IMG/VR virus record: IMGVR_UViG_3300046009_009524
Coordinates: 1 to 35,652 of that record
Direction: 5' to 3' (one strand)
From: a virus
Length of the DNA stretch: 35,652 nt
The notes below the pieces were generated by a model. That model worked only from the letters and a program-made list of their open reading frames with translations. It did no database searches and had not been told where the DNA came from. Below, piece by piece: positions 1 to 35,652 of this stretch (within the stretch, counting starts at the first letter, position 1; the number at the start of each line of letters is the position of its first letter). Both the position numbers and the translations under genes were made by a program.

Positions 1-6868: not shown

Positions 6869-7120
6869 TTACTCAATCTGTTTTCTAACCCATTCATTTT
6901 CTTTTTCCTTTTCAGTTAGTTCAGAAAAATTTACTATATCATCTTTCATCTTTCTTAATTCAGTGAAGTGGTGTCCAGTCGTCCTCCAATTTTTTGGACT
7001 TACTGTTTTAGTAAATTTTTCATATTCTTCCATCAATGAATTAATCATATCAAGAACTTTATCCTTTTCATCTGAAAAAGAAAATGAATTACTTTCGTTG
7101 TATTTTCTAATGTGTTTCAT
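6869..7120 (-). CDS. cassette A: hypothetical 83-aa protein
   Basis: First cassette next to the recombinase. ATG at 7120; the stop lies inside the cassette terminal repeat. Begins MKHIRKYNESNS, a leader style shared with cassettes D and G and with the pseudogene at 9616-9853, followed by a charged helical domain with a Trp-containing turn (KNWRTTGHH). No family is recognised. Confidence 0.7.
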   Translation of the reverse strand: MKHIRKYNESNSFSFSDEKDKVLDMINSLMEEYEKFTKTVSPKNWRTTGHHFTELRKMKDDIVNFSELTEKEKENEWVRKQIE

Positions 7121-7150
7121 ATTAATTAAGTTTATTTTTATAAAATTTTA

Positions 7151-7254
7151 CTAACACATAACAAGGTGTATATGTAAGTTTTTTATTTAGTTTAGTAGTA
7201 TATTAAAGTTTAATTTCAAAAAAACCTACATATACACCCAACCGTTATAAGTAA
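7151..7254 (-). repeat. integron-like site S1 (between cassettes A and B)
   Basis: Outer motifs TAAC (7159-7162) and GTTA (7244-7247). A 12-bp stem pairs 7165-7176 with 7227-7238, continued after one mismatch by 7 bp (7178-7184 with 7219-7225), around a long loop. The left spacer is 2 nt and the right spacer 5 nt (CAACC), as in the other sites. The long apical part resembles the variable terminal structure of integron attC sites. Confidence 0.7.
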
Positions 7255-7268
7255 TAAAATTAAAAATA

Positions 7269-7466
7269 TTAGATTTCTAATATAATATCACCTTTGTTCA
7301 GTTTAATAACTGACTTACAAGAATTGGATAAACCATATTCACAATTTGTTCCATTTATCCAAACCTCAAATTCTTCCCCAGATTCTTCATCAACCTCTGG
7401 TAAATCTTTTATCCAATTCTTTAATTCACGAATTGTAATTCCATCTTTATTAATTAAGTTTTTCAT
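7269..7466 (-). CDS. cassette B: hypothetical 65-aa protein
   Basis: ATG at 7466; a longer frame to 7514 would run through the recombination site and is rejected. Contains TIRELKNWIKDLPEVDEE followed by an EVWIN strand and a C-terminal LNKGDIILEI. I recognise the layout (helix, acidic Pro turn, strand, GLSN, LNKGDI) as a recurrent uncharacterised small phage or cassette protein. Flanked by a 27-bp terminal inverted repeat. Confidence 0.7.
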   Translation of the reverse strand: MKNLINKDGITIRELKNWIKDLPEVDEESGEEFEVWINGTNCEYGLSNSCKSVIKLNKGDIILEI

Positions 7467-7486
7467 ATTGTATATTTTTAATTTTA

Positions 7487-7549
7487 CATACTTATAACAA
7501 GTGATAAACAACATTAAAACGATTGTTTATCATCGGAAGTTATAAGCCA
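7487..7549 (-). repeat. integron-like site S2 (between B and C)
   Basis: TATAAC (7493-7498), 10-bp stem 7502-7511 with 7523-7532 plus a G-T pair, an 11-nt loop CATTAAAACGA (7512-7522), 5-nt spacer CGGAA and GTTATAAG (7539-7546). The stop codon of ORF C is the TAA inside the right-hand core. Confidence 0.75.
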
Positions 7550-7746
7550 TTTTTCCAACGCTCATAATCCTCGTCAATATCCCTAAATGATTTATCGTAT
7601 TTTATCGGTGTCCCACGAAGTTCCATTAATTTAACTAAAACTGCTTCATTAATTGTTTCTATTTGCATTTTACCATTAGATAAAATACTATTCATAATGT
7701 CGATTATTTCCTCGTCATTTTCTCTGTTAATGTAATTTGTACTCAT
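7540..7746 (-). CDS. cassette C: hypothetical 68-aa protein
   Basis: ATG at 7746; the TAA stop overlaps the core TTATAAC of site S2. Acidic helical protein (NRENDEEIIDIMNSIL, FRDIDEDYERWKNGL). No family is recognised. The terminal inverted repeat is GTTATAAGCC plus TTTTT with the conserved G/A difference at position 11. Confidence 0.7.
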   Translation of the reverse strand: MSTNYINRENDEEIIDIMNSILSNGKMQIETINEAVLVKLMELRGTPIKYDKSFRDIDEDYERWKNGL

Positions 7747-7777
7747 ATTATTATTTGTTTAAGTTTATATATAAAAA

Positions 7778-7839
7778 CGGCTTATAACAACAAATAAAAC
7801 ACATTAAAACGATGTTTTATTTGCAACCGTTAGTGGTAA
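7778..7839 (-). repeat. integron-like site S3 (between C and D)
   Basis: TATAAC core (7783-7788), perfect 11-bp stem CAAATAAAACA (7791-7801) with 7813-7823, the same 11-nt loop CATTAAAACGA as S2, spacer CAACC, GTTA (7829-7832). The stem sequence is unrelated to S2 and S6 while loop and outer motifs are the same, so pairing rather than sequence is conserved. Confidence 0.8.
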
Positions 7840-7841
7840 TT

Positions 7842-8096
7842 TTAATCTTTGTATCTACTCCATACCGCAGAACCATCAATACCATCTTTCCACATTCCTT
7901 CGTCATTTTCCTTAACAGTTTTGAAGAATTCTTTAACTAAATCCAACACTTCTTTTTTATCCATTTTTACACCTTCGTAATATACATCATCTCTTTGATT
8001 TCTGAAGAATTCTTCAAAACGATTAAAACTACCACTAACATCAGATATATTCAATTCTGAGTTCTCGTTAAATCTTTTAATTTTGTTATCTTTCAT
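7842..8096 (-). CDS. cassette D: 84-aa protein with site-encoded leader
   Basis: ATG at 8096 lies in the loop of site S4. The first 20 residues (MKDNKIKRFNENSELNISDV) are therefore encoded by the recombination site, and the cassette proper begins at GTTAGTGGTAG (8039-8029) in frame. The remainder is acidic and helical with EDW-like and Trp-rich C-terminal segments. No internal ATG lies near the cassette start (the next Met is residue 45), so expression appears to depend on the site. Function unknown. Confidence 0.7.
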   Translation of the reverse strand: MKDNKIKRFNENSELNISDVSGSFNRFEEFFRNQRDDVYYEGVKMDKKEVLDLVKEFFKTVKENDEGMWKDGIDGSAVWSRYKD

Positions 8097-8168
8097 AATT
8101 TTGTCTTTTATTTTAAGTTTATATATTAAATATCAGAACTGAATATATCTGAGTAACGTTATATTCAA
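8029..8168 (-). repeat. integron-like site S4 with coding loop (between D and E)
   Basis: CTACCACTAAC (8029-8039), a 20-bp stem (8041-8060 with 8133-8152, one A/G difference that is a G-T pair on the minus strand), a 72-nt loop holding the start codon of ORF D, spacer GTAAC, and GTTATATTCAA (8158-8168). Same order and spacers as the short sites. Confidence 0.75.
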
Positions 8169-8182
8169 TGTTTTAAAACTTA

Positions 8183-8440
8183 TTAGTTATTTTTCTTAAC
8201 ATTTACAACACCATTTTCAATATACACATGTACGTTTTCAACACCTTCGTGTATGTGAATAGGTATATTATTTGGATAAATACATTCAACTTTACTTTCT
8301 CCATTTGTTGGTATGAAATATTCCAAAACATTTTCTTCTTTTTTTGAAAACTTTTTCGCTATATCCTCTATGTATTTTTCTAATTTCACACCTTTATAAT
8401 TACCGACATTTACATAATGAACTAAAATAATTTTTTCCAT
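8183..8440 (-). CDS. cassette E: hypothetical 85-aa protein
   Basis: ATG at 8440. The N-terminal strand IILVHYVNVGNY, an acidic helix, then YFIPTNGES and VECIYPNN recall uncharacterised proteins of marine T4-like phages (from memory, no search). The C-terminal half is beta-rich with Val/His alternation. The cassette ends are inverted repeats of about 26 bp with two G-T-compatible differences. Confidence 0.75.
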   Translation of the reverse strand: MEKIILVHYVNVGNYKGVKLEKYIEDIAKKFSKKEENVLEYFIPTNGESKVECIYPNNIPIHIHEGVENVHVYIENGVVNVKKNN

Positions 8441-8477
8441 ACTTTTATATTTTTAAATTTGTATAAGTTTTAAAACA

Positions 8478-8539
8478 CTAAATATAACAAATCATAAACA
8501 ACATTAAAACGGTTATTTATCATCGGACGTTATATTCAA
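8478..8539 (-). repeat. integron-like site S5 (between E and F)
   Basis: CTAAATATAAC (8478-8488), a stem homologous to that of S6 but with two mismatches, an 11-nt loop CATTAAAACGG, spacer CGGAC and GTTATATTCAA (8529-8539). Probably a slightly decayed copy. Confidence 0.7.
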
Positions 8540-8561
8540 TTTTGATAAAATTTTGATTTAT

Positions 8562-8774
8562 TTATAATTTTATACTTCGTTGTTGTATAATATCAATCCA
8601 AGTTTTTAATATAGTTGCCGCATTTTGATTTGGTTTTCCATTTTCAACTGAAAATAGATATTTTTGGAAAAAATACTTTAAACTATCAACATCAGATAAT
8701 TCACAACCTGGTAATGATACATCAACTTCTTTATTATCGAGAATATACTCTTTTTTGTAATCTAATTCGTTCAT
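8562..8774 (-). CDS. cassette F: hypothetical 70-aa protein
   Basis: Start at the ATG at 8774; the in-frame extension to 8858 would translate the site S6 hairpin and is rejected. Sequence: acidic N-terminal half (DYKKEYILDNKEVDVSL), then a helical C-terminal half ending ILKTWIDIIQQRSIKL. No family is recognised. The cassette ends are inverted repeats of about 27 bp. Confidence 0.7.
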   Translation of the reverse strand: MNELDYKKEYILDNKEVDVSLPGCELSDVDSLKYFFQKYLFSVENGKPNQNAATILKTWIDIIQQRSIKL

Positions 8775-8812
8775 AATTTTTTGTTTTAAAAATAGGTAAA
8801 ATTTTATCAAAA

Positions 8813-8874
8813 CTAAATATAACAAATGATAAACAACATTAAAACGATTGTTTATCATCGGACGTTATGAGTAA
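8813..8874 (-). repeat. integron-like site S6 (between F and G)
   Basis: The best-preserved short site: CTAAATATAAC (8813-8823), perfect 11-bp stem ATGATAAACAA (8826-8836) with 8848-8858, 11-nt loop CATTAAAACGA, 5-nt spacer CGGAC, GTTATGAGTAA (8864-8874). Confidence 0.8.
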
Positions 8875-8882
8875 TAAAAATT

Positions 8883-9101
8883 TTAGTCCAAACCTAATAA
8901 AACCCATCTTGCATATCCATCAGCATCGTATGGCTCTAATCCAGCATCAACCATTTCATAGGTAGCATACCCATTTCTATATGCTTCTTTCAACAATAAA
9001 AGTAGCTCATCGTAAGTAAGTATAAAATTTTTACTACTCATAACAGCACCTATATTCAATTGCGGGTTTTCCGCTTCATTCAAATTTTCGTTTTTTAACA
9101 T
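8883..9101 (-). CDS. cassette G: 72-aa protein with site-encoded leader
   Basis: Two in-frame starts. The ATG at 9101 lies in the loop of site S7 and adds a 20-residue leader (MLKNENLNEAENPQLNIGAV). The ATG at 9041 is part of the cassette terminus GTTATGAGTAG and gives a 52-aa protein beginning MSSKNFILTYDELLLL. The body is acidic with a helix and ends DADGYARWVLLGLD. The leader closely parallels that of ORF D (NE...LNI). Function unknown. Confidence 0.7.
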   Translation of the reverse strand: MLKNENLNEAENPQLNIGAVMSSKNFILTYDELLLLLKEAYRNGYATYEMVDAGLEPYDADGYARWVLLGLD

Positions 9102-9173
9102 AATTCTGTGGTTATTTTAAGTTATCGTTTTCAAAGTCCGCAACTAAATATAGCTGCGGCACGTTATACGTAA
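9034..9173 (-). repeat. integron-like site S7 with coding loop
   Basis: CTACTCATAAC (9034-9044), a stem of about 21 bp (9046-9066 with 9137-9157, four differences), a 70-nt loop with the start codon of ORF G, spacer GGCAC, GTTATACGTAA (9163-9173). The architecture equals S4. Confidence 0.7.
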
Positions 9174-9310
9174 TTGTTCGTTCCTTACAACTACACTTCG
9201 TTAAACATAACAAAGTATAAACGTAATGTTTCAGTTTTCCAATCAATATTTTTATCATAATTTTAAGTTTTGTGTTTCAAAATCCGCACCTGACCACAAT
9301 CCAAGTGCCG
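9174..9310. other. decayed cassette or site remnant
   Basis: No ORF. It contains an isolated left core (ACATAAC at 9206-9212, followed by AAAGTATAAACG) and, at the right, CCGCAC (9284-9289) facing GTGC (9305-9308) before GTTATACCAC. These look like halves of two sites whose cassette was lost between ORFs G and H. No intact long stem is seen. Confidence 0.45.
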
Positions 9311-9631
9311 TTATACCACATTTACCCAATCATTAGTATCTTCCATTAATTCAATCTTTCCTTCTCCTTGTTCTATTATTTTATTTAAAATACCTAATCC
9401 ATAAGAAGTTGCTGTTCCATATCCTTTCTTATGGCACTTATAACAACTCCCGCTAAATCCAATAAAATAATAAAAGTTTTCGTCTTGCTCCACTTTATTA
9501 ATTCCAGAGTTTAATTTCCATCTATCACCATCAAGATAGCCACCAACCCAAGTTCCAAAAACTTTATAGCAGTTGTTTGGTAGTTTTAATATTACCCATC
9601 TTTCAGGGCTCTCACTTATATTTCTATCCAT
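9311..9631 (-). CDS. cassette H: hypothetical 106-aa protein
   Basis: ATG at 9631; the TAA stop lies in the core GTTATA, as for cassette C. Trp/Gly/Tyr-rich with a CYKCHKKGYG segment (one CxxC, possible metal site) and a beta-rich central region (WVILKLPNN, YKVFGTWVGGYLDGDRW). No family is recognised. Bounded by inverted GTTATACCAC (9310 and 9659). Confidence 0.7.
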   Translation of the reverse strand: MDRNISESPERWVILKLPNNCYKVFGTWVGGYLDGDRWKLNSGINKVEQDENFYYFIGFSGSCYKCHKKGYGTATSYGLGILNKIIEQGEGKIELMEDTNDWVNVV

Positions 9632-9853
9632 AATTTTAAATTTAAAAACGTGGTATAACCATAAATTGGAAACCCATTTTTAGTTGCTTTGTTTTTTACA
9701 TTTAATGATAACATCATTAATTTGTTTCTCTGTTCAGTTGTTAGGTTTTTTGTAACCATTAATATATCTGGACCAATTTCAGATACGTTTTCATTCAAAA
9801 AACTCTCTTATTGTAGTTTTAATGAACTTCTTTAATTTTTTATCTTGTTCCAT
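9616..9853 (-). pseudogene. frameshifted phage gene truncated by the array
   Basis: From ATG at 9853 the frame reads MEQDKKLKKFIKTTIREF and then stops. Skipping one base in the A6 run at 9797-9802 restores FLNENVSEIGPDILMV, continuing to residue 66 (GFPIYGYT), where the sequence runs into the cassette H terminus (GTTATACCACG on the minus strand) and ends after an unrelated tail. The leader with IREFLNEN is of a type common in phage proteins. Either a real frameshift or a homopolymer error; the 3' part seems to have been replaced by the array. Confidence 0.55.
9649..9795 (-). repeat. possible outermost site S10
   Basis: The right core CGTGGTATAAC (9649-9659) ends cassette H. A 7-bp stem AAATTGG (9663-9669) with CCAATTT (9773-9779) and a GTATC spacer before AAAC on the minus strand could form a site with a long coding loop like S4 and S7, but the outer TAAC is degenerate. 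Weak evidence. Confidence 0.35.
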
Positions 9854-9858
9854 ATTAA

Positions 9859-9890
9859 TAAATACTTTATCTTATATATAAAAATTCAAA
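9859..9890 (-). promoter_or_regulatory. Promoter of the interrupted gene
   Basis: TTTG (9887-9890), 20 nt, AGTATTTA (9859-9866). The -7 box deviates at its first two positions. It would drive the frameshifted gene and possibly the whole cassette array, in which no other such promoter is found. Confidence 0.5.
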
Positions 9891-9891
9891 T

Positions 9892-10215
9892 TTACTTATT
9901 AGTAATTACTGTAGGCGAAACAATTTTTCCAGCATAAAGTTTGAAAATAGTTTTACCAACTGAGTCACTATAAATAACGTATTGACCTGTTTTTCTATCC
10001 ATTAGGATAAGTTTATCTTCTGAGTCAACAGCAATTCTGATTTCTTTATTTAGGATAGTTTCGTTTACTGATTTAGGTTTAACTTTTAGTTCCTGGAAGT
10101 AATAACCTAATCCAAATCCAGCTATTAAAGTTGAAGCAACAATAATAATGTTCATGAAACGGGTAAACCCAACTTTTAGTTTTTCTTTAAACGTTTCTGT
10201 AAATAGATTTTTCAT
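9892..10215 (-). CDS. single-pass membrane protein, 107 aa
   Basis: ATG at 10215. Basic N-terminus (residues 1-20), a membrane segment at about 21-42 (FMNIIIVASTLIAGFGLGYY), then a soluble domain with beta strands (IRIAVDSEDKLILMDRKTGQYVIYSD). Orientation and function unknown. It follows the 63-aa gene by 1 nt, so the two are co-transcribed from 10421-10452. Confidence 0.7.
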   Translation of the reverse strand: MKNLFTETFKEKLKVGFTRFMNIIIVASTLIAGFGLGYYFQELKVKPKSVNETILNKEIRIAVDSEDKLILMDRKTGQYVIYSDSVGKTIFKLYAGKIVSPTVITNK

Positions 10216-10216
10216 T

Positions 10217-10408
10217 TTATTTTGTATTATGATTTTTTATTTGTTCGTCAGCCATGTTTCTAATTCGTTCAGCTCTTTCTCTAATTTCTTCTAAAAATTC
10301 TAAAGATGATTTACTAAACAAATGTTTATTGTTAGGAGTTCTAAGGTAAATAGATGCTGTATCTAAGGCCTCTATTTCATGTTTTAATATTTCGTAATCT
10401 TTATTCAT
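10217..10408 (-). CDS. hypothetical 63-aa protein
   Basis: ATG at 10408. Helical and charged, with repeated Arg/Glu pairs in FLEEIRERAERIRNMADEQ that suggest a coiled coil. No family is recognised. First gene of the promoter at 10421-10452, followed after 1 nt by the membrane protein. Confidence 0.7.
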   Translation of the reverse strand: MNKDYEILKHEIEALDTASIYLRTPNNKHLFSKSSLEFLEEIRERAERIRNMADEQIKNHNTK

Positions 10409-10420
10409 TTTTTGTTAATG

Positions 10421-10452
10421 TGAATATACGAGTAACCTTTTGAAAATCCAAA
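10421..10452 (-). promoter_or_regulatory. Bacteroidota-type promoter
   Basis: TTTG (10449-10452), 20 nt, TATATTCA (10421-10428), then ACATTAACAAAAAATG. It drives the 63-aa gene and the membrane protein. Confidence 0.75.
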
Positions 10453-10458
10453 TTTAAG

Positions 10459-10785
10459 TTAAGATTTTTTAGGTCTTCCCCTTTTAACTTTATCTGGTTG
10501 TGGGTTTTTTAGGGAGTCAATGGCATTAATTATATCCTGACATTCCTCGTATAGTTCCTCTCTTATATAAAAAGGCAAATTTTCTTCCAATGTTTGGATA
10601 AAGTGTTTCTTTTCAACTGTTATCTCATAAACTTCATCATCTTCAGTACAAGTGATAGATAACACATTGATTATTTTTTTATCTGTTTTTATGTTATCTA
10701 AAATGCTTTGTACAATAGATTGAGAAATTCTGAAGTCTTTATTCTTTACTAAAGTATAAAACTCTTCAATATTATTTACTACCAT
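10459..10785 (-). CDS. 108-aa protein with C-terminal RGRP motif
   Basis: ATG at 10785, overlapping the upstream 30-aa gene by 14 nt. A mostly helical acidic body is followed by a basic tail KVKRGRPKKS, whose RGRP matches an AT-hook core. DNA binding is inferred from this tail only. It resembles the 143-aa RGRP protein at 3743-4174 only in that motif. Confidence 0.7.
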   Translation of the reverse strand: MVVNNIEEFYTLVKNKDFRISQSIVQSILDNIKTDKKIINVLSITCTEDDEVYEITVEKKHFIQTLEENLPFYIREELYEECQDIINAIDSLKNPQPDKVKRGRPKKS

Positions 10786-10864
10786 TTTTACTAAATTTAA
10801 AGTATTGGTACAATAAAGTACCTACGATAAAAAGGACTGGGGTAACTGTTGCTATTATATACAT
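10772..10864 (-). CDS. 30-aa single-membrane-segment peptide
   Basis: ATG at 10864, TAA at 10772-10774. Reads MYIIATVTPVLFIVGTLLYQ and then a short basic end, a single membrane helix. It fills the 90-nt gap between two genes and overlaps the next start. Small size keeps confidence low. Confidence 0.45.
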   Translation of the reverse strand: MYIIATVTPVLFIVGTLLYQYFKFSKNGSK

Positions 10865-10875
10865 AAATATTTGTT

Positions 10876-11073
10876 TTATTTGTTTGACAATTGAAACTGA
10901 GTAAAAACTGAATCTACATTAATGCTTCTACTTGTATTTGGGAATGTATGAATCAAATACTTTACAAAACGTAGACGTTCTTGAGCATCTTCCATTAGTT
11001 GTGAGTGTTTAACTTCAATCATAGCATCATTTAACATACTTTGAATTACTAAACTTACTTTTACTTTGTTCAT
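10876..11073 (-). CDS. hypothetical 65-aa protein
   Basis: ATG at 11073 after AAAGGTT and the promoter at 11099-11130. Helical, with the segment IEVKHSQLMEDAQERLRFVKYLIHTF. No family is recognised. Heads an operon with the 30-aa and RGRP genes. Confidence 0.7.
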   Translation of the reverse strand: MNKVKVSLVIQSMLNDAMIEVKHSQLMEDAQERLRFVKYLIHTFPNTSRSINVDSVFTQFQLSNK

Positions 11074-11098
11074 AACCTTTATTTTTATTATTATGATA

Positions 11099-11130
11099 TA
11101 AATATAACATCAGGATTTTGGAAAGCCAAA
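11099..11130 (-). promoter_or_regulatory. Bacteroidota-type promoter
   Basis: TTTG (11127-11130, TTTGGC), 20 nt, TATATTTA (11099-11106), followed by TATCATAATAATAAAAATAAAGGTT and the ATG at 11073 (read in two pieces). One of the most typical copies. Confidence 0.85.
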
Positions 11131-11138
11131 CCCTTTTT

Positions 11139-11417
11139 TCAATTTTCTGAAAGAAAGTTTACGTATGGTATAATATTGTTATTTATATAGTGTTCCATTA
11201 CTTCTATATCTTCCATAGTGGACTCACTAGCATTATTCATACAACATAAATCATGACGTGACTGGTGATACTCTATAGAATCACCATATCCGTGTTTAGG
11301 TATAAGATATACCCTACCTCCTCCTTCATTATGGTCAATATTATATTGGGGGAATTTTTCTGTAACATAGTCATAAAACCTTAGGTTTATTTGAGCGTGG
11401 TATTCTTTTTTATTCAT
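11139..11417 (-). CDS. hypothetical 92-aa protein
   Basis: Start at ATG 11417; a TTG upstream would extend into the preceding gene and is rejected. MNKKEYHAQINLRFYDYV at the N-terminus, then HNEGGGRVYLIPKHGYGDS and a Cys-Cys pair. Mixed alpha/beta; no family is recognised. Second gene after the promoter at 11601-11632. Confidence 0.7.
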   Translation of the reverse strand: MNKKEYHAQINLRFYDYVTEKFPQYNIDHNEGGGRVYLIPKHGYGDSIEYHQSRHDLCCMNNASESTMEDIEVMEHYINNNIIPYVNFLSEN

Positions 11418-11428
11418 GGCTTTTACTA

Positions 11429-11584
11429 TTAACCTGCTAAAACTTCCATTAAACAATCACAAATCCAAACATCCTCATAGATTTGTTTTGCTGTACGTTC
11501 TACAGCAAGTGCAGATGAATAATCATTGGTAGAGTAAATATTTTGAATGTTACTACCTTTTACTACTTTAACTATATATCTCAT
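11429..11584 (-). CDS. hypothetical 51-aa protein
   Basis: ATG at 11584 after AAAGGTT and a strong promoter; TAA at 11429-11431. Begins MRYIVKVVKGSN; the C-terminal half is helical with WICDC. Coding character and the 11-nt gap to the next gene support it. Function unknown. Confidence 0.65.
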   Translation of the reverse strand: MRYIVKVVKGSNIQNIYSTNDYSSALAVERTAKQIYEDVWICDCLMEVLAG

Positions 11585-11600
11585 AACCTTTATTATGACA

Positions 11601-11632
11601 TAAATATAATATCAATCTTTCAAGGAGCCAAA
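11601..11632 (-). promoter_or_regulatory. Bacteroidota-type promoter
   Basis: TTTG (11629-11632, TTTGGC), 20 nt, TATATTTA (11601-11608), then TGTCATAATAAAGGTTATG. Overlaps the end of the metalloprotease-like gene. Confidence 0.8.
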
Positions 11633-11998
11633 CTCTTTTTTAAAGTCTGCACGAAGTGTTTTCTTATACTTTAGGGCCTTTTTAACAGCCGATACCTCGT
11701 ACGGGTGATTACTATAGTTTCTATTATACTTATAAACATAAGTAGTATACATTTCCATGTTTTGTAAGTAATGGGTATACTCATGAATAACAGTATCACA
11801 TAACTCAAGTAGTGACTTGTGGTTTTTAATATTAATCCTAATTATATCTTTACCTATTACATACTGACCAAATACATCTTCTTTTTTCCTAGAGATTACT
11901 ACTTTAAACTTATGGTTAAATTTTGATTGACCCAAATTATTATAACACCAGTCAAACATCCATATAATATGTTTTCTTTTAATATTGTCTAATGTCAT
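11612..11998 (-). CDS. HExxH metalloprotease-like protein, 128 aa
   Basis: The sequence VIHEYTHYLQN carries HExxH (H72, E73, H76), the zinc-binding and catalytic signature of gluzincin/SprT-type metallopeptidases. Residues 1-70 form an alpha/beta N-terminal part with strands (FKVVIS, IIRINI) as in small SprT-like folds, and a basic C-terminus follows. The third zinc ligand is not obvious. A second protein with the same layout (HEWTH) is at 16861-17268. The substrate is unknown, and structural metal binding without proteolysis is possible. Confidence 0.7.
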   Translation of the reverse strand: MTLDNIKRKHIIWMFDWCYNNLGQSKFNHKFKVVISRKKEDVFGQYVIGKDIIRINIKNHKSLLELCDTVIHEYTHYLQNMEMYTTYVYKYNRNYSNHPYEVSAVKKALKYKKTLRADFKKEFGSLKD

Positions 11999-12003
11999 TT
12001 ATT

Positions 12004-12504
12004 TTATAAAGGACCAAACATAGGACCTATTTCATTAATTAATTCAATAGCTTTATTTACCTCAATATCAAAAAATTCTCTATCAGTACGAACCCTTAAA
12101 TCACTTAGTTTCAAATGTATTGTTTGTTCCATATCATAAGGTCTAGAACACTTATAATCATAAATTAACTCCCAATCATTAATAACTCCAGTACCATTAA
12201 TTTGTTTTAAACGTTGGGTGGGAGTAAGAGTTGTAAATCCTATCTTACATTTACCTGGAAATGATTTGTTAGTAAGAATGTATATATATCCTCCTAAACT
12301 GTTTTTACTTGATTCAGTTTCATCGTGAGAACCTATATACCTAAAATAAAAAATGTTATCCCAATTATCATTTACTTGGGAAGGTACCCTAGTATAATGA
12401 GTCACTCTATCTAGTTTATGTAGTCCATCTCTATCAGACCTAATATCGATAGGTATAAATTTAGGATTACCTAATATCTCATTTGGGGGTAAGTATATAA
12501 TCAT
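12004..12504 (-). CDS. GIY-YIG superfamily protein, T5orf172/MUG113 type
   Basis: Residues about 72-160 match the T5orf172-like GIY-YIG nuclease fold: GYIYILTNKSFPGKCKIGFTT holds the two GIY-YIG strands, with R in QRLKQIN and the acidic MEQTIHLKL. The end REFFDIEVNKAIELI is typical of that family. The N-terminal 70 residues are unassigned. Members are DNA-binding and sometimes cleave DNA; whether this one does is unknown. It is unlike the three homing endonucleases at 31-35 kb, which carry NUMOD domains. Confidence 0.75.
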   Translation of the reverse strand: MIIYLPPNEILGNPKFIPIDIRSDRDGLHKLDRVTHYTRVPSQVNDNWDNIFYFRYIGSHDETESSKNSLGGYIYILTNKSFPGKCKIGFTTLTPTQRLKQINGTGVINDWELIYDYKCSRPYDMEQTIHLKLSDLRVRTDREFFDIEVNKAIELINEIGPMFGPL

Positions 12505-12693
12505 CTATAGTTGAGAATTTATAGTATTCATAACAGTCGTCCAATCAATCAAGGACGTTGTTATAATACCGTATTTAACATGTATAAACGCTTTAAAACG
12601 TGCCTCGTAGTCATAGCATGGTATTGATTTGACAGACTCAATACATTGGGGAGTATTTTTAATTATATTAATTACTTCTTTAGTAAAATCCAT
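12505..12693 (-). CDS. hypothetical 62-aa protein
   Basis: ATG at 12693; the stop abuts the next start. Contains two Cys (TPQCIES, IPCYDYEARF) and a C-terminal strand-helix part ending TVMNTINSQL. No family is recognised. Sits between the T5orf172-like gene and the 129-aa gene in the same operon. Confidence 0.65.
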   Translation of the reverse strand: MDFTKEVINIIKNTPQCIESVKSIPCYDYEARFKAFIHVKYGIITTSLIDWTTVMNTINSQL

Positions 12694-12701
12694 AGTATTT
12701 A

Positions 12702-13091
12702 TTATAATTTTCTTTCGTTATAAAGTTTAGCGAAATCAGATACGGCTATGAAGACAGCTTCTTTTGAACTTTTAGATTCTACATTTTGTTCAGCATATGA
12801 AACAAAAGTCATAGATTCACCAGGCAAACCTTTATAAAACTCAATACAAAACTCATCATTATTTTTGATTAACTCTTTTTGAATAAACTCAACTGCTTCC
12901 ATAAGCCAATTCCAATCTGAATGAAATTTTAAATTTTCCACAGACCAAAAAACTAATTCTGTATGTGGTAAAAAATAACAATCTTTCAGATGTTCATTTT
13001 CTTCGTTTATTTCCTCTAATTGTGAAATAGTTTTCCATCCAAGCATAATTGCTATCTTCTCATTACGTTCTTGTATTTCTTGTTGTGTCAT
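12702..13091 (-). CDS. conserved phage protein, 129 aa
   Basis: The segments SDWNWLMEAVEFIQK and SKEAVFIAVSDFAKLYNE, plus GW near residue 18, match a recurrent phage protein family of the ABA-sandwich type (BC1872-like, domain name from memory), of unknown function. ATG at 13091 overlaps the upstream stop as ATGA. It precedes the GIY-YIG protein by two genes. Confidence 0.7.
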   Translation of the reverse strand: MTQQEIQERNEKIAIMLGWKTISQLEEINEENEHLKDCYFLPHTELVFWSVENLKFHSDWNWLMEAVEFIQKELIKNNDEFCIEFYKGLPGESMTFVSYAEQNVESKSSKEAVFIAVSDFAKLYNERKL

Positions 13092-13489
13092 ATTAATTCT
13101 TTTAAAACGTAATCAAATGCTGCTGAGTAAGCTTCTTGTGGGTTATCATAAGGTGAATTTGCAAATCTTGTAATTGATTCTATTTTTGCTCTCAAATCAA
13201 GATTTGACCATACCTCCCTTGAAGCAGGTAATATTTTAGGGAACCAATATTCACCATAAACATCACTCTCGACATAAACCCAAATACTATATTTTTCTAA
13301 TAACCAATTTACTACTTGGTGTTGTTCAGGTCTAACTAAATAACCTCTACCGTTATCCCAATTCATAGGAGCTTCTATTTCATATCCTAATAAAGCATGA
13401 AAACAAGTATTTGTATTTATATCAAAGTCTTTTTCCTTAAGCCACTTAGCTTGGTCAAAAGTTACATATTTTGGCTCTCTACTTTTCAT
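13088..13489 (-). CDS. divergent member of the FVPYKQAL-type phage family, 133 aa
   Basis: ATG at 13489. YVTFDQAKWLKEKDFD at the start, VVNWLLEKYSIWVYVE in the middle and AYSAAFDYVLKELI at the end align in order with the three proteins at 14102-15287 (FVPYKQALALKELGF; AFRWFREKY; YEEAELACLRKLIE), but with low identity. Function unknown. ATGA overlap with the 129-aa gene. Confidence 0.7.
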   Translation of the reverse strand: MKSREPKYVTFDQAKWLKEKDFDINTNTCFHALLGYEIEAPMNWDNGRGYLVRPEQHQVVNWLLEKYSIWVYVESDVYGEYWFPKILPASREVWSNLDLRAKIESITRFANSPYDNPQEAYSAAFDYVLKELI

Positions 13490-13495
13490 ATTAAA

Positions 13496-14038
13496 TTATT
13501 TACATTCAAAACCAAACCAAACTGAACGGTACAAACCACAAAAATTTTCACCACTATTACCATACAACACTCCATTTACTACTGCTACGGCATGATCTTG
13601 AACGATCAATACAAAACGACCAACTGGATTGTTTTCAATAAATGATTTCAAAGTATAACCTGTTGGTTTTTTATACTTGGTATTTACTAATGGTTTATTA
13701 CTACCAAATGAATGTTTCATAAATGCACGTGATGGGTGAATACCTATAAAACTAATTTTTTTACCATTTTTGGTTTTACCAATAATGTTTTTACTATAAG
13801 CATTCATAAATGTACCTTTACGAGATTTACGATTTAATCCTTTTTTAACCCAAGCGTGTGCTTGATCATAAGTGATATCTAAAGCCACCATAAAAGCACG
13901 TACAACACAATCATTATCTTCAACTTGAGCTAATTTACTAGATTCTTTAGCTAACTCAACGCTGTCTACAAAATACTGTGGTAAAAGACATTCAACATTT
14001 TTACCATTTCTTAGTTTTGCTTTTTCTGTAATCATCAT
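13496..14038 (-). CDS. papain-like cysteine peptidase candidate, 180 aa
   Basis: C44 in DNDCVVRAFMVAL at the start of a helix and H149 in VQDHAVAVVNG followed by a strand form the Cys-then-His order of C39/NlpC-like papain folds; N or D downstream (YGNSG at 160) could be the third residue. The linking region is basic. Proteins with an NDCVVRA motif are common in phages and are usually annotated as C39-like; activity here is inference. ATG at 14038 (a second Met follows directly) lies behind the promoter at 14064-14095. Confidence 0.65.
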   Translation of the reverse strand: MMITEKAKLRNGKNVECLLPQYFVDSVELAKESSKLAQVEDNDCVVRAFMVALDITYDQAHAWVKKGLNRKSRKGTFMNAYSKNIIGKTKNGKKISFIGIHPSRAFMKHSFGSNKPLVNTKYKKPTGYTLKSFIENNPVGRFVLIVQDHAVAVVNGVLYGNSGENFCGLYRSVWFGFECK

Positions 14039-14063
14039 AACCTTTATTTCTTTTATTATGATA

Positions 14064-14095
14064 TAAATATACGAACAAGACCTCGGGAAGCCAAA
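14064..14095 (-). promoter_or_regulatory. Bacteroidota-type promoter
   Basis: TTTG (14092-14095, TTTGGC), 20 nt, TATATTTA (14064-14071), then ATCATAATAAAAGAAATAAAG and GTTATG. Drives the operon from 14038 leftward. Confidence 0.8.
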
Positions 14096-14101
14096 TCTTT
14101 C

Positions 14102-14524
14102 TTAAAAGTTTTTAACTGTTTCTATTAGTTTTCGTAGGCAAGCAAGTTCGGCTTCTTCGTAGGTATTATAATTGGTAAGTTCCATAGGATAATTCATAAG
14201 ACCACCGGTTTTGATGTTATAGATATCGCCATGCCATACAGTAGTATCCTCAAAGTAACAGATATGTCGGTGTAAATCATACTTCTCTCTAAACCATCTA
14301 AATGCTTGTTGGTAAAGTGGTGCAAGTGCAATTATATTTTTAAAATTATGATACTCATCTTGACCACTAATTTCATACTCTATATCTTCTTTAGTAGTAT
14401 ATTGACCTATAGTTATAGGATTTGGTGAATCTTCATTTCTCCAATATCCTAAACAAGGTTCATCAAATCCTAATTCTTTTAAATCTAATGCTTGTTTGTA
14501 GGGTATAAATTCTTTTTCTATCAT
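14102..14524 (-). CDS. FVPYKQAL-type phage protein, copy 1 (140 aa)
   Basis: Contains FIPYKQALDLKELGFDEPC, APLYQQAFRWFREKYDL and YEEAELACLRKLIETV. Third of three tandem paralogues (order of transcription). I recognise the family from flavobacterial phages and prophages; function unknown. Start ATG 14524 overlaps the upstream stop as ATGA and is preceded by the embedded Shine-Dalgarno at 14528-14535. Confidence 0.8.
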   Translation of the reverse strand: MIEKEFIPYKQALDLKELGFDEPCLGYWRNEDSPNPITIGQYTTKEDIEYEISGQDEYHNFKNIIALAPLYQQAFRWFREKYDLHRHICYFEDTTVWHGDIYNIKTGGLMNYPMELTNYNTYEEAELACLRKLIETVKNF

Positions 14525-14895
14525 TTGTTACCTCCTTTTACTATTTCTATTAATTTTTTAAGACAAACAAGTTCTGCTTCTTCGTATGTATCAGGATAAC
14601 AATCTATAAACTCTTCAATAGCTCCTTGATCTTCTTCATCGTATAAATCTAAAATAGCACATATCCAATATCCACCATCTCTATTAATTCGGTGTACTAA
14701 ATCATGCTTCTCTCTAAACCATCGGAATGCTTGTTGAAATAGTGGTGCTTGTATTATTTTTTCAGATGTAGATTTAGTTGATTTATCTATAATGAGCATT
14801 TCTTCGTCTGCAAACCACCAACCAAAACAAGGTTCATTAAATCCCAATTCTTTTAAAGCTAATGCTTGTTTGTAGGGTACGAATTCTTTTTTCAT
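14521..14895 (-). CDS. FVPYKQAL-type phage protein, copy 2 (124 aa)
   Basis: Start ATG at 14895, overlapping the upstream stop as ATGA; a TTG extension upstream is rejected. Same three blocks as its neighbours: FVPYKQALALKELGFNEPC, APLFQQAFRWFREKHDL, YEEAELVCLKKLIEIV. It ends KGGNK, the tail whose codons create the ribosome-binding site of the next gene. Confidence 0.8.
   Translation of the reverse strand: MKKEFVPYKQALALKELGFNEPCFGWWFADEEMLIIDKSTKSTSEKIIQAPLFQQAFRWFREKHDLVHRINRDGGYWICAILDLYDEEDQGAIEEFIDCYPDTYEEAELVCLKKLIEIVKGGNK
14528..14535 (-). promoter_or_regulatory. embedded ribosome-binding site
   Basis: GGAGGTAA, inside the GGNK codons of the upstream gene, 6 nt from the GGAGG core to the ATG at 14524. 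Most other genes here have no such strong site. Confidence 0.75.
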
Positions 14896-15287
14896 AATTT
14901 TTCTTTTACTATTTCTATTAATTTTCGTAGGCAAGCAAGTTCTGCTTCTTCGTAAGAATCAAAATACCCACTATCCAAAGTGCCTTGCATAGAATGATAT
15001 TCGATACCGTCTGTTTTATCTATACAAAAGAAGTAACCCACTTTTACAGTACTCTTGTATAGGTGTTTAACGTATGAATCTAATACATACTTTTCTCTAA
15101 ACCATCTAAATGCTTGTTGGTAAAGTGGTGCAAAAGTAAAATAACCTCCTTGTGTATCAGATATTTTTGTAGTGACTAAAAAAGGATTGGCTACTTCTAC
15201 ACTTACATAATAACCAAAACATGGTTCATCAAATCCTAATTCTTTTAAAGCTAACGCCTCTGCGTATGGTACAAATTCTTTATTCAT
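14892..15287 (-). CDS. FVPYKQAL-type phage protein, copy 3 (131 aa)
   Basis: First gene after the promoter at 15304-15335, ATG 15287. FVPYAEALALKELGFDEPC, APLYQQAFRWFREKYVL, YEEAELACLRKLIEIV align with the two downstream paralogues. The middle region differs between copies, which suggests tandem duplication followed by divergence. Function unknown. Confidence 0.8.
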   Translation of the reverse strand: MNKEFVPYAEALALKELGFDEPCFGYYVSVEVANPFLVTTKISDTQGGYFTFAPLYQQAFRWFREKYVLDSYVKHLYKSTVKVGYFFCIDKTDGIEYHSMQGTLDSGYFDSYEEAELACLRKLIEIVKEKL

Positions 15288-15303
15288 AACTCTTATTATA
15301 ATG

Positions 15304-15335
15304 TGAATATACGAACAAAATCTTAAAAAGCCAAA
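15304..15335 (-). promoter_or_regulatory. Bacteroidota-type promoter
   Basis: TTTG (15332-15335, TTTGGC), 20 nt, TATATTCA (15304-15311), then CATTATAATAAGAGTTATG. Confidence 0.8.
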
Positions 15336-15361
15336 TCCTTTTTTAAAATTCGTATATACTT

Positions 15362-15658
15362 TTACTTTGCTATCTTGTGTTTTAACTTAGTAACAGCTTG
15401 CCTATACCAGGTTCTCTTAATATCCCAACCGTAGTCCTTTAACAAATCGGTTTTTAACCACCTAAGGGCCCACTCATCGTGTTCAACTTGAACTCGTTGT
15501 TTAATAGATTCTTCAGTATATAATAACCTATTCATTAAATAATCCAAATCATAAATTGTTGCACTACGTTTTTTATGGTCTATTAATACAGGAAACTTAT
15601 TTTTATTAAAGTACCAAGAGTAACGTTTTCTTAATTTTTTTAAAAGCTTTACTTTCAT
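15362..15658 (-). CDS. basic hypothetical 98-aa protein
   Basis: ATG at 15658, TAA at 15362. Very basic N-terminus (MKVKLLKKLRKRYSWYF) and a basic C-terminal helix; the middle holds VEHDEWALRWLKTDLLKDYGW. Probably binds nucleic acid (inference from charge). No family is recognised. Confidence 0.65.
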   Translation of the reverse strand: MKVKLLKKLRKRYSWYFNKNKFPVLIDHKKRSATIYDLDYLMNRLLYTEESIKQRVQVEHDEWALRWLKTDLLKDYGWDIKRTWYRQAVTKLKHKIAK

Positions 15659-15662
15659 GTGA

Positions 15663-15833
15663 TTATATTTTACTAATAGATTTTGAAAGATTTTCTAAGT
15701 CTTGTGTGATGTCTTCCCAAAACTGGCTAGAGGGTTCAACACCGATTTCTACTGCAAAACCTGAGGATTTTAATACACCGTCTTTGTAGGTGGCTACTTC
15801 GTTTGTTGTTTTATGTCGGAATGTTTTTGTCAT
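15663..15833 (-). CDS. hypothetical 56-aa protein
   Basis: ATG at 15833, TAA at 15663-15665. Begins MTKTFRHKTTNEVATYKDGV and contains VEIGVEPSSQFWEDI. I recall short flavobacterial phage proteins with an ATYKDG...EPS...W pattern; function unknown. 4 nt from the downstream gene. Confidence 0.65.
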   Translation of the reverse strand: MTKTFRHKTTNEVATYKDGVLKSSGFAVEIGVEPSSQFWEDITQDLENLSKSISKI

Positions 15834-15841
15834 AAACTTTT

Positions 15842-16033
15842 TTATAATCTTACGTATTGTTTTTTTAGTGGATTACTTGTTGTAGTAATAATGTATCTTC
15901 TACCTGAACCATCTTCAAATTGGATATTTATTATTTTAACTTGGTACTTAAGTTCAATAAGTTCTTTTGCTATATCAAGTAAAGCTGCCTCTCTAAGGCT
16001 TAAAACTATCTCTAAAGCTGTTGTTTCTGTCAT
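15842..16033 (-). CDS. hypothetical 63-aa protein
   Basis: ATG at 16033. A long N-terminal helix (ALEIVLSLREAALLDIAKEL) is followed by a beta hairpin (YQVKIINIQFEDGSGRRYIIT). No known domain. In the operon from the promoter at 16231-16262. Confidence 0.65.
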   Translation of the reverse strand: MTETTALEIVLSLREAALLDIAKELIELKYQVKIINIQFEDGSGRRYIITTTSNPLKKQYVRL

Positions 16034-16039
16034 AATTTT

Positions 16040-16216
16040 TTAGTTTTTGTTTCCGTATTTAGCGTGTAATTCTAAGTACATTTGATATTCTTGTTCTTGT
16101 CTTCGTTTAATCCCTTCTAAATAACCTTCTAAATGTGTGTCATCAATATCTGATTCTGAATACCAACCGGCAAACTCTATCATGTCTTGTCTTGTAAACT
16201 CTTTTTTATCTTCCAT
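16040..16216 (-). CDS. hypothetical 58-aa protein
   Basis: ATG at 16216, TAA at 16040-16042. Acidic N-terminal half (FAGWYSESDIDDTHLE) and a charged C-terminal helix (KRRQEQEYQMYLELHAKY). No family is recognised. First gene behind the promoter at 16231-16262. Confidence 0.65.
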   Translation of the reverse strand: MEDKKEFTRQDMIEFAGWYSESDIDDTHLEGYLEGIKRRQEQEYQMYLELHAKYGNKN

Positions 16217-16230
16217 TTTTTATTATGACG

Positions 16231-16262
16231 TAAATATATGTATATCCTTTTGGGATGCCAAA
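16231..16262 (-). promoter_or_regulatory. Bacteroidota-type promoter
   Basis: TTTG (16259-16262, TTTGGC), 20 nt, TATATTTA (16231-16238), then CGTCATAATAAAAAATG. Confidence 0.8.
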
Positions 16263-16626
16263 CCTTTTTTAAAGATCTCTAACTTGTTTTTTATGATTTT
16301 TTAAAGAATTCGCCTATACTAAAACTTGGAGCAATTTGGGGGGTATATGTTGGGTGTATATTGGATGTGTGGAGAGTTATATTCGTATATATTCATCGAT
16401 GCCCTATAGTTATTTACGATCTAAAGAGCGATTTAAGTCTCTTTTTATACATACCCACCCGGTTAGTGATACCAACGCACGTGGTACTTATACCGTCTAT
16501 ATACCGTACATATACCACCAGTACACCAATAGTACAACGGGAGGTACCCCGTACGGATACCCCCCACTATATAACAAGCAATAATCACATTAGTGCTTAT
16601 TTAATAAAAGATAAAGGTCACATTTT
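16263..16626. other. 364-nt gene-free region with GGTAT-type repeats
   Basis: No convincing ORF on either strand; plus-strand frames here have no start signal or coding character. Composition departs from the neighbours (more G and C, and GTAC-rich). On the minus strand GGTAT recurs at least six times (16445-16560), including CGGTATA twice. A 6-bp hairpin (AAAGAG/CTCTTT around 16424-16446) followed by T-rich DNA is on the plus strand. ATGTGA motifs at the right end recur in the 18.7-19.2 kb region. Candidate regulatory or replication element. Confidence 0.45.
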
Positions 16627-16857
16627 TTAAACCACAATAGTTGCATTCAATTCATCGGCACGTCTCTTTATACGCAGAATATCGGATTCATCTATTTCCC
16701 GTTTTTCAAAATCATATGATCGTTTGAGTGTGTTATATTTGTTTTCAAACTGGGATACACTAATGTCACTGTAAAGCATATCTGCAATTATATGTCCTCG
16801 TAACCATCCCAAGGCACTTGCCATACCCACCATTGTTTCAATTTGTTTATCGTCCAT
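16627..16857 (-). CDS. hypothetical 76-aa protein
   Basis: ATG at 16857, 3 nt after the stop of the HEWTH gene. A short helical N-terminus with GMASALGWLRGHI, then charged helices (FEKREIDESDILRIKRRADEL). No family is recognised. Co-transcribed with the metalloprotease-like gene. Confidence 0.65.
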   Translation of the reverse strand: MDDKQIETMVGMASALGWLRGHIIADMLYSDISVSQFENKYNTLKRSYDFEKREIDESDILRIKRRADELNATIVV

Positions 16858-16860
16858 GAT

Positions 16861-17268
16861 TTATATTTTGTTTTTAATTTCACTCCAGCATTTAGACCAT
16901 AGTTTTTCATTACGTTTGGCTTCTTTTTCCATCGGGTGTTTTTCATAACCATACTTTTCATATAGTTTATCATACTCCTTTACAACGGGTTGTAACGAGT
17001 GAGTCCATTCATGAATAACAACCTTAATCATTTCCATTACAGAGTAACAGTAGTTATAGTGAACTAGTACCTCATGTTGCTTAGCATAAGGATCATATTG
17101 ACCACTAAATGGTGAACCGGACTTGCTAATAACTCTAACTTTAGGTACACCTAATTTTTTATTTACACCCATATGTTTTTCACACCACTCGGCTGTTAAC
17201 AAACATATTTCTCTACGTTTACCGGGCTTCAATCTTTTTACTGTGTGTGTAATTTTTATTTCACTCAT
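16861..17268 (-). CDS. HExxH metalloprotease-like protein, 135 aa
   Basis: VIHEWTHSLQP provides HExxH (H86, E87, H90). The upstream segment with strands VPKVRVISK and HEVLVHY and the following Lys/Tyr-rich tail share the overall layout of the 128-aa protein at 11612-11998, with little sequence identity. Zinc binding is very likely; proteolytic activity is inferred. ATG at 17268 follows AAAGGTT and a strong promoter, and the 76-aa gene follows. Confidence 0.7.
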   Translation of the reverse strand: MSEIKITHTVKRLKPGKRREICLLTAEWCEKHMGVNKKLGVPKVRVISKSGSPFSGQYDPYAKQHEVLVHYNYCYSVMEMIKVVIHEWTHSLQPVVKEYDKLYEKYGYEKHPMEKEAKRNEKLWSKCWSEIKNKI

Positions 17269-17290
17269 AACCTTTATTTTTATTATGATA

Positions 17291-17322
17291 TAAATATAGC
17301 ATCAATGTTTTGGAAGGCCAAA
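17291..17322 (-). promoter_or_regulatory. Bacteroidota-type promoter
   Basis: TTTG (17319-17322, TTTGGC), 20 nt, TATATTTA (17291-17298), then TATCATAATAAAAATAAAGG and TTATG. Confidence 0.85.
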
Positions 17323-17341
17323 CCTTTCTTAATAACATTTG

Positions 17342-17443
17342 TAGTCAGGACAGGATTCGAACCTGTAATTGTATTACGATTTTCGATGTTGCTGTAATAC
17401 GCCCGTTTATAGAGATGCGTCTAACCAATTCCGCCACCTGACT
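17342..17443 (-). tRNA. tRNA-like gene, class II, anticodon unclear
   Basis: Minus strand: 7-bp acceptor AGTCAGG/CCTGACT, a D arm GCG...CGC with TTGGTTAGA (very like bacterial tRNA-Leu), and a T arm ACAGG-TTCGAAT-CCTGT. A variable arm with 7-bp stem GTATTAC/GTAATAC and 16-nt loop is unusually long. Only 16 nt lie between D arm and variable arm, and they do not form a normal 5-bp/7-nt anticodon hairpin, so identity cannot be assigned. No CCA is encoded. Could be a degenerate tRNA-Leu or a tRNA mimic. Confidence 0.65.
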
Positions 17444-17450
17444 ATTTGTT

Positions 17451-17546
17451 TTACTTTCTTAACTTGTCAACTTCTTTTTTAAGTAAATAAATTGAATAAA
17501 AAGAAAACATATTCATTATTAAACTCACGATTATTAGATTTTCCAT
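17451..17546 (-). CDS. 31-aa membrane peptide
   Basis: ATG at 17546, TAA at 17451-17453. Reads MENLIIVSLIMNMFSFYSIY and then a basic end KKEVDKLRK, one membrane helix with cytoplasmic positive charge. 4 nt after the two-segment membrane protein upstream. Confidence 0.5.
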   Translation of the reverse strand: MENLIIVSLIMNMFSFYSIYLLKKEVDKLRK

Positions 17547-17550
17547 AATT

Positions 17551-17733
17551 TTATTTTTTGAGGATTTTTTTGTCAACCATGTTATGGCTTACAATTAAAT
17601 AAATACTACAGTAAGCAAATAGAAGAATCACAGTTCCCATAACTCCCATCAAAACATATTCGCTCATAGCCATCGCTACAGAAAGAGTTAAAAGTCCTAT
17701 CAATATCAGTGTTGTAATTAAATGTGTTTTCAT
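17551..17733 (-). CDS. small membrane protein, 60 aa
   Basis: Two hydrophobic segments (about residues 5-22 and 27-48) and a basic C-terminus. ATG at 17733 overlaps the upstream stop as ATGA and is preceded by the embedded Shine-Dalgarno GGAGGTAA. Unknown function. Confidence 0.7.
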   Translation of the reverse strand: MKTHLITTLILIGLLTLSVAMAMSEYVLMGVMGTVILLFAYCSIYLIVSHNMVDKKILKK

Positions 17734-17945
17734 TTGTTACCTCCATATGTTTGTTCGTAGTATTGTTCACCTTTTGTCCAAAATTCTTGTTTAGCTTCTT
17801 TTTGTTGTCCTAAATTAAAAGCTTCAATAATCTGTTGCTTTTCCATTTCTAAGGCTTGCTGAATTACCTCATATAAATCATTATACGCTTCTTTATGGGT
17901 AAATCTTAATTGTTCTACCAATGTTTGTACTGCTGTTTGTTTCAT
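17730..17945 (-). CDS. QTAV-type small phage protein (71 aa)
   Basis: Family layout: QTAVQTLVEQLRF at the start, a helix ALEMEKQQIIEAFNLGQQ, and EQYYEQTYGGNK at the end. Same family as the proteins at 20803-21054, 21296-21535, 21532-21723 and 22217-22432; common in flavobacterial phages, function unknown. The YGGNK tail encodes the ribosome-binding site of the next gene. Follows the promoter at 17973-18004. Confidence 0.8.
   Translation of the reverse strand: MKQTAVQTLVEQLRFTHKEAYNDLYEVIQQALEMEKQQIIEAFNLGQQKEAKQEFWTKGEQYYEQTYGGNK
17737..17744 (-). promoter_or_regulatory. embedded ribosome-binding site
   Basis: GGAGGTAA within the GGNK codons of the 71-aa gene, optimally spaced from the ATG at 17733. 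Confidence 0.75.
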
Positions 17946-17972
17946 AACCTATTATTTATTTTTATTATGATA

Positions 17973-18004
17973 TAAATGTACGAACAAGATTTTGGGAGGC
18001 CAAA
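17973..18004 (-). promoter_or_regulatory. Bacteroidota-type promoter
   Basis: TTTG (18001-18004, TTTGGC), 20 nt, TACATTTA (17973-17980), then TATCATAATAAAAATAAATA before AATAGGTTATG. Confidence 0.8.
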
Positions 18005-18412
18005 TTAAGCTGCAATTACTTCTTCATTCATTACATAAGCTTTACTAGCCCATGTTTTAGCATTTACTGCCTCATATTGGCCCTGGTTATATAATGCTGT
18101 ATTTGATAGACTCTGGTTAATATCACCTACTTCTACCTCACGTAAGAAACATTCACTAGCCCATATTTTTTTACCCGCACGAGCATAAACTGTAATAGGA
18201 TAACCATGTGATATAAAGGCAATCGATTGAATAGCTTTAGGTTTAAAACGTCTAAATGCCTGGATAGCACTATCGGCTTCAACCTCACTTGATATCATAA
18301 ATCCTGCTTGGCATTTAGTTATTACACGGTATGTACCTTTACCAGCGGTAAAATTTTCATCCATCAATATTCTCAAATCACGGTTTCCAGGAGCAATAAT
18401 AACTTTTTTCAT
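18005..18412 (-). CDS. hypothetical 135-aa protein
   Basis: ATG at 18412. Beta-rich N-terminal half (MKKVIIAPGNRDLRILMDEN, YRVITKCQAGFMISSEVE) followed by an Ala-rich alternation of helices and turns. No known family. The promoter at 18438-18469 gives it a single-gene unit. Confidence 0.7.
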   Translation of the reverse strand: MKKVIIAPGNRDLRILMDENFTAGKGTYRVITKCQAGFMISSEVEADSAIQAFRRFKPKAIQSIAFISHGYPITVYARAGKKIWASECFLREVEVGDINQSLSNTALYNQGQYEAVNAKTWASKAYVMNEEVIAA

Positions 18413-18437
18413 ACCTTTATTTATTTTTATTATGATA

Positions 18438-18469
18438 TAAATATAGCATCAAAATCTCACAAGGCCAAA
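18438..18469 (-). promoter_or_regulatory. Bacteroidota-type promoter
   Basis: TTTG (18466-18469, TTTGGC), 20 nt, TATATTTA (18438-18445), then TATCATAATAAAAATAAATA and AAGGTATG. Confidence 0.8.
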
Positions 18470-18501
18470 CCTTTCTTTGAAGAGGTTTTTAGATACGGAA
18501 A

Positions 18502-18624
18502 GCCCACTTATGGGCATATTTTTGTTTTGGTACGGGTTGTCCATAGTTTTAGTACTGAGGGCTCCACGGTCGACATTCGTATACGCGCACTGGCGGGTCT
18601 GGGGCTACTGACTGTGCCTATGTT
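18502..18624 (-). ncRNA. candidate small RNA from an orphan promoter
   Basis: The promoter at 18631-18662 has no ORF behind it; the first about 120 nt are relatively GC-rich (CCCGCC, GCGCGTATACG, GACCGTGGAG) and end at a hairpin GCCCA-loop-TGGGC (18502-18515). The T-rich run next to the hairpin is on the plus strand side, so termination is uncertain. A structured non-coding transcript is the simplest reading. Ends are estimates. Confidence 0.4.
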
Positions 18625-18630
18625 CTATGA

Positions 18631-18662
18631 TAAATATATGAAAAATAAATTAGATTGCCAAG
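18631..18662 (-). promoter_or_regulatory. Orphan Bacteroidota-type promoter
   Basis: CTTG (18659-18662, CTTGGC), 20 nt, TATATTTA (18631-18638), then TCATAGAAC. No coding sequence follows for over 200 nt until 18412. Confidence 0.65.
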
Positions 18663-18729
18663 CCTTCATGAAAAAGTATATCTTTCTTTATCTATACTAA
18701 GGTTTGGCTGCGATGGGAAGAGGGGTTAA

Positions 18730-18765
18730 CCCACCCCAATCCTCACCCCACCCATCACACCACCC
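18730..18765 (-). repeat. G-tract cluster, possible G-quadruplex
   Basis: On the minus strand five runs of three or four G (18730-18732, 18734-18737, 18746-18749, 18751-18753, 18763-18765) with loops of 1, 8, 1 and 9 nt. Such clusters are rare in this AT-rich DNA. Lies in the gene-free stretch upstream of the orphan promoter. Confidence 0.5.
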
Positions 18766-18837
18766 GTTTATCACATACCATCTTTTCCACCCATCCATTT
18801 TTCACCCTCTCAATCCGTTTGTCACATTATATATAAA

Positions 18838-18948
18838 CTAAACTAACCTAGTTTAGGTTAATTTAAGTTGTTATATTAACGCACCTAATTTCAATCACAT
18901 TATTTAGTGTAGACATGGTTTGATGCGTTTATAACGTTTATCTACACT
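18838..18948. repeat. two inverted repeats in a gene-free region
   Basis: CTAAACTA (18838-18845) and TAGTTTAG (18849-18856) form a perfect 8-bp palindrome with a 3-nt loop. AGTGTAGA (18906-18913) and TCTACACT (18941-18948) form an 8-bp inverted repeat with a 27-nt spacer. With the ATGTGAY-type repeats (see findings) they suggest protein-binding or replication signals. The region 18470-18950 holds no convincing gene. Confidence 0.45.
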
Positions 18949-18950
18949 TG

Positions 18951-19055
18951 TTAAACGGGAAATTTTGTTTCCACATCCATTATTTCACCCGAGTATTCTG
19001 CTTTTGTCTCGTAACATATTTCGGTTGTTGTTTTATATTGTTGTTGTTGTTTCAT
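18951..19055 (-). CDS. hypothetical 34-aa protein
   Basis: ATG at 19055, TAA at 18951-18953. Gln-rich start (MKQQQQYKTTTEICYETKAE) and acidic end. Coding likelihood is moderate; no homologue is recalled. It lies in an otherwise gene-poor stretch. Confidence 0.35.
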   Translation of the reverse strand: MKQQQQYKTTTEICYETKAEYSGEIMDVETKFPV

Positions 19056-19160
19056 AGCCTGGGTATTTATTTATTATTCATTGTTATTGTCATTTATTTT
19101 CTCTCTCCCCCCATCACACATTTATATATTGGATTTCTTTTTAAATTGTTTAAACCTTAA

Positions 19161-19241
19161 TCACATAAAAAACAAACATAATAAAGGTATTAGTATCATT
19201 ATCCATACTATTATATGTTGTTGAGTGTCATATTTTTTCAT
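19161..19241 (-). CDS. 26-aa membrane peptide
   Basis: ATG at 19241, 1 nt after the stop region of the large gene at 19243-20106; TGA at 19161. One membrane helix (HIIVWIMILIPLLCLFFM). Likely translated after the upstream gene, though too short to be certain. Confidence 0.4.
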   Translation of the reverse strand: MKKYDTQQHIIVWIMILIPLLCLFFM

Positions 19242-19242
19242 A

Positions 19243-20106
19243 TTATTTCTTTTTAAATTGTTCAAACCATACTTTTTCGTTTTTAAAAGAAGATAATCCT
19301 TTTAGCTCTTTTACAATAAATTCTTTATGTGATTTTAAAATAGTCAAAACTTCTTCCTCACTATACATTCTCTCTGCTTGCTTATCTCTATCTTCTAATG
19401 CTTTTTCACAACTTGCCAAAAGTGTTTTTGTATGTCTTAATTCAATTTCCATTAATCCCATTCTCTCTGCTTGCCATTTAGCACCATTTATAAAATGATT
19501 TTTTTTATCAACCTCTATATTACCTATACCATCCAAAGCAAATGGATATAATCTTTCAGCAGCTTCTTCTAGTGTTTCTTGTTTATATACTAAAGCAGTA
19601 CTACCTCTTGTAACAGGATTGTTTTGGTCTATTTGTTCTAAAATGGTTTCTTGTTTAGGTTTTTCTTTTGGAATGATTATTTTGTAATTTTCATAAATTC
19701 CCTCAATAACTGAATTATCTTCTAAATAATCAAAATATTGACCATCTTCTAATCTTTCAGTTTCAACAAACTTACAACTTGGATTCTTTACAAACCATTC
19801 TAAAAACTCATCATCAATAGCTTGTACACCATTTGCAATTAGTGTTGGGTCTGTTGTTAGGATGATTTTTTCCCAATAGTTATTTGCATATTCTAAAGAA
19901 TAATCATCTAAAGGTTTAAATATATCCTCACCGTTTGTTACCCAACAGTTTCTATCTTTAATTTCTTCATTAGAAGTGATGTAGATGTTTTGAGCAGTAT
20001 TGCTTCCTATTAAAACTTCTTTTGATAGTTCTAATTTACCTTGAAGCAAATTGTTTATCCATAACCTACTTGGTTTGTCTGTTGGTAGTACGTGTATATT
20101 CTTCAT
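19243..20106 (-). CDS. conserved flavobacterial phage protein, 287 aa
   Basis: Begins MKNIHVLPTDKPSRLW and contains ILTTDPTLIANGVQAIDDEF, EWFVKNPSC, IIIPKEKPKQE and a C-terminal ETLEEAAERLYPF...GAKWQAERM segment. I recognise this as a modular protein frequent in Flavobacteriaceae phages and prophages, without known function. It is a strong pointer to the host lineage. The C-terminal part is helical with a likely coiled coil. ATG at 20106, 1 nt after the upstream membrane-protein stop. Confidence 0.85.
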   Translation of the reverse strand: MKNIHVLPTDKPSRLWINNLLQGKLELSKEVLIGSNTAQNIYITSNEEIKDRNCWVTNGEDIFKPLDDYSLEYANNYWEKIILTTDPTLIANGVQAIDDEFLEWFVKNPSCKFVETERLEDGQYFDYLEDNSVIEGIYENYKIIIPKEKPKQETILEQIDQNNPVTRGSTALVYKQETLEEAAERLYPFALDGIGNIEVDKKNHFINGAKWQAERMGLMEIELRHTKTLLASCEKALEDRDKQAERMYSEEEVLTILKSHKEFIVKELKGLSSFKNEKVWFEQFKKK

Positions 20107-20107
20107 T

Positions 20108-20302
20108 TTACTTTAATTTCTTTTTACCGTGTTCTTCTTTATAATCCCAATGTTGTAAAGCAGCCATGTAAATCACATAAATACCAAGACAAACCATAAC
20201 CCCTAACAGACATATAACCACGAAATAAGAAAACATAACTGTACAAATTGCAGCTGCTAATATTGCTATAGTAGTAAGTATTGCTTTAATTTTAGTTTTC
20301 AT
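20108..20302 (-). CDS. membrane protein, 64 aa
   Basis: Two hydrophobic segments (about residues 8-25 and 27-49) and a basic, charged C-terminus (HGKKKLK). ATG at 20302, 1 nt before the 287-aa gene, so co-expressed. No family is recognised. Confidence 0.7.
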   Translation of the reverse strand: MKTKIKAILTTIAILAAAICTVMFSYFVVICLLGVMVCLGIYVIYMAALQHWDYKEEHGKKKLK

Positions 20303-20312
20303 AACTTTTATT

Positions 20313-20444
20313 TTAATAGATGAGATAAAATCTATAAGTACCTAAAGCCAATACTAGTAATTTTTTTGGAGTACCATTGCAACGTACCTTGTCTTTACTT
20401 ACTCCTAAATAGGATTTTGGGTGTTTTTTCATGAATACTGTCAT
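20313..20444 (-). CDS. hypothetical 43-aa protein
   Basis: ATG at 20444, TAA at 20313-20315. Basic (MKKHPKSYLGVSKDKVRCNG), hydrophobic toward the end. It lies in a run of ORFs each preceded by AAAAGTT or AGAGTT. Coding character is fair. Confidence 0.5.
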   Translation of the reverse strand: MTVFMKKHPKSYLGVSKDKVRCNGTPKKLLVLALGTYRFYLIY

Positions 20445-20449
20445 AACTT

Positions 20450-20605
20450 TTATTTTGATAAAACATTTTTAAGTGGGTATTCAACATGTTTTTTAAACAA
20501 GTATTGTAATTTCCATTTTAGTATAGTCTTGTCCTCTCTTAAAATTTTCTTAACTCCGGCATAGCCTTTAGTATTTTGTCTTTTGTACCTCTTAATCCAG
20601 TTCAT
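20450..20605 (-). CDS. basic hypothetical 51-aa protein
   Basis: ATG at 20605, TAA at 20450-20452. Very basic and helical (MNWIKRYKRQNTKGYAGV, KILREDKTILKWKLQYLF). First gene after the promoter at 20629-20660; likely nucleic acid or phospholipid contact, which is inference. Confidence 0.6.
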   Translation of the reverse strand: MNWIKRYKRQNTKGYAGVKKILREDKTILKWKLQYLFKKHVEYPLKNVLSK

Positions 20606-20628
20606 AACTCTTATTTTTTATTGTAACG

Positions 20629-20660
20629 TAAATATACGAACAAGATTTTGGGGAGCCAAA
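20629..20660 (-). promoter_or_regulatory. Bacteroidota-type promoter
   Basis: TTTG (20657-20660, TTTGGC), 20 nt, TATATTTA (20629-20636), then CGTTACAATAAAAAATAAG and AGTTATG. Confidence 0.8.
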
Positions 20661-20666
20661 TTTATT

Positions 20667-20813
20667 TTAATCTTTGTTTTCTAAGTCTTCTAAATATCTC
20701 CACCCAGCCTCTGATATACAGTCAGTCATATGACCGCAACGTTCTAAAAATCTCAACAGACTTACTATTGCTAACTGGTCCAGTATTGAATATATTAGTC
20801 TTTCAATCTTCAT
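20667..20813 (-). CDS. hypothetical 48-aa protein
   Basis: Start at ATG 20813 (MKIERLIYSILDQ); a longer frame to 20888 is a shadow of the upstream gene. It overlaps the end of the 83-aa gene by 11 nt. Helical with a CGHMTDCISEAGW middle. Last gene of the operon from 22432. Unknown function. Confidence 0.6.
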   Translation of the reverse strand: MKIERLIYSILDQLAIVSLLRFLERCGHMTDCISEAGWRYLEDLENKD

Positions 20814-21054
20814 AGGTTTCTTTGTAGTATTGTTCTTCATCACATACAGATTCAAAAGAACATTCTTCTTTTCCAACTGCAATGCCATTGCCTAACCCGT
20901 CTGAATATGACTGCATTATCTGTTGCTTTTCCATTTCTTTGGCTTGTTCAATTGCTTTATCAATTATAGAATGTCCAAATGAAGGAGCTTGAATATAACC
21001 TCTTTCACTTAATTGTTTTACTAACCAGTCTACTGCTGTTTGTTTATTGTTCAT
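20803..21054 (-). CDS. QTAV-type small phage protein (83 aa)
   Basis: QTAVDWLVKQLSERG at the start, then IEQAKEMEKQQIMQSY and EEQYYKETYED at the end. The YGGxK tail of its relatives is missing, and no gene overlaps its stop by ATGA. ATG at 21054 behind an embedded GGAGGTGA. Unknown function. Confidence 0.8.
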   Translation of the reverse strand: MNNKQTAVDWLVKQLSERGYIQAPSFGHSIIDKAIEQAKEMEKQQIMQSYSDGLGNGIAVGKEECSFESVCDEEQYYKETYED

Positions 21055-21299
21055 TTGTCACCTCCGTATGTTTTATAAGTCGTGTGTCGAACTTTTTTTC
21101 CTTCTTGTACATATAAAAAATCCGCAAATGTTTTAATAGCATTATTTGCTTTTTCCTCGGAATCATAAATGTATCTCATTGTTTTACTTGTTTCGCATTC
21201 AACAATGTTTTCCCACTTACCAAATAAAGGCTTTTTTACTTGTGGGGTATAATCTTTTTGACCATTATTGAGATGCTCTATTTTGATTCTATATTTCAT
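21051..21299 (-). CDS. hypothetical 82-aa protein with YGGDK tail
   Basis: Begins MKYRIKIEHLNNGQKDYTPQ, beta-rich, with a helix near residue 45-65, and ends YKTYGGDK, whose codons include GGAGGTGA for the next gene. Not a clear member of the QTAV family, yet it carries the same tail. ATG at 21299 overlaps the upstream stop as ATGA. Function unknown. Confidence 0.75.
   Translation of the reverse strand: MKYRIKIEHLNNGQKDYTPQVKKPLFGKWENIVECETSKTMRYIYDSEEKANNAIKTFADFLYVQEGKKVRHTTYKTYGGDK
21058..21065 (-). promoter_or_regulatory. embedded ribosome-binding site
   Basis: GGAGGTGA in the GGDK codons before the ATG at 21054; a perfect match to the 16S anti-Shine-Dalgarno. Confidence 0.75.
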
Positions 21300-21535
21300 T
21301 TGTCACCTCCGTATGTTTCTTGATAGTATTGTTCCCAATCGTTGTATATTGACTCTTTCCCTTCTTGGATTTTTAACGCATCATTAAATGCAATTCCCAT
21401 ACTTTTTATTATCTGCTCCTTCTCCATTTCTTTGAAGAACTTAATTTCTTCCTGAGTTAATACTGGAGCAAACCCCTCTTTATTTAAAAGATTTACTATT
21501 TGGTCTACTGCCGTTTGTTGTGTTTCATTACTCAT
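21296..21535 (-). CDS. QTAV-type small phage protein (79 aa)
   Basis: QTAVDQIVNLLNKEG at the start, FFKEMEKEQIIKSMG in the middle, WEQYYQETYGGDK at the end. Stop overlaps the next start (ATGA), and the tail encodes GGAGGTGA. Member of the tandem family. Function unknown. Confidence 0.8.
   Translation of the reverse strand: MSNETQQTAVDQIVNLLNKEGFAPVLTQEEIKFFKEMEKEQIIKSMGIAFNDALKIQEGKESIYNDWEQYYQETYGGDK
21303..21310 (-). promoter_or_regulatory. embedded ribosome-binding site
   Basis: GGAGGTGA in the YGGDK codons of the 79-aa gene, before the ATG at 21299. Confidence 0.75.
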
Positions 21536-21723
21536 TTGTTACCTCCGTATGTTTCTTCCCAATAATACTCAAATTCATGTATTGCCCCATCTTCATCTCC
21601 TGCATACCAAGTATTTTCATGTTGCTCCTTTTCCATTTCTTTGGCTTGCTCTAAATCAAACTTATCAAGTTCTCTTTTTTTAGATAAATTATATAACCAT
21701 TGTACTGCTGTTTGTTTTCTCAT
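21532..21723 (-). CDS. QTAV-type small phage protein (63 aa)
   Basis: Shortest family member: QTAVQWLYNLSKKREL, DLEQAKEMEKEQHENTWY, YYWEETYGGNK. ATG at 21723 overlaps the upstream stop as ATGA; no strong Shine-Dalgarno is seen there. Its own tail encodes GGAGGTAA for the next gene. Function unknown. Confidence 0.8.
   Translation of the reverse strand: MRKQTAVQWLYNLSKKRELDKFDLEQAKEMEKEQHENTWYAGDEDGAIHEFEYYWEETYGGNK
21539..21546 (-). promoter_or_regulatory. embedded ribosome-binding site
   Basis: GGAGGTAA in the YGGNK codons of the 63-aa gene, before the ATG at 21535. Confidence 0.75.
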
Positions 21724-21998
21724 AGTTTTTCTATTTCGGTTTTAACTTCTTGCCAATACTCAATGGATTCGATAATATCTGATGAATAGCTACCGTTATC
21801 GGATTCAATGGGTTTGGATGGTGAAGCCTTCAATATCTCATCAACGGCAACTAAAGCGCATTGTTTTGATGCCAATTTCACACTATAATCTAAAAGATAT
21901 GAATTGCTAGACCATCCTCCACCGTCCACAGATTCAACGTCCTCTATTTTGTCGTAGAATCTATTTACTAAAATAGATGCTTTTTCTTGTGGTGTCAT
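21720..21998 (-). CDS. MTPQEKA-type phage protein, copy 1 (92 aa)
   Basis: Paralogue of the next entry: MTPQEKASILVNRFYDKIED at the start, CALVAVDEIL in the middle, IEYWQEVKTEIEKL at the end. The family is common in flavobacterial phages; function unknown. ATGA overlap at both ends. Confidence 0.8.
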   Translation of the reverse strand: MTPQEKASILVNRFYDKIEDVESVDGGGWSSNSYLLDYSVKLASKQCALVAVDEILKASPSKPIESDNGSYSSDIIESIEYWQEVKTEIEKL

Positions 21999-22213
21999 AG
22001 CTTTTCTATTTCTTGTTTAACTTCTTGCCAGTATTCAATATGGTTATAAAAATATGCTTCTGACATATCACAGCAATCAACATCTAATATCTCATCTACT
22101 GCTATCAAAGCGCATTTCTTAGCGTTTTCTAACTTCATATTATTAGTTAGAAATGACATTATGCCGTTGTAATAAACGTTTACTAATTGGTTCGCTTTCT
22201 CTTGTGGTGTCAT
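21995..22213 (-). CDS. MTPQEKA-type phage protein, copy 2 (72 aa)
   Basis: MTPQEKANQLVNVYYNGI at the start, KKCALIAVDEILDVD, IEYWQEVKQEIEKL at the end. The shared blocks with the 92-aa copy, separated by unrelated linkers of different length, show a tandem duplication. Unknown function. Confidence 0.8.
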   Translation of the reverse strand: MTPQEKANQLVNVYYNGIMSFLTNNMKLENAKKCALIAVDEILDVDCCDMSEAYFYNHIEYWQEVKQEIEKL

Positions 22214-22216
22214 AAT

Positions 22217-22432
22217 TTAATGTTTAAATGTTTCGTTGTAGTATTGTTCTGCTGTTAAATCTGCATCATCATCTAAATAATCATTTGTAAATTTTATCAT
22301 ATGCTCTTTCTCCATTTCTTTTGCTTGTTCATATGCTTTTTGTAACTCATTGGGTATTCCTTCGTGAAACATAAAAAGCATATTAAATCTATCAAATAAC
22401 CATTCAACTGCTGTTTGTTTTTTATTATTCAT
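22217..22432 (-). CDS. QTAV-type small phage protein (71 aa)
   Basis: KQTAVEWLFDRFNML at the start, YEQAKEMEKEHMIKFTN, AEQYYNETFKH at the end. Heads the operon to 20667 after the promoter at 22451-22482. Lacks the YGGxK tail; the next gene starts 4 nt downstream without overlap, consistent with the tail being a ribosome-binding device. Confidence 0.8.
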   Translation of the reverse strand: MNNKKQTAVEWLFDRFNMLFMFHEGIPNELQKAYEQAKEMEKEHMIKFTNDYLDDDADLTAEQYYNETFKH

Positions 22433-22450
22433 ATATTTTTTATTATGATA

Positions 22451-22482
22451 TAAATGTATGAACTAGATTTCGGGGAACCAAA
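22451..22482 (-). promoter_or_regulatory. Bacteroidota-type promoter
   Basis: TTTG (22479-22482), 20 nt, TACATTTA (22451-22458), then TATCATAATAAAAAATATATG. Drives the eight-gene operon 22432-20667. Confidence 0.8.
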
Positions 22483-22488
22483 CTATCC

Positions 22489-22659
22489 TCAAAATTTATC
22501 CCAAAAATTATCTTTAATAATTTTCGATTTCAATACCTGATTTTTCTCATCATCCTTTAAGATTTTGTTAGTCAATTTTTCCAAATGTTTTTGTTTTTGT
22601 CTCTCAAAATCATTCACAATGGCATTGTGTTTTTTATTTTTGATATCTTTTTTCTTCAT
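22489..22659 (-). CDS. basic hypothetical 56-aa protein
   Basis: ATG at 22659, TGA at 22489. Lys-rich coiled-coil-like sequence (MKKKDIKNKKHNAIVNDFER, KHLEKLTNKILKDDEK). It overlaps the end of the HNH gene by 4 nt (ATGA). No function is recognised. Confidence 0.6.
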   Translation of the reverse strand: MKKKDIKNKKHNAIVNDFERQKQKHLEKLTNKILKDDEKNQVLKSKIIKDNFWDKF

Positions 22660-23300
22660 AACCTAGATATAAATTCCGACCCATCATCAACTGGTTTTGG
22701 ATCATATAACCCTAATTCTCTCAATCGTTGTTGAGTATAATCATCTACTTCCCAAGTAACCTCTGATTGGTTTTTGGTTAAGTGTTCTTCAATCCCCTCT
22801 AATTGTTTTCCAGTAAATAAATCCCCAACAGAGAGGAAATAGCAATTGTAGCACAACATTTCTAAATTAGATAGTTTATAATGTTGTTTATTTCCATCTT
22901 TAAAATGTAGCAATATTGGTATTTTATAATCTAATAACCTATATTCCTTAAACCCACATTTGCTACATTCCTCCTGTAAGAAACCCTCTTGTATTAACCT
23001 ATATTTTATTTTGTTTGGATTAAATGATGATGGATCAATTTTACCCTCAATCAAATCCCTTAATGCAAAATCTTTTCTAGGATTTCCATTACTCAAAAAT
23101 TTAGGAATACCTTTACCACATTGGTTTTTATGTTGTTCAAACAAATTAGCATAACCGGGTTCGGTTGCATCATAACGTTTAGCCCACATTTTAAAATGTA
23201 TGTACGAAACATTTAAATAACGAGCTGCGGCTTTGTTTGATTTAGTTTTAGCCATAGCAGCTAAAATCAATTCCTTTCCTAGTGGTTTACTTTTTGGCAC
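22656..23300 (-). CDS. phage HNH-type zinc-binding protein, 214 aa
   Basis: An N-terminal helix-turn-helix-like stretch (SNKAAARYLNVSYIHFKMWA, residues 21-40) precedes a zinc HNH-type core: C112/C115 (CSKC), H132 (LLHFKDGN), N145 (LSNLEML), C150/C153 (CYNC). The first HNH His-equivalent position reads LLHF and lacks the usual HH pair, so nuclease activity is uncertain. I recall similar proteins in marine and Bacteroidota phages. The start is GTG at 23300, 1 nt after the upstream stop. Likely DNA binding or cleavage. Confidence 0.7.
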   Translation of the reverse strand: MPKSKPLGKELILAAMAKTKSNKAAARYLNVSYIHFKMWAKRYDATEPGYANLFEQHKNQCGKGIPKFLSNGNPRKDFALRDLIEGKIDPSSFNPNKIKYRLIQEGFLQEECSKCGFKEYRLLDYKIPILLHFKDGNKQHYKLSNLEMLCYNCYFLSVGDLFTGKQLEGIEEHLTKNQSEVTWEVDDYTQQRLRELGLYDPKPVDDGSEFISRL

Positions 23301-23301
23301 T

Positions 23302-23607
23302 TTATTCGTCTGTTTTCTTGTTTTGTTTTAGTTTACTAAAACCATAAGGAAGATCTTGATGTTGTTCTACTGAATCTAATAGGTTTTTACCCATTTTCTT
23401 TAATTTGTTTTCTGCTTCAATATAACGCTTATAATCCTCATGTTCAAGATGTATGGTTTCAATCCATGTATGATCACCCTCACCCATCATTACTGTTACT
23501 GTTCCTTTTTTCTGTACTCCTGAACAGTTTACACATGTTTCAACTCCTGGTATTGCTTTTAGTCTACCTTCAGGGATATTTTCCCCACATTTTTTACAAT
23601 TTTTCAT
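23302..23607 (-). CDS. C4 zinc-finger protein, DksA/TraR-like, 101 aa
   Basis: CKKCGENIPEGRLKAIPG followed by CVNC gives a CxxC-x17-CxxC finger as in the DksA/TraR family, which binds RNA polymerase. The helical coiled-coil tip of DksA is absent; a charged helix follows instead (residues 55-85). Role in redirecting host transcription is a possibility only. ATG at 23607. Confidence 0.7.
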   Translation of the reverse strand: MKNCKKCGENIPEGRLKAIPGVETCVNCSGVQKKGTVTVMMGEGDHTWIETIHLEHEDYKRYIEAENKLKKMGKNLLDSVEQHQDLPYGFSKLKQNKKTDE

Positions 23608-23613
23608 TTTTTA

Positions 23614-23985
23614 TTAAGATATTTTTTCAATTAAATCCCACAATTGTTTTGCTGTTTCCACAACAATTTCTTCTTCCTCACCATCTTCTATTTGGAGTTT
23701 GATAGTATTTAATTCTCCGTTTTGGTTAAATCTATCATATACCCACCATAAAATAATTTCGGTTTTGATGTCACCGTATTTTAAAAATAAAAGGTTTTCA
23801 ATTAATAGGAAAAATGGTTCCTCATAAATTACTAAATCAATAGTAAAGTCTTGTTCTAGTTTTTCAGTTCTTTTGTTACACTCGTCGAACAGGTTAATAA
23901 TATCAATGAATATATCCATATCACTGATTGAGTTATTGTTCTTCTGTATTTTTAGATTTTTACCGAAGTTTTGTAAATCACTCAT
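23614..23985 (-). CDS. conserved phage protein, 123 aa
   Basis: Contains YGDIKTEIILWWVYDRFNQNG followed by a beta segment and a C-terminal QLWDLIEKI. I recall this type in marine T4-like phages, function unknown (memory only). Acidic. ATG at 23985, overlapped by 8 nt by the upstream gene. Confidence 0.7.
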   Translation of the reverse strand: MSDLQNFGKNLKIQKNNNSISDMDIFIDIINLFDECNKRTEKLEQDFTIDLVIYEEPFFLLIENLLFLKYGDIKTEIILWWVYDRFNQNGELNTIKLQIEDGEEEEIVVETAKQLWDLIEKIS

Positions 23986-24139
23986 AAGTTTTTTCTACAC
24001 TAAATATTTTTAAAAATTCTTTTAGGGGTAATTGTTTACGCTTAGCAAACGTTTTAGCCGCTTCTAATCTTGAAAAACCTACTGTTATTCCAATAGCTTC
24101 TTTCTCTTTGTCTATTTTGCTATAAAATTTAAATACCAT
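23978..24139 (-). CDS. small conserved phage protein, 53 aa
   Basis: ATG at 24139, TGA at 23978, overlapping the next start as ATGAGTGA. FSRLEAAKTFAKRKQLPLKEF and FLKIFSV are of a type seen in T4-like phages (memory). Basic. First gene after the promoter at 24146-24177. Confidence 0.65.
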   Translation of the reverse strand: MVFKFYSKIDKEKEAIGITVGFSRLEAAKTFAKRKQLPLKEFLKIFSVEKTYE

Positions 24140-24145
24140 TTTGTC

Positions 24146-24177
24146 TAAATATACGATTTTATTTTTGAATTTCCAAA
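24146..24177 (-). promoter_or_regulatory. Bacteroidota-type promoter
   Basis: TTTG (24174-24177), 20 nt, TATATTTA (24146-24153), then GACAAAATG. It is the rightmost clear copy in the window; none was found in 24.2-35.6 kb. Confidence 0.75.
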
Positions 24178-24207
24178 CTAAACTAAATATCTAGTTTTAA
24201 ATAAATA

Positions 24208-24981
24208 TTATAATATGAATTTTTGATTGCTTTCTGGATGGGAGTAGATGTAACTACCCCATTTATATTTAGCATATTCATGACAATTCATTTCATATTC
24301 TTTAGATATTTGTTCTTGTTCTGGGGTTTTAGCTGATAATGAAACAAAATGGTAAAAATGACATTTATATGTTCTTAATAATTTCATTCCATTCATATAA
24401 CACTTCATAAAAAATTCCCAATCAGCTACAAAGCCTGAAGGTGAGGGGTAGGATTCATCAAACCCACCAATTTTAAGATAATCCATTTTACTCATAAAAA
24501 ATGGAAATGTAGAACCAGATTCTTCTATTTTATCTTCCATTACACTAATTTCATATTTCCAAAATTGTTCTAAATCAAATGTTTTAGGAGTACGACCTAA
24601 ATCTTTAATCAAAAATTGAGGAAACACACTAGGGTAAGGTTCTATCTGGTTTGGGGATAAAACACTGTTTGGTTGATATAATTCTAATAAATATTTATCC
24701 CAACTAACTGGTGCAACATTGTCATCATTTATAACTAATATTTTATCAAAAATAGAATTATAAACACCTAGATTAGTAGCTCTTACTGTACCTACATTTT
24801 CTTCTAAATCTAAAACATCAATATGTTCAGCATGTTTTTCTAATACTTCTTTATTAATGTCATAAAAACCATCAACTACAACTAATATTTGATTTTTATT
24901 TACTTGACCTTTAATTAATGACTCTAAACACAGATCTAATGCTTCTGGTGTTTTATATGTTGGAATTATAACTGATATCAT
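24208..24981 (-). CDS. family 2 glycosyltransferase (GT-A)
   Basis: A 257-aa inverting GT-A enzyme. Starts with the ISVIIPTYKTPEALDLCLES pattern, has ENVGTVRATNLGV for nucleotide binding and a DxD-like NDDN at residues 85-88 for metal and sugar nucleotide. The later part carries GGFDESYPSPSGF and a WEFFMKCYMNG acceptor-side segment. Donor sugar unknown. Last gene of the glycan block. ATG at 24981 overlaps the upstream stop as ATGA. Confidence 0.9.
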   Translation of the reverse strand: MISVIIPTYKTPEALDLCLESLIKGQVNKNQILVVVDGFYDINKEVLEKHAEHIDVLDLEENVGTVRATNLGVYNSIFDKILVINDDNVAPVSWDKYLLELYQPNSVLSPNQIEPYPSVFPQFLIKDLGRTPKTFDLEQFWKYEISVMEDKIEESGSTFPFFMSKMDYLKIGGFDESYPSPSGFVADWEFFMKCYMNGMKLLRTYKCHFYHFVSLSAKTPEQEQISKEYEMNCHEYAKYKWGSYIYSHPESNQKFIL

Positions 24982-25613
24982 ACGGTTTTATAATATTCTC
25001 CTATTTGAAATTTAGTTTTTGTATTAATAGAACCATACTCACTTGGTTTATAATTAGAATATTTTATTACTCTAAAATCTACACTAACTCTAGCTCTTCC
25101 AGTTTCATTAATTTTATTACCATGTGTTAAATTAGAACCATCCCATTGAATTACTTCTCCATAATTACAATTCATAGGAGAAAAATCACCTTTATCTTCC
25201 TCAGATTCAACCCAAATAGTATTAGTATCAAAGGCATCCGTAAATGGTAAAAAGAAATTATCTTCTTGTACTTCATTAGCCCAATTTACATCTCGATAAA
25301 ATTTATCTTTATGGAATTCACCTACAGCGATATTATCAAGATAAGCTATTCTAAATGTAGGTATAGCTTGGTATACTATTTGTTCATTATATAAGGGTTT
25401 AATTATATCTAAAATAAATTTATCATATAATTGAATAAATTCGTCTGTTCGAGCCCAATCATAATATAATTTATGATATTTAGTACTTTGATCTTGTTCT
25501 CTACTAAATACTTCAATATTATCATTTAAAGCTGATAAATTATTTATACTAAATAATTGTTCTAATTTTTCTTTAAATAAAAAATATTCTTTATTATAAC
25601 TAATTTTTTTCAT
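24978..25613 (-). CDS. 2-oxoglutarate/Fe(II) oxygenase, StrG-like
   Basis: A jelly-roll dioxygenase candidate, 211 aa. Iron ligands H101-x-D103 (EFHKDKF) and H164 (NLTHGNKINE), with Arg for 2-oxoglutarate in RARVSVDFRV (173-175). The blocks FLPFTDAFDTNTIWVESE and YGEVIQWDGSNL resemble StrG-type streptomycin pathway oxygenases (recalled, not searched). It would hydroxylate or oxidise a sugar or sugar-linked substrate. It is co-transcribed with the glycosyltransferases. Confidence 0.75.
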   Translation of the reverse strand: MKKISYNKEYFLFKEKLEQLFSINNLSALNDNIEVFSREQDQSTKYHKLYYDWARTDEFIQLYDKFILDIIKPLYNEQIVYQAIPTFRIAYLDNIAVGEFHKDKFYRDVNWANEVQEDNFFLPFTDAFDTNTIWVESEEDKGDFSPMNCNYGEVIQWDGSNLTHGNKINETGRARVSVDFRVIKYSNYKPSEYGSINTKTKFQIGEYYKTV

Positions 25614-25614
25614 A

Positions 25615-26295
25615 TTAATTCCATTTTATTATTGGTGTTAAAAAAGGTAACTCACAATGTGTTGAATATCCAGGAATAGATGATATTAAATTTGATCCTT
25701 GTTGCCATAAATCTAAAAATTTAGTATGATCATAACCATCATGTGTATTTTCTGGGAGGCAATATTTAACATGTGTATCCCAATGTTTTTGGAATGTTTT
25801 CCATTTTCCAGCATATGTATTACAAGTAGATGGTGTAGTTCTCCAATGAGCAGAGGATGTATATAGAATTTTTGATTGCAAATTTTCATACATTGGTAGA
25901 AAATATTTATCTGGGTGGTCATATAAGGACACATAATCAACATTGAAACTATCAAATGCTTCTTCCATTGTTTTTTCCCACCCATTAACATGCATATAAT
26001 CATCTTCAACAATGTATATAACATCATCGTCATTGAAATTAAATGATTTGATAGTTTCTAAACAGAATAGAAAACTACTAGCATCGCTACCACCACTAAA
26101 CTCAATAACATTATCTTCAGAATCAAATTGAAAATGATGATTTTCTTTAGTACCATCTAGTAAAATATACAAATCAATATTTGCATTTTTGACAGATTTA
26201 TAACATTTTTCATATGAAAACCAATCAGGTCTAACATTCTGTTTGCGGTTTATGGCACCGTTCCAGTGCCTTAAAAAAACTTTTATTTTATTCAT
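25615..26295 (-). CDS. GT-A-like glycosyltransferase, 226 aa
   Basis: The VEDDY motif (EDD at residues 97-99) after a strand (DVIYIVEDD) is the DxD of GT-A enzymes. An acceptor region HWRTTPSTCNTYAG and C-terminal GYSTHCELPF follow. The family is not firmly assigned. ATG at 26295 overlaps the upstream stop by 8 nt (ATGAATAA). Confidence 0.75.
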   Translation of the reverse strand: MNKIKVFLRHWNGAINRKQNVRPDWFSYEKCYKSVKNANIDLYILLDGTKENHHFQFDSEDNVIEFSGGSDASSFLFCLETIKSFNFNDDDVIYIVEDDYMHVNGWEKTMEEAFDSFNVDYVSLYDHPDKYFLPMYENLQSKILYTSSAHWRTTPSTCNTYAGKWKTFQKHWDTHVKYCLPENTHDGYDHTKFLDLWQQGSNLISSIPGYSTHCELPFLTPIIKWN

Positions 26296-26959
26296 GACAT
26301 ATCCATTTACTGTTTATTAGTGTTTTTATGGGAGATAAATCTTTATCTAATGGTTTTCTTGGGTATAAATGTAATGAACAATTTTCCAAACTCAAAGTTT
26401 CTATCACAAAAAACAATGCAGTGGATACAGTATGGATTTCTGTTGCTTGTTCTAATACTCCACACCAGTCTAATAAAGTAAAACCATCAATGTATTCTTG
26501 ATGAATTATTTTTAAATCTGTTTGAAATTCAATATCTATTTTATAATTATATTCTGGTCCTGCAAAATTATTATTAACAAATATAAATTTATCTTCTGGG
26601 TTTATATTAAGATATTGTTTTAATTTTTCTTCATTTTCCTTATTTCTAGTAAAACTTAAAGTTCTCCATAATTCAGGATCTGCTTCTAGTAACATATATT
26701 TAGCTTCCATACAATCTTCAGCTTGTGGAACTAAAGAATGAGCATGTTGTAGAGGTACTTCTATATAGTCATTATATTTTGTAGAATCAAATTCAGAAGA
26801 TTTAATAAATGTTAATTTATCTATATTTAGATAATCTTTTATCCAATAATAATGATCAACAACAGGCCAAATGGCATGTTCAATATCTAAATTAGCAACT
26901 AGTGGAGATAAAAATAAAACATCTCCAACACCAAAAGGTTGATTAATTATTACCTTCAT
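26288..26959 (-). CDS. GT-B-type glycosyltransferase, heptosyltransferase-like
   Basis: QPFGVGDVLFLSPLVANL at the N-terminus matches the start of GT9-like (heptosyltransferase) enzymes, and IHTVSTALFFVIETL with YPRKPL matches the C-terminal donor region. At 223 aa it is shorter than typical GT9 enzymes (300 or more), so it may be a minimal version or only distantly related. Overlaps the next gene. Confidence 0.7.
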   Translation of the reverse strand: MKVIINQPFGVGDVLFLSPLVANLDIEHAIWPVVDHYYWIKDYLNIDKLTFIKSSEFDSTKYNDYIEVPLQHAHSLVPQAEDCMEAKYMLLEADPELWRTLSFTRNKENEEKLKQYLNINPEDKFIFVNNNFAGPEYNYKIDIEFQTDLKIIHQEYIDGFTLLDWCGVLEQATEIHTVSTALFFVIETLSLENCSLHLYPRKPLDKDLSPIKTLINSKWICHE

Positions 26960-27701
26960 AAATTTTATTTAAATGCTGTTTTACTTCTTCATTAAATAAA
27001 TTAAAATCTAATTTGGTTGCTCCATGACCCCCACCATGATGTAATATTTTAACTTTTTTATTATTAAGTATTAATTCATTTTCTATTAATTGAATATCCA
27101 TCCAGCTATCCCAATGTGTATTATCTCCATATAAATTAGATACACCATAATAAACACTAGATTCTATTGGATCTATAATTTTAGTTTTCCAATCACTAGT
27201 CATAAGGTTTAAAACAGTTTGTTCTTGGAAAGGCATTTGATTTCCGAATTCAATATTATTTAACATCCACTGTTCTATAAATGCTTTACTTGTAACACCT
27301 ACTAACCCTGCATTCAGGTATTTTTGAGCATCTAGACCTGGGTTTGTTATAGGACTGTCTTTCCCTGCTCTGTTAAAATCATTATTGTTTCTAATTCCAA
27401 TTATATCATATTGTAAATTACTTTCATCTAACAATTCATCTAATTTTCCAACAATCATTGAATCAGCATCAAAATGAACTACCATATCATATTGCTCAAT
27501 CAACTGAGCTGTAACAAACGGATGAACTGTATTCCAATTAACATTAGGATGTATTTGAAAAAGTTCATTTAGTTGTTTATCTCCAAAACAGTAAAAATCA
27601 ATTTCTGGGTGGAAATATTGGGCTGATTTTACTAATTTATGAGTCCCAATAGAATAATACCAATCATCAGATACATGAGTACAAAATGCTATTCTAATCA
27701 T
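26943..27701 (-). CDS. GT8-like glycosyltransferase, 252 aa
   Basis: Start at ATG 27701 (MIRIAFCTHVSDDWYYSIG), overlapping the upstream stop as ATGA; an upstream TTG is rejected. HFDADSM supplies the DxD at 78-80, the hallmark of GT-A/GT8 enzymes, and LHHGGGHG near the C-terminus supplies the usual His/Gly-rich metal site. Donor unknown. Confidence 0.8.
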   Translation of the reverse strand: MIRIAFCTHVSDDWYYSIGTHKLVKSAQYFHPEIDFYCFGDKQLNELFQIHPNVNWNTVHPFVTAQLIEQYDMVVHFDADSMIVGKLDELLDESNLQYDIIGIRNNNDFNRAGKDSPITNPGLDAQKYLNAGLVGVTSKAFIEQWMLNNIEFGNQMPFQEQTVLNLMTSDWKTKIIDPIESSVYYGVSNLYGDNTHWDSWMDIQLIENELILNNKKVKILHHGGGHGATKLDFNLFNEEVKQHLNKIYEGNN

Positions 27702-28174
27702 CTTTTTAAATTTATATAACAAGGACCATTATAATTAAAACATTCATCTAATACTTGATTAATATTATTCATTTCAGGCCAATATGATTTAATGTTTTTA
27801 AATGAAGTTAACATCACATCTTTATCTTCTTCAGCCCAATGACTAAAACCATCATGTGAATAATCTCTATCTCTACCAGATCCAACTAATTTAATATTAA
27901 GTATTTCTTTATTAATATAGTTCCTAAGTAATTCAAAAGGACGATATAATAGAAATGGAGTAATTGAATATGCTATTGGTTTTTTACCTTCATAAGCAGC
28001 ACCAATACATAATCCAATCATTAATTGTTCTGATGCTCCACAATTAATGAAGTTATTTGGGTATTTTTCTTTAATATTATCAAACAGACCATAACCTAAA
28101 TCAGCAGTAATTAATAAAATAGAAGGATCTTGTTCTATCTTAGATTCTAAATATTTAACAAATGTTTTTCTCAT
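27698..28174 (-). CDS. transketolase-like pyrimidine-binding subunit
   Basis: 158 aa with the transketolase Pyr fold: ITADLGYGLFDNIKEKYPNN, the catalytic Glu49 in GASEQLMIGL, and a C-terminal GPCYINLKR. The C-terminal transketolase domain is missing. It pairs with the N-terminal subunit at 28866-29468, from which it is separated by an FkbM methyltransferase. The pair would bind thiamine diphosphate. Two-carbon transfer to build branched or unusual sugars is the likely role (inference). Confidence 0.85.
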   Translation of the reverse strand: MRKTFVKYLESKIEQDPSILLITADLGYGLFDNIKEKYPNNFINCGASEQLMIGLCIGAAYEGKKPIAYSITPFLLYRPFELLRNYINKEILNIKLVGSGRDRDYSHDGFSHWAEEDKDVMLTSFKNIKSYWPEMNNINQVLDECFNYNGPCYINLKR

Positions 28175-28857
28175 TATTTATAACAATATAATATATCAAC
28201 ACTAACTAATTCAGTATTCCAACCAATATATTTAAAAATATCTTGATAGTATTCTCTATGTTCCCCATATGTTTTACCATTAATTTGATGAAACTCAATA
28301 AAGAACTTTTTAACATATTTATTTAATGTTTCTATGTTTTCTTTAGATAAAAATTTAATTTCAGAACCTTCAATATCAATCTTAATAAAATCAATATGGT
28401 CTAAATCATATAAATCAATAATATCTTTTAATGTATATGTTTCAACTTGAATTTCAATACCTCCTTTTTCATTCATTAATGAATTTTCAGTAGAATCTGA
28501 TAGTACATAGAACGAAGTTGTTTCTCGTTTATCTGAAATGGCTCCTTGAAGTCTATAAATATTTGGGATATCTTTTGTAAAGTATTCTAATATATTAAAA
28601 TGGCTAGGAGTTGGTTCTACTGAAATTATTTTATCAGCATATGGAGAAAAATGCATTGACACTAATCCAATATTTGCTCCTAAGTCTATAATAATTTTAT
28701 CATCAGGTGTTACAAATTGATCATAATAATTACTATTTGTTTGTTTTAAAATAGGTTCTGTGCAACTTTGAATATTATTAAAATGTGATTCAATATGTAA
28801 TGGAGAAATATCAAGATTTTTGATTTTACCATTTATTAATTTTAATTCTTTTATCAT
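28174..28857 (-). CDS. FkbM-type SAM methyltransferase
   Basis: 227 aa. DLGANIGLVSMHFSPYAD at 58-75 is the SAM-binding motif I, with Glu81 in the VEPTPSHFN segment typical of FkbM. The C-terminal LDHIDFIKIDIEGSEIKFLS is the family-defining IDIEG motif. FkbM enzymes O-methylate sugars and polyketides. TAATG overlap with the transketolase Pyr subunit. Confidence 0.9.
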   Translation of the reverse strand: MIKELKLINGKIKNLDISPLHIESHFNNIQSCTEPILKQTNSNYYDQFVTPDDKIIIDLGANIGLVSMHFSPYADKIISVEPTPSHFNILEYFTKDIPNIYRLQGAISDKRETTSFYVLSDSTENSLMNEKGGIEIQVETYTLKDIIDLYDLDHIDFIKIDIEGSEIKFLSKENIETLNKYVKKFFIEFHQINGKTYGEHREYYQDIFKYIGWNTELVSVDILYCYK

Positions 28858-28865
28858 ATATTTTT

Positions 28866-29468
28866 TTATTTTATTACAGTATAATGAGCTGCTAGTGGTG
28901 TTTCAAATTTAATAACTTCATTAACATCAGTATAATGGATATTTATACTTGGTAAAAATACTTTTAATTTATTAGTTAATTTTTCTACATCAACTTGTTT
29001 ATAAGCAGCCCAACCATTAATGTTAGCATGTATTTCTATATTAGATAAGTTTTCATCATCAATAAAGCGTAAAGCTTCCCATATACTACCTTCAGCACAT
29101 TCACCATCAGATATTAAACAATATACTTTTATATTAGGATTAGCTAATGCTATTCCAGTAGCTATTGTTATTCCTAATCCTAAACTACCTGTAGAAACAT
29201 CTATAAAATTCTCTAAATCTCTTTCAGGATGAATTCCATGAGTTTCAAGTAAATACTCAGCATCAACCCCATAAAAATGTTCTAACACAACATATAAAGC
29301 TAACCCAGCATGTCCACTTGATAGTACAAATTTATCTTCAGGTTTTTTCTTATTATATATTTCATAGATTATTGGTAAAGCTGTAAAACAACTACCTAAA
29401 TGAGATAAATTATGTTTAACACTTATCTCTAATATTCTTTTATTTAATTTATCTATATTTTTTTTCAT
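28866..29468 (-). CDS. transketolase-like thiamine-diphosphate subunit
   Basis: 200 aa, N-terminal TPP domain. H23 (SHLGS), H53 (SSGHAG), TGSLGLGITIATGIAL, and the SDGE motif at 120-123 with N149/N151 correspond to the GDG-(N) TPP/Mg site with S for the first G. It is shorter than bacterial TK N-domains. Works with the subunit at 27698-28174. Confidence 0.85.
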   Translation of the reverse strand: MKKNIDKLNKRILEISVKHNLSHLGSCFTALPIIYEIYNKKKPEDKFVLSSGHAGLALYVVLEHFYGVDAEYLLETHGIHPERDLENFIDVSTGSLGLGITIATGIALANPNIKVYCLISDGECAEGSIWEALRFIDDENLSNIEIHANINGWAAYKQVDVEKLTNKLKVFLPSINIHYTDVNEVIKFETPLAAHYTVIK

Positions 29469-30282
29469 AAATTTCTCTTAAGCCAGTTTCTAAAGTATAT
29501 TTAGGATTAAATTTATATTTTGATTTAGCATAACTTATATCAGCTACCCAATTTAAACTATCATACTTATTGAATATATTATTTATTTTTTCAAATTCCA
29601 AATTAGAGTTAAAAATATTTTTTATTATATTAAAAACTTCTAAATTTGAATATTGAATTCCATTTCCAAAGTGAATTACATCTCCCTGTATAGTTTCTTT
29701 TTCAGAGTAAAGTACTGAAAGTATACCATCAATAAAGTCATCTATATAAATAAAGTCATGTACTCCAACACTTATTTTAGATATAATATTATTCTTAAAA
29801 TTTCTAAATAAAGTAGGAATTAATCTTCCTTCGGGTTCATATATACCATATACACTAAATGGTCTCACTGTGGCAATAGGTTTGTTATATTCATTAGCAT
29901 ATCCTTGACACAATAATGTAGATGCTCCTTTAGTAGCTTCATACATTGTTCTAGGTTTTAAAAGTTCTTTTTCAGACATAGGTGTATCTGTTTTTCCATA
30001 TTCTGAAGAAGAGCCAATATTAATAAATGCTTTATAATTTATATCTAATGTGTTTTCTAATAACCAATTAGTCATTAATACATTTGAAGAAAATGTTTTA
30101 GATGAATTCTTAATTTCAGCAGCACAATGTATAATATAATCAGGATTAAATGTTTTAATTTTTTCAGGTATAGTAATATCATACAACCATTCTCTTCCTA
30201 TAGTCATTATTTCTTCTTTATTAAATTTTTCTAATAAAGATTTACCTATAAAACCTGTATGTCCTGTTATTAATAATCTCAT
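29449..30282 (-). CDS. NAD(P)-dependent sugar epimerase/dehydratase
   Basis: 277 aa, extended SDR. GHTGFIG at 7-13 is GxxGxxG; the catalytic Y112-x3-K116 with Ser89-Ser91 follows. Matches GDP-sugar 4,6-dehydratase/epimerase-like or GDP-mannose enzymes, but the substrate is not clear. It overlaps the next gene by 20 nt and its start overlaps the methyltransferase stop as ATGA. Confidence 0.85.
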   Translation of the reverse strand: MRLLITGHTGFIGKSLLEKFNKEEIMTIGREWLYDITIPEKIKTFNPDYIIHCAAEIKNSSKTFSSNVLMTNWLLENTLDINYKAFINIGSSSEYGKTDTPMSEKELLKPRTMYEATKGASTLLCQGYANEYNKPIATVRPFSVYGIYEPEGRLIPTLFRNFKNNIISKISVGVHDFIYIDDFIDGILSVLYSEKETIQGDVIHFGNGIQYSNLEVFNIIKNIFNSNLEFEKINNIFNKYDSLNWVADISYAKSKYKFNPKYTLETGLREIYEKKYR

Positions 30283-30767
30283 TTTTCAGCCATTACCATA
30301 AAAGCATTATTTAAATCTACTTGAGATGTAAATATATTATTATATTTTTTATCTTCTAAATAATCTTTAAGAATTATTGGAGAGAAAATATTTAAATGTT
30401 TTCTGTTATTCCATGGTCTCCAATATTCTTGAGAATAATCAGGAAGATATAAAAATAATACTCCACCTATTTTTAATTTACTTGTCCAATAATCTAAAAC
30501 ATCAACCCAATTATATAAATGTTCTAAACAATGAGATGAAAAAATATAATCTAAATTATCATATGGAAAATTTAAAGCATCATATTCATTAATTGCTGGA
30601 TCTACGGGGAGTGATCCTGGAAAGCTCCATTCTAATCTATTACATCCTATATCTACCCCTTCACCTACACATACATGTTTCGCATAAGGTATAGCGAATT
30701 GAGCTGCGTTTCCTTGTGATTGGAATATTGGATATTTGTTTTTTTTATATTCTATAATATTAATCAT
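30279..30767 (-). CDS. SAM-dependent methyltransferase, 162 aa
   Basis: EGVDIGC (36-42) is SAM motif I and SSHCLEHL (77-84) matches the post-motif of methyltransferase 11-type enzymes. Smaller than most. Likely modifies a glycan or nucleotide sugar; the substrate is unknown. ATG at 30767. Confidence 0.8.
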   Translation of the reverse strand: MINIIEYKKNKYPIFQSQGNAAQFAIPYAKHVCVGEGVDIGCNRLEWSFPGSLPVDPAINEYDALNFPYDNLDYIFSSHCLEHLYNWVDVLDYWTSKLKIGGVLFLYLPDYSQEYWRPWNNRKHLNIFSPIILKDYLEDKKYNNIFTSQVDLNNAFMVMAEK

Positions 30768-30770
30768 ATT

Positions 30771-30995
30771 TTATATTGTGTTGTAAAAATTATTTTGTTT
30801 TTCTTGTCTTTCTATTGTTTTTGGATGGAGTAAACTTAATTCGTCCTCTGCTGGTATAACTCCAAATTTTTTATAACCTTCAATTACCTCATGAACTGCA
30901 TTTCTCCATTTAACATCTGGAGTGTTTTTATAAATTCTAGTTTGGTAATCACTCCAATTAATTATTGGGAGATAATATTTTATTTTTTTCTTCAT
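30771..30995 (-). CDS. C-terminal fragment of a split glycosyltransferase
   Basis: 74 aa beginning MKKKIKYYLPIINWSDYQT, a stretch I associate with the C-terminal region of GT2-type enzymes (acceptor side, RIYKN and HEVIEGY), ending PKTIERQEKQNNFYNTI. It continues from the N-terminal half at 31651-32175, from which it is separated by a GIY-YIG endonuclease gene that overlaps its start by 38 nt. Whether the two halves assemble is unknown. Confidence 0.7.
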   Translation of the reverse strand: MKKKIKYYLPIINWSDYQTRIYKNTPDVKWRNAVHEVIEGYKKFGVIPAEDELSLLHPKTIERQEKQNNFYNTI

Positions 30996-31635
30996 ATAAT
31001 AACTTATTTAATGTATTATTACCTATTTTTAATTTTTTCATAGCTTCTGTTTTACTATTATAAGTGATACCTTTTATAGTTACTCTAATAGCTCCTCCAC
31101 CACCTGTTCTTTTTTTATATTGTTTTCTTTTATATTCTTCTATTTTTAAAGGTATAGGTAAAGTTTTATATCTCCAAATATAACCACCACTTGTAGGTTG
31201 GTTTCCTTTACATACAGCTGATATTCCATTATAATCTGTAAGGTTTAATTTTTCTAAAGCTTCAATTCCACTACCCCATTCTTTTATAAAATTTCCCTTT
31301 AAATCATATTGAAGGATTGGTTTATAATTAACTCTTTTCCAATCATATTTACCTCCTTTAGTTAAATTAACTCCTTCATTTATGGTATTGTAAAAATTAA
31401 TATAATATTCTTCTTTTAAATCTAATTCTTCTAATGTACAATATTCTATTATTCTTCTATCAAATCTATTATCAAAATGATCATACCCAAATAAGGAAAT
31501 AAATCTTTTTAAAATTTTACTTCCTGTTCTATAAGTTTTGTCTCTACCATTGGTTTTACCAACATATATAATTTTATTTTTTATTTTATCAAAAAAACAA
31601 TAAATGTAAGGATTAATAAATTCACCAGATTTCAT
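30958..31635 (-). CDS. GIY-YIG homing endonuclease interrupting a glycosyltransferase
   Basis: 225 aa. Start at ATG 31635 (MKSGEFINPYIYCFFDKIKN); a TTG two codons up is rejected. GIY-YIG catalytic strands are YIY (10-12) and IIYVGKT; a catalytic-type Arg, EY and N follow. Then a NUMOD1 unit (ILQYDLKGNFIKEW...GGYIWRYK) and a second repeat-like DNA-binding HTH (IRVTIKGITYNSKTEAMKKL). It sits exactly between two halves of a glycosyltransferase. Confidence 0.85.
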   Translation of the reverse strand: MKSGEFINPYIYCFFDKIKNKIIYVGKTNGRDKTYRTGSKILKRFISLFGYDHFDNRFDRRIIEYCTLEELDLKEEYYINFYNTINEGVNLTKGGKYDWKRVNYKPILQYDLKGNFIKEWGSGIEALEKLNLTDYNGISAVCKGNQPTSGGYIWRYKTLPIPLKIEEYKRKQYKKRTGGGGAIRVTIKGITYNSKTEAMKKLKIGNNTLNKLLYEEKNKILSPNN

Positions 31636-31650
31636 ATTCAATAATAAATA

Positions 31651-32175
31651 TCAGGAGATTTCATTTTCTTCAATAATTAGATTATATTTTTTTAATAAAT
31701 TATATTCATCTAAATCTTGAGGATTATTTAAATCTAATTCTTTTTCTCCTATTTGAGATTCCAATTTACTAATACTCCAACCCCATTTTTGTATATGTTC
31801 CTGAGTGATACCACTTACGGTATTAATTCGAGGAACATAATACATTTCAATTTCTGGGTTATTTTCTAGTAAATTTGGTAATAAATCAAGTAATTCTGGA
31901 GATGGGATTTCATCTGCATCTATTTGGAATATAAAATCTCCTGAACAATGGTTTGCTAGTTCATTTTTATATGATGCAAAATCTTTATTTAAGGGATAAA
32001 ACCAATGTTTTATTCCTCTACCAATAATTACACTCAATACATCATCAGCATAATTATCTTTATCAATTTGAATTACTATTTCGTAGTCAGGGTGTAAAGC
32101 CCTTTCTTGGAGGTAATCCAATAGGGCTTTTAACTCCTCAACTTCATTACATACAGTTATAGCTAAACTTATCAT
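31651..32175 (-). CDS. N-terminal half of a split GT2 glycosyltransferase
   Basis: Start ATG 32175 in TAATG overlap with the zinc-ribbon gene; 174 aa. MISLAITVCNEVEELKALLD is the GT2 start and QIDADEIPSPEL the DxD region. The protein ends abruptly at YNLIIEENEIS just where the endonuclease gene begins; the continuation (KIKYYLPIINW) is at 30771-30995. The gene is thus interrupted. Confidence 0.85.
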   Translation of the reverse strand: MISLAITVCNEVEELKALLDYLQERALHPDYEIVIQIDKDNYADDVLSVIIGRGIKHWFYPLNKDFASYKNELANHCSGDFIFQIDADEIPSPELLDLLPNLLENNPEIEMYYVPRINTVSGITQEHIQKWGWSISKLESQIGEKELDLNNPQDLDEYNLLKKYNLIIEENEIS

Positions 32176-32633
32176 TATGGTAATACTCCTATATAGCTTA
32201 AACAATCCATAAATTCACGTTCAGGATATTCTTTTAGTGTAGTCATGTCCATTCTTCTTTCATAATATTCACCTTGTTTACCTGGGATTGGGTATTTTTC
32301 TTTTTCTTCTTCCTTAACAGGAACAGCTTTTACAGCTGCCCAATTCCATTGTTCTTTAGAAGAACCATTAGCAAATACCATTCCTTGAGTAGGAACATTT
32401 ATTGTAGTTGGCATCCATATTTTTCCTTCTTCATCAGTGAAAAGTAAATCCTTATAAAGTTCAGGTAAAATTGAAAGTTGTTCTTCATAAAAAGCTTCAC
32501 CTTCTTTCATTAATGAATTAGTTTGAAAACCACACGAAAAACAAAACTGAGTAGAGATATTTTCGTTGACTTCATCTACATAATTGGCATCTCCTCCACA
32601 TCGAGGACATATTGTTAATTTATCAAAATTCAT
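32175..32633 (-). CDS. zinc-ribbon protein, 152 aa
   Basis: Begins with CPRCGG and CFSCGF (residues 9-34), a four-Cys zinc ribbon, then a 110-aa acidic domain with no recognised fold (GKIWMPTTINVPTQGMVF, WNWAAVKAVPV). Position at the head of the GT2 gene suggests it is functionally linked. No family assigned. Confidence 0.7.
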   Translation of the reverse strand: MNFDKLTICPRCGGDANYVDEVNENISTQFCFSCGFQTNSLMKEGEAFYEEQLSILPELYKDLLFTDEEGKIWMPTTINVPTQGMVFANGSSKEQWNWAAVKAVPVKEEEKEKYPIPGKQGEYYERRMDMTTLKEYPEREFMDCLSYIGVLP

Positions 32634-32647
32634 ATTATTAAATGTAA

Positions 32648-33328
32648 TTAATTATTTTTATATTTCCAAATATACCCCCCAGATGTTTTAGCTCTGTTTT
32701 TAAGGCATTCCGTTATTCCTTTAATTTTTAATTCTTTTTTAGCTTCTTGAGATGTAGGCCATTCTTTAATAAAATTTCCTTCCAAATCATACTGAAGGAT
32801 AGGTTTACCTATTTTATATTTTTGTTCTGGGGTCCATGTTTTTCCTTTATTAGGGGATGTTCTTCCTTTAAGTTTAATACTTTGTTTTAATTTAGATTCT
32901 TCAGAATGTTTCATACCAATATGAATTTTAGATACCTTTTCTCCAAATCCTTCAGGTTTGGGTTTTGAATTAGCTTTACCTATTTTTTTATTTCTTTCTT
33001 CATTTTTTATTTTATCAAAAATAATTTTTAATTCTTCAGCTGTTTTATTTTCAAATGGGTTTTTTCCTCGTTTTCTAACATCAGCTAAATTATAAAATTT
33101 TTTATCATTTAAAGCATTAAAATAATCTATCCAGTATGTTTCTCTTTTTTCTAATTCAGTAATAGTAGAACATGTTTCTAAAATTTCTTTTTTAAAATTT
33201 TTTCTACCATATTTCTTAATAGCTTTTATAATTAGGCTACCACTTCCTAAATAGTTTGGATTATTTTTAGTATCCATTCCTATATATTTTTTACCATTAA
33301 TAAGATTTGTTATCAAATATACTACCAT
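32648..33328 (-). CDS. GIY-YIG homing endonuclease with NUMOD3 and NUMOD1
   Basis: Start at ATG 33328 (MVVYLITNLINGKKYIGMDT); an upstream GTG adds eight residues. GIY-YIG strands VYLITN and KKYIGMD, a catalytic E in ELEKRETYWIDY, NUMOD3 units (HSEESKLKQSIKLKGR), and a C-terminal NUMOD1 (ILQYDLEGNFIKEW...GGYIWKYK). Free-standing between the GT4 and zinc-ribbon genes. Confidence 0.85.
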   Translation of the reverse strand: MVVYLITNLINGKKYIGMDTKNNPNYLGSGSLIIKAIKKYGRKNFKKEILETCSTITELEKRETYWIDYFNALNDKKFYNLADVRKRGKNPFENKTAEELKIIFDKIKNEERNKKIGKANSKPKPEGFGEKVSKIHIGMKHSEESKLKQSIKLKGRTSPNKGKTWTPEQKYKIGKPILQYDLEGNFIKEWPTSQEAKKELKIKGITECLKNRAKTSGGYIWKYKNN

Positions 33329-33375
33329 ATTTTTTATTATAAATATGTGCACGGTGCTGTAAAAATATTTTATTT

Positions 33376-34689
33376 TTACCCATTTTGGGATTCAACTCTA
33401 CTTAATTTGGGGAGTTCGATACGTTTAAGAGAGGGAAGCGCTAAAGGAACTTGTTTTGGGAACTCAGGAACATATTTAGTAAGCAATTCATCTGTTTTTT
33501 CTTTCATTTTTTCCCAACTGAATTCATTTTTGGATTTAAATGCTTGACGTTTTGCCTTTTCAGTATAGTTTTTATAATTTTCAAATACATCCTTCAAATA
33601 AAAACCAATTTGTGCTGGATCAGGTGAAAACCATAATGAATCATTAATCAAAAATTGATTTCTTGTACTAGGATGAACAGGTGTTAAAGTACCACCAATC
33701 AAATTTGTAAACTCAATATTTAAAAAATCTACATGACCTGACCAATTAGTGGTAATTAATGGTTTTTTACTCAATGTAAATTCAAGTAATGGACGACCAA
33801 AACCCTCACCTTTAGTTAAACTAACCATTGCCTTAACTTTAGGGTTATTGTAAAGTTCATTCATTTCCTCATCTGTAAATTCACCATGAAGTAAATAAAT
33901 GTTAGGAAGGTTTTTAGAATTTACTGTTTGTTTTATTTTTTTAATTTTATGAAGGATAGCTTCTCTATCCATGTATGAAGAACCTACTTGACTGGTTTTT
34001 AAAATCAATGCTGGTTTATTTTGTTTATTTTTAAATGTTTCGAGGAATGCTTTAACTAACAAACCTACATTTTTTCTATCTTCTCCCAAATCACCATCCA
34101 TCCAGTGACCTACAAATAAGTAACAAAATTGTTCTTTGATAGAGTTTAAATCAATTGATTTAGTTTTATGTGATTCAATTACTTTATAAACATCTGTATC
34201 ACAACCTTCAAATAAAACCTCAATTGGTTTTTCAAGTTTAATTATTCCTTCAGTAGCATTGGTTTGAGAATTTCTCTTTTCAAATGTTGACTCTTGAAAT
34301 ACTTTTTTAGAATGTTCTGATGATACTATAGTTAAATTCATTCTATTAACACCCTCAATCCATTCTGGTGGGCATACTGTACTTTCGATTCCAGCAGTGA
34401 AACCTATATTATATTTCCCTACAGGTTGAAATTCATTTGGTACTGTAATTTGAGCCCAAATTTCTGGTTGTTTAGGTAATTGATTGCTAGGTAACATTAA
34501 ATTATTTAAAAATGACCATTCAGGATTATCATCACAAAACCCAAAAGGTGTATTTCCCCAACGTTGGGATAATAATTTAACATCATATTTGTTGGTAGAG
34601 ATGATGGCTTTAATTAAATCACGACTACGTGCACCATATCCGCTAAACGTATCATATGGTGATGATATTACAAAAAGTGGTTTATTCAT
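33376..34689 (-). CDS. family 4-like glycosyltransferase (GT-B), 437 aa
   Basis: Start at ATG 34689 (MNKPLFVISSPYDTFSGYGA); an upstream TTG is rejected. FSGYGARSRDLIKAI is the GT4-type N-terminal loop, GHWMDGDLGEDRKNVGLLVKAF the donor-domain start, and KGEGFGRPLLEF the E-x7-E motif that binds the nucleotide sugar. Complete length. Product unknown. Confidence 0.9.
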   Translation of the reverse strand: MNKPLFVISSPYDTFSGYGARSRDLIKAIISTNKYDVKLLSQRWGNTPFGFCDDNPEWSFLNNLMLPSNQLPKQPEIWAQITVPNEFQPVGKYNIGFTAGIESTVCPPEWIEGVNRMNLTIVSSEHSKKVFQESTFEKRNSQTNATEGIIKLEKPIEVLFEGCDTDVYKVIESHKTKSIDLNSIKEQFCYLFVGHWMDGDLGEDRKNVGLLVKAFLETFKNKQNKPALILKTSQVGSSYMDREAILHKIKKIKQTVNSKNLPNIYLLHGEFTDEEMNELYNNPKVKAMVSLTKGEGFGRPLLEFTLSKKPLITTNWSGHVDFLNIEFTNLIGGTLTPVHPSTRNQFLINDSLWFSPDPAQIGFYLKDVFENYKNYTEKAKRQAFKSKNEFSWEKMKEKTDELLTKYVPEFPKQVPLALPSLKRIELPKLSRVESQNG

Positions 34690-34715
34690 ATATTTTATTT
34701 TTTCTATCAATGTAA

Positions 34716-35363
34716 TTAAATTTTTTTATGTTTCCAAATATAACCATAAGCTGTTTTTTGTCTTCCATTAACACAAGCACCAACAAATCCATAGTCAGGG
34801 TGTTTTGATATTTCAGCAACACTTTCCCACTCTTTTACAAAATTACCATCTAAAGTATATTGTATAACTGATTTTGTTCTCCAGGGCATTTTTCTATCTT
34901 TTAAGGATGAAGATATTTTATCACCCCATGTTATTTCTCTTCCAGTATTAGATTTACTTATTTTTTGTTTCCATTCTTCAGTATACATAGAATGACCTAT
35001 CATGGATTTGGATTTTTTGTCTCGTGTTTCTTTAGATTGTTTTTTTCCAGTTAACATTTGAGAATATTCAGTTTTTAATCTTTCATATACTCTTGAACCA
35101 ATAACATATGTTTTTTCTTTAACTTTTTGTTTTCCTATAGCCATTAAAAATAAAGCATGTTTAAGTTTATTTTCATTAGGATGTATTTCACAAAGCAGCA
35201 TATGACATAAAAAATGTTCCCTAGCTGTTAATTCTACAAGGTTATTTTTATCATTATTACCTCCTAGACATTTTGGAACAATGTGATGTTTTTCTTTGTA
35301 GCCTTCTAACATTCGGGTTTTGGCTTTTTCTATTATTTGGTTGTATATTTTTTGATAATCCAT
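34716..35363 (-). CDS. HNH homing endonuclease with NUMOD domains
   Basis: 215 aa. The HNH core is HHIVPKCLGGNNDKNNLVEL followed by AREHFLCHMLL (residues about 25-58). NUMOD3 units follow (GKKQSKETRDKKSKS, WKQKISKSNTG) and a C-terminal NUMOD1 (VIQYTLDGNFVKEW...GYIWKHKK), shared with the two GIY-YIG enzymes. Intergenic between the glycosyltransferase and the 2H protein. Confidence 0.88.
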   Translation of the reverse strand: MDYQKIYNQIIEKAKTRMLEGYKEKHHIVPKCLGGNNDKNNLVELTAREHFLCHMLLCEIHPNENKLKHALFLMAIGKQKVKEKTYVIGSRVYERLKTEYSQMLTGKKQSKETRDKKSKSMIGHSMYTEEWKQKISKSNTGREITWGDKISSSLKDRKMPWRTKSVIQYTLDGNFVKEWESVAEISKHPDYGFVGACVNGRQKTAYGYIWKHKKI

Positions 35364-35407
35364 TTGACACTTATTTTATCATACATATGTATAAGTATCA
35401 AAAGGAT

Positions 35408-35652
35408 TTATTCTTTAACTTTAATTTTTATTTTATCTTTTTCACCATCTGGTTTTGAGTATATAGCATATTGAGGTAATAAATCATATTCAATTCCCTT
35501 AAGCATTTTAACATATCTTTTACCAGTACCTGGTTTTAAATAGGCAATAGTCATATGTGGATGATAATCTGGGAAATTGGAAGTAAATGGATATTGTTGT
35601 AAATCAGCATTTGTTTCATGTAAATTATCTCCCTTAATATCAAATTTCAAAA
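35408..35652 (-). CDS. 2H phosphoesterase-like protein, 5' truncated by the window
   Basis: Open frame to the window edge without an ATG; about the last 80 residues are visible. HPHMTIAYLKPG contains the HxT motif that marks the second His of 2H (RNA ligase/cyclic phosphodiesterase) folds. The rest of the protein, including the first HxT, is outside. The protein could be a phage enzyme or a domain of a structural protein. Confidence 0.6.
   Translation of the reverse strand, partial: LKFDIKGDNLHETNADLQQYPFTSNFPDYHPHMTIAYLKPGTGKRYVKMLKGIEYDLLPQYAIYSKPDGEKDKIKIKVKE

Follow-up and report, generated by a model that had tools for sequence, protein, structure and literature searches.

A homing cassette probably divides a viral GT2 glycosyltransferase into a two-chain enzyme at a recurrently broken site

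In the 35,652-nt viral DNA analyzed here (the window), a GT2 glycosyltransferase gene has probably been split by a homing cassette into two separately translated polypeptides that would together form a two-chain enzyme. The earlier note had described the gene as divided into two reading frames by a GIY-YIG endonuclease, and the open reading frames agree with this, as do the matches to Glycos_transf_2 and to a homing endonuclease. All three genes lie on the minus strand. The N-terminal half (31651..32175; ATG 32175, TGA 31651; 174 aa) comprises the nucleotide-binding, DxD-containing part and matches Pfam PF00535 Glycos_transf_2 (E 1.7e-9). Fifteen nucleotides separate its stop from the start of the endonuclease gene (30958..31635; ATG 31635, stop 30958; 225 aa). 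The C-terminal half (30771..30995; 74 aa), identified as an open reading frame, by its continuity with the N-half in L002 and other contigs and by its retained VHE and HPK..Q motifs, has its own ATG at 30995, as had been noted. The previously described 38-nt overlap between the 3' end of the endonuclease gene and the 5' end of the C-half proved exact (30958..30995, minus strand, from the reading frames) and could possibly couple translation of the two. In other cassettes this junction is an overlap of 10-50 nt or a gap of 16-19 nt. Because a second contig (L001) repeats the locus base for base (100% over 6,179 nt), a one-off assembly error is unlikely. The assignment to the GT-A/GT2 class draws on the PF00535 profile, on the DxD motif and on the match of an uninterrupted relative to the SunS, TarS and TarP structures. 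By what is known of the family, neither half should be a complete enzyme, because the DxD part is in the N-half and the VHE motif in the C-half. We infer that the C-half is translated from its internal ATG and that the two chains would assemble into an active enzyme. The C-half ATG of the window has no evident Shine-Dalgarno sequence ahead of it; the C-half of one other split (L282) is preceded by GAGGAGG. A promoter and terminator consensus scan of the split locus revealed no excess over chance.

The protein encoded between the halves has the motif, the catalytic Glu and Asn, and the NUMOD domain of a GIY-YIG homing endonuclease. It matches PHROG 314 (homing endonuclease, E 1e-10) and the NUMOD1 DNA-binding domain (E 1e-5), and the YIY..YVG motif, E75/E76 and N90 are invariant among four relatives in an alignment with L164, L234 and L237. 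The Pfam GIY-YIG model itself was not among the reported matches of this protein, and no solved structure matching it by sequence was found.

Searching IMG/VR with the N-half as query gave 80 loci, the majority of them with the gene in a single uninterrupted frame. The uninterrupted genes follow the pattern ...EHIQKWGW, 7 or 8 residues, then N(W/F/Y)PDYQxR...VHE...HPKxIxxQ..QN.FYNT, and the two halves form a single open frame in L002 and in more than 50 other viral contigs. L002 is the closest uninterrupted allele, and thus the homologue that the earlier note had proposed to seek: its DNA is identical to the window at 96% of positions in the N flank and 91% in the C flank, its C-terminal part corresponds to the window C-half, and the two are sisters in a flank-only tree (support 100/99). 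As L002 holds both parts in one frame, the case of two unrelated genes is excluded. Mapping of the insertion against this allele shows that RYENERV of L002 is exchanged in the window for SISKLESQIGEKELDLNNPQDLDEYNLLKKYNLIIEENEIS and a stop codon, the endonuclease, and then MKKKIKYYLPII. From a three-way alignment and its breakpoints, which fall at the conserved codons KWGW and NWxDY, we delimited a mobile cassette of 829 nt (30946..31774, minus strand) that consists of about 40 linker codons, the endonuclease and about 15 codons of the C-half head, and that takes the place of the 7-residue loop of an L002-type allele. The same DNA alignment marks the N-half residues past KWGW (SISKLES...EENEIS) as cassette-derived. 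The inserted unit is thus larger than the endonuclease, which the earlier note had taking up the whole interval: L002-type alleles have neither the tail of the N-half, SISKLES...LIIEE, nor the head of the C-half, KIKYYLPII, and both are foreign to them. The GAAGAAAA stretch said to be common to both junctions is uninformative, the word occurring 13 times in the window against 5.95 expected.

The 829-nt block recurs in L034 with 4 mismatches. With 99.5% identity between the two cassettes but only 58% and 62% between the GT2 sequences of L034 and the window on either side of them, the comparison indicates that the cassette was transferred recently, with linked flanks, between distant alleles. 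The flank tree assigns L034, which has a long branch there, to a starred clade other than that of the window. Transfer with linked flanks is the pattern expected of homing with co-conversion, which would have been the route here, and the window, L002 and L034 are together consistent with homing by cutting of the insert-less allele.

Profile searches uncovered a class of long-linker GT2s, with about six uninterrupted alleles (L216, L217/L218, L220, L221, L222/L223, L271 and L278). The same break is present in 16 split contigs (one entry per listed split member, with pairs such as window/L001 counted once; about 14 other distinct contigs beside the window). It lies no more than a few codons from LIIEE / K(V/I)K(V/I)KYY, and in all split members the sequence before it resembles ...LI(I/V)EE and the sequence after it K(V/I)K(V/I)KYY. 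At least five kinds of nuclease occupy it: two GIY-YIG, two HNH and one Vsr-like. The first GIY-YIG group is found in window/L001, L034, L164/L165, L234 and L237, and another GIY-YIG in L231; HNH nucleases of PHROG 655 are found in L224 and L229, and another HNH-like group (PHROG 5104) in L035, L097 and L285/L286. L282 carries the Vsr-like domain, a Pfam match at E 0.001 that does not reach the cut-off, together with an HNH endonuclease PHROG match. Four splits (L037, L219, L232/L233 and L283/L284) have no nuclease, and their gaps measure 71, 72, 136 and ~150 nt. The gap in L232 contains an eroded relic of an endonuclease of the L237-type GIY-YIG group (its score of 77 exceeds those of all 100 shuffles, which reach 60 at most), and that in L037 has a weaker colinear similarity to L231, with 1 of 100 shuffles scoring as high. 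These nuclease-less splits, and the relic in L232, argue that the split persists as nucleases are gained and lost. The 45 nt ahead of the C-half ATG are 87% identical between L224 (HNH) and L231 (GIY-YIG), which suggests nuclease exchange inside an already split gene. Some nucleases may thus have replaced one another after the gene was split, so that the nuclease kinds may not each represent an independent insertion. The published phage relatives, Flavobacterium phage immuto and Microcystis phage Mel-JY01, all have the short loop, and immuto carries its uninterrupted gene in a similar glycan cluster. A scan of cellular genomes for the long linker gave matches to the conserved C-terminal part only.

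The split gene belongs to a glycan cluster that also encodes a GT1, a zinc-ribbon-like protein, a methyltransferase, an NAD-epimerase, transketolase halves, an FkbM methyltransferase and a weak GT8 match. The N-terminal and pyrimidine-binding domains of the transketolase are separate reading frames (28866-29468 and 27698-28174, both minus strand), with the FkbM methyltransferase gene (28174-28857) between them; this pair is possibly a natural two-subunit transketolase. Two more homing endonuclease genes lie by the glycan genes, a GIY-YIG/NUMOD3 at 32648-33352 and an HNH at 34716-35363 (both minus strand). L002 lacks these as well, and the two alleles differ by three nuclease insertions in ~5 kb. 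The window nuclease genes have in common a stretch of ~40-49 nt with 79-90% identity. At many loci the motif TATTTATAATAAA lies directly upstream of homing endonuclease genes, of GIY-YIG as well as HNH families. Of the endonuclease genes that have a leader, 16 of 48 are preceded by it with at most one mismatch, versus 5 of 302 other genes, and the window copies at 33333-33345, 35375-35387 and ~31638-31650 (all minus strand) have 0, 2 and 3 mismatches, respectively. The motif looks like a promoter, perhaps a late one.

We next consider whether the halves are kept. In all 16 splits the C-half ATG coincides with the first lysines of the hairpin (the conserved head) or precedes them by a few residues, and H..K...Q is retained; (V/L/I)HE is retained in 15. 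The remaining two frames over this stretch contain 4-12 stops, and split C-halves are mostly 74-80 codons long. C-half dN/dS is 0.07-0.19 for split-intact pairs with finite values and 0.06-0.17 for intact pairs, pairwise estimates over whole branches that mix pre- and post-split time, the window insertion being recent. Linker codons of split cassettes likewise change mostly at silent sites (median pN/pS 0.27, 45 pairs). The conserved starts and motifs, the low dN/dS and the decay of the L232 nuclease beside two halves that are still open all count against inactivation of the GT2 by the insertion, in which case the halves would be decaying pseudogene pieces, tolerated since glycan genes are dispensable. 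We consider this improbable, with the recency of the window insertion (99.5% identity to L034), the long end branches of some split rows (0.89 in L034, 0.81 in L237, 0.57 in L164) and the loss of the E of VHE in L237 speaking for it. The L237 C-half (L237:3001-3837), in which VHE has become VHG, continues in frame into a methyltransferase-like protein encoded downstream. Because of this contig and the long branches, GT2 function may be relaxed in some split lineages. The nuclease-less splits are a stronger argument for use of the halves than is dN/dS. One polypeptide could also result if the gap were removed, whether by an intron that escaped recognition, by a split intein or by bypassing ribosomes. 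Precedents are the bypass of T4 gene 60 and the fractured genes reported along with split inteins and a novel endonuclease family. Here such removal is very improbable. The earlier note had seen no room for a group I intron core, and this was borne out: 15 nt lie outside the reading frames at the 5' side, the genes overlap at the 3' side, and Rfam gave no match for a catalytic core, with no family at window positions 30600-32300 even at E<=5 and no intron family in 12 relatives. The gaps of the nuclease-less splits (71, 72, 136 and ~150 nt) are too small for such a core. They also differ in length, with no common frame relation and no common bypass element, and ribosomal bypassing was rejected on these grounds. 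A split intein or fractured gene was rejected as well: an intein would need more than the ~40+10 linker residues, neither half matches an intein family, and the same residues are present in uninterrupted proteins, where they are predicted to be folded structure.

The position of the break was examined in an AlphaFold2 model of the uninterrupted long-linker protein L216 (50 aligned sequences; pLDDT 96.4, pTM 0.91). The linker is modeled as a small subdomain with a strand (148-151), a helix (158-169) and a hairpin (173-175/179-182), and the break maps to residues 176-178, the turn between the two hairpin strands. As the turn of an inserted subdomain, it would lie on the protein surface. In the model of short-loop L002 (pLDDT 93.3) the same helix (125-131) is joined directly to the strand (139-151). 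Foldseek grouped the fold with the GT2 enzymes SunS, TarS and TarP. The long linker could instead be a mobile element's scar, the uninterrupted long-linker GT2s being re-fused split descendants and not ancestors, an account that concerns origin only and is compatible with a working two-chain enzyme. Long and short forms do alternate on the flank tree, with 12 changes, and L222 reads EETDTMGKVKIKYY, like the C-half start MxKVKIKYY inside one frame. However, the uninterrupted long linkers (L216, L220, L221, L222, L271 and L278) are diverse and most have no embedded Met, and the linker folds confidently in the model; we think re-fusion unlikely as the general origin. The uninterrupted long-linker gene at L222:2596-3339, with an internal MGKVKIKYY that resembles a split C-half start, may itself be a re-fused split gene.

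In the reading we prefer, that of a two-chain enzyme derived from a long-linker ancestor, an endonuclease would first have settled in the hairpin turn of the surface beta-hairpin of a long-linker GT2. The ends would part at this turn with the fold undisturbed, and both halves could stay functional as a non-covalent two-chain enzyme. The cassette would then be a GIY-YIG endonuclease between exon pieces of a long-linker allele. Its endonuclease would cut insert-less GT2 alleles near conserved codons, with the cleavage site presumably close to KWGW / NWxDYQ, and repair would copy the endonuclease plus its linker flanks by co-conversion. In the window, a short-loop allele would have been converted in this way, with RYENERV giving way to a 40-residue subdomain broken at its hairpin. 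Splitting of the GT2 is apparently tolerated, and the break itself appears to travel between phages. More tentatively, at somewhat below even chances, we propose that the cassette is a portable split module whose break-tolerant linker hairpin lets one homing event make a working two-chain enzyme from a single-chain GT2 with a short loop, and that this joint has been used repeatedly by unrelated nucleases.

The likeness to the split nrdA of Aeromonas phage Aeh1, drawn earlier, is an apt comparison. Insertion of mobE splits that gene and the enzyme is active (Friedrich et al. 2007, reviewed in PMC2988022). In both cases a homing endonuclease gene with no intron interrupts the gene of an enzyme, leaving two frames with no later rejoining; the window differs in its GT2 host gene, its GIY-YIG nuclease, the recurrent same-site splits with different nucleases and the cassette-borne linker, and its two-chain enzyme is a putative one. 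The gene 43 (43A/43B) DNA polymerase halves of Aeromonas phages 25 and 44RR co-purify as an active enzyme, and the split occurs with a Seg endonuclease in phage 25 and without one in 44RR (PMC2988022). The GT2 splits likewise occur with and without a nuclease (the latter in L037, L219, L232 and L283), but they involve five or more kinds of nuclease, and the split in the window has a nearly identical sister allele in which the gene is intact. Insertion of mobA into the T4 gene 60 topoisomerase gave separate coding regions from a once single gene (PMC2988022), a division by an endonuclease that the GT2 resembles, with another host gene and nuclease. The GT2, whose C-half has its own conserved ATG, has no counterpart to the 50-nt ribosomal bypass of T4 gene 60. 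Fractured genes, reportedly the subject of a 2009 study along with split inteins and a novel endonuclease family, also consist of two gene parts with a free-standing endonuclease between them, and L282 has a Vsr-like nuclease; unlike them, the GT2 has no intein halves, its linker being too short and present in uninterrupted proteins. No account of a split glycosyltransferase in a phage turned up in the literature that was searched. The GT2 split is the same kind of event as those of Aeh1 nrdA and 43A/43B; it differs from them in how many kinds of nuclease occupy a single site, in the before/after pair, and in that the cassette brings along the part of the host enzyme in which it sits.

To our knowledge, few enzymes split by homing endonucleases are documented, each studied singly. 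Here one gene family offers uninterrupted short alleles, uninterrupted long alleles, alleles split with a nuclease of at least five kinds and alleles split without one, with a near-identical before/after pair (L002 and the window) at hand. This allele set makes it testable how selfish nucleases can enter a gene and yet not destroy it, and whether flanks acquired by co-conversion are of help in providing a tolerant break point. It is also a catalogue, made by nature, of the sites at which a GT-A glycosyltransferase can be split.
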